Positions 1 through 64,000 of a stretch of 64,000 nucleotides of DNA are shown here, in pieces. How positions within the stretch are numbered: the stretch's first letter is position 1; each line of letters starts with the position of its first letter. The stretch is from a gamma proteobacterium symbiont of Ctena orbiculata (GTDB lineage: Bacteria > Pseudomonadota > Gammaproteobacteria > Chromatiales > Chromatiaceae), in contig QBVC01000019.1 in NCBI GenBank assembly GCA_003058495.1, forward strand, positions 62,001-126,000, in the 5' to 3' direction. A program made the translations under genes and the position numbers. The notes under the pieces were generated by a model that was not told the DNA's origin, searched no databases, and saw only the letters and a list, made by a program, of their open reading frames with translations.

Positions 1-606
1 CCACCCAATCTAAACCAGGCGCAAAAGCTGGTCTTCTTCAAAGACCATCTTAAAGGCGTGCCCAAGGGCAGCCGACTCGATTACGAGTTCACCAACGCAA
101 CCCAGGGTGAAGAGGGATTCAGAGACAGCATAGAGATCGATGTCGTCAACGTGGTCGCTGAAGACAAGCGGGACCTTGAGTTCAATTTCCTAAGCGGTGA
201 GAACCATATCGATTTTTCACCTGCCAAGGCCTACACCGGCAACCCGGTAATCATCCATTTCCTGGAGCGGGATATCTCCATGATGGCGAAGGACACAGGC
301 GGTTCGAGCGGCTATTTTCGCAATCGTATTCGCGACTCATTCAAGAATCCAAGCCTGGTTCGTGAGATCAAGTTCCATTACGGCGGCAAAGAACTGGCTG
401 GCACGGAGGTGGTCATAACACCCTTCGTCGCAGACCCCAATACGGACAATTTCAAATTCTATGTCAATAAACGGTACCAGTTCATATTCTCCGATCAGGT
501 TCCAGGCGGCGTCTATCGCATCCATACCCAGGTGCCGAATGAAAAGGAAGGCGGCATTCTGATCGATGAAGATATGACATTCCGTAAAATCACGCCGGCT
601 ATATAA
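1..606 (+). CDS. conserved hypothetical protein, 5' end outside window
   Basis: The frame is open from the first base to the TAA at 604-606, so the start lies left of the window; an internal GTG at 58 is not a convincing start because coding sequence continues in front of it. About 201 residues are visible. I do not recognise the family. There is no cysteine, heme motif or membrane segment in the visible part, and the sequence alternates short beta-strand-like stretches with charged loops. It is co-directional with the cysteine-rich gene at 657 and faces the SoxYZ-like/metallohydrolase pair, so a role around a periplasmic quinoprotein is possible but is inference from neighbourhood only. Confidence 0.7.
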   Translation, partial: PPNLNQAQKLVFFKDHLKGVPKGSRLDYEFTNATQGEEGFRDSIEIDVVNVVAEDKRDLEFNFLSGENHIDFSPAKAYTGNPVIIHFLERDISMMAKDTGGSSGYFRNRIRDSFKNPSLVREIKFHYGGKELAGTEVVITPFVADPNTDNFKFYVNKRYQFIFSDQVPGGVYRIHTQVPNEKEGGILIDEDMTFRKITPAI

Positions 607-656
607 TGTATAGATCGACATACAATCGGGAAGAAAAACGGAGGTCCAGACCAACC

Positions 657-1031
657 ATGAAAATGGCCAAGTTTTCCTCAACAATCATCTCCGTTGCACT
701 CGCCTGCTGCTCAATGGCCTGGGCGGAAGAGGAGTGCGACAAGGCTTCAAGCAGCAACGACTACCCGACCTCCGCCAGAGTCGATTATGTGATTGGCTGC
801 ATGGCATCGAATGGGCAGACACATGAGATGATGCTGAAGTGCTCCTGCAGTATCGATCTAATCGCCAAGGCGATCCCATATGAAGAGTATGTGCATATAT
901 CGACGCTCCTGAGCCTGCAGCAGATGGCCGCGGCCGGCAGGAACGCCGTCTATAAGAGCTCTACCTGGTCGCAGAAGGCGGTCGCCAAACTGAGAGACGT
1001 TCAGGCCGACTCCACCCTGCGCTGTTTTTAA
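657..1031 (+). CDS. small exported cysteine-rich hypothetical protein
   Basis: A 124-residue protein. An upstream in-frame ATG at 606 overlaps the previous stop, but I place the start at 657: GGAGG lies 12 bases upstream (640-644) and the frame then opens with a standard signal peptide (MKMAKF..., hydrophobic stretch, cleavage after SMAWA). The mature part is about 100 residues with five cysteines (ECD, GCM, KCSC, RCF), a pattern that fits a disulfide-bonded periplasmic protein. No CxxCH heme site is present. Family not recognised. It sits 50 bp after the preceding gene in the same direction, so co-transcription is likely. The gene ends 37 bp before the convergent SoxYZ-like gene. Confidence 0.75.
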   Translation: MKMAKFSSTIISVALACCSMAWAEEECDKASSSNDYPTSARVDYVIGCMASNGQTHEMMLKCSCSIDLIAKAIPYEEYVHISTLLSLQQMAAAGRNAVYKSSTWSQKAVAKLRDVQADSTLRCF

Positions 1032-1068
1032 CCCTCGGCAGCCCCGGCCCTTATGAGGCCGTCGGGTG

Positions 1069-1917
1069 TCAGCCCTTGCCCTGCGAAGGCAGATCCATGC
1101 TGTGGCTAAAAGTCCTCCCCTTGGAATCCTTCACATGAACCTCCAGCACCCCGCTCTCCTGCGGGATGAAACCGAAACGGATGCTGGGATCCTCGCTGAT
1201 GGAGATATCGGTATCGGCGGTGAACACCTCTTCACCGTTGTAGGTGACCTGGATGGTTCTGACGAAATCCGCGGGTATGTAGAAGCGGGATACCTGATCA
1301 AACTGCAGCCCGGAATTGTTCGGGTGCTTGATCAGCAGCTGGGTCGGCAGCAGGTCGCCCTGACTGTAATCCTCGGGCATACGGAACTTTATCTTGCCCA
1401 ATTGCGCCATCGCGGCCGCAGGGTCCTTGAGCGAGGGCGCGGAACATCCTCCCGACGCCTTGACATAGTTATTCACCATGTAGAGTTTACCGTCACTCAG
1501 TTCTGCGATGGCGCGAAGGTCGGTGTAGGCATTGATACGCACCCTGGTGGAAAGGGTCTCCCAGCTGTGCTTGCCGGGAAAGTGGAACACGGCAGCCACC
1601 GGTGAAGGATTGTTGTCGATCACCAGATAGAGGCTTTTGATATAGCGATCCGGTGTCTGTTCGAGCTTCGAGTCGATGGTAATGGGGACGATTGCCGCGT
1701 CCATTGCCCTCGCGGGTGATTCCAACCCGAGAATCTGCTCTCCACTCTGGATCTGTTTGTCTCCAAACAGAGAGCTCTTTATCTGAAACCAGCGATTCCC
1801 ATCGTCCTTGGCCCAGGCAGTGCCCGCGATCAGACACAGGCATAACAGGATCAGTGTGTATTGAAGGCAGGTGTTCCATCTCCGGCCCTTGTGGTTCATC
1901 GTTGAGACAGCTGTCAT
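1069..1917 (-). CDS. quinoprotein dehydrogenase-associated SoxYZ-like carrier protein
   Basis: Single-chain fusion of a SoxY-like N-terminal domain and a SoxZ-like C-terminal domain, exported by a signal peptide (hydrophobic run ending GTAWA). The key sign is the swinging-arm type motif S-G-G-C-S-A-P between the domains; true SoxY ends in GGCGG and carries the sulfur substrate on that Cys. The fused form is known as a companion of PQQ-dependent dehydrogenases rather than of the thiosulfate-oxidising Sox complex. I chose the ATG at 1917 (second Met), which has AGAGG nine bases upstream; the ATG at 1926 directly abuts that site. The next gene downstream of its own promoter side, the metallohydrolase at 2161-3168, belongs to the same predicted system. 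Function of the carried group is unknown. Confidence 0.85.
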   Translation of the reverse strand: MTAVSTMNHKGRRWNTCLQYTLILLCLCLIAGTAWAKDDGNRWFQIKSSLFGDKQIQSGEQILGLESPARAMDAAIVPITIDSKLEQTPDRYIKSLYLVIDNNPSPVAAVFHFPGKHSWETLSTRVRINAYTDLRAIAELSDGKLYMVNNYVKASGGCSAPSLKDPAAAMAQLGKIKFRMPEDYSQGDLLPTQLLIKHPNNSGLQFDQVSRFYIPADFVRTIQVTYNGEEVFTADTDISISEDPSIRFGFIPQESGVLEVHVKDSKGRTFSHSMDLPSQGKG

Positions 1918-2160
1918 AGCAATCATCCTCTAGCTGAGAAAACAAATTGCCGGCACCCGCAAAACATCGCCATGCATTCCTAATTAGATCGAGATTTCGT
2001 ACTGGCGTTCCGTTTGCAACCACGCTTCGCCGGTCAACCTCGATCGCCAATCTGCATCATGACTTTCTACGATATACACAAAATCACCATGCGCATCTAC
2101 CACAAAAAGTCTATTACATTAGCCGGCATCCCAATCGATCCTGTCCTTGCGCCGGGGCGC

Positions 2161-3168
2161 CTACTCCCACTCCAATTCCGCAAAAACTGCAGTGACATTC
2201 CTGCCGTGGAATTGATCGAACAGAAGCCATTTGTCCCGCTCCTCCAAGCCAACGCTTGCAACCGCCTCGGGGATGGTTCCTCCCTGTTTGATGATCTTGC
2301 GGATACCCGTGGCAATGATTTCAAGATAACGGCGTTGATCGCCAAGCGCCTGCTTCCATTGAGTCACCACTGGACCGTGTCCCGGCACAATGCGGTTGAC
2401 TGTTTTGCAACCTTCGCTTGCCTCCGCCTTTAACGGCGGTGCGCTATCAGCGGCGACCTGAACACAGCCCCGATCGCCAAGCTCCCCGATGATCTTCAGC
2501 CAGCCCCGCAAGCTGCCATCCATGACCGGGATACGCTCCACAAAGAGCAGATCCGAAAGCCATAATGTCCCGGTTTTGTCGTCATAGACACTCAGATCAT
2601 TGTTGGTATGCGCCGTCGGATAACCGCGCAGGTAGAGGCCCCTGCCGCCCAGATCCAGCTTCAACACCTCTCCCACATCGACCGTTCGCGTGGGGAGCAC
2701 CATCTCCGTACCCTTCGCCATGATTCCCAATATCTGATTCATCCGATTCAGATAGACCGACTGGCGGCTGGCCAAGGCCCCGCTCAACTGCTTATGGCCG
2801 ATATATTCCGGTTCATCCTGCCTGAATGCCGCGGCACCCAGGGAGTGATCGGGATGCATATGGGTCAGGATCACATAGGCGATGGGAAGATCGGTGACCT
2901 CCCGGATCAGTCTTCTCAGCCACAATCCTTCATTGAGGGTGCTGCCGGTGTCGATGACGGCAACAGCCTGGTTGCCGACAATGAAGCCGATATTGGCAAT
3001 GTGGCCATGATTGGGCGGTGCGAATTCCTCTTGAATCCCTGGCCGGAGATAGATCCCGGGCGCTATCTCTTCGGCAGTGACACCCCTTGCAACGACCCCC
3101 GCCGGCAACAGCAGCAGCACCATCGACAAAAACAGAAGCCGAAGGCCGGGAATTTCCCGTCTCTTCAT
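2161..3168 (-). CDS. quinoprotein relay system zinc metallohydrolase (SoxH-related MBL fold)
   Basis: A 335-residue metallo-beta-lactamase-fold protein with an N-terminal signal peptide (LLFLSMVLLLLPAG). The zinc site is clear: T-H-M-H-P-D-H-S-L-G, a later His in PTAHTNNDL with Asp in WLSDLLF, and a final V-P-G-H-G-P. This is the SoxH-related subgroup that co-occurs with PQQ dehydrogenases and with the fused SoxYZ-like carrier found 243 bp downstream here, so the two are likely functional partners in the periplasm. The substrate is not known. Glyoxalase II-like or lactamase activity is an alternative that sequence alone cannot exclude. Same strand as the SoxYZ-like gene, probably one transcription unit. 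Confidence 0.85.
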   Translation of the reverse strand: MKRREIPGLRLLFLSMVLLLLPAGVVARGVTAEEIAPGIYLRPGIQEEFAPPNHGHIANIGFIVGNQAVAVIDTGSTLNEGLWLRRLIREVTDLPIAYVILTHMHPDHSLGAAAFRQDEPEYIGHKQLSGALASRQSVYLNRMNQILGIMAKGTEMVLPTRTVDVGEVLKLDLGGRGLYLRGYPTAHTNNDLSVYDDKTGTLWLSDLLFVERIPVMDGSLRGWLKIIGELGDRGCVQVAADSAPPLKAEASEGCKTVNRIVPGHGPVVTQWKQALGDQRRYLEIIATGIRKIIKQGGTIPEAVASVGLEERDKWLLFDQFHGRNVTAVFAELEWE

Positions 3169-3492
3169 GAATTCACTCGCCTGAATGATTGCATCGAGCT
3201 TGTGATCATCCGAATTTCACCTCTTCGCCATCGATCAACCCTGTATGACATGCACATTCATGGCCAACCTGCTAGCGCCCGCGCTTTAGCCGCTTGACGG
3301 CGAGGCATTGTCTTGTTGCAGACACACAGGAAGATCAATGTGCGAGAAAACTGGTGCACTGGACCATGCCGATCCCGGGTTTGGCTGAACCCCAACCGCC
3401 TTGCAACGATGGCACATGATTTGCAGAACATGGGGCGATAGATCATCCGGAACTATTGCGAGCACCAATCACGGATCCCCAGGTATAGCGCG
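3169..3492. other. intergenic region between metallohydrolase and formate dehydrogenase genes
   Basis: About 320 bases separating divergent genes, so it must hold promoters for both. I see no confident sigma-70 or sigma-54 site. A TTGACG at 3294-3299 has no good -10 partner. Short reading frames here have no coding character or ribosome site worth calling. Confidence 0.4.
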
Positions 3493-5199
3493 TTGCCTTC
3501 AGCAGTGAAATCAGATAAGAGAGAGCCCGGCCACAACAAGGGCCGCAGGGTAAAGCCGGCCGTGCTGGCGGAAATTCGGGAACTGCTGGGGGAGACGCCG
3601 CGACGACCTGAGCTGCTGATCGAACTCCTGCATCGACTGCAGGATGCGCATGGATTTATCACCATCGACCAGGTGATGGCGCTCGCCCAAGAACTGAACA
3701 TCTCCAGCGCCCACGTCTACGAGGTGGCCAGTTTCTACCACCATTTCGATCTCGTCGGCGAGGGCGAGACCCCGCCCCCACCCTTGACCGTGCGTGTCTG
3801 CGACTCCATCTCCTGCATGCTGGACGGGGCCGAATCCCTTATCGCCGATCTGCGGGCCAGCCTGGGTGATGGGGTTCGTGTACAGCCTGTTCCCTGCATC
3901 GGACGCTGCCAGGATGCCCCTGCGGCGGTTGTGGGGCAACGGCCTGTAGCGCAAGCCGACAGGGAAAAGGTATGCCAGCTGGTCGAATCCGGTGACACTG
4001 AACCCGAGTTGCCCGACTACCTGGGTTACGTAGAGTATCTTGCAGCCGGGGGTTACCAACTGCTGAACCGGATCGGGGATGGCAATAAAGGCGCAGACGA
4101 TGCCGAGAGATTCTCGGTGGAACAGGTCGTTCAATGTCTCGAGGATTCCAACCTCAGGGGTCTGGGCGGCGCCGGTTTCCCCGCCGGACGCAAATGGCGC
4201 ATCCTGCGGGAGCAGCCCGCGCCCCGCCTGCTGGCCGTCAACATCGACGAAGGGGAGCCGGGCACCTTCAAGGACCGGCACTACCTGGAGATCGATCCAC
4301 ACCGTTTTCTCGAGGGGGCGCTGATTGCGGCGCGGGTGGTGGATATCGCCGAGATCTATATCTATCTGCGGGACGAGTACGCTGCCCTGCGCGAGGTACT
4401 GGAGAGGGAGTTGAGCGCCTTGCAGTCCGATCCCCCCTGTCAACTGCCGGCCATCCATCTGCGGCGGGGGGCGGGCGCCTATATCTGCGGCGAGGAGTCG
4501 GCCATGATCGAGTCGATCGAGGGCAAGCGCGGCATGCCGCGCCAGCGCCCACCCTATGTCGCCCAGGTCGGGCTCTTCGGCCGTCCCACCCTGGAACACA
4601 ATATGGAAACCCTCTACTGGGTGCGGGAGCTGCTTGAGCGCGGCGCCGACTGGTTTAGCCGGCAGGGACGTAACGGCCGCCATGGCCTGCGCAGCTTCTC
4701 GGTCAGCGGCCGGGTGAACAAGCCGGGCGTCCACCTGGCCCCGGCCGGCATTACCCTGCGCCAGCTGATCGACGAGTATTGCGGCGGCATGCCCGAGGGG
4801 CACCAACTCTACGGCTACTTCCCCGGTGGCGCATCCGGCGGTATCCTCCCCGCCTCCCTGGCGGAGATACCCCTCGACTTCGATACCCTGCAGCCCTACG
4901 GCTGCTTTATCGGCTCGGCGGCGATCATCGTCCTCTCGCAGCAGGACAGCGCCCGCGAGGCGGCGCTCAACGCGATGCGATTCTTCGCCCACGAATCCTG
5001 CGGCCAGTGCACCCCCTGCCGGGTCGGCACCGAAAAGGCGGTGGCGTTGATGGCGCAGGATCGATGGGACCGGGATCTGCTCGAAGCGCTCTCCAGCGTC
5101 ATGATCGACGCCTCCATCTGCGGCCTGGGACAGGCGGCGCCCAATCCCATGTTGTCGGTACTTAAATACTTCCCCCAGGAGCTGGATCATGGCGAGTGA
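3493..5199 (+). CDS. fdsB: NAD-dependent formate dehydrogenase, fused gamma/beta (FdsG-FdsB) diaphorase subunit
   Basis: A 568-residue fusion of a NuoE/FdsG-like domain (about residues 20-165; 2Fe-2S cysteines C103, C108, C135, C139) and a NuoF/FdsB-like domain (about 190-565). The latter shows the NADH/FMN glycine-rich motif R-G-L-G-G-A-G-F-P-A-G, the ICGEES segment, and the 4Fe-4S site E-S-C-G-Q-C-T-P-C-R. It passes electrons from the catalytic subunit to NAD+. Fds operons usually encode these two as separate genes. The start is uncertain: TTG at 3493 has AGG nine bases before it; GTG at 3505 is the alternative. The frame overlaps the next gene by 11 bases, which indicates translational coupling. 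HoxF-type hydrogenase diaphorase is ruled out by the neighbour. Confidence 0.9.
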   Translation: MPSAVKSDKREPGHNKGRRVKPAVLAEIRELLGETPRRPELLIELLHRLQDAHGFITIDQVMALAQELNISSAHVYEVASFYHHFDLVGEGETPPPPLTVRVCDSISCMLDGAESLIADLRASLGDGVRVQPVPCIGRCQDAPAAVVGQRPVAQADREKVCQLVESGDTEPELPDYLGYVEYLAAGGYQLLNRIGDGNKGADDAERFSVEQVVQCLEDSNLRGLGGAGFPAGRKWRILREQPAPRLLAVNIDEGEPGTFKDRHYLEIDPHRFLEGALIAARVVDIAEIYIYLRDEYAALREVLERELSALQSDPPCQLPAIHLRRGAGAYICGEESAMIESIEGKRGMPRQRPPYVAQVGLFGRPTLEHNMETLYWVRELLERGADWFSRQGRNGRHGLRSFSVSGRVNKPGVHLAPAGITLRQLIDEYCGGMPEGHQLYGYFPGGASGGILPASLAEIPLDFDTLQPYGCFIGSAAIIVLSQQDSAREAALNAMRFFAHESCGQCTPCRVGTEKAVALMAQDRWDRDLLEALSSVMIDASICGLGQAAPNPMLSVLKYFPQELDHGE

Positions 5200-7933
5200 C
5201 CCTCAGCCCGGCAGCATCAACTTCACCCTGAACGGCAAGCCCCTCGGCGCCCGGCCGGGAGAGACCATTCTCCAGGCGGCGAAGCGGGTCGGCATCGAGA
5301 TCCCCCATCTCTGCTACAAGGAGGGATTGCGCGCCGACGGCAACTGCCGTGCCTGCGTGGTGGAGATCGAGGGCGAGCGGGCCCTGGCCGCCTCCTGCTG
5401 TCGCCAACCGAGCGAGGGCATGGCGGTCGACAGCCAGGGTGAGCGGCCCCGCAACTCGCAACGCCTGGTGCTCGAACTGCTGCAGTCCGACATGGCCGAG
5501 AACCGCTACAGCCATGACAACGAACTCGACCATTGGGCGCGGAAACTCGAGCTGGGCAAGCCCAGGTTCCCCGCCCGCGCTCAACCCGCCGCGGATGGCT
5601 CCCACCCCGCCATCGCGGTGAACCTGGACGCCTGCATCCAGTGCACCCGCTGTTTGCGGGCCTGTCGTGAACTGCAGGTCAACAACGTGATCGGTTATGC
5701 CCGGCGGGGCGCCGCCTCGAGCATCGTCTTCGATGCCGGGGAGAGCCTGGGCGAGAGCAGCTGCGTGGCCTGCGGCGAGTGCGTGCAGGCCTGTCCCACC
5801 GGCGCCCTGATGCCGACCAGGGGCGCGGGGCTCGAAGAGATCGAAAAAGAGGTCGACTCGGTCTGCCCCTACTGTGGTGTGGGATGTCAGCTGACCTTCC
5901 ATGTCAGCGACAACCGAATCCGCTATGTCACCGGCCGGGACGGCCCCGCCAACAGCAGCCGTCTCTGCGTCAAAGGGCGATATGGATTCGACTATGTGCA
6001 TCACAAGCATCGCCTGACCGTACCTTTAATTCGCCGCGAGGACGCCCCCAAGCAGGCCGCGTTGGGACTCGACCACGACAATCCCTTCGCCGGCTTTCGC
6101 GAAGCGAGCTGGGAGGAGGCGCTGGCCTTCGCCGCCGGCGGCCTGAACAGGATACGGGAGCGGGATGGCGCCGCCGCACTCGCCGGATTCGGCTCTGCCA
6201 AGGGTTCCAACGAGGAGGCCTACTTGTTCCAAAAACTGGTGCGTACCGGTTTCGGCAGCAACAACGTGGATCACTGCACCCGCCTCTGTCACGCCTCCTC
6301 GGTGGTTGCGCTGCTGGAGATGATCGGCTCCGGCGCCGTCTCCAATCCGGTGGCGGACGTGGACAAGGCCGAGGTGATCCTGATCATCGGTTCCAATACC
6401 ACCGAAAACCATCCGGTGGCCGCCACCTTCATCAAGAACGAGGCCGCGGCCGGCAAGACCCTCATCGTGATGGATCCCCGCCGCACCGCCATCGCCAGGC
6501 ATGCCAGCCATTTTCTTCAATTCAAGCCCGACACCGACGTGGCCCTGCTCAATGCCATCATGCACGCGGTGATCGAACAGGGGCTGGTCGATGAAAAATT
6601 CATCAATGAACGGACCAGCGGCTACCAGGCGCTGGAGGAGCACCTGCGCCCCTACACCCCCGAAACGATGGAACAGATCTGCGGTATCGATGCGCAGACC
6701 ATTCGCGAGGTGGCGCGGATCTACGCCTCCTCCAGGGCCTCCATCATCTTCTGGGGCATGGGGGTCTCACAGCATATCCACGGCACGGACAATGCCCGCG
6801 CCCTGATATCCCTGGCCCTGATCTGCGGCCAGATCGGCCGGCCCGGCACGGGACTCCATCCGCTGCGAGGCCAGAACAATGTCCAGGGCGCCTCCGACGT
6901 GGGGTTGATCCCCATGGTCTTTCCCGACTACCAGCGGGTCGACAATCCACGGGTCCGCGCCAAATTCGAGGCCTTGTGGGGCATGCCCCTCGATGCAAAA
7001 CCGGGACTCACCGTGGTCGAGACCATGCACGCCATCGCCGACGGCAGTATCAGGGGCATGTACATCATGGGTGAGAACCCGGCCATGTCGGATCCCAATC
7101 TGAATCATGCCCGCAAGGCCCTGGCGAGCCTGGAACACCTGGTGGTGCAGGATATCTTCATGACCGAGACCGCCTGGTACGCCGATGTCATCCTGCCCGC
7201 CTCGGCATTTGCCGAGAAGGACGGCAGCTTCACCAACACCGACCGCCGGGTACAGCTGGGACGCCAGGCGATCGATCCGCCGGGAGAGGCCCGCCAGGAT
7301 CTGGAGATCATTCAAGAGATGGCGCGGAGACTGGGGCTTGATTGGCACTATGGCCATCCCAGGGAGGTGTTTGCCGAGATGCGCCAGGCCATGCCCAGCA
7401 TCGCCGGCATCACCTGGGAACGCCTGGCGCAATCAGGCGCCGTTACCTACCCATGCGAACATGAAGATGATCCGGGCGAGCCGGTGATCTTCACCGAGCG
7501 ATTCCCCACCGTTTCGGGCCGGGCGAGCCTGATCCCCGCTCCTTTCACCAATGCGGACGAACTGCCGGACCTGGAATATCCCTGGGTTTTGATTACCGGC
7601 CGCCAGCTGGAGCATTGGCATACCGGCGCCATGACCCGCCGGGCTGAGGTGCTCGATCGCATCGAACCGGTTCCTGTAGCCAGTCTCCACCCTGACGGCC
7701 TGGCCGAGATGGGTCTCGAACCCGGCGGGTTGATCGAGCTGCACTCCCGGCGCGGAATCGTGACCGCCCATGCCCGGGCCGACGACGGGGTAGCTCCGGG
7801 TCAGGTGTTCCTCCCCTTCTGCTACCACGAAGCGGCGGCCAACCTGTTGACCAACGAGGCGCTCGATCCAGCCGCCAAGATACCGGAGTTCAAGTTTTGC
7901 GCGGTCCGGGTGACCCCTGCCGGGGGGGCTTAG
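5189..7933 (+). CDS. fdsA: formate dehydrogenase catalytic (alpha) subunit, molybdenum or tungsten type
   Basis: A 914-residue cytoplasmic enzyme oxidising formate to CO2. From the N-terminus: a 2Fe-2S ferredoxin domain (HLCYKEGL, NCRAC, SCC), two 4Fe-4S clusters (CIQCTRCLRAC and CVACGECVQACP), the 4Fe-4S site of the catalytic domain (CPYCGVGC ... CVKGRYG), then the bis-MGD domain. The metal ligand is Cys367 in C-T-R-L-C-H with the catalytic His368; there is no selenocysteine. The C-terminal dinucleotide-binding domain is complete. It overlaps fdsB. No fdsC/fdhD (sulfurtransferase) or fdsD follows, so maturation genes must be elsewhere. Likely the last step of a C1 oxidation route. Confidence 0.93.
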   Translation: MASDPQPGSINFTLNGKPLGARPGETILQAAKRVGIEIPHLCYKEGLRADGNCRACVVEIEGERALAASCCRQPSEGMAVDSQGERPRNSQRLVLELLQSDMAENRYSHDNELDHWARKLELGKPRFPARAQPAADGSHPAIAVNLDACIQCTRCLRACRELQVNNVIGYARRGAASSIVFDAGESLGESSCVACGECVQACPTGALMPTRGAGLEEIEKEVDSVCPYCGVGCQLTFHVSDNRIRYVTGRDGPANSSRLCVKGRYGFDYVHHKHRLTVPLIRREDAPKQAALGLDHDNPFAGFREASWEEALAFAAGGLNRIRERDGAAALAGFGSAKGSNEEAYLFQKLVRTGFGSNNVDHCTRLCHASSVVALLEMIGSGAVSNPVADVDKAEVILIIGSNTTENHPVAATFIKNEAAAGKTLIVMDPRRTAIARHASHFLQFKPDTDVALLNAIMHAVIEQGLVDEKFINERTSGYQALEEHLRPYTPETMEQICGIDAQTIREVARIYASSRASIIFWGMGVSQHIHGTDNARALISLALICGQIGRPGTGLHPLRGQNNVQGASDVGLIPMVFPDYQRVDNPRVRAKFEALWGMPLDAKPGLTVVETMHAIADGSIRGMYIMGENPAMSDPNLNHARKALASLEHLVVQDIFMTETAWYADVILPASAFAEKDGSFTNTDRRVQLGRQAIDPPGEARQDLEIIQEMARRLGLDWHYGHPREVFAEMRQAMPSIAGITWERLAQSGAVTYPCEHEDDPGEPVIFTERFPTVSGRASLIPAPFTNADELPDLEYPWVLITGRQLEHWHTGAMTRRAEVLDRIEPVPVASLHPDGLAEMGLEPGGLIELHSRRGIVTAHARADDGVAPGQVFLPFCYHEAAANLLTNEALDPAAKIPEFKFCAVRVTPAGGA

Positions 7934-8089
7934 ATAGATGTCAAATGTGAGAATCAGAGCAGCAGGTGTGGCACATCTGTAACAGCCATGGCCGAAGAGA
8001 TGGCCACAAAACCTAACTGGCAGATCAATCTATTTAGGAGTTTATTTTTTTTGTGACTTTTTCAAGAGGTTAAAAAACACTATCGGATT

Positions 8090-8106
8090 TTGGCCCGTAT
8101 TCTGCT
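8090..8106 (+). promoter_or_regulatory. candidate sigma-54 (-24/-12) promoter
   Basis: TTGGCCCGTATTCTGCT matches the sigma-54 consensus TTGGCACGNNNNTTGCT at all but two positions. The invariant GG and GC are separated by exactly ten bases. It points rightward, yet folP on that side is on the opposite strand, so it would drive only a short transcript ending at the terminator at 8286-8330. A sigma-54 activator gene starts at 9355, which supports a real site. Not tested by scanning the rest of the genome for background frequency. Confidence 0.5.
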
Positions 8107-8285
8107 AAGAGAAAAACAGGAAGTTGGCAGCTACTGGCGCATGACATCTCTACCAGTGAACAAAATGTATACAGACAAGGTGACGAAGACCGATCCATGG
8201 CCTTGTATAGAAGATTCTCTGAACAATGGACGGTAATCAGGGATTGATGCCGGTTTTCTGTTGAAATCTTTCCTCCACCCTTAGT

Positions 8286-8330
8286 GCCCTACTTGTGACT
8301 ATCCCCTAGTCACATAGGGCATATTTTTTT
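8286..8330 (+). terminator. intrinsic terminator, rightward
   Basis: Arms GCCCTA (8286-8291) and GTGACTA (8295-8301) pair with TAGTCAC (8307-8313) and TAGGGC (8315-8320) around a five-base loop, followed by seven T (8324-8330). It can end transcripts from fdsA or from the sigma-54 promoter at 8090. On the other strand there is no T-run, so it does not serve folP. Confidence 0.8.
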
Positions 8331-8346
8331 GCCGACAAGAACCGCT

Positions 8347-9174
8347 TCAGCCTGACAGGGCAGCCCGGATCGCCCAAGCCACATCGGCCGCCTGACGATT
8401 CTGCCAGACATCATGCACGCGAAAAACCTTCACCCCCGCCATCACCCCGAGCGCGGTGCAGGCACAAGTGGCGGGCAGCAGCGCCTCGGGTTGCTCCTCC
8501 CTGCAGAGAGAACCCATAAACCTTTTACGACTCGCCCCGAGCAATAGCGGAAAACCCAGATCGCCAATCTGTTGCAAGGCCGCCAGCAGCTGCAGATTGT
8601 GCCGCTTTCCCTTGCCAAAACCGATTCCGGGATCGAGCAACAGCTGCTCCTCTCTCACCCCCGCCTCCAATGCCGCTTCAATCCGTTCGGAGAGAAACGA
8701 TTTCACTTCTGACACCACATCCCCGTAGCGCGGTGATTGCTGCATGGTCTCGGGCGTGCCGCGCATATGCATCAGCACCAGGGGGACACCCGCCGACGCC
8801 GCCAACTCAAGGATCTCCGGATCATCGCGGCCCGCGGAGACATCGTTGATCATATCCGCCCCTCCCTCGATCGCCTCTCGCGCCACCTCGCTCAGGGTGG
8901 TGTCGATGCTGATGGGAAACCCCCCTGGCAGTCGCTGCCGCAGCCCTTCAATGGTTTGCAGCACCCGCCTCTTCTGTTCGCCAGCGTCGACCCTCGATGC
9001 CTCGGGTCGGGTGGATTCCCCGCCAATATCAATGATATCCGCCCCCTCGGCCACCATCCCCAGGCCCCGGGCCACCGCTGATGCGGGATCATAGAGACCG
9101 CCGTCGGAAAAACTGTCCGGGGTCAGATTCAGAATTCCCATGATTAGAGGATTAGAAAAATCCAATATTGACAT
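8347..9174 (-). CDS. folP: dihydropteroate synthase (FolP family)
   Basis: A 275-residue TIM-barrel enzyme joining a pterin pyrophosphate to p-aminobenzoate. Motifs are canonical: I-M-G-I-L-N-L-T-P-D-S-F-S-D-G-G, D-I-G-G-E-S-T-R-P, I-N-D-V-S-A-G, L-D-P-G-I-G-F-G-K and G-A-S-R-K-R-F. Length is normal. In many Gammaproteobacteria folP sits between ftsH and glmM; here it stands alone, divergent from a sigma-54 activator and close to formate dehydrogenase and a DmrB-like flavoprotein. This context leaves open that it is a second copy serving tetrahydromethanopterin rather than folate synthesis; that is inference. No ribosome site stands out before the ATG at 9174. Confidence 0.92.
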   Translation of the reverse strand: MSILDFSNPLIMGILNLTPDSFSDGGLYDPASAVARGLGMVAEGADIIDIGGESTRPEASRVDAGEQKRRVLQTIEGLRQRLPGGFPISIDTTLSEVAREAIEGGADMINDVSAGRDDPEILELAASAGVPLVLMHMRGTPETMQQSPRYGDVVSEVKSFLSERIEAALEAGVREEQLLLDPGIGFGKGKRHNLQLLAALQQIGDLGFPLLLGASRKRFMGSLCREEQPEALLPATCACTALGVMAGVKVFRVHDVWQNRQAADVAWAIRAALSG

Positions 9175-9234
9175 AGGGTTACCCCTAATTTCCTGACAGA
9201 TTGAGATTTGTCAATTGAGTGATATTGGCATAAA

Positions 9235-9249
9235 CTCAACCAAGTTGAG
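9235..9249. promoter_or_regulatory. perfect palindrome in the folP / sigma-54 activator divergent promoter region
   Basis: CTCAAC-CAA-GTTGAG, six-base arms with a three-base centre, lies in the AT-rich gap between two divergent genes. TTGAGA at 9245-9250 could be a weak -35 with ATAATT at 9267-9272 (16-base spacer) for the activator gene, so a protein bound to the palindrome would cover it. Position fits an operator; the binding protein is unknown. Confidence 0.35.
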
Positions 9250-9354
9250 AAGAATTTATAAAAATCATAATTATTACCCCGTGAAATATAAAGATTGTTG
9301 GTCATGGAAGAACCACGAACGGGGCTATTTAAGACCAACCAGAGGTAAATCAAG

Positions 9355-11319
9355 TTGGAGAGAGCCATCCTGCACAACGACGCTTCTAATCATGAGGATT
9401 TCGTGCGCGCCGCCCTTGAAGGCAGCCACATCATCCACTCATCCGAGATCGACGATCTGACACTCAGATCCTGGCGGCGTTGCCGTGATGAACATGGGCT
9501 GGATCCGGGGATGTCGCCCGACCCGGTCATCATCAACCGGGATGATCTGCGCGAGCGTCTCAACAGATATGAGCGCATGCTCGACATTGCGCGGGTGGAG
9601 ATGACCGATCTCTATCAGCAGCTGGCCGGATCCGGTCACGCCATCATGCTCACCGACAAAGACGGCATCCTGCTGAATTTCATCGGCGATCCCCAGTTTA
9701 CCGACGCCGCCGCCCATGCCGGGATGCAACTGGGCGCGGTCTGGAGCGAATCGGTCCAGGGCACGAACGGCATGGGCACCTGCCTGGTGGAGCAGAAACC
9801 CCTGGTGATCCACAAGCAATCCCACTTCTTCTCCCGCAACGCAAGCCTGACCTGCTCCGCGGCGCCCATCTTCGATCCCCATGGCGAGATCCTGGCGGTA
9901 CTCGATGCCTCCAGCGAATCGAAGATGGCCCAGCAGCACACCATGGTCCTGCTCAACATGTCCGCCCAGGTGATCGAGAACAGGGTCTTCTTCTGCGCCA
10001 TGAAAGAGGCCTTCGTGCTGCGCTTCCACTCCCGCTCCGAGTTCATCGGCACCCTGGGGGAAGGCGCCATCGCCTTCGACACGGACGGCAAGATATTGGC
10101 CATCAATCGCAGCGCCATGTTTCAGCTCAACCTGGAGTCGCCGCTGCAGATCGTGGGGCATCCAATCAACCAGCTCTTCACGACCTCATTCTCGTCGCTG
10201 CTGAAGAATGTCCACTCCCCTGCCTTCCCGATCCGCGAATCCCAGCATGGAAGACGCTTCTTCGCCACCCTGCAGGCGCCGGAAAAGAGCTGTCGTCCCA
10301 GCGTTGTCCCGCCCTGGGCTGAAAAGAGCGATATCGGCAGGCGCGATGATAACGACTACCTGGGCAGCACCGACTCCCTGGATGCCTTGCATTTCGACGA
10401 ACCGCGCATGAAACGCAATGTGAAGACCGCGGTAAAACTGGTCGAGCGGGATGTGCCCTGCATGCTGTTCGGCGAGACCGGCACGGGTAAGGAGATGTTC
10501 GCCCGGGCACTGCACACGGCCAGTTCCCGCCATCAAAAGCCCTTTGTCGCGGTGAACTGCGCATCCCTGCCCGAGTCCCTGATCGAGAGTGAACTGTTCG
10601 GTTACCGGCCGGGCGCATTCACCGGCGCCAGCCGGGAGGGAAATCGCGGCAAGATCGTGCAGGCGGATGGCGGCACGCTCTTTCTCGACGAGATCGGCGA
10701 CATGCCCCTGCATCTGCAGGCGCGTCTGCTGCGGGTGCTGGAGGAACGGGAAGTCACCCCCCTTGGCGGCGAAAAACCGATCAAGGTCTCGATCAAACTG
10801 ATCAGCGCCACCCACCACAATATAAAGAACATGGTGGAGGACGGTGATTTTCGGGAAGATCTCTACTATCGCCTGCACGGCGTCTCCCTGACCATGCCAC
10901 CGCTGCGGGAGCGCACCGACAAGCTTCAGTTGATCAAGCACATAGGCCAGTTGGAGGCGGAAACCGCTGCGGAGCTGAACTGGGAACCCGAAGCGCTGAA
11001 ACTGCTCGAGAACTTCCCCTGGCCCGGCAATATCCGCCAGCTTCGCAATGTGCTTCGCACCACGACCGCGTTGTGCGAAGAGAATGTGGTGACCATCAAC
11101 GATCTGCCGGAAGAGATTCGCAATACCGTCTACGATGACGAGTTCCCCGAGGGCCCGGAAATCAACCTCAACGCCCTGGCGATCGCGGAGCGTGATGCCC
11201 TGCTCAGCGAACTGGAAGAGATGCATTGGAATATCAGCAGGGTTGCCAAAAAGCTCGGGCTGAGCCGCAACACCCTCTATCGGCGGATGAAGCGATTCGG
11301 GATCACGCCCCCCCGCTGA
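9355..11319 (+). CDS. sigma-54-dependent transcriptional activator with GAF sensor (AcoR-like)
   Basis: A 654-residue enhancer-binding protein. The N-terminal half has the AcoR-type GAF region (S-V-Q-G-T-N-G-M-G-T-C, then CSAAPIFDPHGE) and a PAS-like stretch (GAIAFDTDGKILAINRSA). The AAA+ domain has Walker A GETGTGKE, the sigma-54 contact loop GAFTGA, Walker B TLFLDEIGD and the R-finger region. The C-terminus is a Fis-type helix-turn-helix (AKKLGLSRNTLYRRM). The start is a TTG at 9355 with AGAGG nine bases upstream; no ATG is suitably placed. It lacks a receiver domain, so it senses a ligand directly. Its target is unknown; the promoter-like site at 8090 is a local candidate, and the flavoprotein downstream may be co-regulated. 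Confidence 0.9.
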   Translation: MERAILHNDASNHEDFVRAALEGSHIIHSSEIDDLTLRSWRRCRDEHGLDPGMSPDPVIINRDDLRERLNRYERMLDIARVEMTDLYQQLAGSGHAIMLTDKDGILLNFIGDPQFTDAAAHAGMQLGAVWSESVQGTNGMGTCLVEQKPLVIHKQSHFFSRNASLTCSAAPIFDPHGEILAVLDASSESKMAQQHTMVLLNMSAQVIENRVFFCAMKEAFVLRFHSRSEFIGTLGEGAIAFDTDGKILAINRSAMFQLNLESPLQIVGHPINQLFTTSFSSLLKNVHSPAFPIRESQHGRRFFATLQAPEKSCRPSVVPPWAEKSDIGRRDDNDYLGSTDSLDALHFDEPRMKRNVKTAVKLVERDVPCMLFGETGTGKEMFARALHTASSRHQKPFVAVNCASLPESLIESELFGYRPGAFTGASREGNRGKIVQADGGTLFLDEIGDMPLHLQARLLRVLEEREVTPLGGEKPIKVSIKLISATHHNIKNMVEDGDFREDLYYRLHGVSLTMPPLRERTDKLQLIKHIGQLEAETAAELNWEPEALKLLENFPWPGNIRQLRNVLRTTTALCEENVVTINDLPEEIRNTVYDDEFPEGPEINLNALAIAERDALLSELEEMHWNISRVAKKLGLSRNTLYRRMKRFGITPPR

Positions 11320-11664
11320 TCAGGGATCAACCCGATCACTGGGCCCGGTAGGTTTCCGGGCCCGGATCCCTTACAACCAAAGCGCAGGTATCCGCGACCC
11401 GGGTGTCGAGTGATTTGTTTCCCCGGTCCGGTTCCGTTCACGCCGATCTGTTCCGGCTGAAACCAGCACCCGGATCTTTTACCCTAGTGCCCGCCAGCCC
11501 CATGGATCGGCGGCAACAGGAGAGGCATTGCGCGCAACTGGCTCACTTTTTGCCCTCAGATTGGAAACGGTCGATCAGGAGAGAGAATGCAGAATCCGGG
11601 AAAACACCATGCGGTCGATGTCCACCACCGCGGCCTACTGCAACCAGCGAGCGATTGAGCCTGT
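11320..11664. other. intergenic region after the sigma-54 activator
   Basis: This 345-base gap contains the hairpin at 11341-11363 and otherwise no motif I can defend. A reading frame at 11403-11678 crosses into the next gene in another frame and has no coding character. A promoter for the flavoprotein gene must lie here, but none is obvious. Confidence 0.4.
11341..11363 (+). terminator. GC-rich hairpin, probable terminator of the sigma-54 activator gene
   Basis: GGGCCCGG (11341-11348) pairs perfectly with CCGGGCCC (11356-11363) around a seven-base loop, 22 bases after the stop codon. There is no T-run behind it, so termination would be inefficient or factor-assisted. Confidence 0.45.
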
Positions 11665-12198
11665 ATGAGCAGTCATGAAAAGCCAAGAGAGGCCTGGGCA
11701 ATCACAGGATCGGGGCACTACCTCAAGGAGTGTCTGGATCTGGTACAGCAGCGGCCCGATGTGGACCTCTTCCTGAGCAAGGCGGCGGCAGAGGTGCTGC
11801 CGATGTATGACTTCGATCTGAAGTCGATTCGACAGCAAATCACCTGTTTTCGCGACACCACGGCCAGCGCCTCGCCGGTTGGCCTCTTCTACCAGGGACG
11901 CTATCGGCGCCTGGTCATCGCCCCCGCCACTTCCAATACCATCGCCAAGATGGTCTGGGGAATCGCCGATACCCTGGTAACCAACATCTATGCCCAGGCC
12001 GGCAAGTGCCGAATTCCAAGCATCGTCTTCGCCTGCGATACGGAACCCGAAATGGAGACGGAGGCGCCCGGCGGCATGGTGATGGTCTACCCGAGACAGA
12101 TCGACCTGGAGAATGTAAAGCGATTGGAGGATTTTGAGTACACGTCGGTGGTGACCAGCTTTGATCAGCTTCTCGCCACCCTCGAAGATCTCGATTGA
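11665..12198 (+). CDS. flavoprotein family, DmrB-like (dihydromethanopterin reductase-type)
   Basis: A 177-residue Flavoprotein-fold protein. It opens with the FMN-binding G-S-G-H-Y-L-K-E segment, contains LVIAPATSNTIAKMVWGIADTL and the NIYAQAGK stretch that shapes the FMN site, and matches the archaeoflavoprotein/DmrB subgroup in length. DmrB reduces dihydromethanopterin; bacterial members occur in organisms with tetrahydromethanopterin-linked formaldehyde oxidation. Neighbouring formate dehydrogenase and a dihydropteroate synthase fit that pathway. No other methanopterin genes are in the window, so the assignment is an inference. The ATG at 11665 has only a weak ribosome site. Confidence 0.7.
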   Translation: MSSHEKPREAWAITGSGHYLKECLDLVQQRPDVDLFLSKAAAEVLPMYDFDLKSIRQQITCFRDTTASASPVGLFYQGRYRRLVIAPATSNTIAKMVWGIADTLVTNIYAQAGKCRIPSIVFACDTEPEMETEAPGGMVMVYPRQIDLENVKRLEDFEYTSVVTSFDQLLATLEDLD

Positions 12199-12206
12199 GT
12201 CATACG

Positions 12207-12265
12207 GTGCGGCAAGCCGCACCCTACACAATAGCATTGGCCGTAGGGTGGGGCCCTGCCCCACC
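12207..12265. repeat. double palindrome between convergent genes
   Basis: Two perfect hairpins: GTGCGGC/GCCGCAC with a two-base centre (12207-12222) and GGTGGGGC/GCCCCACC with a three-base loop (12247-12265). CCCTAC at 12222-12227 also pairs with GTAGGG at 12243-12248, so the whole can fold as one structure. It separates convergent genes and probably works as a bidirectional terminator. The style matches small dispersed palindromic repeats; no second copy was found in this window. Confidence 0.5.
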
Positions 12266-12279
12266 AGAGTGTGGAGACG

Positions 12280-13038
12280 TTAGCCGCTGTTCTTCTTGAG
12301 CAGCGGTTCAAGCAGATCCATCGGCAGCGGAAAGACCAGGGTATGGCTCTTGTCTCCGGCGACCTCGGTCAAGGTCTCCAGGTACCTGAGCTGGATCGCC
12401 TGGGGTTGCACGGCGAGGGTCTTCGCCGCTTCAACCAGTTTTTCCGCGGCCTGGAGCTCACCCTCCGCATGGATCACCTTGGCCCGCCTTGCCCGCTCCG
12501 CCTCGGCCTGGCGGGCAATCGCCCGGATCATGCTGTCATCCAGGTCGACATGCTTGATCTCCACGTTGGAGACCTTGATCCCCCAAGTGTCGGTCTGTTG
12601 ATCCAGAATGTTGCGTACATCGTTGTTGAGACGTTCACGCTCCGCCAGCATCTCATCCAGTTCGTGCTGTCCGAGCACGGAACGCAGGGTGGTCTGCGCC
12701 AGCTGGCTGGTGGCGACCATGTAATCCTCCACCTGAATGATCGCCCGCTCCGGATCCAGCACACGGAAGTAGACCACGGCATTGACCTTCACCGAAACGT
12801 TGTCCCGGGAGATCACGTCCTGGGAGGGGACGTCGAGAACGATGGTTCGCAGATCGACCCTGACGAACTGTTGGATTACCGGGATGATGATGATCAGGCC
12901 CGGCCCCTTTACCTTCCAGAAGCGTCCCAGCATAAAGACCACACCGCGTTCATACTCGCGAAGTATCTTCAGCGCCGAGGCTAAAAAGGTGACGATCAGA
13001 AAAAGAATTACCGCATAGAAATAGAGCGTCATGATCAC
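12280..13038 (-). CDS. slipin / stomatin-like SPFH-domain membrane protein
   Basis: A 252-residue SPFH protein: one N-terminal membrane segment ([17 protein letters not shown]), then the slipin signature [10 protein letters not shown] and [13 protein letters not shown], and a C-terminal helical region rich in Ala/Glu ([19 protein letters not shown]). Such proteins form oligomeric membrane microdomain scaffolds. It overlaps the NfeD gene by four bases (ATGA), a pairing seen across bacteria and archaea in which NfeD proteases cut the C-terminus of the slipin. No catalytic activity of its own is expected. Confidence 0.9.
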
Positions 13039-14396
13039 TTCTCCTTATCAACCGGCGTAACCTTCAGCACCAGACCCTCCCTGCCGGTAATCTCTACCAG
13101 CTGATCCTTTTGCAGGGGATGCTCGGAGCGGGCCCGCCATATTTCACCATGTATCCTGACATCACCTTCACCGGTGAAGTCATCCACAACCACGCCTGCG
13201 CTGGTCAACATCTCCTCGCGTCCGCTCACCACGGGGCGGTTGCGGGATTTGATCGCCATGCCGATGACGAACACCATGAGAAAGGCGCTGCTCACCGCCA
13301 CCACCAGGATCAGCGGCAGCGATATACCGAACCCCGCCTGGTCGGTATCGATGAGAATCAATGAGCCGATCGTGAAGGCGACCACGCCGCCTATGCCCAG
13401 GGTGCCAAAGCTTGGCACGAAGGCCTCCCCGACCATCAATGCGAGCCCGAGCAGGATCAATGCCACACCTGCATAATTGATCGGTAGCAGATGGAATGCA
13501 TAGAGCGCCAGCAGCAGGGATATGGCGCCCACCGTTCCCGGCACGATCGAGCCGGGATTGGCGAACTCATAGATAAGACCGTAGATACCCACCAGCATGA
13601 GGATATAGGCCAGATTCGGATTGCTGATGATGCTCAACAGTTTACTCTGCCAATCGGGCAGGTGTTTCTCGATAACCAGATTCTCGGTATTCAGGGTTTT
13701 ACTGCCGAGCGGGAGCTCCACCTGGGTGCCATGCAGTTCGGAGAGCAGGCTGTTGACATCTTCAGCTACCAGATCGATCACGCCCTGCTTCAACGCCTCC
13801 TCAGCGGAGAGGCTGGCAGCTTCCCGCACCGCCTTTTCCGCCCAGTCCGCGTTGCGCTTGCGCAGATTCGCCAGGCTGCGAATATAGGCGGCCGCATCAT
13901 TGACCACTTTGCTTGTCTTGGCATCCGTCGCCTGGGGTTGATTACCCTCGTTCCCATCTTCGGTCTTGGGTTTGTCTGGCGTCGACTTCGGTACCCCGCC
14001 CATGGTTACAGGTGTCGCGGCTCCCAGATTGGTGGCCGGGGCCATTGCCGCGATATGACTGGCATAGAGAATATAGGTACCGGCGCTGGCTGCACGCGCG
14101 CCGCTGGGGGCGACATAGGTGACCACAGGCACCTGGGAGGCGATGATGCGCTTGATGATGGCCCGCATCGAGGTATCCAGGCCCCCCGGGGTGTCCATCT
14201 GCAGGACAACCAGCTCAACGCCATCGCTTTCTGCCTTGTCCAGCGCCCGATCCAGATAATCGGCTGTGGCGGGACCTATGGCCCCTGAGACCTCCAGCAG
14301 GAAACCCCTGGGCGTTTGCGCCTCGGCGTGGAGCTGGGCAAGTCCACTGACGCAGAGACAGATAAGGAGAAGCAGAGACACCGCATATCGAGACAC
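13035..14396 (-). CDS. long-form NfeD membrane-bound serine protease
   Basis: A 453-residue protein with a signal peptide, a ClpP-like protease domain (about residues 30-240), a cluster of four to five membrane segments (about 255-390) and a C-terminal OB-fold NfeD domain ([19 protein letters not shown]). The catalytic serine is S104 in R-A-A-S-A-G-T, after the M-D-T-P-G-G-L oxyanion segment. A low-complexity insert rich in Lys/Thr/Gln lies around residues 137-165. It overlaps the slipin gene and is probably its processing protease. Transcribed leftward from the AT-rich region shared with pstS. Confidence 0.9.
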
Positions 14397-14816
14397 AAAC
14401 CACCCCGCTATGTTGTTACCTTATAGTCTAGACCCCGGAAAGGCAGCCGGCATTCGTTGCCGGTTGATTGTTTTGAGTATTTTTTACTATTTTACAATAA
14501 TCTATTCTAGCTTATTAATGTAATTTATAGATAAAGTCAGCACTACACAATGCTAAGAATATCGATTCCACCCCATAGTTCAATTATCCACGCCTTGCAT
14601 TGATCGAAATTAATTTTCATTCAAACCCGAGCTGTCACAATACTGTAATATTACTGGAATATATTTGTAATCTTCCTGTAATAATTGGCTCTCTCTTCAG
14701 TAGATAACAGTTAAACCATAAACAGCAACAATAAAGATTTTCAACCTTGAGCTGATTGCCGGAAAAACTTTTTTTACTGCGGTTTTCGTCATTCAACAAA
14801 TCTGAGGGTGTTCACA
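14397..14816. other. AT-rich divergent promoter region between nfeD and pstS
   Basis: This 420-base region is visibly AT-rich compared with both flanks. It contains the five-copy PhoB half-site array at 14632-14682 and the pstS ribosome site GAGG at 14804-14807. I see no further gene. TAGATA-like and TTAAAC-like hexamers after the array could be the pstS -10 but none is decisive. Confidence 0.5.
14632..14682 (+). promoter_or_regulatory. PhoB binding array (five half-sites at 11-bp spacing) upstream of pstS
   Basis: Five heptamers occur with starts at 14632, 14643, 14654, 14665 and 14676, every one exactly 11 bases from the last: CTGTCAC, CTGTAAT, CTGGAAT, TTGTAAT, CTGTAAT. PhoB binds direct repeats of CTGTCAT at 11-bp spacing, so this is a strong Pho box of two and a half units. 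It lies 135-185 bases before the pstS start and predicts induction by phosphate starvation. Confidence 0.88.
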
Positions 14817-15692
14817 ATGAGACAATTCTCTTTTGCCACAACATTGGTGGCTACCAGCCTGCTATGCATTTTTTCCGCACAGGCGGCGGATCGCACCGTG
14901 ATCCAGAACAAGGGGTCGGACACCCTGGTCAACGTCGCCCAGGCCTGGGCCGAGGAGTACGGCAAGGTTGACGCCAATGTGGCAGTCGCCGTATCAGGCG
15001 GCGGATCGGGTACCGGTATCGCGGCGATGATCAACGGCACCGTGGATATCGCCAACGCCAGCCGCCAGATGAAAAAGAAAGAGATCAACCTGGCGAAGTC
15101 GAAAGGCCAGGACCCCATCGAGCATGTGGTCGGTTATGACGCCCTCGCCGTCTTTCTGCACCAGAACAATCCGGCCGAAACCCTCACCTATGATCAGATA
15201 AAGGCGATCTACGGACGCGGCGGCAAGGCTACAAAATGGTCCGATGTGGGCTTTGAGGTCCCGGGCTGCAAGAATGGCGAGATCGTCGTCGTCAGCCGCC
15301 AGAACAACTCCGGCACCTACGCCTATTTCAAGAAAGAGGTGCTCGGCAAGAAAGGCAAGTATCGCCAGGGCACCTTGGACATGCACGGTTCGAAGGACGT
15401 GGTCGATCTCGTTGAAAAGACGCCTTGCGCCATCGGTTACAGCGGCCTGGCCTACGCCACGGACCACATCAAGATGGCCTGTGTCTCAAAAGCGGGCGGG
15501 GATTGTATCAGCCCCAGCGTGGAGACAGCGAGCGATCGCAGCTACCCCATTGCACGGCCCCTGTTCATGTACACCAATGGCGAACCCAAGGGTGCAGTCA
15601 AGGCCTATCTGGACTGGGTCAAGAGCGATGTAGGCCAGTGCATTCTGCTGAAAAAGGGCTATGCACCGATTCGTGGCGTAAGTTGCAATTAA
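14817..15692 (+). CDS. pstS: periplasmic phosphate-binding protein PstS
   Basis: A 291-residue substrate-binding protein for the phosphate ABC transporter. Signal peptide ends SAQA; the phosphate-binding loop S-G-G-G-S-G-T-G-I-A-A and D-I-A-N-A-S-R are present, as are V-V-S-R-Q-N-N-S-G-T and the C-terminal SGLAYA region. I chose ATG 14817, nine bases after GAGG; a GTG at 14808 abuts that site. Six cysteines in the second half suggest disulfides. First gene of the operon, under the PhoB array; a hairpin after its stop may let it be made in excess over the membrane subunits. Confidence 0.93.
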   Translation: MRQFSFATTLVATSLLCIFSAQAADRTVIQNKGSDTLVNVAQAWAEEYGKVDANVAVAVSGGGSGTGIAAMINGTVDIANASRQMKKKEINLAKSKGQDPIEHVVGYDALAVFLHQNNPAETLTYDQIKAIYGRGGKATKWSDVGFEVPGCKNGEIVVVSRQNNSGTYAYFKKEVLGKKGKYRQGTLDMHGSKDVVDLVEKTPCAIGYSGLAYATDHIKMACVSKAGGDCISPSVETASDRSYPIARPLFMYTNGEPKGAVKAYLDWVKSDVGQCILLKKGYAPIRGVSCN

Positions 15693-15732
15693 CCGGAATG
15701 GCAAAACCCGGTTTGGCGGACTGACATAGTCT

Positions 15733-15770
15733 TCCCAACCCCGGCAGCCAGATGCTTGCCGGGATTGGGA
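15733..15770 (+). promoter_or_regulatory. intra-operon hairpin between pstS and phoU
   Basis: TCCCAA-C-CCCGGCA (15733-15746) pairs with TGCCGGG-A-TTGGGA (15757-15770) with a single C/A mismatch and a ten-base loop. There is no T-run. Position after the binding-protein gene fits an mRNA-stabilising or attenuating hairpin that raises pstS relative to downstream genes. Confidence 0.6.
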
Positions 15771-15907
15771 CCGGCCATGCGCGTCGATTTCGCTATGGAA
15801 CTGGTTATCTAAACAGCAACTGCCTGCCTCTGACAGGCTTTCAACAATAAAACCTATCCAAAAGTCCGTTGTCACCAGTGACGGCGTTCAATGGGGAGCA
15901 TCAAACA

Positions 15908-16984
15908 ATGGGCCATCTTGAAGAACGACTGGAACGCGACCTGAAAGATATCCACGATCGCGTGGCGAAAATGGGCGCACAGGCACAGGAGGCGGTCAGG
16001 TATGCCGTGCAGGCCCTGCAGACGGGGGATAAAAAACTTGCCTATGCCACGGTGTTGAATGACAACCCGATCAATCGCAGCATGCGCGAGATCGATAATA
16101 CCTGTCATCGCTTTTTTGCCATCCACATACCGACCGGTGGACACCTGCGACTCCTCTCCTCGGTGATTCGCGCAAATATCGAACTGGAGCGGATCGGCGA
16201 TTATGCCGTCACTATCGCCCGTGAAGCAGCCCAGCTATCCCAGCCACCAAGCGGCGGGCTGGGCAAGGAGCTCGACCGCATCGCCAGCGAAACCATGAAC
16301 ATGCTGCAGCTGGCAATCTCCGCCTTTACCGAGCTCAATGCCGAAAGCGCCAAGAGCACCATGACCATGGCGAAGGAGATGGAGCACAACCTGGACATTG
16401 TCTATACAGAGATGATGGAGAACGACGAGCGCACCAAGGTCGAAGAGATCCTGGCGATTTTTGTCGTCTTCACTCAACTCAAGCGTGTAGCGGACCAGGC
16501 GAAAAACCTTTGCGAGGATACCCAGTTCGCGGTGACCGGTGAGCAGAAAACGCCCAAGATCTTCAATATCCTTTTTGTCGATGAAGACAACAGCAGCCTG
16601 AGCCAGCTGGCTGAGGCCATTGCCAGGATGAACTATCCGAACATAGGCAACTACCGAAGTGCGGGGCGGGTCAAGGCGGATGCGATCAATCCGCAGTTGG
16701 TCAAGTTCCTGGAAGAGAAGGGTATAGATTATGCTGACACCCTGCCCACTACCATCGATCAATTGACGCCCAAGGAGATATCCGACCAGCATATCATCGT
16801 CTCGTTGCAGGGCGAGGTGGAATCCTACCTGCCGCGCATGCCCTTCCACACGTCGGCCCTTACCTGGGGCCTGGGCGAGGCGCCTGAGGACGAGGATTTC
16901 CATGAGTACGAATCGATCTATCGCGAGCTGGCCATATTGATCAAGGACCTGATGGAACTGTTGCGTGGCGAGGGGGCGAGCTGA
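15908..16984 (+). CDS. phoU: PhoU fused to a degenerate low-molecular-weight phosphatase/ArsC-like domain
   Basis: A 358-residue protein, far longer than normal PhoU (about 235). Residues about 1-215 are PhoU: two three-helix repeats with metal-binding E-L-E-R-I-G-D and L-K-R-V-A-D motifs. Residues about 220-300 align with low-molecular-weight phosphatase/arsenate reductase: N-I-L-F-V-D-E-D-N-S-S-L-S corresponds to N-V-L-F-L-C-T-G-N-S-A-R-S of the ArsC at 29299, followed by YRSAG and a region like NPxxVxxLxExGID. The catalytic Cys and Arg are replaced (Asp, Leu), so it cannot be a Cys-phosphatase. A helical tail follows. Start ATG 15908 has GGGGAG nine bases upstream; an earlier TTG at 15869 does not. 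It sits second in the pst operon, before pstC. Confidence 0.88.
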   Translation: MGHLEERLERDLKDIHDRVAKMGAQAQEAVRYAVQALQTGDKKLAYATVLNDNPINRSMREIDNTCHRFFAIHIPTGGHLRLLSSVIRANIELERIGDYAVTIAREAAQLSQPPSGGLGKELDRIASETMNMLQLAISAFTELNAESAKSTMTMAKEMEHNLDIVYTEMMENDERTKVEEILAIFVVFTQLKRVADQAKNLCEDTQFAVTGEQKTPKIFNILFVDEDNSSLSQLAEAIARMNYPNIGNYRSAGRVKADAINPQLVKFLEEKGIDYADTLPTTIDQLTPKEISDQHIIVSLQGEVESYLPRMPFHTSALTWGLGEAPEDEDFHEYESIYRELAILIKDLMELLRGEGAS

Positions 16985-16985
16985 A

Positions 16986-17918
16986 ATGTCCGAGTCGCAA
17001 ACCCTGCAACAGTCAATGCCGGCGGATTTCGACAGTCGCAACCTGGACTGGTACATCGACAAGCTGGTCCAGGCCGTCGTCTTCGTCGCCGGTATATCGG
17101 CCATCATCTTCATCATCGGCATCTTTGTATTCATCACCATCGAGGGCTTTGGTTTTCTCCTCGAGGACTTCAGCTTCAGGGAGTTCTTTCTCTCCCCCTT
17201 TTGGGAACCTTCCGACGAGGATGCGCCGGAGTACGGCATCCTCGCGCTGGTGGCGGGCACCGCCAGCGTTACCGGCCTGGCGATGGTGGTTGCGATCCCC
17301 TTCTCCCTCGGCGCCGCCATCTTCATTGGCGAATTCGCCACCGGCAAACTGAGGGAGTCTCTCAAGGTTTTGGTTGAACTGCTGGCCGCCATCCCCTCGG
17401 TGGTCTGGGGCTTTATCGGCCTCTCCATCATGAATCCGTTGATCATCGACCTGTTCGATGTGCCGGTGGGCCTGAACGTGCTCAATGCCGGCATCATCCT
17501 CGGCCTGATGGCGGCGCCGATCATGACCTCCATCGCGGAGGATGCATTGAAGGCGGTGCCCGATCGCTATCGGGAAGCGGCTGAGGCGCTGGGCGCCACC
17601 CGCTGGCAGGTGATCTTCAAGACCGTCCTTCCCGCCGCGAAGAACGGCCTGCTCGGGGCGGTGCTGCTGGGTGTGGGGCGTGGATTCGGCGAGACCATGG
17701 CGGTGTTGATGGCCACCGGCCATGCGGTGAACATCCCCAACAGCCTGTTCGATCCGGTACGCGCGCTGACCGCGACCATCGCCGCGGAGCTGGGAGAGAC
17801 CGCCGTCGGCTCGCCTCACTACCAGGCGCTGTTCACCATCGGCATCTTCCTCTTCATCATCACCTTCCTGATCAACCTCACCGCGGATCTCATCGTCCGC
17901 GGCATCCGCAAAGGTTAA
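16986..17918 (+). CDS. pstC: phosphate ABC transporter permease PstC
   Basis: A 310-residue inner-membrane permease with six predicted membrane segments. The coupling loop is E-A-A-E-A-L-G-A-T-R-W-Q, the EAA motif that docks onto the ATPase. A short cytoplasmic N-terminus (MSESQTLQQSM) precedes the first helix. I chose ATG 16986, two bases after the phoU stop, with the GGCGAGGGGG purine tract inside the end of phoU as ribosome site. The product pairs with PstA. The periplasmic loop between helices 1 and 2 is about 50 residues. Confidence 0.93.
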   Translation: MSESQTLQQSMPADFDSRNLDWYIDKLVQAVVFVAGISAIIFIIGIFVFITIEGFGFLLEDFSFREFFLSPFWEPSDEDAPEYGILALVAGTASVTGLAMVVAIPFSLGAAIFIGEFATGKLRESLKVLVELLAAIPSVVWGFIGLSIMNPLIIDLFDVPVGLNVLNAGIILGLMAAPIMTSIAEDALKAVPDRYREAAEALGATRWQVIFKTVLPAAKNGLLGAVLLGVGRGFGETMAVLMATGHAVNIPNSLFDPVRALTATIAAELGETAVGSPHYQALFTIGIFLFIITFLINLTADLIVRGIRKG

Positions 17919-17924
17919 GCCGCC

Positions 17925-18794
17925 ATGTTCGCCGAATCTGAATTGAATCAAAAGAACAAACGGGTTCAGAACCTGTTCCTCATCCTCTTTCTGATGATGA
18001 CCGTTTTGTTGGTGGTGCCGGTGATCATCATTCTTACCACCCTGATCGTCAAGGGCGGCAGCATCATCTCCATCGATTTTCTCTTTACCGATCCGACCAA
18101 CGGCATGACCGCGGGGGGCATCTTTCCCGCACTGCTGGGAACCATCTGGATCGTCGCGGTAGCACTGCTGGCATCGGTTCCCCTCGGCGTCGCGGCGGCC
18201 ATCTACCTCAACGAGTATGCCGGCGACAACTGGTTCACCCGGCTTATTCAGCTGGCGATCATCAACCTCGCCGGGGTGCCGTCGATCGTCCATGCCCTGT
18301 TCGGCGTCGGCGCCTTCGTCATCTTCTTCGGTTTCGGCACCAGCATCCTCGCCGCCAGCCTGACCCTGGCGATCATGACCCTGCCGGTGGTGATCGTCTC
18401 CACCCGGGAGTCGTTGCGCGCCGTCCCCCAGGCCTTCAGGGAGGCCTGCTGGAACATGGGGGCGACCCGCTGGCAGACCATCAAGCGGGTAGTGCTGCCC
18501 AATGCGGTCAGCGGCATCCTCACCGGCGTCATCCTGGAGGTGTCGCGCACCACCGGCGAAACCGCGCCGATCATGTTCACAGGCGCCGCCTTCTTCCTGC
18601 CTTTCCTGCCCCAGGGCGTGTTCGATCAGACCATGGCCCTCTCCCTGCATCTGTTCGTGGTCTCCACTCAGGTGCCCGGGGTGCCGGACAACCTGCCCTA
18701 CGGTGTCGCCCTGGTGCTGATCGCCATGGTGCTGCTGATGAACAGCATCTCCATCGCATTCCGCATGTATCTGCGAGGTAAAAAGAAATGGTAG
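17925..18794 (+). CDS. pstA: phosphate ABC transporter permease PstA
   Basis: A 289-residue inner-membrane permease with six membrane segments. The ATPase-docking loop is E-A-C-W-N-M-G-A-T-R-W-Q, and S-R-T-T-G-E-T-A-P matches the conserved PstA/PstC helix motif. It starts seven bases after the pstC stop and overlaps the first ATPase gene by seven bases, so it is translationally coupled on both sides. Because two different ATPases follow, PstA and PstC may each contact a different nucleotide-binding subunit. Confidence 0.93.
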   Translation: MFAESELNQKNKRVQNLFLILFLMMTVLLVVPVIIILTTLIVKGGSIISIDFLFTDPTNGMTAGGIFPALLGTIWIVAVALLASVPLGVAAAIYLNEYAGDNWFTRLIQLAIINLAGVPSIVHALFGVGAFVIFFGFGTSILAASLTLAIMTLPVVIVSTRESLRAVPQAFREACWNMGATRWQTIKRVVLPNAVSGILTGVILEVSRTTGETAPIMFTGAAFFLPFLPQGVFDQTMALSLHLFVVSTQVPGVPDNLPYGVALVLIAMVLLMNSISIAFRMYLRGKKKW

Positions 18795-19609
18795 ACATGA
18801 GCCTCAATACAGCAGTAGCCGAAGTAGTGCCTGAAGAGGCGGCCGAAGCCCCTGCCCCGGTCAAACTCGGGGTCAACGGTCTGACTATCAAGTATGGCGG
18901 AACACCCGCCCTCAGCGATGTCAACCTGGAGGTTCGCGAACATGAGATCTTCGGCATCATCGGGCCGGCCAACGCCGGTAAGACATCCTTTCTCAAGGCC
19001 CTCAACCGCATGGATACCTTCAACTCCAACATGAGTGTGGAAGGCAGGATCCTCTTCAACGGCCTCGATGTGTATAAACTGAACAACATCTATGCCCTGC
19101 GCAGCCGCATCGGCGTCGTCTTCCCGCTTCCCGTCGGCCTGCCGTTGACGATCTATGAGAATGTCGCCCTCTCACCCCGCCTGCGCGGCATCAACAAGAA
19201 GCGCGACCTGGATATCATCGTCGAGCGTTGCCTTACCCGGGCCGCGCTCTGGGACGAGGTGAAGGAGAGGCTCGACTCCCTCGGCAGCCTTCTCTCCGGC
19301 GGCCAGCAGCAGCGCCTCACCATCGCCCGCGCCCTCTCCCAGGAGCCGGACCTGCTGATGCTGGACGAATTCTCCATCGCCGTGGACCCGGTGACCACCA
19401 TGCGCATCGAGGATGTGCTGAAGGAGCTGAAGAAGGACATGACCATCATCCTGGTCACCAACCTGGTGCAGCAGGCGAGACGGCTGGCCGATCGCACCGC
19501 CTTCTTTCTGGAAGGGCAATGCGTTGAGATCGGCGAGACCGAGGATCTCTTCACAGGGGAGGTGGAAGACCAGAGAACAAGGGACTATGTCGAGGGCAAA
19601 TTCGGTTGA
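18788..19609 (+). CDS. PstB-like ATPase 1, intact signature motif but altered Q-loop and H-loop
   Basis: A 273-residue ABC ATPase of the PstB family with an extra acidic/Pro-Ala N-terminus (residues 1-27). Motifs: Walker A G-P-A-N-A-G-K-T (59-66; PstB normally GPSGCGKST), signature L-S-G-G-Q-Q-Q (169-175, canonical), Walker B LLMLDE with E194 present. The Q-loop glutamine is replaced (V-F-P-L-P, P113) and the switch histidine is Asn (L-V-T-N-L, N225). Such changes usually abolish hydrolysis at the site this subunit builds, while its intact signature can still complete the partner's site. Start ATG 18788 overlaps pstA; an alternative is ATG 18797. Confidence 0.9.
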   Translation: MVDMSLNTAVAEVVPEEAAEAPAPVKLGVNGLTIKYGGTPALSDVNLEVREHEIFGIIGPANAGKTSFLKALNRMDTFNSNMSVEGRILFNGLDVYKLNNIYALRSRIGVVFPLPVGLPLTIYENVALSPRLRGINKKRDLDIIVERCLTRAALWDEVKERLDSLGSLLSGGQQQRLTIARALSQEPDLLMLDEFSIAVDPVTTMRIEDVLKELKKDMTIILVTNLVQQARRLADRTAFFLEGQCVEIGETEDLFTGEVEDQRTRDYVEGKFG

Positions 19610-19649
19610 TAAACAACCATTGTTAGAAAGACACCATATGAACGTTGGT

Positions 19650-19781
19650 GGCGCCTGACGGTTGTCTTTCGCAGTAGCGGCAGGGATGCCGCGTAAGCCC
19701 CGCCAGCACAGGGATGCGCCCGAAGGAAGTGCCCTTGGGGTATCCTGTCGGGGCGTCGGAGAAAGATAACCGTCAGGTGCC
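19650..19781 (+). ncRNA. long structured RNA-like hairpin between the two pst ATPase genes
   Basis: The 21-base arms 19650-19670 and 19761-19781 pair along their whole length if two G-U wobbles are allowed, which favours an RNA fold in the direction of the operon. Inside are GCGGCA-GGGA-TGCCGC (19677-19692, a GNRA-type tetraloop) and further pairing GCCCCG (19697-19702) with CGGGGC (19749-19754). The 262-base gap otherwise has no gene. It could be a stabilising or processing element, a small RNA, or a dispersed repeat. No second copy is in the window. Confidence 0.55.
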
Positions 19782-19871
19782 GAGGATTTTAAAAAGTACT
19801 CGTTGATTGCGGACAGACTCTTTCTAAACAGAGTACAAACAGTAAGACCCTAACAAATACTAGTAACTACA

Positions 19872-20651
19872 ATGAACACACCAGCCCCCGAGTACGCCAT
19901 CAAGACCAGCCAGCTCAACCTTTGGTACGGGACCTTCCAGGCCCTCTTCGATGTCGACCTCAACATCCGCAACGGCATGATCACCTCCCTGATCGGCCCC
20001 TCCGGCTGCGGCAAGTCGACCTTCCTGCGCAGCGTCAACCGCATCAACGAACGCCTCGGCTATGTGCGCATCGAAGGCAACATCGACGTCCTGGACAAGA
20101 ATATCTACGATCCCGACGTGGAACTGGTCCAGGTGCGCAAACAGATCGGCATGGTCTTCCAACGCCCCAATCCCCTGCCCATCTCGATCCGCGACAACAT
20201 CCTCTTCGGCCACAGAATTCACGCCAAAAACAAAAGATCGGCAAAGGCCGACGAGGAAGAGATCGTCGAGTCCTCCCTGCAGCAGGTGCTGCTCTGGGAC
20301 AAGGTCAAGGACCGCCTCAACCAGAAGGCAACCGAGCTCTCATTGGAAGAGCAGCAGAAGCTCTGTATCGCGCGATTGCTGCCGGTAAAACCGAGTGTTT
20401 TGTTGATGGATGAGCCCTGCTCCGCCCTCGACCCCAAGGGCACCGCCGCGGTGGAGGAGCTGATCTGGGAACTGCGCGGCCAATACACCATCCTCATCGT
20501 CACCCACAACATGGCCCAGGCCCGGCGCGCCAGCGAGGAGTGTATCTTCATGTTGCTGGGCAAGGTGGTGGAGCATCAGGCGACGGAGGATCTGTTTGTG
20601 ACGCCGGACAAGAAAGAGACCGCGGATTATATTGAGGGGCGGTATGGGTGA
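19872..20651 (+). CDS. pstB: PstB-like ATPase 2, intact Walker/Q/H motifs but degenerate signature
   Basis: A 259-residue ABC ATPase closest in look to standard PstB: Walker A G-P-S-G-C-G-K-S-T (42-50), Q-loop V-F-Q-R-P-N-P-L-P (Q97), Walker B LLMDE (E181), switch V-T-H-N (H212). The ABC signature, normally LSGGQQQ, is L-S-L-E-E-Q-Q (156-162), losing both glycines that touch ATP across the dimer. Its defects are thus the mirror image of those in ATPase 1, which predicts an obligate heterodimer with one working site. It is separated from ATPase 1 by the structured hairpin. No clear terminator follows; an eight-T run at about 20731 has only weak pairing before it. Confidence 0.9.
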   Translation: MNTPAPEYAIKTSQLNLWYGTFQALFDVDLNIRNGMITSLIGPSGCGKSTFLRSVNRINERLGYVRIEGNIDVLDKNIYDPDVELVQVRKQIGMVFQRPNPLPISIRDNILFGHRIHAKNKRSAKADEEEIVESSLQQVLLWDKVKDRLNQKATELSLEEQQKLCIARLLPVKPSVLLMDEPCSALDPKGTAAVEELIWELRGQYTILIVTHNMAQARRASEECIFMLLGKVVEHQATEDLFVTPDKKETADYIEGRYG

Positions 20652-20915
20652 ACGAGGATCTGTAGTTTTCGATTTTGGTTATGCAGTCACTCTCTACTGA
20701 GGCCTGCTTGTCAGAATCTGGGGATTTATTTTTTTTGCAACCAAAACAGACCCTCTGGCGGGTGGAATATATGTTTGACACACAGCCCCAATTGCGGAGA
20801 TTGATAACGCATAGTCTCAGGGGCTTGCCGTAGTGGCGAGAGGCTTACGGCATTCAGCCACAAACGATCGATGTGGAAGCAAGTCTTTTAAAGCCTTTTG
20901 TAAGATTTTTGATTT

Positions 20916-21782
20916 TTATAATTTAATATCCAAAGACTCTCGATCCAGGTTGAATGCTATTGCATTATAATGAAGCCACCTTTGATTAAAATTCCACAAC
21001 TTCAAAAATTCCTCATAAGTTTGAGTTAGCCTCTTTCCTGGATTGGCATCGTTTAGATACACAACCTTCTCATATTCGTCGTATCCCGTTACTATGCGAT
21101 AATGACCCCTCGACTTAGGTAACTTCCAGTATTGATGCACGATTACTGGTATTCCATCTGACAGATACTGCTTTACTGCTTGAAACATTTTATTTCTTTT
21201 GTTGATTTTTTCATTTCTAGAAACAGGTTCATGTTCCAGCATAATATTTTTTGTTTTCCCGAACCTCTTAAGAAATTCACGCATATTGATAGTACCTGTA
21301 CCCGGATACTTACTCCAATCAATAGGGTTTGTATTTATGATTCCTGAATTTCTATATCTTTTTGAGTTGGAAAACTGTACCAATAAAGACTCGGCTATAT
21401 CATACTGACTGTATCCGTTTACACCCCAATATTTAAATAACATTTCTATCGTAGCAGGACCACAAAGCGATTTTCCTTGTTTTACCACTGGAACATCCAG
21501 TTGAACTCTATTTTTAATATTTGCTTCAGCAGTTACACTAAATAGGCATAACATCAATAATGTGAATATTCTTCTCACTATTACATTCAGCCAATGCCTT
21601 ATTTGTAATCCACGCGGGTCTTTTAATGGGTGACGAATATTGATACGCGCATCCTTTCGAAATATCGCTTCCACATATTCCTGGTGCTTCTTCTGAGTTT
21701 TCGCGGTATTTTTTGAACGGCGTGACTTGCCCTTTTCAAAAACATTCAAAATTTCGCATTCTTCGCTACTCAACTTACTCAT
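20916..21782 (-). CDS. C39-type cysteine protease carrying an N-terminal antitoxin remnant
   Basis: A 288-residue frame in AT-rich DNA. Residues about 90-288 are a C39-like peptidase domain: Cys107 in K-S-L-C-G-P-A-T, His in R-G-H-Y-R-I-V-T-G-Y-D, Asp in N-D-A-N-P-G, preceded by a signal-peptide-like helix (IFTLLMLCLFSVTAEA, about 72-87). Residues 1-62 instead resemble a CopG-type antitoxin (SSEECEILNVFEKGK..., then F-R-K-D-A-R-I-N-I-R), cut off within its ribbon-helix-helix domain. It overlaps the toxin-like gene by ATGA, as an antitoxin would. Either the secreted protease starts internally (a GTG codon precedes RRIFTLL) or the fusion is translated whole. Substrate unknown. Confidence 0.7.
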   Translation of the reverse strand: MSKLSSEECEILNVFEKGKSRRSKNTAKTQKKHQEYVEAIFRKDARINIRHPLKDPRGLQIRHWLNVIVRRIFTLLMLCLFSVTAEANIKNRVQLDVPVVKQGKSLCGPATIEMLFKYWGVNGYSQYDIAESLLVQFSNSKRYRNSGIINTNPIDWSKYPGTGTINMREFLKRFGKTKNIMLEHEPVSRNEKINKRNKMFQAVKQYLSDGIPVIVHQYWKLPKSRGHYRIVTGYDEYEKVVYLNDANPGKRLTQTYEEFLKLWNFNQRWLHYNAIAFNLDRESLDIKL

Positions 21783-22057
21783 TCGTCTTCACCTAAACAG
21801 CTCTTTGTTGCCTTTCGATTAGCAATGATCGTTTTCAAATATACATCGCCTTCCGATTCCACAAACGGGACGTGATGCACGTACCCTTCCATCGCAATTA
21901 CATGTATTTGCTGTCCGTGATAGCGTTTTTGGGTGGGATGATCTAGTGTTTCAAGGATATCGCCGGCCATAACGTGAAATATAACATCTTCAGAGCAAAC
22001 TCCCCACTCAGCTTTAAGCTGAGTATTTTTCTCGGGATCCCATGAAATCCTCTTCAT
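21779..22057 (-). CDS. BrnT-like small toxin of a toxin-antitoxin pair
   Basis: A 92-residue basic protein beginning MKRISWDPEKNTQLK and ending V-Y-L-K-T-I-I-A-N-R-K-A-T-K, a pattern I associate with small BrnT/RelE-like toxins encoded directly upstream of CopG-type antitoxins. It overlaps the next frame by four bases (ATGA), and that frame starts like such an antitoxin before changing into a protease. If the antitoxin half is no longer functional, this toxin is either inactive or neutralised by another copy. Family call is from sequence style, so moderate. Confidence 0.6.
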   Translation of the reverse strand: MKRISWDPEKNTQLKAEWGVCSEDVIFHVMAGDILETLDHPTQKRYHGQQIHVIAMEGYVHHVPFVESEGDVYLKTIIANRKATKSCLGEDE

Positions 22058-22191
22058 AGGTCAATTGCAGTACAATGTGGCCTATTGTCATACATGGCTA
22101 ACGACTTTGCCCAACCGACCAGTGCTGCACAGCGACGACAGGTGTGTCACAGCACTGGCTCGGCTGGAGCATCATATTTGGCGGCACACAT

Positions 22192-22608
22192 TTACACATT
22201 ACTCAGCACCTCAGTTGTTAACCCAAGCTCTTTTGCCACACGATACATAGACTCACTAGCTCTTTCTGAAAAAATAATAACCTCAGCAACAATTGCACCG
22301 GCATGTAGTGCTAATTGCTTGTAAACGATAGCTTGGCCAATTAGCTCTGGATTCAGGTTTTCTTTGGCTTCGCACAAGATGACCGTCTCGTCTTTTATAG
22401 GATGAAGTACTGCTACGTTCTTTCCTGGTGCTTCTATACTTGAGTTGGCGTTATTTAGAAACAACACTGCATCAAGATAGCGATCTTCTAAACAGTATTC
22501 CCAAACTAGTGTTCCTTTTGCCCCCATCTTTTCATGCCACCACTTGCGAATCAATGCTTGTTCTCTGGGGTTGCCGTTTGAAATAGGTTCTTTCAAATAG
22601 TAATCCAT
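22192..22608 (-). CDS. hypothetical protein with possible PD-(D/E)XK nuclease-like motif
   Basis: A 138-residue protein in the AT-rich patch. It contains E-Y-C-L-E-D-R-Y-L-D-A-V, then V-I-L-C-E-A-K-E-N-L and I-G-Q-A-I-V-Y, an arrangement (Asp, then Glu-x-Lys at the end of a strand, then a Q-containing helix) typical of the PD-(D/E)XK fold. No restriction or methylase partner is nearby, so it may be a stand-alone nuclease-like protein of unknown role. A strong ribosome site is not visible before the ATG at 22608. Gene content and base composition suggest horizontal acquisition with its neighbours. Confidence 0.5.
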   Translation of the reverse strand: MDYYLKEPISNGNPREQALIRKWWHEKMGAKGTLVWEYCLEDRYLDAVLFLNNANSSIEAPGKNVAVLHPIKDETVILCEAKENLNPELIGQAIVYKQLALHAGAIVAEVIIFSERASESMYRVAKELGLTTEVLSNV

Positions 22609-22650
22609 GGTCTTTTCCCATTTTAAGCTTAGCGAACCGGGGTAGGTGCA

Positions 22651-23211
22651 TCAGCGCCGGAGTCCGAATTGCGCTTCTTGTTGGGCATTGGCTAGCTCAA
22701 CAAGCTTATTCATAGTATTAAAATTTCGTGAAGTCATTGTGACCTTTAATTTCCTTTCAAAATAGTTATTGTTGAATTTCGAGTCACTATGCTTGGTGTT
22801 GTATAGCGTATAGATCACATTATTTTCGTATACAATATGATCTGGCGAATGATCTATAGAGATAAATTTTTTCAAAAGGAGCTTATCGGGATTCTTAGCT
22901 AGCAAAGTAAAATATAGCTTCTTGGTATCTACTTCTTTAAAAGGAACGCATTCCAAAATACTCGTAAATTGCTGTGGTGTTCTTGCTAAAACGGATATAT
23001 TGCCACCAAACTTTTCGCTAATGGTAGAATGCACAAGCTCCTCGGTATCGACTTGAGTGCGATTGGATGATGCAATTACGTTCCCGCTTTGTATATAAGT
23101 TTGTACGTTTTCTAGCCCAACTTTACCAAGCGCATCCCGCAGTAGTGCCATAGGTACCTTATTCTTCCCTTTAGGCATTACTCCTCTTAGTAAAATGATA
23201 AATTTTTTCAT
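22651..23211 (-). CDS. DUF1697 domain-containing protein
   Basis: A 186-residue protein of the DUF1697 family: it starts K-K-F-I-I-L-L-R-G-V, followed by the conserved T-Y-I-Q-S-G-N-V-I segment and a later W/F-rich core replaced here by VYENNVIYTLYN; near the C-terminus T-S-R-N-F-N-T-M-N-K-L matches the usual TxRNxxTxxKL motif. Function of the family is unknown. AT-rich codon use sets it apart from the chromosome around it. It is the most upstream gene of the leftward accessory group 20916-23211. Confidence 0.85.
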   Translation of the reverse strand: MKKFIILLRGVMPKGKNKVPMALLRDALGKVGLENVQTYIQSGNVIASSNRTQVDTEELVHSTISEKFGGNISVLARTPQQFTSILECVPFKEVDTKKLYFTLLAKNPDKLLLKKFISIDHSPDHIVYENNVIYTLYNTKHSDSKFNNNYFERKLKVTMTSRNFNTMNKLVELANAQQEAQFGLRR

Positions 23212-23644
23212 TGGTGTATTAAGTGCCTAACGCTTAAGATTTGGGTTGGCCGTCGGACTGCATGCACTTGTATGACCAAGTGGGCAGTGATTGATCCGGA
23301 AAGCAGATTGGGCAAGATATCCCCGTACATTTATCGGTAACAGCTGACTACCACGCGAAGTACTGTTTTTTTTCCAAATACCTGGAAAAGCCACCTTGCT
23401 CATATCAACTGTTTTCTTCTGTTCCATTCAGAAAAGCATCCCTGTGATTGCGGAGAAATTGAACTGGCTTCTTTTTTTAGAGCATTTAGCGATAAACCGC
23501 AAGGTATCAGGGAAGTCAATGGGATTTAAATTCCCGGTCTGTCCGGGTCATGACAGAGGAGATTGAAGCAGGATATGGCCGGGTCTAAACAATCTGTTCA
23601 GGTTGCTTGATGAAATGCCATCCCTGGCACGAGTAGAGCCATCC
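23212..23644. other. intergenic region with one copy of a dispersed repeat
   Basis: This 433-base gap lies upstream of DUF1697 and downstream of fccB. It includes a 121-base repeat copy (23384-23504). A leftward frame at 23227-23427 starting MEQK shares its first residues with a frame at the other repeat copy, so it is repeat content, not a confident gene. Confidence 0.5.
23384..23504. repeat. dispersed repeat, copy 1
   Basis: This stretch and 32681-32800 are clearly related by eye along about 120 bases: both contain GAAAAGCCACCTTGC, GTTCCAT, CCCTGTGA, a T-run followed by TAGAGCA, and CGCAAGG in the same order and spacing. Both copies have the same orientation. Divergence between copies suggests an old element, perhaps the end of a lost mobile unit. 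Confidence 0.55.
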
Positions 23645-24940
23645 CTAACCCAGCATGTCGTCGATGACGTTCTTGAACCAGCTGTGCGCGTAGCTGACCT
23701 CGCGCTTGCGCTGCTCGGCCGTTGCATCCATGGGTGACAGCCCCCCCGCCCCTTTGATGGGCAGGATCGTGTTGCTCGCCTCGTCCAGGGTGTAGACCGC
23801 GGCCACGGATATGCCGTGGGCCTCGCCGAGGATGCTGTAGCAGGTGTTGACGTAGGTGGGATCGCCGGGATCCATGCCGTTGAACTTGGCGACGATGGCG
23901 GCGGCGGCGACCTTGGCCTGGGAGTTGGCGGCATAGGCCGATTTCGGCATCTTGGCGGCGCTGGAGGCGTCCCCCAGTACATAGATGTCGGGGTGCAGCG
24001 TCGATTCGAAGGTGCGTTTGTTGACCGGGCACCAGTCGCCCTCGACAAGGCCGGAGGCATAGGCCACCTTGCCCGCCTTCTGCGGCGGGATGATGTTGAT
24101 CACGTCGGCGGTGAACTCCTCGATCTCGGCCTGCAGGGTGCGGGTGGAGGGATCGATCTCCTCCACTGTGCCGCCGCCGGCGGCGCCGACCCACTCGATC
24201 ATCGCATTCTCCGTGCCGAAGCCATAGAGCTTCGACCAGCCCTGCCTGAACAGCCCCTGCTTGGAGAAGGCGTCCTTGGGGTCGAGGATGAGTATCTTCG
24301 CCTTCGGTTTATGGTGCTTGCAGTACATCGCAATCTGCGCGGCCCGCTCGTAGGGTCCGGGGGGGCACTTGAAGGGATTGGGCGGGGCGACGATGATCAC
24401 CCTGCCCCCCTCGGGCATCGACTCGATCTGCTTGCGCAGGGTGACCGTCTGCGAACCGGCGAACCAGGCGTGGGGGATGGTCTCGGCGACCTCGGGATTG
24501 TAGCCCTCGATCGCCTCCCACTTGAAATCGACACCGGGTGAGACCACGCAGGCGTCATAGTCGAATCTCCCGCTTTCCGCCGTGGCGACCTGTTTCTTGT
24601 CCGGCTCGATGGCCGTCACCCTGTCGATGACGATATCCACGCCATGCCGCTTGAGGCCATCGTAGCCGAAGGTGATGGAGTCGATGGTGCGATCGCCGCT
24701 CAATACCTCGTTGCTCATGAAACAGGAGGTGTAGTTTTTCTTGGCCTCGATGAGGGTGACCTTCACATCGGGATTGAGCTTGCGCAGGTACTTGGCGGCG
24801 GTGCTTCCCCCAACGCCGCCGCCCACGATCACCACCCTGGGGCTGTTGGCCAGGGCAAGGGTCGGAAACAGCAGCGAGCTGCCCGCCAGGGTAAGGCCAC
24901 CACCGACGCGGATGAAATCTCTGCGATTGATTTTATTCAT
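23645..24940 (-). CDS. fccB: flavocytochrome c sulfide dehydrogenase, flavin subunit
   Basis: A 431-residue FAD protein that oxidises sulfide in the periplasm. The N-terminus is a Tat signal (N-R-R-D-F-I-R-V-G-G). FAD-binding V-V-I-V-G-G-G-V-G-G-S follows, and the redox-active cysteine pair is visible as D-A-C-V-V-S-P-G-V and G-D-W-C-P-V-N. The C-terminal FCSD flavin-binding tail (AEQRKREVSYAHSWFKNV) is complete. I chose ATG 24940 with GGAAG before it; frame extension to 25111 runs antisense into fccA and is not coding. It follows fccA by 17 bases, and both follow the multiheme cytochrome gene, so the three form one leftward operon. Confidence 0.93.
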   Translation of the reverse strand: MNKINRRDFIRVGGGLTLAGSSLLFPTLALANSPRVVIVGGGVGGSTAAKYLRKLNPDVKVTLIEAKKNYTSCFMSNEVLSGDRTIDSITFGYDGLKRHGVDIVIDRVTAIEPDKKQVATAESGRFDYDACVVSPGVDFKWEAIEGYNPEVAETIPHAWFAGSQTVTLRKQIESMPEGGRVIIVAPPNPFKCPPGPYERAAQIAMYCKHHKPKAKILILDPKDAFSKQGLFRQGWSKLYGFGTENAMIEWVGAAGGGTVEEIDPSTRTLQAEIEEFTADVINIIPPQKAGKVAYASGLVEGDWCPVNKRTFESTLHPDIYVLGDASSAAKMPKSAYAANSQAKVAAAAIVAKFNGMDPGDPTYVNTCYSILGEAHGISVAAVYTLDEASNTILPIKGAGGLSPMDATAEQRKREVSYAHSWFKNVIDDMLG

Positions 24941-24957
24941 GTCTTCCTTCTCCGCAA

Positions 24958-25551
24958 TCAGTGCTTGCTGCCGTAGTAGTGGATCAACGCGGGCATTGCC
25001 TGTTCGCCCTGCTCTTCGATGGCGGCATCCACCTTGCGTTTCATCTTTCTCGGGTAGGTGCGCCTGCCCTCGATGAAGTCCTGCATGCTGAAGTCGAGAT
25101 AGGGTATCCATTGTCCGGCCAGGGTACCGGAGTCCCCCGCGCGGCCGCCCTCCTCATGACACTTCTCGCAATGGGTGTCGTGCAGCTGCTTGCCGAGCTC
25201 GACCAGCTGCCGGTCGGTCTTCTGCACATGCAGACGCAGCTTCTGCTTGGCGAAGAACCAGGCCATGGCCTTGATCTGCTCGTCGCTGTAGCCCTTGGCG
25301 ATGCGGTTCATGATGGTGGAGTTGCGCTGATCGCGCTTGTAGGCATCCATGGCATCGATGAAGACATCCGGATCCATCGCCGCGATGGAGGGGCTGGAGG
25401 GACCGACGCTGGAGCCGTCTGTACCGTGGCAGCCGGCGCAGGTGAAGGCCAGCGCCTGGCCCGACGGTCCCGACTGGGCAGTCAGGGGAAGCGACGCCAG
25501 CATAACCAGGAGTAGATTGCGAACTCTCTTGCTCATCCAATTTTCTCTCAT
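24958..25551 (-). CDS. fccA: diheme cytochrome c subunit of sulfide dehydrogenase
   Basis: An exported cytochrome with two heme c sites, C-A-G-C-H (about residue 40) and C-E-K-C-H (about 135), each starting a cytochrome c553-like domain. It takes electrons from FccB. Starts at 25566, 25554, 25551 and 25536 are all possible; I prefer 25551, preceded by GGGGGAGAAG, although ATG 25536 gives the neatest signal peptide (MSKRVRNLLLVMLASLPLTA). The upstream cytochrome gene ends at 25566, overlapping the earliest possible start. Confidence 0.9.
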   Translation of the reverse strand: MRENWMSKRVRNLLLVMLASLPLTAQSGPSGQALAFTCAGCHGTDGSSVGPSSPSIAAMDPDVFIDAMDAYKRDQRNSTIMNRIAKGYSDEQIKAMAWFFAKQKLRLHVQKTDRQLVELGKQLHDTHCEKCHEEGGRAGDSGTLAGQWIPYLDFSMQDFIEGRRTYPRKMKRKVDAAIEEQGEQAMPALIHYYGSKH

Positions 25552-25565
25552 CATCTTCTCCCCCA

Positions 25566-27548
25566 TCAGACCGGCTTTGTCATCACGCCGATCAGCACCA
25601 GGGTCAGCAGGGCCAGACCGCTCATGATCAGCACGGTGGTGATGAAGGAGGCCGCCAGATCGGCACGGCGCGAGGGGCGCCTGACCAGGTGTCTGTCCAG
25701 CTCACCGGTCTCGACCAGCCGGTCGTATTCGAGCCGGTGGTCATGCTTGAACTCCTCGATGGGGATCTTGCCGGTGAAGATGGTGGTGCTCATCGGGAAA
25801 CGCTCCGGCCGGAAGTGGACGTTGAAGAAGTGCACCGAGTTGAGGAAGATGGCCGCCAGCAGCGCCTCCTCGGCGTGGACCAGGGTGGCGATGTTGAACA
25901 TCCAGCCCGGCAGGATGATCGCTGTCGCCTCCGGCGCGAAGAGCATGATGCCGGAGGAGCCGATGACCGCGGCACCCCAGAAAGGCGCCCAGTAGTCGAA
26001 CTTCTGCCAGTAGGTCCAGTGGGTGAACTCGGGACGCTCCCCTTGGCCCAGGAACCACCTGAACATGCTCTTGAGATCATCCCAATCCTTCCAGTTGGGC
26101 AGCATGGAGGTGCTGCCGAACCATTTGAAGCTGCCGCGATTGCGCCAGATGTTGCTGATCGCGATGGTGAGGTGGGCGAGAAATATCCCCAACCAGATGA
26201 CGGCAGCGGTGCGATGGATAATGCCCTCCATCTCCGTACCGCCGAGGAACACCACCACTGCCTTGGCCCAGCCGGTATGGGAGAAGAGCAAGGTGGTGCC
26301 GGTCAGAATCAGGGTCATGGTGGCGATGGCGAAGAGCGCGTGGATCCAGGTCCAAATAACCGGGAAGCGGCGGAAATAGACCACATCTGGCTGACTCAGA
26401 TCCTCGATAAAGCCCTTGCCCTGGATGCGGTCCATCACCTCGCGGTAGAGCCACAGCACCACGTGGACCCAGAAGAAGGCCATCACCGAGAAGATCAGGA
26501 TCTGCATGAAGATCTTGAAGAACCAGAGACCCGGATACTTCTCCCTGTCGTCCGCATCGCCGTGGGGCCAGAAGGTGAGGAAGTTGTCGTTGGCATCCTC
26601 GTGGCAGACCCGGCAGTTCTCCAGGCGATTATTGGGATGGATCTCCGATGTGGGATCGTCTTCGCCCTTGATCTCGTGGCTGCCGTGGCAGTCGTGACAC
26701 TTGGCGGTATTGGTGTAGCCGAGCCGGTGCACCTGACCGTGGTAGGAGTCGAAGTAGGTGCGCTGGGCATTCTCGTGGCAGTCGCCGCAGTTCTTGGTGA
26801 TCGCCAGCTTGGCCTGGTCGGTCTCGGGTGAGGCGATTTCGTGGGTCGTGTGGCAATCGGAGCAGACCGCCGACTCGCTGTCGCCCTCCTCCAGCACCGC
26901 CTTGCCGTGAATGGACTCGCGGTAGTTGTTGAGTTGTTTCCTGTGGCACTCCCCGCACACCTCCGGATTCTTCAGGCGATGCTCCTCCCGCTGGTGGCTG
27001 CCCAGGGTGCCGATGTTATGGGCGTCGTGGCAGTCGTAGCAGGTGGCGTTGGTCTCCGACTGGTCGTGCTTGTTGGGCAGCGCATGGACCGAGTCGTAGT
27101 AGGCGTCGATGGTCTCCATGACCACCCCGAGGCGCTCGTACTTCTCATCGGGATCGTTGCGGTGCATGTCCCAGGTCTCGCGGTGGCACTCCACACAACC
27201 GACCACCACCTCCGGGGATTGACGATGGGGTACCCGCTCGATGGTTGCGTGACAGTTGGTGCAGGACTGCTCGCCATGCACACTATCCTTGATGATCTCC
27301 GGATCGGCGTAGATATCGACGACACTGCCGTCATCCCGGGTGTCGGTCTTCTCGTGGGCATCGCCATGACACTTCAGGCAACGCTTGTTGGGAATGATGC
27401 GTTTCCCCGTGACCGGGTCAAACCCCGGGGGCGCTGTCTCCCCAAGGATGGTCATCTCTCCCTCTGCACTATGAACAGGAGTTAAGAAACAGACACTTAA
27501 AAGAAAAACAAAAATCCAGACTGGCGATCTGAATGCCATATACCCCAT
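25566..27548 (-). CDS. nonaheme c-type cytochrome fused to a cytochrome b561-like membrane domain
   Basis: A 660-residue protein. After a signal peptide, nine CxxCH motifs occur in the first half (CLKCH, CTNCH, CVECH, CYDCH, CGECH, CSDCH, CGDCH, CHDCH, CRVCH). The second half has about five to six membrane segments with spaced histidines (WIHALFAI, HRTAAVIW, LAHLTIAI, LVHAEEALL, NSVHFFNVHF), like a di-heme cytochrome b that reacts with quinone. This architecture can link periplasmic heme carriers to the quinone pool. Being in an operon with fccAB, it may feed sulfide electrons into quinone. The ATG at 27548 has GAGG eight bases upstream; the GTG at 27575 does not. Confidence 0.85.
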   Translation of the reverse strand: MGYMAFRSPVWIFVFLLSVCFLTPVHSAEGEMTILGETAPPGFDPVTGKRIIPNKRCLKCHGDAHEKTDTRDDGSVVDIYADPEIIKDSVHGEQSCTNCHATIERVPHRQSPEVVVGCVECHRETWDMHRNDPDEKYERLGVVMETIDAYYDSVHALPNKHDQSETNATCYDCHDAHNIGTLGSHQREEHRLKNPEVCGECHRKQLNNYRESIHGKAVLEEGDSESAVCSDCHTTHEIASPETDQAKLAITKNCGDCHENAQRTYFDSYHGQVHRLGYTNTAKCHDCHGSHEIKGEDDPTSEIHPNNRLENCRVCHEDANDNFLTFWPHGDADDREKYPGLWFFKIFMQILIFSVMAFFWVHVVLWLYREVMDRIQGKGFIEDLSQPDVVYFRRFPVIWTWIHALFAIATMTLILTGTTLLFSHTGWAKAVVVFLGGTEMEGIIHRTAAVIWLGIFLAHLTIAISNIWRNRGSFKWFGSTSMLPNWKDWDDLKSMFRWFLGQGERPEFTHWTYWQKFDYWAPFWGAAVIGSSGIMLFAPEATAIILPGWMFNIATLVHAEEALLAAIFLNSVHFFNVHFRPERFPMSTTIFTGKIPIEEFKHDHRLEYDRLVETGELDRHLVRRPSRRADLAASFITTVLIMSGLALLTLVLIGVMTKPV

Positions 27549-27865
27549 TATTATTTCCTCGCTGGTCAAGTGCACAACCGCTACGACGAGGCTTATAGGT
27601 TATTGACAAACAGAGCCAAAAGCGGGACTACAGTGCCGAACGGACCGACAATCCTGGTAGGTCGAAATCTCGTCCAGTAAATTTGTTACAGATCAGCATC
27701 GATTCTACGACGTCCACCAAGTTAAGAGAAATTAAACGGGCTTGTATTGATCCTGATCAATAAAAAATAAATTACTGAAATAGTTTTCAATTATTTCACG
27801 AGATGCTAATATAGCACTCGAGATTGTAGATGTTTTCAATTTCAGATTGCTAGTTGGAGATCAAC
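27549..27865. other. divergent promoter region with a perfect FNR site
   Basis: This 317-base AT-rich gap separates the cytochrome/fccAB operon from a small membrane-protein gene. It holds the FNR box at 27747-27760. Exact -10 elements are not clear on either side. Confidence 0.5.
27747..27760. promoter_or_regulatory. perfect FNR/Anr-type binding site
   Basis: TTGAT-CCTG-ATCAA matches the FNR consensus TTGATNNNNATCAA at every position. It lies 105 bases before the small membrane-protein gene at 27866 and about 200 before the nonaheme cytochrome start at 27548, so it could act on either or both. It predicts oxygen-responsive control. Confidence 0.75.
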
Positions 27866-28000
27866 ATGAATGTAGCACCCATCTTGATCATGGCATCAGC
27901 CGTATTCGTATTTGCTGTAACAGCTTTGAGCATCGCCACCGTCCTCGGTGTGGCCATCGGCCAAGCACGGGATTTCTTCGAAAAGAAATCCGAAGCCTGA
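27866..28000 (+). CDS. 44-residue single-span membrane protein
   Basis: A short frame with good gene features: ATG preceded by GGAG at 27856-27859, one long hydrophobic segment (about residues 4-32, starting APILIMASAVFVFAV), then a charged amphipathic tail (QARDFFEKKSEA). This topology resembles small accessory subunits of respiratory complexes such as CcoQ, but there is no cytochrome oxidase nearby and no homology I can name. A perfect FNR site 105 bases upstream suggests expression under low oxygen. Likely an unannotated small protein in many pipelines. Confidence 0.6.
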   Translation: MNVAPILIMASAVFVFAVTALSIATVLGVAIGQARDFFEKKSEA

Positions 28001-28179
28001 TACCCGCTCACTCACCCGTTCGGGAAACATCAGTACTTGCCAGGGTTCCCCCGGATACCCTGGTATGCCGCCTATTGCCTGGCGAATGGACGCCATGCCC
28101 CGAAATTCACTCTGCACATGGCCCAGGCAAGCCGGGCCGTTGAAGCGGCACCTTCAAGCCGACGGCAAGAGCGGATTTG

Positions 28180-29265
28180 CTAGGGAGAGCGCGGTGACTC
28201 CGCCTGGTACCAGTTTTTGGTTCTGTTCACGATCTTGACTACCGAGAGCATGACCGGCACTTCCACCAACACGCCCACCACCGTTGCCAAGGCCGCCCCG
28301 GATTGAAAGCCGAACAGCACGATGGCGGTGGCAACGGCCAATTCAAAAAAATTACTCGCGCCAATCAAGGCTGAAGGCGCCGCAACACAATGTTCGACGC
28401 CAAACTTTTTGTTTAGGAGATAGGCCAATCCTGAATTGAAATAGACTTGAATCAGGATAGGTACAGCCAGCAGAAGAATAACCATCGGTTGCGCCAATAT
28501 CTGCTCGCCCTGGAATCCAAACAGCAGGACAAGGGTGGTGAGCAACGCAATCAGCGAAGGCGTATGAAGCGAATCAAGTCGTTTTTGCAGCAGCTCGTCC
28601 CCGCCTGCCGAGATTAAGTGCCTTCTCCATATTTGTGCAAAGACAACAGGCAGGACGATATAGAGCACGACTGACAGAAACAGTGTATCCCAGGGCACAG
28701 TGATTGCCGAAAGCCCCAGCAACAATGCCACAATCGGACCAAATGCAAATATCATTATGGTGTCATTCAGGGCGACCTGAGTTAAGGTGAAGTTGGGCTC
28801 TCCGCCTGACAGACGGCTCCAGACGAACACCATCGCGGTACAGGGGGCGGCAGCCAGCAAAATCAGTCCCGCGATATAACTGTCGAGTTGGTGCGCCGGC
28901 AGATAGGGTGCAAACAGATTGTGGATGAACAACCAGCCCAGCAAGGCCATGGAGAAAGGCTTGACCGCCCAGTTGATGAACAGCGTGACACCCACCCCTT
29001 TCCAATGCTCTTTAACACGATGCAGTGCAGTGAAATCCACTTTCAACAGCATCGGGATAATCATCAACCAGATCAGGATGGCGACAGGCAGGTTGACATG
29101 GGCGATCTCCAGCTTTGCAATATTTTGAAACAGAACCGGAAACAGATGCCCGAGCCCGATACCGGCAAAAATGCAAATGGCCACCCACAACGATAAATAG
29201 CGCTCGAAAAAATCCATCTCACTGCCAGCGGAATGCTTGGCGGTGACTTCACATTGTGCACTCAT
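28180..29265 (-). CDS. acr3: ACR3-family arsenite efflux permease
   Basis: A 361-residue inner-membrane carrier with about ten membrane segments that exports arsenite. The conserved cysteine lies in A-A-P-C-T-A-M-V-F-V-W-S, the hallmark of ACR3 rather than ArsB, and the later S-A-L-I-G-A-S-N-F-F-E-L helix is also typical. It is the third gene of a leftward arsR-arsC-acr3 cluster, 33 bases after arsC. Start ATG 29265 has GGGAAT before it. Confidence 0.93.
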   Translation of the reverse strand: MSAQCEVTAKHSAGSEMDFFERYLSLWVAICIFAGIGLGHLFPVLFQNIAKLEIAHVNLPVAILIWLMIIPMLLKVDFTALHRVKEHWKGVGVTLFINWAVKPFSMALLGWLFIHNLFAPYLPAHQLDSYIAGLILLAAAPCTAMVFVWSRLSGGEPNFTLTQVALNDTIMIFAFGPIVALLLGLSAITVPWDTLFLSVVLYIVLPVVFAQIWRRHLISAGGDELLQKRLDSLHTPSLIALLTTLVLLFGFQGEQILAQPMVILLLAVPILIQVYFNSGLAYLLNKKFGVEHCVAAPSALIGASNFFELAVATAIVLFGFQSGAALATVVGVLVEVPVMLSVVKIVNRTKNWYQAESPRSP

Positions 29266-29298
29266 CGATATTCCCTGAGCTGTCGTAGCGGTACCAGT

Positions 29299-29823
29299 TT
29301 AAGCGGCGGAATCTCGTGACGAATCGAGACCGATTTTACCGATTTCGTCGAGTTTTTCCTGAAGCTTCAGCTTATCCAGGGACTCAAGAGGCAGACTGAC
29401 AAAAATAGAAATCCGATTTTGCAATTCAGAAAACGCTTTTGAAAATGCCGCCTTTTTTTCAATATCGTTGCCTTCGATGGCGGCTGGATCAGAAATGCCC
29501 CAATGAGCCGTCATCGGTTGCCCAGGCCATACCGGACAAACCTCGGCGGCGGCTTTGTCACAAACCGTGAAAACAAAATCCATGGTCGGCGCGTCATCAG
29601 CGGCAAATTCCTCCCAATCCTTGCTTCTCAACCCTTCGGTCAGATAGTTGTTGCGCTTCAGCTCCAGGACCGTGTAGGGATTGAGCTCACCTTTCGGATT
29701 GCTGCCGGCGCTGTATCCGCGAAATCTTCCGCGCCCAAAACGGTTGATCAGGCTTTCGGCAAACACGCTGCGGGCCGAGTTGCCGGTACAAAGAAATAGC
29801 ACATTATAGATTTTGTCATTCAT
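29299..29823 (-). CDS. arsC: arsenate reductase, low-molecular-weight phosphatase type
   Basis: A 174-residue cytoplasmic enzyme that reduces arsenate to arsenite for export. The catalytic loop C-T-G-N-S-A-R-S follows the first beta strand (NVLFL), and D-F-V-F-T-V-C-D-K and C-P-V-W-P-G carry the further cysteines. The segment YSAGSNPKGELNP matches the phosphatase fold. ATG 29823 with GGAGG upstream is the start; the longer frame to 29850 lacks support. This gene is a useful local comparator for the phosphatase-like domain on PhoU at 15908-16984. Confidence 0.93.
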   Translation of the reverse strand: MNDKIYNVLFLCTGNSARSVFAESLINRFGRGRFRGYSAGSNPKGELNPYTVLELKRNNYLTEGLRSKDWEEFAADDAPTMDFVFTVCDKAAAEVCPVWPGQPMTAHWGISDPAAIEGNDIEKKAAFSKAFSELQNRISIFVSLPLESLDKLKLQEKLDEIGKIGLDSSRDSAA

Positions 29824-29886
29824 CTCGCATCCTCCAATTGCAATGAGCAAAAGAGCGAAAAAACCGTCAGGTTTGAGCGCCTGCCG

Positions 29887-30240
29887 CTAAGCACAACGAC
29901 TGCTCTCCGAGCCATCCAGCATCCCCGCCAAGACACTTTTATCAGACCGGTAAGGCTCTGTATTTTCCGAACCCAGTGCCGTTGCCTTAAGTACTTTCAA
30001 CACCCACTCTGGCAGGTCGGGGTTGATCCTGTAATAGATCCACTGGCCTTCACGGCGATCGCTTACCAGGCCCACCTCTCGCAACTGCGCGAGGTTCCTG
30101 GACATGCTGGGTTGAGCCGCGCCGATCGCTTGGGTGAGTTCACAGACACAAAGCTCTCTATGTTTCAGTAACAGCACGATGCAACGCAGGCGCGTTGAAT
30201 TTGCCAACCCACTGAATACGGAATCCGGATTGATATTCAT
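29887..30240 (-). CDS. arsR: ArsR-family arsenic-responsive repressor
   Basis: A 117-residue winged-helix repressor. The metal site E-L-C-V-C-E-L in the DNA-recognition helix region is the classical ArsR type that binds arsenite, and Q-P-S-M-S-R-N-L-A-Q-L is the recognition helix. I chose ATG 30240 because the upstream frame to 30273 is occupied by a perfect inverted repeat that looks like the operator. First gene of arsR-arsC-acr3, hence autoregulation is expected. Confidence 0.9.
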   Translation of the reverse strand: MNINPDSVFSGLANSTRLRCIVLLLKHRELCVCELTQAIGAAQPSMSRNLAQLREVGLVSDRREGQWIYYRINPDLPEWVLKVLKATALGSENTEPYRSDKSVLAGMLDGSESSRCA

Positions 30241-30245
30241 CTTTT

Positions 30246-30271
30246 GATATATGTCATATTCGGCATATATC
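30246..30271. promoter_or_regulatory. probable ArsR operator
   Basis: GATATATG (30246-30253) and CATATATC (30264-30271) are perfect inverted arms separated by ten bases, lying directly in front of arsR. The symmetry, AT-rich core and position fit a self-binding ArsR site. Confidence 0.65.
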
Positions 30272-30424
30272 ATAATCCAGATATGTTTTACTTATATTTC
30301 AGGAATATTTCATGTGCGGGAAACGCCGCATAACCGCCACCTCCGGTTGCGGTTAATCTGTTTGCGGCCAGGAGCTGGTCGCCGGTCTTTTTTTACATAT
30401 ATCTCCAACCACTCGGAATCCTGA

Positions 30425-30742
30425 TTATTTTTCCCACCTGTTAATGTAATGTTGGGCAACAGATTGGCACTGATTTAGACGATCCAAGCCTTCAGATACT
30501 AAAATTTTTCCTTGAACTTCGAGCAAGCGTGCAGCTGCCAGCTTGTTGCCATTGTGTTTTGATACTGCACACCAGGCGAATGACTGCTTTGGATTATAAA
30601 TTGAAACCTGATCGTTACTGTAGATAACACACAAGCCATACTGTGCATTGATATGTCGATTTTTCGCTGCCTTAAACAGATATATTTCACCTTTTATATC
30701 GGATTTTTCGATGCTTTCTCCCTTGTAATATTCAGTACCCAA
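30425..30742 (-). pseudogene. fragment of a Sel1-repeat protein
   Basis: About 105 residues with Sel1-like repeat character (YYKGESIEKSDIKG, then YLFKAAKNRHINAQYGLCVIY). There is no credible start: repeat-like sequence continues a few codons upstream of the TTG at 30740 and then meets an in-frame stop. It therefore looks like the C-terminal remnant of a longer gene. AT-rich, in an accessory patch with other unlinked genes. Confidence 0.55.
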
Positions 30743-30862
30743 AACAAATGCCGCATCGCTTAATGCATAGAATGTTTAAGGCGGGATGGGGCTTTCGAAG
30801 CCAAACGGTCAACGCGGGATTAAAATCCAGGGGCTGATTCCACCTGTATATTATGTGACAGC

Positions 30863-31741
30863 TCACATTTTAACTATTGCGCCCTTCTCCAAGACTATTT
30901 TCTGCTTTGCCTTGTCCAGCATGACAAAAGGTAGGGATCGTGTTTTCATGCCTGAGTTCTTCCTAACTACAAAATGCACGTGTGGGCCTCTCGAATAGCC
31001 GGAAGAACCTGACCTCGCGATCTTTTGACCTTCTGATACCACCTCACCTGGCTCTACAGATGCGCTACCCATTAGTATGTGAGCATATGTCGCATAGGTG
31101 CCATCCGCATGCAAAATTTTGACATAATTTGCTTTATCAAGGAAATAATCATTCTTTCCGCTCATGTGATAATCATCTTTTACAGAAATAACCACACCCT
31201 CCCTGGCTGCCACAAGATCAGTACCAATAGGCAGGGCAATATCCAGCGCATACAAATTAGGCTCCTTAGAATGAGAAAACCCTCCCTTAAATCCTTGTGA
31301 TATTCTATATTTTCCTGATTTGATCACAGGGAAGCTATACATACTCTCTGTGGGAGTTGAACCTGGATCCCCCAGAACCCATCGATATCTATATTTGAAA
31401 TCATTATGGCTGAACGTGGCTAAGGTACGGATTTCATCCGGGCCAACCAAATCATGAACAGCGGGATGTGTTTCATTGAACGAGACAGTTATTTGAATAG
31501 GAGCGTAAAGGGGGTTCTCAACCTGCAAATGGTAATTTCCACTATTTTCTTCAACGTAAAATCTCGGCTGCTTCTTTTCTTTCTCTTTGCTTTTTAGCGT
31601 GACTTTCTCTGGCTCTACATCTTCAGGTCTGTTATCCGTAAAAACAGTGTTTCCAGAGTGATCCTTGTACTTATACACGGTTGATTCTGCATAAGAATTG
31701 ACAAAACAAATGATCAAGAGAACAAATAATGCTGATTTCAT
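30863..31741 (-). CDS. exported M23-family metallopeptidase with DUF4124-like N-terminus
   Basis: A 292-residue secreted or periplasmic protein. Signal peptide (KSALFVLLIICFVNSYA), then a DUF4124-like segment (VYKYKDHSGNTVFTDNRP), a beta-rich middle, and an M23 LytM domain: F-S-H-S...Y-A-L-D-I-A for the first His and Asp zinc ligands and G-P-H-V-H-F for the second motif. Both motifs are intact, so endopeptidase activity on peptidoglycan cross-links is plausible. ATG 31741 is preferred over the upstream 31792 because it starts the signal peptide. No division partner is nearby. Confidence 0.85.
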   Translation of the reverse strand: MKSALFVLLIICFVNSYAESTVYKYKDHSGNTVFTDNRPEDVEPEKVTLKSKEKEKKQPRFYVEENSGNYHLQVENPLYAPIQITVSFNETHPAVHDLVGPDEIRTLATFSHNDFKYRYRWVLGDPGSTPTESMYSFPVIKSGKYRISQGFKGGFSHSKEPNLYALDIALPIGTDLVAAREGVVISVKDDYHMSGKNDYFLDKANYVKILHADGTYATYAHILMGSASVEPGEVVSEGQKIARSGSSGYSRGPHVHFVVRKNSGMKTRSLPFVMLDKAKQKIVLEKGAIVKM

Positions 31742-31834
31742 CGTTTGCTTAATAAATCCTATGACTAGATATACACATAGCGCCATAATCAATTGTCATC
31801 GCGAGTCGAATGATGGTTATAGGTCGCTTTCTGC

Positions 31835-32350
31835 TTAGTGAAGCGTTGGCCCTGTTTTTTCGCGATACTCATCTTCATACCATTCAATATATTTCTTTGC
31901 CCATTTGAACCACGATTTTGTATCTTTATCTGGATCTTCAAGATCATCTCTAACAGCTTCCCCAAGCTTTCCAATTGCAGGTATAAAACCCAACACACGG
32001 AGTAACCAAAAAAAGAATCGAGGCGGCCCAGGCACGGGCTCAGGGTAATTGTTGAGTGCAGCTTGAACATATTCTGTAGTCTTTTTGTAATCCTTTTTTG
32101 CTAAATACAAGTTGGCCAGGAGTTTCAAGCTCTCAAAATGACCGTTATCAATAGAAAGTGCTTCTTTAGCAGCGGACATGGCAGACTCAGTGTCACCTGA
32201 CCATTCATGACACTTCGCCATCATATACACTGTATACGGATTCGGTTCCTCGGATGCGCGAATTTGGTCTAAATATTCAAGCGCACGAGCATAGTCTTTT
32301 CGAGCAATACACCGTGCGACTTTCATGTGTAGTTTAAATTCAAACATCAT
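31835..32350 (-). CDS. tetratricopeptide-repeat protein
   Basis: A 171-residue protein with two to three TPR units (ARKDYARALEYLDQIRASEE, ...DTESAMSAAKEALSIDN, ...KDYKKTTEYVQAALNNYP). The C-terminal third is not repeat-like and contains a hydrophobic aromatic segment (PPRFFFWLLRVLGFIPAIG) that could touch a membrane. No signal peptide. Likely a protein-interaction module of unknown partner. It precedes the M23 peptidase in the same direction with a 93-base gap. Confidence 0.7.
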   Translation of the reverse strand: MMFEFKLHMKVARCIARKDYARALEYLDQIRASEEPNPYTVYMMAKCHEWSGDTESAMSAAKEALSIDNGHFESLKLLANLYLAKKDYKKTTEYVQAALNNYPEPVPGPPRFFFWLLRVLGFIPAIGKLGEAVRDDLEDPDKDTKSWFKWAKKYIEWYEDEYREKTGPTLH

Positions 32351-32896
32351 ATCATCAATATACCCGTAACCATGTATATGATGGTTTTATTGCCGGCCTT
32401 TATTGTCATGTTATGCCGCCGGTACAATATTTTGTACTATCACGCCATTTTTCTACATATGTTCACGACCAACTGCAATACCAGGGAATGAAAATTCTCA
32501 TGAAAGTCAGAGAACCATCCAAAGACCCATAAACTGCGGGAATCCGCTGCACACAGCGTGCTGAACTGAAACTCTTTGACATACCAGAGCAGACACTTGC
32601 CCTGTATCGCAAGTGTACCCCCGGGCAATTAACTGGAAAGATTGAATTCTATGGAAATTGCTGCTTCTTCTCAGAACAGTGAGAAAAGCCACCTTGCCAG
32701 GATTGGCAGTTGTCTTTTGTTCCATCCCGGAACCCGTCCCTGTGACTGTGGAAGATTGAACCAGTCCCTTTTTTAGAGCAATTAGCGCTAAATCGCAAGG
32801 CTTGGTTGGAAAACTCGGCGATTCCCCTTAACAATCCTAATTCCTTTCCCCGTAGCCGGCTAGTGGGTTGTTTGACTAGTGTTGACGCCCTTTCAG
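32351..32896. other. intergenic region with the second copy of the dispersed repeat
   Basis: A 546-base stretch of AT-rich, low-coding DNA between leftward genes. Repeat copy 2 is at 32681-32800. Short frames here (for example leftward 32507-32725, beginning MEQK) are part of the repeat. No RNA gene or promoter is clear. Confidence 0.45.
32681..32800. repeat. dispersed repeat, copy 2
   Basis: Related to 23384-23504 over its length, same orientation, with shared blocks GAAAAGCCACCTTGC, TGTTCCAT, CCCTGTGA, TTTTTAGAGCA and TCGCAAGG. The two copies bracket the fcc, ars and second accessory segment, so recombination between them could in principle have moved about 9 kb. Confidence 0.55.
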
Positions 32897-33211
32897 CTAT
32901 TCCATGTTTTCATCGAGCAGTGTTTTAAACTCGTCCAAATCCAGGGCATCTGTATTATTGGAGAAACTGGCCGGCATGCCGAAGTTATCCGTGGAAATGC
33001 TCACGTGCATCGTTTCGATCATCTTCACCAGTTCGAGATTGTATTGCAGCGAGCGATCCCTGATCAGAAAGCGCTGGTAGGTGCGTACGATCAGCTCGTC
33101 GCTTTCGGTTACCGGCGGGGTGTGTTCCGCGATCTTCTGCCTGTAGTATTCGCATTTGCTCTGCGAGAGAGGAGAATAAGATTCCAGTCCGTTCATGATG
33201 CACATTCCCAT
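32897..33211 (-). CDS. hypothetical protein
   Basis: A 104-residue cytoplasmic protein with no recognised domain, rich in charged residues (KCEYYRQKIAEHTPP, RTYQRFLIRDRSLQYNLELVKMIE). It has helical character in the middle and an acidic C-terminus (DALDLDEFKTLLDENME). Starts at 33211 and 33196 are both possible; neither has a strong ribosome site. It lies alone between the second repeat copy and the Hsp20 pair. I cannot suggest a function. Confidence 0.5.
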   Translation of the reverse strand: MGMCIMNGLESYSPLSQSKCEYYRQKIAEHTPPVTESDELIVRTYQRFLIRDRSLQYNLELVKMIETMHVSISTDNFGMPASFSNNTDALDLDEFKTLLDENME

Positions 33212-33558
33212 GGTCAGGTCGTTTATACAGAAATAAGCAGCAACTATGCCAGCCTATGCAAAACAGAGGGTTAGCATTATCTTAGTCATGAACCTGTAAA
33301 CTGTGCCGACGAATTCAGAATCTCATTCCGAATCGATGGGGCCTGCGATCAAGAAAATCATTCCTATTCATCACCGTTCCCGGATGGGAATACCAATTCG
33401 GCCTGGCGCATGTCTGGGAATAACGGCGCCTTGTTTAAATAAACAATTGGCCTTTGTCAGCGATGATTAGCATAATTGCGGCCTAACCGATGATTAAAAA
33501 AAACCCCGGACCACGCATATCCGGGGTTGTTGATGATGAAGAATTGCGAGATATACGC
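33212..33558. other. intergenic region, mostly featureless
   Basis: This 347-base gap contains the Hsp20 terminator at 33496-33528. The rest shows no gene, repeat or convincing promoter. Confidence 0.4.
33496..33528 (-). terminator. intrinsic terminator of the Hsp20 pair
   Basis: Read leftward, AACCCCGGA pairs with TCCGGGGTT around a nine-base loop (33502-33528), and the A-run at 33496-33503 becomes a run of U. It lies 30 bases after the hsp20 stop. Confidence 0.85.
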
Positions 33559-33954
33559 TCAGCTGTTTCGAATCTCTATCTTACGCGGCTGGTACTGTTC
33601 ACGCTTCGGGATCCGCAGCGACAATACACCGTCCTTGAGACTTGCTTCAGCCTTGTCCCCCTCCAACTCGCTGCTCAGGGAGAAGCTTCGCTGGTAACGG
33701 GTCGCGCGTACATCCGCGTAGACCGCCTGCATCGCCTCGGGCATTTCGATCTCCGCCTTGCCGTCGATGGACAGGGTCTCCTTATCCACCTGGATATCCA
33801 ATCCCTCCCTGGTGACGCCGGGAAGATCCGCCTTCAATGTTATCCCACTCTCGTCCTCAAAGATATCCACCGCGGGCCGGATGCTTCTTTGCGGTAGTTC
33901 GCGATGCTGTCGTGTTTGCAGATCGTGTTTGCTTAGCTCTTTACTGTCAGTCAT
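33559..33954 (-). CDS. Hsp20/alpha-crystallin small heat-shock protein 2
   Basis: A 131-residue small chaperone that holds unfolding proteins. The alpha-crystallin domain runs from R-P-A-V-D-I-F-E-D to the C-terminus with the conserved D-L-P-G-V motif, the L-S-L edge, and A-S-L-K-D-G-V-L-S-L-R-I-P. The C-terminal I-x-I anchor is present as I-E-I. Start 33954 has GGAGG upstream. It follows the other Hsp20 gene by 19 bases and precedes a terminator, so the two are co-transcribed. Confidence 0.92.
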   Translation of the reverse strand: MTDSKELSKHDLQTRQHRELPQRSIRPAVDIFEDESGITLKADLPGVTREGLDIQVDKETLSIDGKAEIEMPEAMQAVYADVRATRYQRSFSLSSELEGDKAEASLKDGVLSLRIPKREQYQPRKIEIRNS

Positions 33955-33973
33955 TTGATTTGCCTCCTACCGA

Positions 33974-34417
33974 TTACTGAACCGTGATCTGTCGTGGTTT
34001 TGAAGACTCGCGGCGCTTGACCACCAGGTGCAACACACCGTTGTCGTAGCGGGCTTCGACCCTGTCCGCATCCACATCTTCCGGCAGATTGACCAGCCTG
34101 TGAAAGGCGCCGTCGTAGCGCTCTTTCCTGAAGTAGCTGGTTGCTTCATCACGCTCCAGGCGACGCTCGCCTTGTATTGAAAGGCGGTTTTCCTTGATCG
34201 TGATATCAAGCTTTTCAGGATCCAGGCCGGCGGCAAACAGGTAGACATCGACCTGATCGGGGGTTACCCCCAGATTGATGGGCGGATAGCTGTCACTGGC
34301 GGCAGAGCGCATCGTGCCGGGCCAGAAGCCTGCGCTGAAAAGCTGATCCATCTCCCGCTCCAAGCGCCTGAACTCATTGAACAGACCGCTATCAAAGCCG
34401 TGTATTCTAGGCAACAT
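33974..34417 (-). CDS. Hsp20/alpha-crystallin small heat-shock protein 1
   Basis: A 147-residue Hsp20 of the class with an N-terminal L-F-N-E-F-R-R-L-E-R-E-M-D-Q-L-F segment and W-P-G. The alpha-crystallin domain has I-N-L-G-V, A-A-G-L-D-P and Y-D-N-G-V-L-H-L-V-V, with I-T-V at the end. ATG 34417 is preferred, with AGGAGA upstream; the frame extends to 34450 without support. The two Hsp20 proteins differ enough to form distinct or mixed oligomers. Confidence 0.92.
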   Translation of the reverse strand: MLPRIHGFDSGLFNEFRRLEREMDQLFSAGFWPGTMRSAASDSYPPINLGVTPDQVDVYLFAAGLDPEKLDITIKENRLSIQGERRLERDEATSYFRKERYDGAFHRLVNLPEDVDADRVEARYDNGVLHLVVKRRESSKPRQITVQ

Positions 34418-34523
34418 TTTTCTCGTCTCCTTGCATTGTTCATGCAACAAATCGTTAGCTTGCCTAGTAGATTGGGATGGGCTTTCGATTTTTCAAGTCG
34501 TGAATTATTCACCCGTTTTTCGA

Positions 34524-34940
34524 TTACTCAACGGTTATCGTAATCTTCTCCGAGATCAGGGGCGGATCATGGGGTTCGTGGTCCTCATCGCCCAGCAGAA
34601 GTTGCAAGGTATGGCGGCCAGGTGAGAGTTCCAACTGAACTTCCGTCTCTCCCTGGTCGAAGTGGATATGCTGAGCATCCCTGGGTATCGGCTGGTCCAG
34701 GTCGGGTGGCTGTTTGAGATCAACCAGGAGATGGTGATGGCCGGCGGTGTGACGGCGTTTACCCTTGGTGCCGGCCGGGGTGATTCCAAACTTCTCGATA
34801 CCGAATTTCAGGGTCACGGGGGAACTCACCACAGCACCATCCTCAAGACCGATGAAAAAAACACGTGCCCCTTCCGGCGGCGTGTGGGCAAGACCAATAC
34901 TGGCGATAAGAAAGAGAATAATAGCAATGGTCGTTTTCAT
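34524..34940 (-). CDS. DUF4399 domain-containing exported protein
   Basis: A 138-residue protein with a signal peptide (TIAIILFLIASIGLA) and a DUF4399 beta-sandwich: R-V-F-F-I-G-L-E-D-G-A-V-V-S-S-P, G-H-H-H-L-L-V-D, H-I-H-F and G-R-H-T-L-Q-L-L-L-G. The many histidines (HHH, HIHF, HEPHD) suggest metal contact, in keeping with its place at the end of a copper-resistance cluster. ATG 34940 is used; an earlier GTG-type start at 34955 is weaker. Function of the family is not established. Confidence 0.85.
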   Translation of the reverse strand: MKTTIAIILFLIASIGLAHTPPEGARVFFIGLEDGAVVSSPVTLKFGIEKFGITPAGTKGKRRHTAGHHHLLVDLKQPPDLDQPIPRDAQHIHFDQGETEVQLELSPGRHTLQLLLGDEDHEPHDPPLISEKITITVE

Positions 34941-34976
34941 TGTGGATCCCCGCATTGTCTGCTCAGCACCATGAGA

Positions 34977-35465
34977 TCAGTAGCTTGAATAGACTTTGGT
35001 ATTACCCGTTTCGTCGAAGATAAGCACGTCATAGTTATCCTTTCTCGGTCCCTCCATGCCCGGAGAACCCATCGGCATACCGGGGACACTGATCCCCTTC
35101 ACTGCCGGCTTTTCCCGCAGCAGACGAACAATATCATTCGCGGGCACATGCCCCTCGACGACATAATCGCCAATCACAGCGGTGTGACAGGATTGCAACT
35201 TATCGGGGACGTTGAGTTTGCGCTTGATCAGTTGCATGTCTCTTCTATCTTGGACTTGCACCGAAAAACCGTTGTCTTCGAGATGGCTTACCCAGTCGTT
35301 GCAGCAACCGCAGGTAGGACTCTTGTAGACAACAATATCGGCAGCGCCGGAAAGGGGTGAATGCAGGAGTGCGGACAAGAAAATAATCAGTGCGCCGAAC
35401 AAACGGCTGTGCATAGTGTGGAGACTCCCGTTGTTGTCGGATTTATAGTTTTGTGTTTGCATCAT
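34977..35465 (-). CDS. DUF411 domain-containing exported metal-binding protein
   Basis: A 162-residue exported protein. DUF411 motif S-P-T-C-G-C-C-N-D-W is followed by S-C-H-T-A-V-I-G-D-Y-V-V-E-G-H-V-P and a C-terminal G-M-P-M-G-S-P-G-M. The Cys-x-Cys-Cys and Met-rich tail are typical of copper-binding members found in copper operons. Start 35465 has GAGG upstream (AACGAGGTT), giving a 20-residue extension before the hydrophobic signal; an internal ATG would also give a signal peptide. Probably a periplasmic copper carrier. Confidence 0.88.
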   Translation of the reverse strand: MMQTQNYKSDNNGSLHTMHSRLFGALIIFLSALLHSPLSGAADIVVYKSPTCGCCNDWVSHLEDNGFSVQVQDRRDMQLIKRKLNVPDKLQSCHTAVIGDYVVEGHVPANDIVRLLREKPAVKGISVPGMPMGSPGMEGPRKDNYDVLIFDETGNTKVYSSY

Positions 35466-35496
35466 GTTTAACCTCGTTAATGAGTTCAGAGCCTAT

Positions 35497-35997
35497 TCAC
35501 CCTTTTTTCTCTGCTGTTGAGCTCTTTCTTGCCTGTTGATCCCGCTGATACCAGACAGCATAGATCTCATCGGACCAGTTTGACTGCACCCAGGCCAGGA
35601 TGTCGTCGATCTGCTGCGGCTGCAGCTTGTCGCCAAACCCCGGCATGGTGCCGCCCAGGCGCACGCCGCCGAAGATTACCGTTCTTCGCAAGGCCGAAAG
35701 CGGATGGTGCCAGGTATGCGCCGTGCCGTTGAGGGGCGGCGGCGGATAGTTGCCCTTTGCGTCGAGCTGCTGCCAGTTGGTTGTGCCCGAGGCATCGGGT
35801 TTATGGCACTCGGCGCAAAACTGCTGATAGAGTTTGCCGCCCCTGGCAACCTGTTGACTGGCATACCAGCGTTCCGCCGGCATCGGCTGCTTTGGCGAGA
35901 TCGAGGCTGTCGGGGCAGTCGCTTCACTCTGATGGCGATCGCAACCGGATAGGGCGAGACCGATAGCCAGGAGCGGCAGGAGCTGTTCTCTTTTCAT
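35497..35997 (-). CDS. monoheme cytochrome c lipoprotein
   Basis: A 166-residue lipoprotein: the signal peptide ends L-S-G-C, so Cys is lipidated. One heme site F-C-A-E-C-H and a distal Met in G-T-M-P-G-F-G. It sits between copB and the DUF411 gene, so it may serve as electron acceptor or partner of the CopA multicopper oxidase. Start ATG 35997 (MKREQ) is chosen over 36006. Similar c-type cytochromes are common in copper clusters, but the electron path is inferred. Confidence 0.87.
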   Translation of the reverse strand: MKREQLLPLLAIGLALSGCDRHQSEATAPTASISPKQPMPAERWYASQQVARGGKLYQQFCAECHKPDASGTTNWQQLDAKGNYPPPPLNGTAHTWHHPLSALRRTVIFGGVRLGGTMPGFGDKLQPQQIDDILAWVQSNWSDEIYAVWYQRDQQARKSSTAEKKG

Positions 35998-36007
35998 GAT
36001 CAGCACC

Positions 36008-36709
36008 TCAAAACCAAGCCCTTACACCGACCAACCACTGGACATCGGAGACATCCTCCCCCTCCTCCCTGGCAAAATCGGCACTGTCGCCAAATCGCTT
36101 TGACCAGTTGATTCCCACATAGGGGGCGAACTCCTTCAACACTTCGTAGCGTAGACGCAGACCCAGTGAGAGATCGGAAAGTCCTGAACCTATGCCCACC
36201 TCCTCGTCATCCTTGGTATGGAGATTGATCTCGATCTCCGGTGACAAAACCAGCCGCTGGGTAAACATATACTCGTATTCCGCATCCAGGCGCAGGCCGA
36301 TCTGTCCCGACTCCCCCGCGAACAGGGTGGCATCCACTTCAAACAGGTAGGGGGCCAGCCCCTTCAGGCCGACGGCCAGCCAGTCCCGCTCGGGATCGGG
36401 TATCAGATCTCTTCGCCAGCCGACCTGGATATCCCAGAATGCGGATATGGCGCGGCTGTAGAGCAGTTGCAGTTCCAACTCCTCGGTCTCGCCGCCGGGC
36501 CTTTCGAGCTCGCTCTTGATCCAGAGCTTGTCGAGGTCGTATCCGATCCAGACCTCGCCGTCCAGCACCAGGGTGTCGGCACCCTCGGCCTCGCGTAGCT
36601 CCAGTTTTTCGATCATAGCCTTGTAGACCAGGGGATCATCATCCATGCCCATCGCCTGTAGCCTGGCGGCGATGAAAATGGCTGAGACAAAAGTCATTGT
36701 TCTTGTCAT
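36008..36709 (-). CDS. copB: outer-membrane copper resistance protein CopB
   Basis: A 233-residue CopB-type beta-barrel. It begins with the conserved M-D-D-D-P-L-V-Y-K-A-M region, has amphipathic strands throughout (DGEVWIGYDLDKLWIKSE, SAFWDIQVGWRRD), and ends in aromatic W-L-V-G-V-R-A-W-F, as expected for an outer-membrane protein. The Met-rich N-terminal extension seen in longer CopB proteins is missing; here the Met/His-rich repeats are in CopA. It starts 13 bases after the copA stop. Roles in copper sequestration or export are known for the family. Confidence 0.9.
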   Translation of the reverse strand: MTRTMTFVSAIFIAARLQAMGMDDDPLVYKAMIEKLELREAEGADTLVLDGEVWIGYDLDKLWIKSELERPGGETEELELQLLYSRAISAFWDIQVGWRRDLIPDPERDWLAVGLKGLAPYLFEVDATLFAGESGQIGLRLDAEYEYMFTQRLVLSPEIEINLHTKDDEEVGIGSGLSDLSLGLRLRYEVLKEFAPYVGINWSKRFGDSADFAREEGEDVSDVQWLVGVRAWF

Positions 36710-36721
36710 CCTTTGCCCCCT

Positions 36722-38599
36722 TCAGCTCACGATTACGGTGCGAAACATGCCGAGCATGTGATAGAGCAGATGGCAATGGTAGGCCCAGCCGCCTTCCGCA
36801 TCCACGTTGACCCGGTAGCTGATGCGGGAACCCGGTTGCACGATCACGGTATGTTTGCGCGGCAGGTGGTTGTTGTCGCCGCTCTCCAGGTCACTCCACA
36901 TGCCGTGCAGATGCATCGGATGATTCATCATGGTGTCATTGACGAAATTGATGCGCAGGCGCTCCCCCAGCCTCCACCGCAGCGGTTCGGCATCGGCATG
37001 CTTTACGCCGTTGATCGACCACATGTAGCGACCCATGTTTCCGGTCAGATGGAGTTCGATCTCCCGGTCCGGGTCCGGATCCTCCCTTGTCGAGTGCAGG
37101 CTGCGCAGATCCGCGTAGGTCAATACCCGGCGGCCGTTGTTGCGCAGCCCGACACCTGGATCGTCGAGGCGGTATTGGGGATCCTCCGATAACATATCCA
37201 CATGCGGCCCATACTCCGTCGGCGCATGTTTGACCGGGCCGCTGCTGAAATCGGATGGATCGGGTTGCGGCTTGCCGCCATGGGTTGGCATTGTGTGTTG
37301 ACTGTGATCCATGCCCCCCGTCATCTGATGCTGACTGTGATCCATACCGTCCGTCATCTGGTGCTGACTGTGATCCATGGGCGCAGACATTTCGTGTTGA
37401 CTATGATCCGCAGCAGACATTCCATGGCCCATGTGGTGATGCATGCTCATGCCCATGTCGGCATGCCCCAGGTCGGCCACCTTGTCCAATGCCGGCACGG
37501 GCGCGGTCATCGACGGGTGGGGCGTGAGCGTCCCCCTGGCATAGCCGCTGCGGGCGATGTCCTGGGCAAAGAGTGTATAGGCGGTATCGGCCGCGGGTTC
37601 GACCAGTACGTCGTAGGTCTCAGCCACGCCGAGACGTATCTCTTCGACGGTGACCGGTTCGACATATTGCCCATCGGCTGCCACCACAGTCATTTTCAGA
37701 CCCGGGATGCGCAGATCGAAAAAGGTCATCGCCGATGCATTGACGATCCTGAGCAGGATCTTCTCCTTCGGCTTGAAGGGGCCGATCCAGCCCTCCGCCG
37801 GACTCGTTCCATTCATCAGATAGGTATAGGTGGATGCGGTGACATCAGAGAGATCCCGCTGGCTCATGCGCATCTGGCCCCACATCTTGCGCTCGTTCCA
37901 GGTGGCGCTCAGCCCTTTCCGTTCCAGGTCGCGCATCAGATCGGCATGGGTACGTTCATTGAGATTGTAGTAGTGACTCAGCTTTTTCAGCTTGGCATAG
38001 ACGGCGTTGGGATCTTCATCGGTCCAGTCCGAAAGCACCACCACATAGTCCCGATCGTAACTGAATGGTTCCGGTTCCATGGGATCGATGACGATAGCGC
38101 CATAGAGGCCGGTCTGTTCCTGAAAACCGGAGTGGCTGTGATACCAGTAGGTGCCGCTCTGCTTGAGATCAAACTGATAGCGAAACGTCTCCCCCGGGGG
38201 AATGCCGTCGAAACCGGTTGAAATCCCGGGAACACCGTCCATCGCACTCGGGAGTATGATCCCGTGCCAGTGAATGGAACTGGTTTCAGGGAGTAGATTG
38301 GTCACATTCAAGGTGATCCGGTCACCCTCCCGCCAGCGCAGGGTCGGCGCGGGCAGTGAACCGTTCACCGTGGTGGCGACAGCGGCGCTGCCGGTAAAAT
38401 TGACCGCGGTTCGGGAAAGACTCAGATTGAACTCCCTGCCCCGCAATGTAGGCACAGCCTCAGCCTTTCCCGTCCCTGCCAACAACCCGGCCGGGTGGAG
38501 ACCCATGGCTGCGGCGCCAGCCAGGGAAAGACCTTTGACAAACCTGCGCCTTGTTAAATAGAGACCCTCCTGCAACAGGAGATCGTTTTGCCTGCTCAT
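36722..38599 (-). CDS. copA: multicopper oxidase CopA with Met/His-rich insert
   Basis: A 625-residue periplasmic copper oxidase. Tat signal (T-R-R-R-F-V-K-G), cupredoxin domain 1 with S-I-H-W-H-G and W-Y-H-S-H-S-G-F-Q, domain 3 with H-P-M-H-L-H-G-M-W and the type 1 site H-C-H-L-L-Y-H-M-L-G-M. Around residues 385-445 lies an insert with four copies of M-D/A-x-H-S-Q-H-x-M plus MGMSMHHHMGHGM, able to bind many copper ions. It oxidises Cu(I) and lowers copper toxicity. First gene of the copA-copB-cytochrome-DUF411-DUF4399 series. Confidence 0.93.
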   Translation of the reverse strand: MSRQNDLLLQEGLYLTRRRFVKGLSLAGAAAMGLHPAGLLAGTGKAEAVPTLRGREFNLSLSRTAVNFTGSAAVATTVNGSLPAPTLRWREGDRITLNVTNLLPETSSIHWHGIILPSAMDGVPGISTGFDGIPPGETFRYQFDLKQSGTYWYHSHSGFQEQTGLYGAIVIDPMEPEPFSYDRDYVVVLSDWTDEDPNAVYAKLKKLSHYYNLNERTHADLMRDLERKGLSATWNERKMWGQMRMSQRDLSDVTASTYTYLMNGTSPAEGWIGPFKPKEKILLRIVNASAMTFFDLRIPGLKMTVVAADGQYVEPVTVEEIRLGVAETYDVLVEPAADTAYTLFAQDIARSGYARGTLTPHPSMTAPVPALDKVADLGHADMGMSMHHHMGHGMSAADHSQHEMSAPMDHSQHQMTDGMDHSQHQMTGGMDHSQHTMPTHGGKPQPDPSDFSSGPVKHAPTEYGPHVDMLSEDPQYRLDDPGVGLRNNGRRVLTYADLRSLHSTREDPDPDREIELHLTGNMGRYMWSINGVKHADAEPLRWRLGERLRINFVNDTMMNHPMHLHGMWSDLESGDNNHLPRKHTVIVQPGSRISYRVNVDAEGGWAYHCHLLYHMLGMFRTVIVS

Positions 38600-38707
38600 A
38601 GTGAAACCATTCCTCTGCGATGCAACGACTCTGAGACATCCTGGTTAGATGGATAACCATCGATTTGTAGGGACTAGGCACCTATGCCGTGCCGGAATGC
38701 AGGGGAA

Positions 38708-39079
38708 TCAGATCCTTGGCGGTCTGTAGGGGGGCGATGCAGTTTGCTGCAACACTGTCTGATCGATGAGGATAACCGGATCGACGGTTGTAACGACAGC
38801 TGTGTCGACAAGATATGATGAGGCAATGAAGGGCGCAGACAGACAATGGTTCACGGGACAGGTGTCACTCCCGCAGCAGGCTCCAGGGCTTGTTTCGACG
38901 CAATGACAGCCATCCGCAGCCATCTCCCCGGCACCGGCACCCATATGATGCTCCATCCCGACATGTGAAGGCTGGGTCTCGCTCGGTTGCGCAACAGCAG
39001 CGAGGGCACCCCGCAATGGAAGAAGAGCCAGGGAGAGTACCAGGAGCGCCAATACGAATTTGTTAGTGGACGGTCGCAT
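38708..39079 (-). CDS. small exported Cys/His-containing protein of the copper cluster
   Basis: A 123-residue protein with a signal peptide (LALLVLSLALLPLRGALA). The mature part has a M-E-H-H-M-G segment and six cysteines close together (C-H-C, A-C-C, T-C-P, H-C-L), plausible soft-metal ligands, then a hydrophobic second segment and a basic tail. It lies just upstream of copA. Similar small proteins (DUF2946-like) accompany copper genes, but I cannot name this one. An inverted repeat CAGTT-GTACG-AACTG at 39118-39132 sits before its start. Confidence 0.6.
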   Translation of the reverse strand: MRPSTNKFVLALLVLSLALLPLRGALAAVAQPSETQPSHVGMEHHMGAGAGEMAADGCHCVETSPGACCGSDTCPVNHCLSAPFIASSYLVDTAVVTTVDPVILIDQTVLQQTASPPYRPPRI

Positions 39080-39279
39080 GTTCCGCGGGAATGCCGTTAA
39101 CCATTATCATCCGAATTCAGTTGTACGAACTGATGATAGCGTAAAAAGTTCCCGTTCAACGGATCATACGGGCGCCAACTGCCTTTTTGTGACCCTGCTT
39201 CTCTCCGGGTTATCGAATCCTGGCACGCTCGTGTGACAGGGTGCGGCCTGGTTGCGTCATACGGAAAGGGTCGAAAAAC

Positions 39280-39307
39280 TTGACTTGACCGACCGGTCTA
39301 ATATAAT
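39280..39307 (+). promoter_or_regulatory. tetR promoter with embedded operator
   Basis: TTGACT (39280-39285) and TATAAT (39302-39307) are spaced by 16 bases. The 14-mer TTGACCGACCGGTC (39285-39298), which contains the perfect palindrome GACCGGTC, fills the spacer. The same 14-mer recurs at 39947-39960. Initiation about seven bases after the -10 would fall within two bases of the ATG at 39316, so the mRNA would be practically leaderless. Confidence 0.8.
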
Positions 39308-39315
39308 CTCATCCC

Positions 39316-39924
39316 ATGAATCTTGCTGCGGACACCAAAGAGCGCATCCTGACCACCGCCCGTGAACTCTTTCACGGCCGCAGCTACGCGGATGTGGGCA
39401 TCAAGGAGATCTGCACCCTGTCCAATGTGCAGAAAGGCAGCTTCTACCACTTCTTTCCCTCGAAACGGGATCTGGCCATGGCGGTCATCGACGACATGGC
39501 CGACGACTGGGCCCATGGTTTCGTCGCGGAGGCGTTCGACGAGGCCCTGCCCCCCATGGAACGCCTCGACTACATGGTCGACGCGGTCTACTACTGGCAA
39601 AAGGCGGCAAAAAACCTGGAAGGCCGCATGCCCGGCTGCCTCTTCGGCAATCTGGCCCTGGAGATCAGCACCCGGGACGAGGTGATCAGGGCCCGCATCA
39701 ATGCCGTGTTCACCAAGGCCAGCGCCCGTTTTCACGAAGCCCTGGATCAGGCGGTGGAGCGCGGCGATATCCCCCCGCTGGACAGCCATGCCACCGCCAC
39801 CGCGATGCTGGCCTACCTGGAGGGGGTCATCCTGCTTGCCAAGACGCGCAACGATCCGGAAGTGGTGAGACTGCTCGGCCCCGCCATCAAGAGCATACGC
39901 ATCGAACTGAAACCACCGAATTGA
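39316..39924 (+). CDS. TetR-family repressor
   Basis: A 202-residue regulator. N-terminal helix-turn-helix: T-K-E-R-I-L-T-T-A-R-E-L-F, then Y-A-D-V-G-I-K-E-I and V-Q-K-G-S-F-Y-H-F-F-P-S-K. The C-terminal ligand domain has the TetR_C arrangement with GCLFGNLALE, including one Cys (C within GRMPGCLF) that could respond to reactive sulfur or electrophiles. It is expected to bind GACCGGTC in its own promoter and in front of tusA-dsrE. No ribosome site precedes the ATG, in line with a leaderless message. Confidence 0.9.
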   Translation: MNLAADTKERILTTARELFHGRSYADVGIKEICTLSNVQKGSFYHFFPSKRDLAMAVIDDMADDWAHGFVAEAFDEALPPMERLDYMVDAVYYWQKAAKNLEGRMPGCLFGNLALEISTRDEVIRARINAVFTKASARFHEALDQAVERGDIPPLDSHATATAMLAYLEGVILLAKTRNDPEVVRLLGPAIKSIRIELKPPN

Positions 39925-39946
39925 GGCTATATTTTTTGGCCGGAAT

Positions 39947-39960
39947 TTGACCGACCGGTC
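39947..39960 (+). promoter_or_regulatory. second copy of the TetR operator, before tusA
   Basis: TTGACCGACCGGTC is identical to the copy at 39285-39298. Its first six bases (TTGACC) could double as the -35 for tusA; the matching -10 is not clear (TCGATA or TAACAT in 39970-39979). Confidence 0.75.
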
Positions 39961-39997
39961 ATCTATTCATCGATAACATTGTCTAAGGAGCATTAGC

Positions 39998-40228
39998 ATG
40001 AGTGAGACCACCCACACCCTCGATGCACGAGGCCTGAGCTGCCCCCTGCCCATTCTGAAGACCCGCAAGGCGATTGCCGCCCTGACCCCGGGTGATGTTC
40101 TCGAGATCAGGGCAAGCGATCCCGGCTCGGTGAAGGACCTGGACTCCTTCTGTACCCAGACCGGCCATCAGTTGATCACCAGTGAAGAGCAGGACGGCGG
40201 CTTCTATTTCAGAATCCGCAAGGCCTGA
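39998..40228 (+). CDS. tusA: TusA-family sulfurtransferase
   Basis: A 76-residue protein with the TusA signature L-D-A-R-G-L-S-C-P-L-P-I-L-K-T; the Cys of CPxP carries the persulfide. It hands sulfur between donor and acceptor proteins in the cytoplasm. Start 39998 has GGAG seven bases upstream. It is 21 bases ahead of the DsrE-family gene. In sulfur oxidisers tusA-dsrE pairs shuttle sulfane sulfur to the oxidation machinery; the usual rhodanese partner is missing here. Confidence 0.93.
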   Translation: MSETTHTLDARGLSCPLPILKTRKAIAALTPGDVLEIRASDPGSVKDLDSFCTQTGHQLITSEEQDGGFYFRIRKA

Positions 40229-40249
40229 CCAACCCGACAGGAGCCAATC

Positions 40250-40855
40250 ATGAGTACCACAGCACCTCGCATGGGTCTCCCGAGCCAAGACATGGACAGC
40301 TGGTTCGACCAGCGCTTTGCCGAAAAGATGGCGGAGCGGGAGGCCGCCCACACCCCATCGATGACGATTATCGCCACCAAGGGGACCCTCGATATGGCCT
40401 ACCCGCCCTTCATACTCGCCTCCACGGCGGCCGCGCTGGGTTGGGATGTCGCCATCTTCTTCACCTTCTATGGCCTGAATCTGCTGAAACAGGATCTTGA
40501 CCTCAAGGTGACCCCCCTCGGCAATCCGGCGATGCCGATGAAACTGCCTGAAGGACCCGAATGGATCAAGGGAAAGGCGCTGCCCATGCCCACCTCCGTG
40601 ATGACCCTGGTACCGGGCTTTGAGTCCATGGCGACCGGGATGATGAAAAAGACCCTGGTCAACAAAGGCGTCGCCAGCATCGAACAGCTGCGCGAGCTGT
40701 GTCTGGAGGCGGATGTCAAACTGGTCGCCTGCCAGATGACAGTGGATCTATTCGATTACGGCAAGGACGATTTTATCCCGGAGATCGAGGAGTGGGTCGG
40801 TGCGGCCAGCTTTCTGCCGCGGGCGATGAAGGCCGACGTCAATCTCTTCATCTAG
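40250..40855 (+). CDS. DsrE/DsrF/DrsH-like sulfur-carrier protein
   Basis: A 201-residue DsrE-fold protein: T-I-I-A-T-K-G-T-L-D-M-A-Y-P-P-F, then D-V-A-I-F-F-T-F-Y-G-L-N-L-L and the active-site-like V-A-C-Q-M-T-V-D-L-F with a conserved Cys. The length and FYGLNLL segment place it in the DsrE2/DsrE3 type. It has a hydrophobic stretch but no strong membrane helix, so I favour a soluble form. It is expected to exchange persulfide with TusA. Start has GGAG; it is followed by a hairpin at 40919. Confidence 0.85.
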   Translation: MSTTAPRMGLPSQDMDSWFDQRFAEKMAEREAAHTPSMTIIATKGTLDMAYPPFILASTAAALGWDVAIFFTFYGLNLLKQDLDLKVTPLGNPAMPMKLPEGPEWIKGKALPMPTSVMTLVPGFESMATGMMKKTLVNKGVASIEQLRELCLEADVKLVACQMTVDLFDYGKDDFIPEIEEWVGAASFLPRAMKADVNLFI

Positions 40856-40918
40856 GAGTTCATGAGACCAATGGCGGATAGGGACAACCGCCTGTTTCAC
40901 GCAACCAGTGTGCTAAAT

Positions 40919-40961
40919 TACCTCACGCCGAGCATGCTGCTTAGACTGGCAGCGTGAGGTA
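40919..40961 (+). terminator. hairpin after the tusA-dsrE unit
   Basis: TACCTCACGC (40919-40928) pairs perfectly with GCGTGAGGTA (40952-40961) around a 23-base loop. No T-run follows, so it may be a weak terminator or mRNA-end stabiliser. Confidence 0.5.
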
Positions 40962-41005
40962 GATTTACGGAATTGTCCTGCGAGAAGAGACCGGGGAGTC
41001 CAGCG

Positions 41006-43933
41006 ATGCCGATGCAGAAGGGTCTGATTTCAGCCGTTTTTCTTTTCTCACTCTTTAGCCTATGGCCGCTCTATGCAGACACCCCGGCAGAGGAGGAAGC
41101 GCGTCTGCTTTCGAATGTCCGCCAGCTGACCTTCGAGGGCCGCCGCGCCGGTGAAGGCTATTTCAGTGCCGATGGCGGCAGCATGATCTTCCAATCCGAG
41201 CGCGACCACGCCAACCCCTTTTACCAGATCTACCTGATGGACCTGGAGACAGGGGACGTGGAACAGGTCTCCCCCGGTCACGGCAAGACCACCTGCGCCT
41301 GGATACACCCCTCCCGCGACAAGGTCCTCTACGCCTCCACCCATGAAGATCCCGAGGCCCGAGACAAGATGCAGCAGGAGCTGGATTTCAGGGCATCGGG
41401 CAAACAGCGTCGCTACAGCTGGGACTACGATCCGAACTTCGATATCTACGAACAGGTATTGACATCAGGGGCACGCAAAAACCTGACCCAAACCCCCGGC
41501 TACGATGCGGAGGCGGCCTACTCCCCCGACGGGGGCCAGATTGTCTTCGCCTCCAACAGGCGCGCCTACGCCGGGGAGATGAGCGAGGAGGAGAAGAAGA
41601 TCTTCGAGCACGACAAGTCGTTCATGATGGATCTCTACCTGATGAATGCCGACGGTTCCGGGCTGCGGCGCTTGACCGATTCGCCCGGTTACGACGGCGG
41701 CCCCTTCTTCAGCTTCGACGGCGCCCGGATCACCTGGCGCCGCTTCTCCAGGGATGGCAGCCGGGCCGAGATCTACACCATGGAGCTCGCCAGCGGTGAA
41801 GAGCGGCAGCTCACCCGCATGGGAGTGATGTCCTGGGCGCCCTTCTTTCATCCCAGCGGCGACTATCTGATCTTTGCCTCCAACCGGGAGGGCTTTGCCA
41901 ATTTCGAGCTCTTTCTGGTGGATGCGCAGGGCAAAGGTGAGCCGGTACGGGTCACCACTACCGATGGCTTTGACGGACTCCCGGTATTCTCGCCGGATGG
42001 CGGCCGTCTCTCATGGACATCGAATCGGGGCGCCGGCAAGACCAGTCAGATCTTTCTCGCCGACTGGAACGATAGCGAAGCCCGCCGCCTGCTGGGACTG
42101 GATGACAGGGAGCAAGGAGACGACAGCCTGGCCGCCACAGCCGAGCTGGCAACGACCACCGCCGCCATCAGCAGTCAGGACCTGCGCCAGCATGTCACCC
42201 GGCTCAGCAGCGATGAGATGGAGGGACGACTCACCGGAAGCGGGGGGGAACTGCGGGCAGGCCGCTATATCGCCTCCGTGTTCCGGCGGTTGGGGCTGCA
42301 ACCGGCCGGCGACGATGGCTATTTTCAATCCTTCTCCTTTACCGCCGGGGCAAAACTGGGCGACGGCAACCGGCTCGATCTCAGGGGTCTGAGTCAGCCC
42401 CGATCGCCGATCCTGGAGCAGGACTGGCTCCCGCTGGCCATCAGCCGAAGCGGGCGGATCGATCCTGCGCCCATCGTCTTCGCCGGATACGGCATCGAGG
42501 CCCCGGGACTCGACAAGGTCCCTGACTACGACGCCTACGGTGGCCTGGAGGTAGAGGGCAAGTGGGTCATGCTGTTCCGCTTTCAGCCCGAATCGGTGCC
42601 GCCGGAATGGAGGCGGCATTTGCTCCACTACTCCGATCTGGCCTATAAGGCCTCGGTCGCCAAACGCAGGGGGGCGATAGGATTGATCCTGGTCACCGGA
42701 CCCGGCGCAGCAGCCAAACAACAGTTGATCGAGCTGGAGCTGGAGGCCAAGAGCGCAAGCAGTTCAATCGCGGCAATCTCCATCAGCGACGATCTCGCAT
42801 CGCGTATCCTCGCTGTTGCGGACAAGGAGCTGGCGGCGCTGCAACAGCAGCTCGACAGCGGAGAGCCGGCGCAGGGCTTTGCCATTCCCGGCGTTGAGCT
42901 CTCCGCCGATCTGGTGATTCTCCGTGAAAAAGGTCTGGGCCGGAATGTCATCGCCAGACTGCCCGCCGACCCGCCCTCGGCTAGGGCGCCCGTCATTCTC
43001 GGCGCCCATCTCGACCACCTGGGACGGGGCGAGATCTCGGGCTCCCTCGCGCGCGAGGATGAACGCGGCAGAATCCACCCTGGCGCGGACGACAATGCCT
43101 CAGGGGTGGCCGCCCTGCTTGAGAGCGCCGAATACCTCGCCGATCTGAAAAGGTCAGGCAAACTGGGCAGCAAGCGCGATATCCTTTTTGCCGCCTGGTC
43201 GGGAGAAGAGCTTGGCACCCTCGGCTCGAACCGGTTTGTCGACCAGTTCGCCGGCGGCGACATGCTCCACGACAAGGTGAGCGCCTACCTCAACATGGAC
43301 ATGGTCGGACACCTGCGGGAGAAGCTCTACCTCCAGGGCACGGGATCGAGCAACAGCTGGTCACGCGAGATAGAGCGGCGCAACGTACCTGTAGGTCTTG
43401 CCATCGCCACCAAGGTCGATCCCTATCTGCCGACCGATTCCACCCCTTTCTACATGAAGGGGGTGCCGGTGCTAAACGCCTTCACGGGCGCCCACGAGGA
43501 CTACTCATCTCCCAGGGACCGGGCCGACCAGCTCAACTATCAGGGCATGCAGAAGATCGCCCGCTTGATGGCCGGGATCACCCGCTCCCTGGCGCGATCC
43601 GAAGCGGAACCTGACTATATCGAGGTCACCCGCAAACAGAGCGGGCTCTCGCGCAAGCACCTGCGCGCCTACCTGGGCACCATTCCGGCCTATGGCCAGG
43701 ACGAAGAGACCAAGGGCGTGAAGCTGCAGGGGGCGGTAAAAGGCGGCCCTGCCGAGAAGGCGGGCATTCAAAACGGCGACCTCCTGATTGGGCTTGCCGG
43801 CGTTGAAGTCGAGACAATCCATGATTTCATGAACGCCCTGGGGGGATTAAAGCCCGGTGAGGAGACCGAGATGATCGTCATACGAAGGGGTAAACAGCTG
43901 ACTCTTCGCGTCGTTCCCACCTCAAGAGACTAA
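41006..43933 (+). CDS. exported M28 metallopeptidase with PD40 propeller and PDZ domain
   Basis: A 975-residue protein. After a signal peptide (LISAVFLFSLFSLWPLYA) come TolB-like PD40 repeats (about residues 40-370; e.g. A-A-Y-S-P-D-G-G-Q-I-V-F-A-S-N-R), a spacer, a PA-like insert (IVFAGYGI...), the M28 zinc peptidase (G-A-H-L-D-H-L-G, G-A-D-D-N-A-S-G, W-S-G-E-E-L-G, L-N-M-D-M-V-G, G-A-H-E-D-Y) and a C-terminal PDZ domain (KGGPAEKAGIQNGDLL). All zinc ligands are present, so aminopeptidase activity in the periplasm or outside is likely. ATG 41006 has GGGGAG upstream; the longer frame from 40973 lacks an ATG. Confidence 0.9.
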   Translation: MPMQKGLISAVFLFSLFSLWPLYADTPAEEEARLLSNVRQLTFEGRRAGEGYFSADGGSMIFQSERDHANPFYQIYLMDLETGDVEQVSPGHGKTTCAWIHPSRDKVLYASTHEDPEARDKMQQELDFRASGKQRRYSWDYDPNFDIYEQVLTSGARKNLTQTPGYDAEAAYSPDGGQIVFASNRRAYAGEMSEEEKKIFEHDKSFMMDLYLMNADGSGLRRLTDSPGYDGGPFFSFDGARITWRRFSRDGSRAEIYTMELASGEERQLTRMGVMSWAPFFHPSGDYLIFASNREGFANFELFLVDAQGKGEPVRVTTTDGFDGLPVFSPDGGRLSWTSNRGAGKTSQIFLADWNDSEARRLLGLDDREQGDDSLAATAELATTTAAISSQDLRQHVTRLSSDEMEGRLTGSGGELRAGRYIASVFRRLGLQPAGDDGYFQSFSFTAGAKLGDGNRLDLRGLSQPRSPILEQDWLPLAISRSGRIDPAPIVFAGYGIEAPGLDKVPDYDAYGGLEVEGKWVMLFRFQPESVPPEWRRHLLHYSDLAYKASVAKRRGAIGLILVTGPGAAAKQQLIELELEAKSASSSIAAISISDDLASRILAVADKELAALQQQLDSGEPAQGFAIPGVELSADLVILREKGLGRNVIARLPADPPSARAPVILGAHLDHLGRGEISGSLAREDERGRIHPGADDNASGVAALLESAEYLADLKRSGKLGSKRDILFAAWSGEELGTLGSNRFVDQFAGGDMLHDKVSAYLNMDMVGHLREKLYLQGTGSSNSWSREIERRNVPVGLAIATKVDPYLPTDSTPFYMKGVPVLNAFTGAHEDYSSPRDRADQLNYQGMQKIARLMAGITRSLARSEAEPDYIEVTRKQSGLSRKHLRAYLGTIPAYGQDEETKGVKLQGAVKGGPAEKAGIQNGDLLIGLAGVEVETIHDFMNALGGLKPGEETEMIVIRRGKQLTLRVVPTSRD

Positions 43934-44020
43934 ATTATCCGTAACAAGCCAGATTGTTAAAATGGCTATTCGGTTCATCACCCTATGACCCGAATGGCAC
44001 TCAATCAAAACCAAGGACCA

Positions 44021-44050
44021 TCGTCATCCCGGCATGCGCCGGGATGACGA
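44021..44050. repeat. perfect hairpin, dispersed palindromic repeat type
   Basis: TCGTCATCCCGGC and GCCGGGATGACGA (13-base perfect arms) flank ATGC. CATCCCGG-centred palindromes of this form are common intergenic repeats in bacteria. It lies between convergent genes (M28 peptidase and cytochrome b) and may double as a terminator for both. Confidence 0.6.
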
Positions 44051-44137
44051 GCACACAGAAATTCGTCTTACGCAGGCACCATTCCCGTGTGAACTTACTT
44101 ACCCAACACCACAAAGCAGAACGGCTCGCTTGGTCTA

Positions 44138-44740
44138 TCAGCCTTGCTCGGCATCATGCCCGACTATCATCTCCATCAACTTCTCCTGGGGACTCTCTCC
44201 CGTGGTCAGGGCCAAATAGAGATGGATGGGGATGAAACAGAGAATCGCAAACGCGCCAATGGTGTGAACGACTGCGACCAACCCCAATGGCAGACCCTCC
44301 AGCCCTGCAGAGGGCCAATACTGGTAGAAGAGATAGAGCAGGCCGCTGATCCATATGATCGGTGCGATAACCATGGTCAGGATCAGGTAGGCCATCCTCT
44401 GCAGTGGGTTGTGCTTCTCCGCCCGCTTGCGGTGGAAGGGATGCGGCGCACCGAGAAAGATGCCGACCACGTAGTACCTGACCATGGCCAACATGCTGTC
44501 CGGATCGCTGGGCACATACTGGCGCCACTCGCCGGTGGTCGTATGCCAGAACAGCGCCAGCAGCCATAAACCGATCAATACCCATGCCATGATGGTATGC
44601 AGGTCGATGGCCTGTTCAAAGCCCAACAAGCGGTAGGTGCCATGGATTTCAAATCCCGTTATCAGCATGCCGATGATCAACAGGGCCTGGGACCAGTGCC
44701 AGAAGCGCTCGAAGAGTGAATAGTAGTAGATTTGGCTCAT
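44138..44740 (-). CDS. cytochrome b (b561/FdnI-like) subunit paired with octaheme cytochrome
   Basis: A 200-residue membrane protein with four membrane segments and the heme-ligating histidines expected of a di-heme cytochrome b: R-F-W-H-W-S-Q in the first helix, D-L-H-T-I-M-A in the second, V-V-H-T-I-G-A and I-P-I-H-L-Y in the last. It starts five bases after the octaheme cytochrome gene. It should take electrons from quinol and pass them to the octaheme protein in the periplasm, or the reverse. Confidence 0.88.
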   Translation of the reverse strand: MSQIYYYSLFERFWHWSQALLIIGMLITGFEIHGTYRLLGFEQAIDLHTIMAWVLIGLWLLALFWHTTTGEWRQYVPSDPDSMLAMVRYYVVGIFLGAPHPFHRKRAEKHNPLQRMAYLILTMVIAPIIWISGLLYLFYQYWPSAGLEGLPLGLVAVVHTIGAFAILCFIPIHLYLALTTGESPQEKLMEMIVGHDAEQG

Positions 44741-44744
44741 TGAG

Positions 44745-46346
44745 TTATCTCCGCTTGGCCTTCATGACAATGCGTCCCAGGCCGTGCATGGAGATGCCGC
44801 CCAGGGTGCCCAGGACCGCAAGCCAGCCGATCAGATCGACCCAGTGGTAGCTGTCGCGTCCCGGCATATAAAACCCCGTGAGATTTTCCAGCCGGCCCGC
44901 CTTGGCGTGACAAGCCTCGCAGCCGAGCGCCTCCTCTTTGGGTGCGACCATATGCGCCAGCGGCCAATGATAGCTGGTTTCAATAAAGCCGTAATTCCCG
45001 CTGTAAGGCGCGTTGTTCGCCTCCATGGCGGCCTTGATCGCCCTGTTCCAATCAAAAGAGATCCAGTAGGCATCACTGTCCTTGCCGAATAGATGGGTCG
45101 TCACCAGGGTATTGTTGCCCTTGTCGTAGGGCTGCCTGCCCCGCATCACCTTGAACGGCCATATCCTGGCATTCGGATCATCATAACTCCCCTCGAAGCT
45201 GTTGATGGCCACCACATTGCCGGGATCGATCTTTTCGTCGAGCTGCATATAGCGGATATTGCCCGAATACCAGGCGTATTCGGGCACCAGGTTTTCCCCC
45301 CATTCGAACGAACCTTTTTTGGTCACATAGGTGACATAACCCTGGGCATCCTTGGTCTTGATATGCTTCCCGTCATTGTTCATTCGCCCAGCGGTCGACC
45401 AGTCCCACCAGGTCTTCGTCGGCCTTCCGCCTCTGGCATAGGTGGGAATGTGGCAGGTGGTGCAGGCGACCTTGTTGATATGGTCGTTGAGCTTGTTGTT
45501 CACCGTCACGGGATGGGGCTTGAGGCCGTGGCAGGATTCACAGGTCGAGCGGGTATAGTCGTCACGTCCCGGAACATCAATACCGTGCGTATCCTTGGCT
45601 TGTGTCGTATAGCGACTGCCCGATACATCGTGGCCATCTTTCTGGTGGCAGGTACTGCAGACAAAATCCAATCCGTCCGTCCCCATGTGGATATCGAGGG
45701 CACTGTTCGGGTTGGTCATGCTCGAATCGAGGTCGCCATGTTTGACGCCGTCACCGCCCCCGCCGTAGAAATGGCAGGCGCCACAGGTAGTACGGCTGGT
45801 CTTGCCGACATGCTGGGCGACATGGGTGAGGTCGGGTGCCTTCCATATCTTCTTGCTCTTTGGCGGAAAGGGTTTGTCCACATAGGGCGGATGACCCGCA
45901 CCTGCAGGAAATTTCCTATAGGTACCCGTTGTGTCGTGACAGACAAGGCAATCGACATTCGCCTCGGAAGTGAAGTCGAAGCTGTTGTCTTTCCACCCAT
46001 AACCGATGTGGCAACTGGTGCAACGGGCATAGTTGGTCTCAATGGCGCCGCAGAAATTGTTGACGATAGTCCGCTTGCCCAGCTCTTCGCCGGTATCGGG
46101 ATGAGTGAACTTCCAGTTCCAATGGTTGGTTTTGTGGATCTGCCTGGCCGCCTCCGTATGACACTCCAGGCAGGCCTTGGTCACTTCCGGGCCCGATTGA
46201 AAGGTCCTTTGAAGTGCTTCGAACTTAGTGTGATCGGCCGTTGAACTGATAATCTCCTCAGATGCCTCCATGTTCGCAACAAACAGCAACAGAGAGAAAA
46301 ACCACAACAGTAAGAACGGACGTGTACTGCTTCTTAACGAGCACAT
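44745..46346 (-). CDS. otr: octaheme tetrathionate reductase-type cytochrome c
   Basis: A 533-residue periplasmic cytochrome with eight CxxCH sites (CLECH, CTSCH, CLVCH, CGACH, CSTCH, CESCH, CTTCH, CEACH). Spacing and the FCGAIETNYARCTSCHIGYGW region match the octaheme tetrathionate reductase family, which reduces tetrathionate, nitrite and hydroxylamine in vitro. A single membrane helix near the C-terminus (IGWLAVLGTLGGISMHGLG) anchors it. ATG 46346 follows a GGGGGGG tract. The cytochrome b downstream would be its quinone link. The physiological substrate is uncertain. Confidence 0.92.
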   Translation of the reverse strand: MCSLRSSTRPFLLLWFFSLLLFVANMEASEEIISSTADHTKFEALQRTFQSGPEVTKACLECHTEAARQIHKTNHWNWKFTHPDTGEELGKRTIVNNFCGAIETNYARCTSCHIGYGWKDNSFDFTSEANVDCLVCHDTTGTYRKFPAGAGHPPYVDKPFPPKSKKIWKAPDLTHVAQHVGKTSRTTCGACHFYGGGGDGVKHGDLDSSMTNPNSALDIHMGTDGLDFVCSTCHQKDGHDVSGSRYTTQAKDTHGIDVPGRDDYTRSTCESCHGLKPHPVTVNNKLNDHINKVACTTCHIPTYARGGRPTKTWWDWSTAGRMNNDGKHIKTKDAQGYVTYVTKKGSFEWGENLVPEYAWYSGNIRYMQLDEKIDPGNVVAINSFEGSYDDPNARIWPFKVMRGRQPYDKGNNTLVTTHLFGKDSDAYWISFDWNRAIKAAMEANNAPYSGNYGFIETSYHWPLAHMVAPKEEALGCEACHAKAGRLENLTGFYMPGRDSYHWVDLIGWLAVLGTLGGISMHGLGRIVMKAKRR

Positions 46347-46370
46347 AACGCCCCCCCGAACCAAATTGTA

Positions 46371-46410
46371 AAAGTCGCCTCACATCGGCTGTCGCCGATG
46401 TGAGGACTTT
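46371..46410 (-). terminator. terminator between pentaheme and octaheme cytochrome genes
   Basis: CCTCACATCGGC (46378-46389) pairs perfectly with GCCGATGTGAGG (46394-46405) around TGTC; AAAGT/ACTTT extends the stem beyond a two-base bulge. Read leftward, a CTTTTA stretch follows. It probably separates the two cytochrome transcription units. Confidence 0.65.
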
Positions 46411-46419
46411 GTCGCTTGG

Positions 46420-47715
46420 TTAGAGACTAACCTCGGCAATCGCGATCGACTCTGGAGCGACCAGGTCTTCCGGCAGGTGTTTGAATTTTTCTACGAGTAC
46501 CGGCCAGAGCAGATTGTAGAACAGCTCCCCGCGAACCAACACGGCACCCTTGGCGGGGATGGTGTACGAAAGGATTCGCTCTTCATAGGGCTTGAGCCGC
46601 GAATCGACACCAAGTTGGGTCGCTTTGGGCGGCATCGCCGGATCACCCTTGTCATCGGCCAGCAGGTAGGCGAAATAGGCCTTTGAATCGCTGTTCGCGG
46701 GATGACCTTCGGCGTTTTGCCAAACCACATTACCCGATGCATCATAGGCCGCGAGTTTCAGATAGATATTTCTGAAGGGTGCGCCTGTGGGCAGACTGTG
46801 GGGCTGCATGTTCTTGAGCTTCACGGTGGCATTCAGATTCTCCCCGTTCTTCACTGCATCCAGGGTGAAAACCACACTGCGCTTCAACATGGCGCGATTG
46901 TGGCCACCGCCCATGCCGTGGTCCACCATGCCCCCGGCAACCGGCATGTGACAGGATTGGCAGTTGACGTTGCTCCCCGCATACTCGTTGCCGGTCTGGC
47001 AGAGCGGGACGCCATGGGGATTGTTGCGCTTGTCATGACAACCCATGCAGGCTGCATTCGTCTTCATCAAGCCCGGGTTCCCGACCATCGGCAGTGCCCG
47101 GATCTTCTTGCCGTCCAGTTCAACCTCGCCGTCGGTATGGGGATTGGGTTTAGAGTCATCGTCCGCGCCCGCGCCGCCGAACAGGTCATCGCCTGCGGTT
47201 AATTTTGTCAGCCCCTGATTGAATCCTTGCGGACCCTGCAGCTCGTCTTTCCGCTCATAGGCCTTGAGACCCAGGAGCAATTTGCCATCCTTGCCCGAGG
47301 TGCCCTTGAATTTGGCCAGCGTATGACAGGCAACGCAGTTGACCCCCTCCGAATAGGCGGGTTTGGCATCGAGCTTGGTTGTCTTGTCGACCGCCGCATT
47401 CGGCGCATGGCACTGCAGGCAGATCGGGTATTTGCCGGATGCCTTATGCTTGACCCCCTCTTCCACGGGGCTGCCGACAACCTTCTTGTAGAAGGTGGCA
47501 TGAATCGGGTCCTTCAGTGCGGTGCTCTGGGCATGCATCGATCCCTGCCACTGTTTATAGATCTCTTTATGGCAGTTTTTACAGACTTCCGAGGAGACCT
47601 GGTGGAGCGGCTCGTCAGCGGCGGCCAGGGTGGTGGCGGGTTGTACAAAAAGAATCAATGATGTAAAGAGTAGACTCAGGGTGTGAAATATCCTTGAAGC
47701 GGAGACTGCTTCCAT
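46420..47715 (-). CDS. pentaheme c-type cytochrome
   Basis: A 431-residue exported protein with five CxxCH sites (CKNCH, CLQCH, CVACH, CMGCH, CQSCH), the first four spread over the N-terminal 230 residues in a cytochrome c554/NapC-like pattern (VCKNCHKEIYKQWQGSMHAQS is the classic opening). The C-terminal 170 residues have no heme and look like a beta-sandwich (VKLKNMQPHSLPTGAPFRNI), a domain often found on such cytochromes. It is a likely electron carrier or catalytic partner for the neighbouring cytochromes. Signal peptide ends TTLAA. Confidence 0.88.
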   Translation of the reverse strand: MEAVSASRIFHTLSLLFTSLILFVQPATTLAAADEPLHQVSSEVCKNCHKEIYKQWQGSMHAQSTALKDPIHATFYKKVVGSPVEEGVKHKASGKYPICLQCHAPNAAVDKTTKLDAKPAYSEGVNCVACHTLAKFKGTSGKDGKLLLGLKAYERKDELQGPQGFNQGLTKLTAGDDLFGGAGADDDSKPNPHTDGEVELDGKKIRALPMVGNPGLMKTNAACMGCHDKRNNPHGVPLCQTGNEYAGSNVNCQSCHMPVAGGMVDHGMGGGHNRAMLKRSVVFTLDAVKNGENLNATVKLKNMQPHSLPTGAPFRNIYLKLAAYDASGNVVWQNAEGHPANSDSKAYFAYLLADDKGDPAMPPKATQLGVDSRLKPYEERILSYTIPAKGAVLVRGELFYNLLWPVLVEKFKHLPEDLVAPESIAIAEVSL

Positions 47716-48177
47716 GATTTTCCTCCGAATTTTTGTTGATGGTTGAGAGAGAATCTATGACTTCTTGTTCTTCTCAGTCAGAAATAATACACATATTGAT
47801 GTTGATGCAAAATAAAAAAGCGGAGCGTTATTGACCAAACGCAGAAGATTAATGTCACTGATTGGTAATTACCCGGTATTTTATTGGTAGTTTTGAGCTG
47901 CCGGTTCTATCTGCATTTTTTGCGCTGGATGGCCATGTTGGTGATCAAGTAGCTTGAAATCCATGGCAACGGCGACGCTATCAGCATATCCTGAAATGAT
48001 AATTGTCATGGGAAATAGGCAACATCATGATAGGATTGACCGGCAACCCATGCGAAACAGCATAGGCTGTAGAATAACAAAATAGCTGGACTGTCAAAGA
48101 ACTCCAATCATAACAAGGCCTCAAGCAGTATCTGGCTAGGATGCATGAATTGACACTCCGGCTAAAGGAGATTGTTG
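47716..48177. other. divergent promoter region between pentaheme and HAO-like cytochrome genes
   Basis: This 462-base AT-rich gap must contain promoters for both sides. An imperfect palindrome around TGATAATTGTCA (about 47997-48008) and a weak FNR-like half-site are visible, but neither is strong enough to name. No gene seen. Confidence 0.4.
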
Positions 48178-49626
48178 ATGATGCCATCCTTTTTGAAGCG
48201 CCTTCTGTTTTGCATTCTGGTCTCAATTTACCCGGAGCTGTTTGCCGCCAAGGTCAGCATCGATCCGGGTGAATGGGGAGATCCCCTGGGCGAGGAGTGC
48301 GTCAGCTGCCATGAGAAGAGTTCATCGGGATTGACCAGGCAGTGGCGCAAGAGCGCCCATGCGGAGGCGGGGGTCAACTGCCTGGATTGTCACAAGGCCT
48401 CTGTCGATGACAACGACGCGATCACCCATGAAGGACAGGTTATCGCCACCATCGTCTCCCCCCTGGACTGTTCCCGATGCCACACCGTGGAGTATGAGCA
48501 GCAGAAAGGCTCTGTCCATTCGGAGGCAGTCAGTATCATCGAAAACAGGCTTCCGGCCTTGGCAGGGCATGTGGGTGGGGATGCCATCGTCGCCGCCGGC
48601 TGCGACCAGTGCCACGGCTCCAGGGTGGTGATACGCGGCGATGGCTCTCTCGATCCGCGCAGCTGGCCCAATTCCGGCATAGGGCGCATCAATCCGGACG
48701 GCTCCAAGGGCTCCTGCTCATCCTGTCACGGCAAACATCGCTTTTCCAAGGCCCAGGCCAGGGAACCCAGCGCCTGCGTGCGCTGCCATTCCGGGCCCGA
48801 CTCCCCCGACAAGGCGATCTACGAGGCGTCCAAGCACGGCATGCAGTACGAAGCTCACCGGGATGAGATGGCACTGGACAGCGACAGCTGGGTTGCGGGC
48901 AAGGACTACGTGGCCGCACCCACCTGCGTCACCTGCCACATGGGGGCCGCCGGCAAGCTGAAGGCGAATCATGACGTCGGCATGCGCAACATGTGGAGCC
49001 TGAACACGCCGGTTTCGGAAAAACAGTACCTGGTGGTGTTCGAGGACGGAGAGAAAATGGAACTTCCCGCGTCTCAATCGCCCCCCAAGCGCGGCAGCGA
49101 GATCAACAAGACCGATGGCAGCCTCGGCAAGGTCAAGGCGGTCGCAACGCCGAAGCGCAGACGCCAGGCGATGCAGCTGGTTTGCCTTGAGTGCCACAGC
49201 AAGGCGTTGACGGAGAGCTTCATGGATCAGTTCGACGATGTGGTCAAGCTGTTCAACGAGAAATTCGGCACCCCCGCCAAACAGATCATGCAGGCCCTCT
49301 ATTCCGAGGAGCTGTTGACGCCGGCCCCGTTCGACGAACCGATAGAGTTCACCTATTGGGAGTTGTGGCACGACGAGGGGGCCCGCGCCCGCCATGGTGC
49401 TTCGATGGCCAGCGCCAACCATACCTGGTGGGAGGGGATGTATCTGGTTGGAAGAAACTTCTATTCCCGCTTTCTGCCTCAGGTGAAAGAGGTGGCCGGC
49501 AGTGAGAGGGCCGACACACTGATCCGGAAATACGTGAAATCCAGCGATCACCACCAGTGGTTGGAGCAGCCGCAGAGGTCCAATCCAATCCTCGGCTACG
49601 ACGTCGGAAGACAAGCCGATGAGTAA
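48178..49626 (+). CDS. octaheme HAO-like cytochrome c
   Basis: A 482-residue exported protein with eight CxxCH sites (CVSCH, CLDCH, CSRCH, CDQCH, CSSCH, CVRCH, CVTCH, CLECH), in the arrangement of hydroxylamine oxidoreductase-like enzymes. The conserved C-terminal block reads L-W-H-D-E-G-A-R-A-R-H-G-A-S-M. Where oxidative HAO has the tyrosine that cross-links to heme P460, I see A-N-H-T-W-W-E-G with no Tyr, which points to a reductive type (nitrite or hydroxylamine reduction). ATG 48178 has GGAG seven bases upstream. It overlaps the NapC-type gene by eight bases, so the two are coupled. Confidence 0.85.
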   Translation: MMPSFLKRLLFCILVSIYPELFAAKVSIDPGEWGDPLGEECVSCHEKSSSGLTRQWRKSAHAEAGVNCLDCHKASVDDNDAITHEGQVIATIVSPLDCSRCHTVEYEQQKGSVHSEAVSIIENRLPALAGHVGGDAIVAAGCDQCHGSRVVIRGDGSLDPRSWPNSGIGRINPDGSKGSCSSCHGKHRFSKAQAREPSACVRCHSGPDSPDKAIYEASKHGMQYEAHRDEMALDSDSWVAGKDYVAAPTCVTCHMGAAGKLKANHDVGMRNMWSLNTPVSEKQYLVVFEDGEKMELPASQSPPKRGSEINKTDGSLGKVKAVATPKRRRQAMQLVCLECHSKALTESFMDQFDDVVKLFNEKFGTPAKQIMQALYSEELLTPAPFDEPIEFTYWELWHDEGARARHGASMASANHTWWEGMYLVGRNFYSRFLPQVKEVAGSERADTLIRKYVKSSDHHQWLEQPQRSNPILGYDVGRQADE

Positions 49627-50257
49627 GTGGAAGCTGCCCGACTTCATCACCCGTCAGGTACTCATCGCCCTCGTCATCGGCGGTATCGCCGGGATCGGTT
49701 TCATGCTGTTCCTGATAGAATTCGACGACCTGACCAGCTCTGAGGCGTTCTGCACCACATGTCACTCGATGGAGATCGCGGCCCAGGCCTATCGCCAATC
49801 GACCCACTACAACCCGGTGTCGGGTGTGCGCGCATCCTGCGGGGACTGCCATGTCTCGGAGGGGGTCATCGCCGCAACCTGGGATCATATCCTGGGCGGC
49901 AAGGATCTGCTCACCCAGATCTCGGGAAAGCTCTTCGGACCCGATTATGACGATCCTGTGGTCAATGCCATGCATCTGCCCCAGGCCGCGTTCGAGGCCA
50001 GAAAATGGTTCAAGGCCAAGGATTCAGCCACCTGCAGACGCTGCCATGTCCTGGAGGCGATACAGGGTAAGCGCGCCGACACCAACGCCATCCATCTGGA
50101 GGAGACCGACGGCAAAAGCTGTATCGACTGCCACATCAACCTGGTACACAGAAAGGTACCGGATGAAAAGACCTTCAAGATGGACCGATGGCAACAGATG
50201 GTCGAGGAGGAGTTCGGATTGGAACCGGGAAGCGCGCAGGACTATCTGTCAAAATAG
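49619..50257 (+). CDS. tetraheme NapC/NrfH-family quinol dehydrogenase
   Basis: A 212-residue membrane-anchored cytochrome: one N-terminal helix (VLIALVIGGIAGIGFMLFLI) followed by four heme sites (CTTCH, CGDCH, CRRCH, CIDCH). NapC/NrfH/CymA proteins oxidise menaquinol or ubiquinol and feed periplasmic reductases. The gene overlaps the HAO-like gene, so its partner is clear; this is the arrangement known from epsilonproteobacterial haoA clusters. Supports a quinol-driven reductase. Confidence 0.92.
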   Translation: MSKWKLPDFITRQVLIALVIGGIAGIGFMLFLIEFDDLTSSEAFCTTCHSMEIAAQAYRQSTHYNPVSGVRASCGDCHVSEGVIAATWDHILGGKDLLTQISGKLFGPDYDDPVVNAMHLPQAAFEARKWFKAKDSATCRRCHVLEAIQGKRADTNAIHLEETDGKSCIDCHINLVHRKVPDEKTFKMDRWQQMVEEEFGLEPGSAQDYLSK

Positions 50258-50297
50258 CCAGACAGCACCCATCGCGATGCCGGCCTGTATTCCACTG

Positions 50298-50528
50298 CTA
50301 TTGAATACAATCCTTGAAACTCTTTCCGGGAATCAGGCTGATCACCATCGCAATCAGCATGGCCACCGGGCTGATCAAAACCATTCCCAAGGCGATGGGC
50401 TGGATGATCAGGAGGATGAAATTGGAGGCGGTCCAGTGGGCCATGACTTCAAGCAGAATTCCGCCGATCAGAAGCACCCCGGCCAGTGTGACCACCCTGC
50501 GCAGATGTTTGCAGTTAAGAAATGACAT
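50298..50528 (-). CDS. small two-helix membrane protein
   Basis: A 76-residue protein with two membrane segments (VVTLAGVLLIGGILLEVMA and FILLIIQPIALGMVLISPVAMLIAMVISLI) and basic ends. I chose ATG 50528, which has GAGG six bases upstream; the longer frame to 50600 overlaps the probable promoter. No family recognised. It converges on the NapC gene and may share function with the HAO/NapC pair or be unrelated. An inverted repeat at 50554-50573 lies just upstream. Confidence 0.6.
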   Translation of the reverse strand: MSFLNCKHLRRVVTLAGVLLIGGILLEVMAHWTASNFILLIIQPIALGMVLISPVAMLIAMVISLIPGKSFKDCIQ

Positions 50529-50553
50529 GATACACCTCACTACTCGCGTATTA

Positions 50554-50573
50554 GTCATTACTAATATAATGAC
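50554..50573. promoter_or_regulatory. inverted repeat before the small membrane protein gene
   Basis: GTCATTA-CTAATA-TAATGAC: perfect seven-base arms with a six-base spacer, 26 bases before the ATG at 50528. Position and symmetry suggest an operator; the regulator is unknown. Confidence 0.45.
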
Positions 50574-50741
50574 GAATAACCCTATTGAACTCACTGACAA
50601 TTCGCAATCCCTCGCAAACCAGTCAAGAAAAAAACCTCTCTGATCTATATAGCGTCTATATTAATAGTTTCTAAAATTATTATATATCATATTTTGGAAT
50701 TTTAATAGTTGTTTGTGAAAGAGTTCAAAATTCTAAATACA

Positions 50742-51122
50742 TTAGCGCTCCTCCGTCCCCTCGAGATCGACATAGTCGCGTGGGTCGAAACGCGGGGTAC
50801 AGAGGGCGATAAATATCAGATCCACATTGCCGCGGTTGCTGATCCGTTGCGAACTCCCCGGGGGGATCAGCACCACGTCACCCGCAGCGACGGACTGGGC
50901 AGGCAATCCCTCGATCTCGACCTCCCCTTCACCACTGATTATGCAGTAGCGTTCGGTACTGCGGTTCAGGCGATGGAGCCGGGTTCTCACCCCGGGTTCC
51001 ACCCTGGCGCGGGCAATGGACAGGTCGCCATCTCCATCATGATTCGAGAGCTCGTTGATAAAACAGCCTTCTTGGAAAAAGTACTCCTTTGAAGCATCAT
51101 GCCTTAGGATTCTTGCCTGCAT
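50742..51122 (-). CDS. cupin-domain protein
   Basis: A 126-residue single-cupin protein. Motif 1 is represented by R-T-R-L-H-R-L-N-R-S-T-E-R-Y-C-I-I-S-G-E-G and motif 2 by G-D-V-V-L-I-P-P-G-S-S-Q-R-I-S-N. The motif-2 His is replaced by Gln, so the metal site is at best partial. Such small cupins are often sugar or amino-acid isomerase-like or regulatory. ATG 51122 has AGGAGA upstream. It is divergent from the aminotransferase at 51175 with only 52 bases between, so the two may be co-regulated. Confidence 0.85.
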   Translation of the reverse strand: MQARILRHDASKEYFFQEGCFINELSNHDGDGDLSIARARVEPGVRTRLHRLNRSTERYCIISGEGEVEIEGLPAQSVAAGDVVLIPPGSSQRISNRGNVDLIFIALCTPRFDPRDYVDLEGTEER

Positions 51123-51174
51123 TCGACTCTCCTGACTAAGCGCAGATTTTGGCAACACGACTACGAGGGCAATT

Positions 51175-52290
51175 GTGTCTTATTTTTCGCTCGATCCTTC
51201 AATGATCTATCTCAACCACGCGGCCGTCGCGCCCTGGCCGCAACGAACTGTGGCAGAAGTCATGCGCTTCGCACAAGAGAACGGTTTTTCCGGTTCCGCC
51301 TCCTATCCGGACTGGATGAGGGTGGAGAGTGAACTGCGCACGCTGATGGCGCAGTTGATCAATGCAGCCGCCAGTGACGATATCGCGCTGTTGAAGAGCA
51401 CCTCGGAGGGGCTCTCGTTGGTAGCCCACGGCATCGATTGGCGAGCGGGTGACAATATCGTCTCCATCGCCCAGGAGTTTCCCTCCAACCGCATCGTCTG
51501 GGAGTCACTCGAGGGAGAGGGCGTCGAGGTGCGCCTGCTGGATCTCGAGCGCAGTGCCGAGCCCGAGCAGGAGCTGATTGCGCTCTGTGATCAGAACACC
51601 CGTCTTATGTCGGTCAGCTCTGTTCAATATGGGGCGGGCTACCGTCTGCATCTGCCGCTCTTGGGCGACTATTGCAGGGGCCATGACACCCTGTTTGTCA
51701 TCGATGCCATTCAGAGTCTCGGCGCCATCCCCTTCGATCTCGCCGAGTGCCATGCCGATGTCGTGGTCGCCGACGGCCATAAATGGATGCTGGGCCCGGA
51801 GGGCGTTGCCCTCTTCTATTGCCGACCGGCACTGAGAGAGCGCCTCAAGCTGCATCAGTTTGGTTGGCACATGGTGGAGCATATGGGGGATTTCGAGCAC
51901 ACCGCGTGGGAGCCGGCCAGGAGCGCCAGGCGATTCGAGTGCGGCAGCCCGAATATGCTGGGGATACATGCCCTGCATGCGAGTCTCACCCTCATCCACG
52001 AACTGGGCCTCGAACGGATCGCCGCCGAGGTGCAAACAAATGCCGAAATTGTCATTGATGGGGCGGATGCGGCGGGATTTCGCCTGCTGACCCCGAGAGA
52101 AGCGACGAAGCACGCGGGCATCGTGACTTTCCAGGTACCGGACAGGGACAACCGCGCCCTCTATCAAGGGCTGATGAAAAACGGGGTGATATGTGCCTAC
52201 CGCGCCGGCGGGATTCGCTTTTCACCCCATTTTTACAATACTGGAGAGGAGATAGAGCGCGCCTTCAAACGCCTGACCGGACTGCTTTGA
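51175..52290 (+). CDS. class V aminotransferase / cysteine desulfurase-like PLP enzyme
   Basis: A 371-residue fold-type I PLP enzyme. The Schiff-base lysine lies in V-V-A-D-G-H-K-W-M-L-G-P-E-G; D-A-I-Q-S-L-G carries the PLP-binding Asp; the N-terminus I-Y-L-N-H-A-A-V-A-P is typical of the isopenicillin-epimerase/NifS branch. No catalytic Cys loop typical of desulfurases is visible, so aminotransferase, lyase or epimerase is more likely than sulfur transfer. The start is a GTG at 51175, with GAGG upstream. Substrate unknown. Confidence 0.85.
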   Translation: MSYFSLDPSMIYLNHAAVAPWPQRTVAEVMRFAQENGFSGSASYPDWMRVESELRTLMAQLINAAASDDIALLKSTSEGLSLVAHGIDWRAGDNIVSIAQEFPSNRIVWESLEGEGVEVRLLDLERSAEPEQELIALCDQNTRLMSVSSVQYGAGYRLHLPLLGDYCRGHDTLFVIDAIQSLGAIPFDLAECHADVVVADGHKWMLGPEGVALFYCRPALRERLKLHQFGWHMVEHMGDFEHTAWEPARSARRFECGSPNMLGIHALHASLTLIHELGLERIAAEVQTNAEIVIDGADAAGFRLLTPREATKHAGIVTFQVPDRDNRALYQGLMKNGVICAYRAGGIRFSPHFYNTGEEIERAFKRLTGLL

Positions 52291-52318
52291 AACAAGTATA
52301 TTAAAGATTGGTGATTTA

Positions 52319-52332
52319 ATGATTTAGATCAA
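52319..52332. promoter_or_regulatory. FNR-like site upstream of the sulfur globule gene
   Basis: ATGAT-TTAG-ATCAA differs from the FNR consensus TTGATNNNNATCAA at one position. It lies 154 bases before the ATG at 52487, in an AT-rich stretch. Oxygen-linked control of the sulfur globule gene would be reasonable but is unproven. Confidence 0.45.
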
Positions 52333-52486
52333 GCAAAAAAATAATTAAAGGCATATAGTATTTATGAGGTTCAAGGAGTAGCCCCGCCAAGGGCCGTGAA
52401 CCGAAACAACAAGAAATGGGGTGTGACGCCAGGTGGGCATTCACCTGACGAAATATGAGAAAGTGATACGAAGGAGACAATCTACC

Positions 52487-52798
52487 ATGAAAAAAACCTT
52501 AAAAACCGCTGCTGTAGCTGCTATCACCGGAGCCGCTCTATTGACTACTCTACCCGCTCAGGCTTTCTGGGGTCCCTTTGATTGGTTCGATGACGATGAC
52601 TACTACGGGCCTTGGGGACCCTATGGTTATGGTGGTCCATGGGGCTATCCGGGATGGGGCTATCCCGGTTATGGCTATGGCTATCCCGCCTACGGTTATG
52701 GCTATCCTGCCTATGGCTATGGCTATCCCGGTCATTACGGCTATGGCTATCCCTATGCCGCGCCGGCAGCACCGGCTACAGCCGCACCAAGCGAATAA
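52487..52798 (+). CDS. sulfur globule-type protein (Gly/Tyr/Pro-rich)
   Basis: A 103-residue exported protein. A signal peptide ending L-P-A-Q-A precedes a mature part made of repeats of Y-G-Y-P-x-Y-G/ G-Y-P-A-Y-G, with F-W-G-P-F-D-W-F-D-D-D-D at the front and a short Ala/Pro tail. Composition, signal and length match the small proteins that coat periplasmic sulfur globules in purple sulfur bacteria and other sulfur storers. ATG 52487 has AAGGAG ten bases upstream. A strong terminator follows at 52824. It implies storage of elemental sulfur in the periplasm. Confidence 0.85.
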   Translation: MKKTLKTAAVAAITGAALLTTLPAQAFWGPFDWFDDDDYYGPWGPYGYGGPWGYPGWGYPGYGYGYPAYGYGYPAYGYGYPGHYGYGYPYAAPAAPATAAPSE

Positions 52799-52823
52799 TA
52801 CGAATCATCCATAAAAACAATTG

Positions 52824-52848
52824 CCCCGTCCCGGTGACGGGGTTTTTT
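52824..52848 (+). terminator. intrinsic terminator of the sulfur globule gene
   Basis: CCCCGTC (52824-52830), loop CCGGT, GACGGGG (52836-52842), then six T. A textbook terminator 26 bases after the stop. Confidence 0.93.
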
Positions 52849-52931
52849 AGTTCCGCCTATCGGAATCCCTGTCTCTCCCCCTGCAATGGCAGCATAATAA
52901 GCAACAGATTGGGCCACCCCGACAAACGACC

Positions 52932-53945
52932 ATGACACTTCAGGACAGACACATCTCCCTTGCCCACGGCAATGGCGGCCGCTATATGCGGGAACTGATC
53001 GAATCCCTGTTCGCCCGCTATCTGAAGAATCCCAATCTGGATATCCAGGCGGATGCCGCGCTGCTCCCCGGATTGGAGGATGGCGACCTGCTCTTCACCA
53101 CCGATGGCTTTACCGTTCAACCCCTGGAGTTTCCCGGAGGCGACATCGGTTCGCTGGCGGTTCACGGTACCACCAATGATCTGGCCGTGAGCGGTGCGAT
53201 ACCGAAGTATCTGAGTCTCAATGCCTTTATCGAGGAGGGATTTGAAGTCGCCCAGCTGGAACGGATCATCAAAAGCATTGCCGATGCCGCAAGCGCCACC
53301 GGGGTCGAGGTGGTCGCCGGCGACACCAAGGTGGTCCGCAGGGGGGAAGGCGGCGGAATCTATCTGGCAACGACCGGCATCGGCTTGCGCGCCCGGGGAT
53401 TGGAACTGGGCATGAACCGCATCGCGGCCGGCGACAGGCTATTGGTAAGCGGTCCCGTGGGGGATCACGGCATTGCGGTCATGCTGGCCCGGGAGGCGTT
53501 CGGCCTGCGGGGCGACCTGCTCTCCGACGCGGGTTCGGTGCTGCCCTTCACCCGGGCCCTGCTCGACCTGCCCGGGCTGCGTTTCATGCGCGACCCCACC
53601 AGGGGAGGAGTCGCTACCGTGGCCCATGAGATCTGCCGCGCCAGCGGACTGCAGATCGGTCTCGATCAAAAGGCAATTCCGGTGCGCGATCCCGTCAACT
53701 CGGTCTGCGATATGCTGGGCTACGACCCCCTCTTCCTGGCCTGCGAGGGACGGGTCGTCGCCGCTGTCGAAGCCGGCCAGGCGGAGGAGGCCCTGGCACG
53801 CTGGAAAGACCTGCCAGGCGGGGAGCACGCGGCATTGATCGGCGAGACGCGAGAGGATGATCCCTATGTCATCCTGGAGACCGACTTGGGCGGCGCGCGC
53901 ATCCTCGAAGAGTTGGAGGATGATCCACTGCCACGCATCTGCTGA
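52932..53945 (+). CDS. hypE: hydrogenase maturation protein HypE
   Basis: A 337-residue PurM-fold ATPase that dehydrates the carbamoyl group on its own C-terminal cysteine to make the cyanide ligands of NiFe hydrogenase. Motifs: A-H-G-N-G-G-R, F-T-T-D-G-F-T-V, G-T-T-N-D-L-A-V-S-G, V-A-G-D-T-K-V-V, M-R-D-P-T-R-G-G-V, and the essential C-terminus P-R-I-C. It is complete. No other hyp or hydrogenase gene is within the window, so it is either a displaced member of a hyp set or serves a hydrogenase elsewhere. Confidence 0.95.
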   Translation: MTLQDRHISLAHGNGGRYMRELIESLFARYLKNPNLDIQADAALLPGLEDGDLLFTTDGFTVQPLEFPGGDIGSLAVHGTTNDLAVSGAIPKYLSLNAFIEEGFEVAQLERIIKSIADAASATGVEVVAGDTKVVRRGEGGGIYLATTGIGLRARGLELGMNRIAAGDRLLVSGPVGDHGIAVMLAREAFGLRGDLLSDAGSVLPFTRALLDLPGLRFMRDPTRGGVATVAHEICRASGLQIGLDQKAIPVRDPVNSVCDMLGYDPLFLACEGRVVAAVEAGQAEEALARWKDLPGGEHAALIGETREDDPYVILETDLGGARILEELEDDPLPRIC

Positions 53946-53978
53946 GCGGATCACCGGCTGACGGTCGGAGTCAATGCC

Positions 53979-54968
53979 TCAGCGCAGGTTCGGTCCCAAA
54001 CCCAACCCGCTGAAGGTCGCCAGGACCTCGGCGGCACCCGCTCCGATGTTGCGCGCGAAGCGCTCCCAGACATCCTCTTTCGGGGTGAAATCGACGATCT
54101 CCTCGGCGCCGATTATTTCACGGGCGACATAACTGCTGCTGCCGAATTCGTCGATGAGCCCCATCTCCTTCGCCTCCTCTCCGTTCCAGAACAGGCCGCT
54201 GAAGAGTTCGGGATGATCGGCAGCCTTCAGGCGATCCCCCCTGCCCTCTTTCACCGTTTCGATAAACTGCAGATGCAGCTGATCCAGCATCTGCTGGATA
54301 TGCTGTTTGTCACCCTCTCTCAAGGGCGAGAAGGGATCGAGAATGCCCTTGTTGTCTCCCGCGGTGAGCAGCCGCCGTTCTATACCCAGCTCCTCCATGC
54401 CGTCGACAAAACCAAATCCGTTGATCAACACCCCGATCGATCCCACGAGGCTCCCCTCGTCCGCATAGATCTTGTCGGCGGCAACCGCGATATAGTAGCC
54501 CCCGGAGGCGCATACATCCGCAACCACGGCGTACACGGGAATCTTCGGGTATTTCTCTCGCAGGCGGCCGATTTCCCGATTCACATAGCGGGACTGTACC
54601 GGACTGCCCCCAGGGGTATTCATTCTGAGGATGACGCCCTTGGTCTTCTTGTCCTCAAAGGCATCGCGCAGGCCGGTGACGATATTATCCGCGCTCGCCT
54701 TGGTCTCCGAGGAGATCAGGCCTTTCACTTCGACCAACGCGGTATGCTCCTTTGCCTCGCTCTTCGTCACCTGCATCTTGTCACCCCAGAGAAACACCCC
54801 GAGCAACAGAAACAGGTAACCGAAGGTGAGGATCTTGAAGAAGATGCCCCAGCGCCGACTGCGACGATTCTCGGCCACGGTGGCCATGACCATCTGATTC
54901 AGCAGATCCCTCTCCCAACGGCTGGGTTCGGACTGACTTCTGTGATCTCCATTGTTGATTTCCGACAT
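53979..54968 (-). CDS. sppA: signal peptide peptidase SppA (S49 family)
   Basis: A 329-residue inner-membrane protease of the short SppA type. One membrane helix (ILTFGYLFLLLGVFLW), then an S49 domain with M-N-T-P-G-G-S-P, nucleophile Ser in V-C-A-S-G-G-Y-Y and the Lys region downstream, including G-S-L-V-G-S-I-G-V. It degrades cleaved signal peptides. The N-terminal tail is cytoplasmic and charged. Convergent with hypE. Confidence 0.92.
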   Translation of the reverse strand: MSEINNGDHRSQSEPSRWERDLLNQMVMATVAENRRSRRWGIFFKILTFGYLFLLLGVFLWGDKMQVTKSEAKEHTALVEVKGLISSETKASADNIVTGLRDAFEDKKTKGVILRMNTPGGSPVQSRYVNREIGRLREKYPKIPVYAVVADVCASGGYYIAVAADKIYADEGSLVGSIGVLINGFGFVDGMEELGIERRLLTAGDNKGILDPFSPLREGDKQHIQQMLDQLHLQFIETVKEGRGDRLKAADHPELFSGLFWNGEEAKEMGLIDEFGSSSYVAREIIGAEEIVDFTPKEDVWERFARNIGAGAAEVLATFSGLGLGPNLR

Positions 54969-55071
54969 GAGACGTATCCTTTAACTGTTTTAAAGACTCA
55001 GGCTTAAATGGAAATAGCCGATTACATAATCCAATCTTTCATGGAATCACTGCCGGGAAGGGTTTTAAACA

Positions 55072-55722
55072 CTAGTCGCTGTCCAACCAGGCAGGAATCT
55101 CGGTAATTCGATCGACGCAGGCAAGCGGATTGTGCTTCAGCAGCCGCTCACGACTGTGGGTTCCGTAGGTCACGGCCAAGGAGGGCATGCCGGCATTGAC
55201 GGCCATCTCCAGATCATACTCCGTATCCCCGATCATCAACGCCTGGCGGGGTTCAACGCCGGTCTGCTCGAGAATCTGATTGAGCATCTCCGGATGGGGT
55301 TTGGAAAAGCTCTCGTCGGCACAGCGGGTGAGGTGAAAGCAGTCACCCAGGCCGGTGCTCTGCAGGGCATAATCCAGTCCTTTACGACCTTTGCCGGTGG
55401 CCACCGCCAGAATGTAGCCCTGGCGCAACAGCTCGCTCAATACCTCGCGAGCGCCTTCGAAAAGCGCTGATGGCGTGCCGTTCTCCTTGAAAAAGTGGAG
55501 CCGGTAGCGCGCGGCGATTTGAAGATGCAGATCGGGCTCACTGCCGGGATAGAGCCGATTGACCGCCTCGTGCAGTCCAAGTCCGATGATATCCCGAATC
55601 GCGGCCTGGCTCGGGACAACCAGCTTCAGGTCCTTTACCGCGGCCTCGACACAGGCGATGATGTGGGCCTCTGAATCCATCAGAGTTCCATCCCAATCAA
55701 ATATTAACAGATCAAACTTCAT
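55072..55722 (-). CDS. HAD-superfamily hydrolase, phosphoglycolate phosphatase-like
   Basis: A 216-residue HAD-IA hydrolase: motif I F-D-W-D-G-T-L-M-D-S, motif II V-A-T-G-K, Lys in S-K-P-H-P-E-M, motif IV I-G-D-T-E-Y-D-L-E-M-A. The overlapping arrangement directly after rluC (11-base overlap) is common in Gammaproteobacteria, where this partner is a Gph-like phosphatase. I took ATG 55722; the frame running to 56043 is antisense to nothing but is inside rluC in another frame and not coding. Substrate uncertain. Confidence 0.92.
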   Translation of the reverse strand: MKFDLLIFDWDGTLMDSEAHIIACVEAAVKDLKLVVPSQAAIRDIIGLGLHEAVNRLYPGSEPDLHLQIAARYRLHFFKENGTPSALFEGAREVLSELLRQGYILAVATGKGRKGLDYALQSTGLGDCFHLTRCADESFSKPHPEMLNQILEQTGVEPRQALMIGDTEYDLEMAVNAGMPSLAVTYGTHSRERLLKHNPLACVDRITEIPAWLDSD

Positions 55723-56677
55723 CTTTTCTCTTAAGTTTATCCAGGAGCTCAGCCAGCGCCTGCGGCAGGGGCGCATCGATGCACAACGCATGCGCGTCGC
55801 CGGGCCAGCGAAAACTGACCTGATGGGCATGCAGAAAGAGCCGGCGCAGACCGATCTCGCGCATGCCTCTATTGGCGTCATCGTCACCATACTTGGTATC
55901 GCCCAGTACGGGCGATCCCAACCAGGCGCTGTGCACACGGATCTGATGGGTACGTCCGGTGACCAGTTCCACCTCCACCAGGGTCGCGTCCTTGAACCGC
56001 TGTCGGCGCTTGAACCGGGTCTCAGCGGGTTTACCCTCGGCATCCACCCTGACCACCCGCTCGCCGCCCTGCAGGGTGTTCTTCTTCAAGGGCATGTTGA
56101 CAACCTGTACCCCTTTGCGCCAGCTCCCCGCCAGCAGCGCCAGATACCGCTTATCGACCCGGTTTTCGCGGATGAGTTCATGCAAGATGCGCAGCGTGCT
56201 GCGGCGCTTGCTGATCATCAGGCAGCCGGACGTTTCCCGATCCAGCCGATGCACCAGCTCCAACTGGGTTTCATTGGGCCGCATAAGCCGGAGCGTCTCG
56301 ATTATGCCGCTGCTCAGACCACTGCCGCCATGCACCGCCAGACCGGAAGGCTTGTTCAACACCAACAGGCGATCATCCTCATAGACCACGGCCTGCTCGA
56401 GGCTGGTGCGCAGCTGTTCCGAGGGTCGGGGTGTCGCCTCGGATCTCTCCATACGGACCGGTGGTATGCGAATCAGATCACCCGCTTGCAGCTTGTAGGC
56501 CGCTTTGACCCTGCCCTTGTTGACTCTGACCTCTCCCTTTCTCAGGATACGATAGATGTAGCTCTTCGGCACCCCCTTCAGATGTCGCATCAGATAGTTG
56601 TCAATTCGCTGTCCGGCATATTCCGCGGCCACCTCGACGAATCGAACTGATGGAGAATTCTTTTTTGATTCTGACAT
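55712..56677 (-). CDS. rluC: 23S rRNA pseudouridine synthase RluC
   Basis: A 321-residue pseudouridine synthase modifying 23S rRNA (positions 955, 2504, 2580 in E. coli). N-terminal S4 domain (QRIDNYLMRHLKGVPKSYIY), then catalytic L-V-H-R-L-D-R-E-T-S-G with the invariant Asp and V-T-G-R-T-H-Q-I-R-V-H. It is divergent from rne, as in E. coli, which supports a gammaproteobacterial origin and the identity of both genes. Confidence 0.95.
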   Translation of the reverse strand: MSESKKNSPSVRFVEVAAEYAGQRIDNYLMRHLKGVPKSYIYRILRKGEVRVNKGRVKAAYKLQAGDLIRIPPVRMERSEATPRPSEQLRTSLEQAVVYEDDRLLVLNKPSGLAVHGGSGLSSGIIETLRLMRPNETQLELVHRLDRETSGCLMISKRRSTLRILHELIRENRVDKRYLALLAGSWRKGVQVVNMPLKKNTLQGGERVVRVDAEGKPAETRFKRRQRFKDATLVEVELVTGRTHQIRVHSAWLGSPVLGDTKYGDDDANRGMREIGLRRLFLHAHQVSFRWPGDAHALCIDAPLPQALAELLDKLKRKDEV

Positions 56678-56705
56678 TTAGCGACTATATATTTCCACTT
56701 ACCGA

Positions 56706-56734
56706 TTGATGTTCCTGTTGAAGGTTGCTATATT
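56706..56734 (+). promoter_or_regulatory. probable sigma-70 promoter of rne
   Basis: TTGATG (56706-56711) and TATATT (56729-56734) are separated by 17 bases. It points to rne and lies 29 bases upstream of the rluC start on the other strand. Confidence 0.6.
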
Positions 56735-56752
56735 CTTCAGCAGTTTTTCAGG

Positions 56753-56805
56753 TACCGGCCGGTGGCATGCCACGAAAGCCGGTATCCGCGCGGTTTCTTA
56801 ACCGC
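56753..56805 (+). promoter_or_regulatory. nested hairpins in the rne leader
   Basis: TACCGGC (56753-56759) pairs with GCCGGTA (56778-56784), enclosing the palindrome GTGGCATGCCAC. GCGGTT-TCTT-AACCGC (56790-56805) forms a second hairpin with a U-rich tetraloop. They are candidates for the RNase E sensing element. Confidence 0.5.
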
Positions 56806-57225
56806 CTGCAGCCGACAAAAATCCTTTAGGCGCAAGCGGTTATCCAGCCAAGCGCACAGGTGCCCTTAGGATATCTGGCTCTTAATCTGAATCCTCCGCG
56901 CCATAGCATTTGTAGCGTGTGTGCCCCGACCGGGCGCAGACTCCGGGAATAGATGCCGGGCCGACACTTTCGGCCATGTCGCACTCCCAATGCTTTAGGC
57001 GCCATATTTTCAGTTCGATCAGCAGCCGATTCCAAGCGGCGGACTTTAACAGTTTTTCAGCCATCCGAGCTAGTTCTCTAGCCTGGAATCGAAAGCGATT
57101 CCGTGGGTTTGCGCAGTGATGCTCTTATTCAAAGGTGAGCAGGCAGTGCTATTGTCTGCCCCGTAATGGGAGCTGAGGCGGCGCATCCGGGCAGTGACGC
57201 CGGACGGCTATACGGACACACAATA

Positions 57226-60200
57226 ATGAAGCGTATGTTGATCAACGCAACTCAACCTGAAGAGTTGCGTGTTGCCATCGTTGATGGCCAGAAACTATTC
57301 AATCTCGACATTGAAGTCCCCGGTCGGGAACAGAAGAAGGCCAATATCTACAAGGGACGCATCACCCGCGTCGAACCCAGCCTCGAAGCCGCCTTCGTCG
57401 ACTACGGATCGGAGCGTCACGGTTTTCTCCCCCTGAAAGAGATCGCCAGGATCTATTTCTCGGACAAGGCCCGGGCCTCCTCAGGCAGGGTGAATATCCA
57501 GGACGCCATCAAAGAGGGCCAGGAGGTCATCATCCAGGTCGAAAAGGAGGAGCGTGGAAACAAGGGGGCCGCCCTCACCACGTTCATCTCGCTGGCGGGG
57601 CGCTATCTGGTGTTGATGCCGAACAACCCCCGCGCCGGTGGCGTCTCCCGCAGAATCGAAGGTCAGGACCGCACCGAACTGCGCGAGGCCATGAGCGAAC
57701 TGACGATCCCCGATGACATGGGATTGATCGTGCGCACCGCCGGCGTGGGCAAGAACAGCGAGGAGCTGCAGTGGGATCTGGACTACCTGATTCAGCTGTG
57801 GCAGGCGATCGAGCATTCGGCGGAGAAACCCGCCCCTTTCCTGATCTATCAGGAGAGCAACGTCATCATACGTTCGATCAGGGACTATCTGCGCGCCGAC
57901 ATCGGCGAGATCGTCATCGACGACAGGGAGATCTTCAACCAGGCCGAGCGCTTCATCAACCAGGTGATGCCCCAATACGGCCAGAAACTGCGCCACTACG
58001 ACGACGAGGTTCCCCTCTTCAGCCGCTACCAGATCGAGAGCCAGATCGAGTCGGCCTTCCAGCGCGAAGTCAGCCTGCCCTCGGGCGGTGCCATCGTCAT
58101 CGATCATACCGAGGCCTTGACCTCCATCGATATCAACTCCGCCCGCGCCACCAAGGGTGCGGACATCGAGGAGACCGCGCTGAACACCAACCTGGAGGCG
58201 GCGGATGAGATCGCCCGCCAGCTGCGCCTGCGCGACCTGGGAGGGCTCTTCGTCATCGACTTTATCGATATGACCCCATCGCGGAACCAGCGTGAGGTCG
58301 AGAACCGGCTCAAGGAGGCCCTGAAACAGGATCGCGCCCGGGTGCAGATCGGCAGGATCTCCCGCTTCGGCCTGCTGGAGATGTCGCGCCAACGCCTGCG
58401 CCCCTCCCTGGGCGAGGCCAGTGAGCAGGCCTGTCCCCGCTGCAAGGGACACGGCACGATCCGTGGGGTGGAGTCGCTCTCCCTCTCCGTACTGCGCATC
58501 ATCGAAGAAGAGGCGATGAAAGAGAACACCGGCCGCATCGTAGCGCAGCTGCCGGTCGACATGGCCACCTTCCTGCTGAACGAAAAGCGCCAGGCCATTC
58601 ACGACATCGAACGGCGCCAATCCATCGATGTGGTGCTGGTGCCCAACATCCACCTCGATACACCCAACTTCACCATCGAGCGGGTGCGGGTGAGCGACCT
58701 GCCTTCGGATGACGATGCGATATCGAGCTACAAGATGGTCGACGAGGAGAGCGAGCAGAATGTAATTGAATTCGCCAAGGCGCGGCAGCTGCAAGCGGAG
58801 AAACCCGCGGTAAAATCGATCGCCCCTGCAAGCCCGGCCCCGCAGAGAGTCGAACCTGAACTGCCCAAGGAGGAGTCAGAATCGGCTGAGGGCGGCATTT
58901 TAAAGAAAATTTTCAGCATATTCACCGCGAAGGCGCCTGAACCGCCCAAAGAGGAGGCGCCGAAAAAGGCAGCCAAACCCCGTCAGGGTTCAGGTCGATC
59001 CCAGACAGCTTCCGGGGCGAAGGGACGCAAGAGTCAGTCCCCCTCTGCCCGTGGCAAGGCTGCGGGTGACAGCCGCCGCGGTGAAAAGGGTGACAGGCGT
59101 TCTCAGGAGACTGTCTCGACAGGCAAGCGGAAAGGTCAAAAGGCATCGAACAAGGCCGGCGACAAAAAGCAAGCGGAGACGAAAGCCCAGGAAAAAACCG
59201 GCACTCAGGCCGAGAAGCTCGACGGCGAGGCGCCAAAGACCAAGGGTTCGCGCCGTGGTCGTCGCGGTGGCCGCAGACGCCGTGGAGCTGGCGAAAAGGC
59301 GGCCGATCAGGCGGCGGTGAACGGTGCCGGCGAGGCGCAGAATCAATCATCCAAGAGCACGGAGGAAGGTGAGGCCAAAGCCGAGGCCGGCAAGAAGCCC
59401 TCGCGGGGTTCACAGGCCAAGCGGGAAGCCAAACCGGATAGCGAGGCTGAATCAGCGTCCACCAGCCGTAAAAAGAGGCCGGCAGGCGCCAAGACCGTGA
59501 AGGCCAAGCCGGCCGAGGATACCAGGCAGAAAACAGAAACGACCCCCAAACCCGAGTCGGATCAGCCTCTCGCGGACGCCAAGGAGAAAGCGGAAACAGC
59601 GCCCAAGCCAGAGCCGGCTCAGCCAGCTGCGGCGAGTAAAGAGAAGGCGGAGACAGCTCCCAAGTGGGACCCAGCCCCGCCTGCCGCGGAGGCCAGCCAG
59701 AAAAAGGAGTCTGCTCCCAAGAAAGAGCCCGCCCTGCCAGCCGCGGAGGCCAAACAGAAAGCGGATCCGGCTCCCAAGCCCGAGCCGGCGCAACCACCCA
59801 TGGCCGATGCCGGGCCTGGCAACCGGGAAACGGCGAAGGATCAGAAGCAGACGGCCGACAAAGGGCCCAAGCTGGTTCAGGTAGAGACCACCAAGACCAA
59901 GCCCCAGCAGGAGCCAGCCAGATCGGCGGAACCTGCGCCGAAGGCCACAAAGCCTGTGCAGAGCGATACCGGCAAACCGACGGTAACCGCCGAGAAAAAG
60001 ACCCAGTCGCCGAAACTTCAGCAGGTGGAGACCATTAAACCGGCGGATAAGCCGGCAGCAAAACCGACACCGGCTGAAGCTGAAGGGGCTCCCGGCAAAC
60101 CGGCCAGGGTGGAGAATGCCCAGCCGAGCAGGCAACCTGCCGCCGCGGGGGAGCCGGAGGGTCCCAAGGCCGCTCAGCCCGAGACCAAGGCCAAGGAGAA

Positions 60201-60228
60201 GAGCGTCGACAACGGGAATGGGGAGTGA
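57226..60228 (+). CDS. rne: ribonuclease E
   Basis: A 1000-residue endoribonuclease, the core of RNA decay and rRNA processing. The catalytic half (about 1-520) starts [16 protein letters not shown], has the S1 domain ([20 protein letters not shown]), catalytic aspartates in T-S-I-D-I-N-S-A-R and F-V-I-D-F-I-D-M, and the zinc-link C-P-R-C. The C-terminal half is disordered, rich in Lys, Ala, Glu, Pro, with an arginine-rich RNA-binding patch ([12 protein letters not shown], about 685) and five tandem 19-residue repeats (about 770-864). ATG 57226 is chosen; the longer frame from 57166 lies in the leader. Confidence 0.95.
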
Positions 60229-60231
60229 GTG

Positions 60232-60723
60232 TCAGGAGAAGTGGCTGTTGACTATTTTTTCCAGCAGTCCCCGTGAGGCCTCCTCCACCAGGTCGAATAC
60301 CCGGTCGAAACCCGCGGGACCGCCATAGTAGGGATCGGGCACTTCACGTATCGGTTGTTGGGGTGCGTAGTCGAGGAACAGATGCAGCCGTTCCTCCCTG
60401 CCCTCCGGACAGAGCGCCAGCAGGTCGGCGTAGTTGGATCTATCCATGGCGACCACATAGTCGAACAGTTCGAAATCCTCGGCTGTGACCATCCGCGCAC
60501 GCAGATCGCTGAGATCAAGTCCACGCTTGATCGCTGTCTCCCGCGCCCGACGATCCGGCTTGGAGCCTGAATGATAGTCGATGGTGCCGGCCGAATCGGT
60601 AGCGATGTAGTCGCTCAATCCCTGTTGCGCCACCAGTTCGCGAAAAACCCCCTGTGCGGTGGGCGATCTGCAGATATTGCCCATGCAGACAAATAGAATG
60701 GAAACCTTGTTGTTGTCACTCAT
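60232..60723 (-). CDS. low-molecular-weight protein-tyrosine phosphatase
   Basis: A 163-residue cytoplasmic phosphatase. Active-site loop V-C-M-G-N-I-C-R-S with both Cys and Arg intact, general acid Asp in V-P-D-P-Y-Y-G-G, and S-A-G-T. Length is standard. Often linked to exopolysaccharide or arsenate metabolism; no such gene is next to it, and it is convergent with rne. It provides an intact comparison for the dead phosphatase-like domain on PhoU. Confidence 0.93.
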   Translation of the reverse strand: MSDNNKVSILFVCMGNICRSPTAQGVFRELVAQQGLSDYIATDSAGTIDYHSGSKPDRRARETAIKRGLDLSDLRARMVTAEDFELFDYVVAMDRSNYADLLALCPEGREERLHLFLDYAPQQPIREVPDPYYGGPAGFDRVFDLVEEASRGLLEKIVNSHFS

Positions 60724-60852
60724 AGAGCTTGATATGGAACCTCAAGTAAAAAGCTGTTGCGGTGAGTCTCTCAACTCGATGTGCCCCTATTCTACCCTAT
60801 CCATCGCTTTTGACATCCGTTGTCAAGATTGAGCTTTATTGCTCGCGCTTTT

Positions 60853-61707
60853 TCAGCTGAGCCAACCCAGCAACACCAAGCCTGCAGATACCACCAGCGC
60901 ACCGACAAGACGCTGTCGCCAATGTTCCCGTTCGGCGAATACCAGGATCGAAAGCAGCACCGCGAGGACGATTCCGCCATTGGTAAAGGAGACGACGTGA
61001 GCCGCGGGTAACTGGCCCATCGCCCTCACCACCAGTGCGTAGGCGGTGCCGATAAAGAGACCGCCGATGAGGATATAGGCTAGCGAGGGTCGGGCCTGCG
61101 GCAGCCAGCGCCTGGTCTCCGCCCGCTGCAGCAATGTAAGCCCGAGGAACGAGGTCGCATAGCCGATGCTGATAAATCCCAGTTGTTCGGCAAATCCCGG
61201 CAGGTACTCGACCGCCACTTTATCGCTCAGCGAATAGACACTCGTGGAGAGCGCCGCGAGGACGGTCCAAGGCAGGGCGTGCCTGGTGTCCCCATGCCGT
61301 GATGATGCCGCGAGTATCCACAACCCGACCACGCTGATACTGATCGCTGCAAGTTCCCAGGCCGAGAGAAGCTGCGAAAAGAAGAGCCAGGACCAGAACA
61401 GGATCAGGATTGGGGAGCTGCGTGCCAGCGGGTAGACCAGGGCGACGGGGGCAAAGTGATAGGCGCGCCTGAGGGCGATAAAGTAGCTAGTGTTGGCCAC
61501 CGATGTGGTAAGCAGCGCAAGATATAAAGGCAACTCCCAATCGGCGTTTTGCAGCAGCTGCCATATCGCATAGGGACCGAGAAGGATGAGATGGGCGAGC
61601 AGGCCCCACCAGAGATAGTTCGCCCTGCTGTCCACATGACGGGCCATCAGGTTCCAGGCCACGTGCATCAGTACGGAAGCGCCGATCAGGAGATAGGCGT
61701 TATCCAT
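60853..61707 (-). CDS. EamA/DMT-family transporter
   Basis: A 284-residue inner-membrane protein with ten membrane segments in two repeats of the drug/metabolite transporter (EamA) type; A-L-V-Y-P-L-A-R-S-S-P closes the first repeat. It shares an A base with the phnP stop (TGATG), so it is the last member of the phnM-phnN-phnP-eamA series. Export or import of a phosphonate-derived product is possible, but the substrate cannot be read from sequence. Confidence 0.9.
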   Translation of the reverse strand: MDNAYLLIGASVLMHVAWNLMARHVDSRANYLWWGLLAHLILLGPYAIWQLLQNADWELPLYLALLTTSVANTSYFIALRRAYHFAPVALVYPLARSSPILILFWSWLFFSQLLSAWELAAISISVVGLWILAASSRHGDTRHALPWTVLAALSTSVYSLSDKVAVEYLPGFAEQLGFISIGYATSFLGLTLLQRAETRRWLPQARPSLAYILIGGLFIGTAYALVVRAMGQLPAAHVVSFTNGGIVLAVLLSILVFAEREHWRQRLVGALVVSAGLVLLGWLS

Positions 61708-62465
61708 CAGCTTGCATGCGGAAACACCCTCATGCCATCCCTGGCGACGCCGATATGCGACGGCAGGCGCCTGGGATTTTCCCGCAGCCAGAGATCGAGG
61801 CCATGACCGATATGAGTAAGCATCATGCGTGCCGGCGCTACCAGCCTGTCGATCTCCAGTACGTCATCGAGGTTGTTGTGTCCTGTGCTGCCGACACCGG
61901 GGGCAAAGCTGCAATCGACGACCACAAGATCAAGGGGCAGGTCGGCCAGGCAGGCCGAGGTGGAGCTCGGCAAACCCTTGGTGTCCGTCAGATAGGCGAT
62001 CCGTTGCCTGCTGTCCGAGAACAGATAGCCATGGGTCGGTTTGGAGTGGTTCAGTGGCAGTGGCGTTACATCTAAATCCCCCAGGCGGCTGGTCTCGAAT
62101 TGCCTCAGCGTGACGAATTCGAGGATCCCGGGGTTTTTGTAGAGATCCCCGCATCCCTCCGGGTCCGGCGGCGTGTAGACCGGTATGGATTCGCCGATGC
62201 CCCAGCGCAGGTGAAACAGGCCCTGTAGATGGTCGACGTGGAAATGGGTCAGGAATATCGCATCAATCGTACCTGAGGGAAATCTTTCGCAGAGGTTAGA
62301 CTGTCCGGCATCCAGCAACAGCCGTAGAGCGCCCGACTCCAACAGGGCGCTGGAGGCCGTGCGGCGCAGCCCGGGGTCCGCTGCAGCGGCTGTGCACAGA
62401 TCGCAGTCACAGCCATACAGGGGAATACCGGCGGCATCGCCGCTGCCGAGCAGGGTCAGACGCAT
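61707..62465 (-). CDS. phnP: phosphoribosyl 1,2-cyclic phosphate phosphodiesterase PhnP
   Basis: A 252-residue metallo-beta-lactamase-fold enzyme that opens the cyclic ribose phosphate made by C-P lyase. The zinc-linked G-C-D-C-D-L-C segment near the N-terminus (structural zinc) and L-T-H-F-H-V-D-H-L-Q-G are the hallmarks, with L-T-D-T-K-G and L-T-H-I-G-H later. It overlaps phnN by ten bases. Together with PhnM and PhnN it implies a C-P lyase pathway beyond the right edge. Confidence 0.92.
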   Translation of the reverse strand: MRLTLLGSGDAAGIPLYGCDCDLCTAAAADPGLRRTASSALLESGALRLLLDAGQSNLCERFPSGTIDAIFLTHFHVDHLQGLFHLRWGIGESIPVYTPPDPEGCGDLYKNPGILEFVTLRQFETSRLGDLDVTPLPLNHSKPTHGYLFSDSRQRIAYLTDTKGLPSSTSACLADLPLDLVVVDCSFAPGVGSTGHNNLDDVLEIDRLVAPARMMLTHIGHGLDLWLRENPRRLPSHIGVARDGMRVFPHAS

Positions 62466-63022
62466 AGCCGTTCTTTCTCGCCACTGATCAGTTCGACCAG
62501 ACAGTCCCCCGCCTCGGCCAGGGTGCCGTTGTTGCTGATGCTCACCAGTCGCGGATGATCTATGTTGCGCTCCGGCAGTGCGGCCTGGATCAATCTTTTT
62601 TCGATCTCTTCGCCACTCTCCCGCGCGCGGGCCAGGAGTCGATCGCGAAGCCTGTCCGCGCTTGCCGAAATCAGCACGGGGATCAACTGGGGATAGCCGG
62701 ACTGCGCCAGGTCAAGATAGGCGCGCGAGCCGTTTACCACCACATCCAAGCCCATCTCGAGCCATTTGTCGATCTCTATGCCAATGCCGTACCAGGTGTC
62801 GTGACTGCGCCATCGCATGGCAAAGCAGCCCATTTGGGCACGGCGGGCAAACTCCCCCCGGCTCAATGCCAAGTGATTTTCACCCCCCGCATCGGCAGGC
62901 CGGGTGATGTAACGATGGGCAAAGACCACCTTCGTCTCGGCCCGCATATGCTGGCGTGCATAGGCGATGAGACTATCCTTGCCCACGCCGGAGGCGCCGA
63001 TGATATAAAAGAGTTCAGCCAT
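62456..63022 (-). CDS. phnN: ribose 1,5-bisphosphokinase PhnN
   Basis: A 188-residue kinase that turns ribose 1,5-bisphosphate into PRPP. Walker A is G-A-S-G-V-G-K-D-S; V-F-A-H-R-Y-I-T-R-P and G-E-N-H-L-A-L-S are conserved in PhnN, as is the V-V-V-N-G-S-R strand. ATG 63022 (MAELFYIIGAS) gives the normal N-terminus; the frame to 63088 is overlap with phnM. It overlaps phnM by eight bases. Confidence 0.92.
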   Translation of the reverse strand: MAELFYIIGASGVGKDSLIAYARQHMRAETKVVFAHRYITRPADAGGENHLALSRGEFARRAQMGCFAMRWRSHDTWYGIGIEIDKWLEMGLDVVVNGSRAYLDLAQSGYPQLIPVLISASADRLRDRLLARARESGEEIEKRLIQAALPERNIDHPRLVSISNNGTLAEAGDCLVELISGEKERLCV

Positions 63023-64000
63023 GATCGTAGCGTACACGATAGGCCGGTTTGCCGTGCACCCATGCATCGGTAACCTGTGGCAATCCACCAGGTTCGCCGA
63101 CTGCGATCAGATCCGCCCTTTTACCCAGCTCGATGACCCCACGATCCTCGAGTTTTGCGGCCCTGGCGGGATTCGCCGTGACCAGGCGTACTGCTGAAGG
63201 CAGATCCAGATCCGTCTGCCCGGGCAGCGCCATTATCGCCATGATCAGCGTGGCGGGCGCATAATCCGCGCAAAGGCAGTCCGCCACCCCCTCATGGATG
63301 GCATCGATGGCCCGCATCGAACCCGACTGACTCTTGCCGCGGATGATGTTCGGTGCGCCGACGATGGTCGACATCCCCGCAGCCTTGGCCGCCCTCGCCG
63401 CCTCGAGGCAGATCGGGAACTCGGAGATATCGGCGCCGATGCCGCTCATGGTGGTTATGCGCTCGGCCGAGTCGTCGTCATGGCTTGCCACCGAGATGCC
63501 GGCTGCATGGGCGGCGAGGGCCAGTTCGTACATCCGCGCATAGGCGCCGCTGGCGGCCTCGACCTTGCGTTCGACCAGCACCTCCACTTCATCCGCGGTC
63601 TTTTTGTAGGTGCGGGTCAGATAGTCCCGGTAGGCCGCCATGTCCTTGAACTGTCCCTGTCCCGGGGTGTGGTCCATCATCGAGATCAGGTGCATCGACT
63701 GCTCGGCCAGCAGCTCCTTCAGAATCGGCAGCCCGGTTTCATCGGTAATCTCGTAGCGGCAATGGACCCGGTTGTCCACCAGTCCATGGGGGTGCCAGTG
63801 ATGCACGGCGCGGGCGATCTCGGCGGCGAAATGGTTGTTTCGCACGCCCAGCTCGTCATGGGCGAAGGAGAGGGCATGATAGACGGTGGTGATCCCCGCG
63901 GCGGCATTGCGCTTATCCGCCTGGGCGCAGGCAAAGGTCAAGGGGAAGTGCACATTGGGGCGCGGTTCGACCTCCTTTTCCAGGGCATCGCAGTGCAGGT
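63015..64000 (-). CDS. phnM: alpha-D-ribose 1-methylphosphonate 5-triphosphate diphosphatase PhnM, 5' end outside window
   Basis: An amidohydrolase-fold enzyme of the C-P lyase pathway, removing pyrophosphate from the triphosphate intermediate. The frame is open to the right edge: upstream of the apparent GTG at 63953 the codons continue as L-H-C-D-A-L-E-K-E-V-E-P-R-P-N, which is coding and matches the H-x-D region of PhnM, so the gene starts beyond 64000. Visible motifs include S-H-D-D-D-S-A-E-R, G-A-P-N-I-I-R-G-K-S-Q-S-G and C-A-D-Y-A-P. About 328 residues are in the window. Confidence 0.92.
   Translation of the reverse strand, partial: LHCDALEKEVEPRPNVHFPLTFACAQADKRNAAAGITTVYHALSFAHDELGVRNNHFAAEIARAVHHWHPHGLVDNRVHCRYEITDETGLPILKELLAEQSMHLISMMDHTPGQGQFKDMAAYRDYLTRTYKKTADEVEVLVERKVEAASGAYARMYELALAAHAAGISVASHDDDSAERITTMSGIGADISEFPICLEAARAAKAAGMSTIVGAPNIIRGKSQSGSMRAIDAIHEGVADCLCADYAPATLIMAIMALPGQTDLDLPSAVRLVTANPARAAKLEDRGVIELGKRADLIAVGEPGGLPQVTDAWVHGKPAYRVRYDHG

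Follow-up and report, generated by a model that had tools for sequence, protein, structure and literature searches.

A PhoU protein fused to a catalytically degenerate ArsC-like domain in a Pst-type operon with two differently altered PstB ATPases

The window, a 64,000-nucleotide stretch of DNA from a gammaproteobacterial symbiont of Ctena orbiculata, contains a pst operon with two unusual features: its PhoU protein continues into a domain of the low-molecular-weight phosphatase (LMW-PTP)/ArsC type that has lost the catalytic residues, and its two PstB-type ATPases have complementary motif losses. We consider it probable, at roughly 0.6 for the explanation as a whole, that the fusion protein, PhoU-psiArsC, serves specifically to regulate a Pst importer of a distinct kind, itself under phosphate control and driven by an asymmetric pair of ATPases, and that this variant represents a mode of phosphate-uptake control not recognised so far. 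The genes are ordered pstS, phoU-psiArsC, pstC, pstA, pstB1 and pstB2 and span positions 14808 to 20651 of the window:

14632..14682, + strand: Pho-box-like array upstream of pstS, five 7-mer half-sites at exact 11-nt spacing (14632, 14643, 14654, 14665, 14676)
14808..15692, + strand: pstS, phosphate-binding protein (TIGR02136 3e-73, above cut-off; ATG start at 14817)
15908..16984, + strand: phoU-psiArsC fusion, 358 amino acids from ATG
15908..16546, + strand: PhoU part of the fusion, residues 1-213 (TIGR02135; Foldseek to 4q25; residue counts)
16556..16969, + strand: predicted dead LMW-PTP/ArsC-like domain, residues 217-354 (phmmer, AlphaFold2 model, Foldseek)
16580..16603, + strand: former P-loop, residues 225-232, DEDNSSLS in place of ArsC CTGNSxRS (residue counts in 113 fusions)
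16965..17918, + strand: pstC, permease (TIGR02138 8.4e-83)
17925..18794, + strand: pstA, permease (TIGR00974 2.8e-79)
18788..19609, + strand: pstB1 (TIGR00972 276 bits, below the cut-off of 343)
19872..20651, + strand: pstB2 (TIGR00972 326 bits, below the cut-off of 343)

An in-frame TTG lies upstream of the ATG of the fusion, at 15869. TIGR02135 matches residues 7-213 of the window protein at 1.2e-40 (139.4 bits), above the cut-off of 130.25, which was applied to this protein only, and the PhoU half matches Pseudomonas aeruginosa PhoU (4q25) with a Foldseek E-value of 1.2e-10 and a TM-score by target of 0.93. All 113 distinct fusions that we gathered have the first PhoU metal motif, ERIGD (E94/D98), unchanged. 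The second reads KRVAD in the window, with Lys replacing Glu; across the fusions, position 192 is Lys in 65, Glu in 46 and Val in 2, and Asp196 is present in 86. The preliminary description of a complete PhoU with two metal motifs thus stands as regards PhoU itself, by fold, profile and pst-operon setting, but not as regards two intact E(D)xxxD motifs. The protein is like the PhoU of PstSCAB-PhoU systems (E. coli; P. aeruginosa, 4q25) in its fold, its match to TIGR02135, its place in a pst operon and its first metal motif; unlike ordinary PhoU, it has the dead ArsC domain at its C-terminus, its gene lies between pstS and pstC, and its second metal motif is often altered.

The C-terminal domain was compared with known structures and protein families. 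In phmmer searches of the PDB, it matched the ArsC chain 2ipa_B at 6e-8 over 108 residues and B. subtilis ArsC (1jl3) at 7e-7, and BLASTP aligned the fusion with the window's own ArsC (29299-29850, - strand) at 37% over 51 amino acids (E 1e-5). The NCBIfam ArsC models match the fusion at about 1e-11, yet with 45 bits against a cut-off of 215; Pfam LMWPc matches the window fusion at 4e-4 with 21.0 bits, just under its cut-off of 23.2, and is found in 56 of 72 family members at E <= 0.01. Because TIGR02135 passes its cut-off while LMWPc falls below that of Pfam, such fusions could easily pass for ordinary PhoU in annotation. An AlphaFold2 model of the whole fusion, made from a 30-row alignment (pLDDT 87.9, pTM 0.72), matched ArsC 1jf8 at a Foldseek E-value of 1.1e-7. 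A model of the domain alone, made from 72 rows (pLDDT 89.3, pTM 0.87), had 1jf8, the ArsC of pI258, as its best match, with an E-value of 1.4e-10, a TM-score of 0.88 by target length and an rmsd of 1.9. By homology and predicted structure, residues 217-354 are an LMW-PTP/ArsC fold. Our alignments A1 and A2 contain 30 of the 33 fusions found among relatives, the other three (L184-L186) having been confirmed as fusions separately; alignment A3 contains 71 of 80 named loci and the window, eight near relatives and L073, which has a shortened domain, being left out.

In what we take to be the catalytic numbering of ArsC, the enzyme uses Cys10 and Arg16, the redox cysteines Cys82 and Cys89, and the general acid Asp105. 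The phmmer alignment places Asp225 of the window protein at Cys10, Leu231 at Arg16, Gln301 and Leu308 at Cys82 and Cys89, and Gly323 at Asp105, and retains Asn13 and Ser17 as Asn228 and Ser232. Where the enzyme has its catalytic Cys, 111 of the 113 distinct fusions have Asp, 2 have Glu and none has Cys; the 80 named loci that form part of this collection, kept from 108 in a pattern scan of genome contigs, lean towards Asp because one of the three seed patterns contains DEDN (the other two do not), and the whole-genome profile searches were built from members of that set. Position 231 is Leu in 72 fusions and Arg in 1, positions 301 and 308 are never Cys, and position 323 is Asp in 1. Compared with the thioredoxin-coupled ArsC/LMW-PTP enzymes (1jf8, 1jl3), with which it shares the fold over about 130 residues, the P-loop Asn and Ser and the SAG and WG segments, the domain therefore lacks the catalytic and redox cysteines in all 113 cases and the general-acid Asp and the Arg each in 112. 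Sporadic mutation or sequencing error is excluded by the agreement of the 113 homologues on Asp/Glu at the Cys position, and an active enzyme is excluded, as far as sequence can tell, by the family-wide loss of catalytic residues. These results bear out the preliminary description in its claims that an LMW-phosphatase-like domain follows PhoU and that its P-loop Cys has become Asp and its Arg Leu: the structure prediction and fold search proposed there gave an LMW-PTP-like answer and not another fold, and the search for the same architecture yielded 113 distinct fused homologues, in none of which the Cys of an intact Cys-x5-Arg loop was found.

Around parts of the former active site, the domain is more strongly conserved than elsewhere. 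Phe313, Trp320, Phe223 and Ala235 are invariant in the 113 fusions and D225 nearly so; Asn228 is present in 105, position 227 is D or E in 108, position 314 is His in 103 and Arg in 10, and position 232 is always small (Ser 69, Gly 36, Ala 8). Mean entropy is 1.07 bits at residues 311-320 and 1.33 in the P-loop (225-232), whereas the bulk of the domain has 2.10; the counterpart of Cys82-Cys89 (299-308) stands out less, with 1.58. The domain as a whole (1.90 bits) is more variable than the PhoU part (1.57 bits). Among seven chosen pairs, the dN/dS of the domain is 0.05-0.10 in five, 0.34 on few changes in one, and saturated in dS in the last. The domain is complete to its end in 112 of the 113 fusions; in L073 its last stretch is missing in frame, which may be an assembly error. 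Chance can be excluded, since 113 distinct homologues carry the fusion and dN/dS is low. On the whole, the sequences point to a maintained pseudoenzyme.

To place the fused domain among its relatives, we compared it with stand-alone proteins in a tree, built by a quick method only, in which the 22 fused rows (21 left after de-duplication of 32 named loci, plus the window) lie on one side of a branch with SH-aLRT 99, apart from 30 stand-alone rows. The latter, two of which are identical, all have an intact Cys-x5-Arg. The tree is consistent with a single origin of the fused domain. Ten class-level long-frame candidates (L174-L183) for fusions with an intact ArsC domain gave no match to the window PhoU (phmmer, E 1e-3).

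The operon around the fusion gene is conserved in order, and its two ATPases deviate from the consensus in different motifs. All 80 named loci have the window's gene order as far as each contig reaches, with pstC of L095 and pstB2 of L111 split into two frames and an assembly gap in L048; PstB1 was not obtained from 14 of the 80, owing to the end of the contig or, in L048, to the gap. For the motif counts we used 66 PstB1 and 64 PstB2 homologues plus the window, all scoring >250 bits to the window proteins and hence biased to the window type. Within this set, PstB1 has Walker A GPxNxGKT and LSGGQ in 67 of 67 rows and the Asp-Glu of Walker B (LDE), but its Q-loop reads FPLPVGLP in place of FQ (Gln to Pro, 66 of the 66 rows reaching it) and its H-switch VTN in place of VTH (His to Asn, 65 of the 65 rows reaching it). 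PstB2 has an intact Walker A (GPSGCGK(S/T)), Q-loop (FQRPNPLP), Walker B (MDEPCS) and H-switch (VTHN), and its signature LSGGQ is changed to LSLEE in 64 of 65 rows and to LSLEA in one. PstB1 is well conserved, with a mean column identity of 83% over 40 rows (alignment A4, 39 of 63 usable rows plus the window). The losses on the two nucleotide-binding domain (NBD) chains are complementary and leave one consensus composite site: in a PstB1-PstB2 dimer, should one form, a single composite site would be of consensus type and the other would lack Q, H and signature. The earlier remark that an unusual transporter adjoins the fusion is borne out by these losses. The same genome (G000) also has an ordinary pstSCAB-phoU operon (contig C22:39178-44613; loci L002, L173), and the PstB encoded there retains every one of the motifs (Walker A, Q-loop, LSGGQ, Walker B, H), so the variant is a second Pst system in this organism.

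The fusion and the PstB1 type go together in three genome samples, which overlap in part and share ancestry, so that the counts are not independent events. Among 142 relatives, both were found in the same 33 and neither in the other 109; fusions were called at a domain score of at least 102 bits (next match 36), and the PstB1 type stood out at 477 bits or more in 32 genomes and at 290 in the partial G084, against at most 271 for ordinary PstB. The class sample (n=369) has both in the same 8 genomes. The phylum sample (n=398) has both in 22, the fusion only in G534, where it lies at a contig end, and PstB1 only in G521 and G603. These last two, G521 with two copies (L188, L189) and G603 with one (L190), have the order pstS-pstC-pstA-pstB1-pstB2 with no phoU between pstS and pstC. 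G524 has, besides a copy with PstB1, a second set (L195, contig C60:1-9000), pstS-fusion-pstC-pstA, in which no PstB gene was found within the 3.1 kb beyond pstA. In G477, a second fusion (L193, L194, contig C75) lies, without PstB1, beside a shortened PstC-like protein and a PstB2-like ATPase that is altered in Walker A, signature and H-switch; these genes have the look of a paralogous set that is further decayed or regulatory. The fusion and PstB1/PstB2 are thus each found without the other, rarely, and the pairing is not strict.

Carriers of the fusion include Ca. Thiodiazotropha, the endosymbionts of Lamellibrachia and Escarpia, Sedimenticola, Ca. Accumulibacter, Magnetococcales and many gammaproteobacterial MAGs; Halobacteria, Nitrospirales, Polarisedimenticolaceae, Kiloniellales and Deltaproteobacteria appear in the titles of a few MAGs, which may be mislabelled contigs. 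Presence in the family is patchy, and 4 of 22 genomes of the window's own genus are without both the fusion and PstB1. To see which carriers have a further Pst system, we searched for PstB at E <= 1e-60, a threshold below which an ordinary PstB could be missed. At this threshold, A. regalis, A. phosphatis and A. meliphilus have one PstB1-type match each and no ordinary PstB; of the other genomes in this set of 12 from the named loci, three further Accumulibacter have both kinds, two Magnetococcales the PstB1 type only, three more both kinds, and that of L048 neither. A second set of 12 fusion genomes has the PstB1 type only in 10 and both kinds in 2, nine of these 10 belonging to one family, in which identical coordinates also place the Magnetococcales record of L096 (G513 = G838).

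The setting of the operon bears on what its regulator may respond to. A Pho-box pattern allowing 3 mismatches occurs 16 times in the window, with 15.6 expected by chance and hence no excess overall, and 3 of the 16 matches fall within 50 nt before pstS. Upstream regions of pstS were available from 71 of 81 loci (the 80 and the window), the others having no pstS match >300 bits or too little upstream sequence. A site at <=2 mismatches is present in 17 of the 71, against 0.35% of shuffled regions, and one at <=3 mismatches in 23, against 1.7% of shuffles, with none in the remaining 48; 14 of the 23 positive regions come from the window and the loci most closely related to it (L033-L041, L043, L051, L054, L065) and are not independent. 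A PhoB-type regulator gene follows pstB2 within 200 nt on the same strand in 12 of the 57 loci with >900 nt of downstream sequence, and the one representative scanned has response-regulator and Trans_reg_C domains. Other recurrent neighbours in the 80 loci, whose flanks are of unequal length, are a Na/Pi cotransporter (8), a CHAD protein (7) and Pit (4). These results support phosphate regulation of the operon, as judged from its sequence.

Arsenic does not have such a footing. The window does contain an arsenic-type cluster at 28180-30273 (- strand), with an ArsR-family regulator, an LMWPc protein with CTGNSAR (ArsC) and an SBF-family permease, but it lies about 7.5 kb past the end of the operon. 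In relatives, no ars gene was seen near the operon among the 40 of 316 neighbour clusters listed (by eye; operon flanks only) or in ten representatives scanned with Pfam. Membership of the operon in an arsenic island was accordingly rejected. The earlier suggestion of an arsenate sensor is not supported: nothing beyond the ancestry of the domain speaks for it, while the operon has Pho-box-like repeats and PhoB-type, Na/Pi, Pit and CHAD neighbours.

If the fusion is the dedicated regulator of this importer, its working could be pictured as follows. PstB1 and PstB2, which are adjacent and complementary in their motifs, would form a heterodimer in which ATP is hydrolysed efficiently only at the site made of the PstB2 Walker motifs and the PstB1 LSGGQ. 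By analogy with E. coli PhoU, which contacts PstB and PhoR (PMC4423584), the PhoU half may dock on the PstB pair. The psiArsC domain would act as a non-catalytic reader: the mouth of its former active site (Asp225, Asn228, Phe313, His314, Trp320) may bind a partner surface, on PstB1/PstB2 or PhoR, or a small ligand, and this binding would set when PhoU brakes the pump or signals. With the P-loop Arg missing from 112 of the 113 fusions, we lean slightly towards docking on a partner over direct binding of phosphate; the conserved mouth could also be structural only. A more far-reaching version would be a separate class of phosphate importer in which PhoU gates a one-engine PstB1/PstB2 heterodimer and senses the phosphate state, as ligand or through a partner, via the re-purposed acidic P-loop of its dead ArsC domain; this importer would be the sole Pst in some polyphosphate-accumulating Accumulibacter. 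We advance this version tentatively, at rather less than even odds.

Other roles for the domain deserve comparison with that of a dedicated regulator. As a direct oxyanion sensor, it would bind cytoplasmic phosphate (or arsenate) in the old P-loop, with Asp225 taking the proton of HPO4 and occupancy switching PhoU. This idea agrees with the retention of Asn228 (105/113) and of a small residue at 232, with the rank of the P-loop among the more conserved stretches and with the phosphate-import setting of the genes; a loop without Arg in 112 of 113 fusions and with an acidic residue for Cys in all of them is, however, ill-suited to a plain oxyanion pocket, and the neighbours examined (the 40 listed clusters of 316 and the ten Pfam-scanned representatives) include no ars gene, so that we think it unlikely. 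Less probable again is an Asp-based phosphoryl receiver, in which Asp would replace Cys as the nucleophile, Asp227/Glu226 would aid Mg binding, and phosphoryl transfer would be of the receiver/HAD kind. The stretch hhF[VIL]DEDN after the first strand, with an acidic residue at 225 throughout the 113 fusions and D/E at 227 in 108 of them, presumably resembles the first motifs of receiver and HAD domains. Such domains also have motifs with Lys, Ser/Thr and a further Asp, but no conserved columns of this sort were noticed by eye in the table of alignment columns. Moreover, Pfam returned no match other than LMWPc in the 72 members at E <= 0.01, and a receiver or HAD domain proper was rejected on this absence of a family match.

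The domain might also have no regulatory role, as a structural spacer or a fading relic. Two genomes (G521, G603) manage with the pump and no adjoining phoU, sequence conservation is lower in the domain than in the PhoU part, and L073 is without the last stretch of the domain, if that is not an assembly error. A relic would hardly be expected to show dN/dS of 0.05-0.10 in five of seven pairs, former active-site residues invariant across Gammaproteobacteria, Accumulibacter, Magnetococcales and others, and a domain kept to its end in 112 of 113 fusions; we rate this explanation about as improbable as the phosphoryl receiver.

Several known systems resemble the proposed regulator and pump in part. 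We know of no PhoU-type partner for ABC transporters with a degenerate site. Enterococcus faecalis has tandem PstB1/PstB2 with identical key motifs (PMC12096839), whereas here each subunit has its own complementary losses; B. subtilis likewise has two pstB genes, and a PstBA-PstBB pair has been modelled for it (PMC11466899). One consensus and one degenerate site, as in PstB1/PstB2, are described for Pdr5, CFTR, TAP and the fused-NBD importers RbsA/NupO. In Pdr5, one NBD has an altered signature and the other an altered H-loop (PMC7756269), an arrangement like that of PstB1/PstB2, and Walker residues that PstB1 keeps are lost as well. The present case differs in being a phosphate importer with separate NBD chains that keep the Walker A Lys, its asymmetry being known from sequence only. 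A degenerate ATP site in an importer is not new in itself, RbsA/NupO being a precedent.

For the fusion and for the asymmetric PstB pair, we found no description in the open-access literature, the scope of our search (most subscription papers lie outside it). A 2026 survey of PhoU clades (PMC13170248) was restricted to proteins made up of two PhoU domains without any further Pfam domain. By what route PhoU senses the state of the Pst pump and relays it has long been an open question. In the variant, PhoU has an additional domain that is separable and shows a defined conserved face, and the two distinguishable ATPase subunits of the pump allow each half of the motor to be mutated alone. Carriers of the variant include chemosynthetic symbionts (Thiodiazotropha, tubeworm) and Ca. 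Accumulibacter, the organism behind wastewater phosphorus removal; pst genes of Accumulibacter are up-regulated at low phosphate in a study whose available text does not mention the variant (PMC12604563).

Further genes recur around the operon. A 2-phosphoglycerate-kinase-like gene lies near it in 16 loci (for example, L076:3950-5146, L084, L085), the representative scoring below the NCBIfam cut-off. A phosphoglycerate-mutase-like gene occurs in 11 loci, in some beside the kinase-like gene; the two neighbours hint at a 2,3-bisphosphoglycerate phosphate store. Genes for a CHAD-domain protein and a ParA-like ATPase are located upstream of pstS in L052, L055, L057, L059, L060, L066 and L071. CHAD proteins are linked to polyphosphate. 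In three Thiodiazotropha loci (L041:13802, L042:4779, L043:12238), a second PstS-like gene directly follows pstB2. Elsewhere in the window, a gene at 23645-25111 (- strand) encodes the flavoprotein subunit of flavocytochrome c sulfide dehydrogenase, which fits a sulfur-oxidising bacterium.
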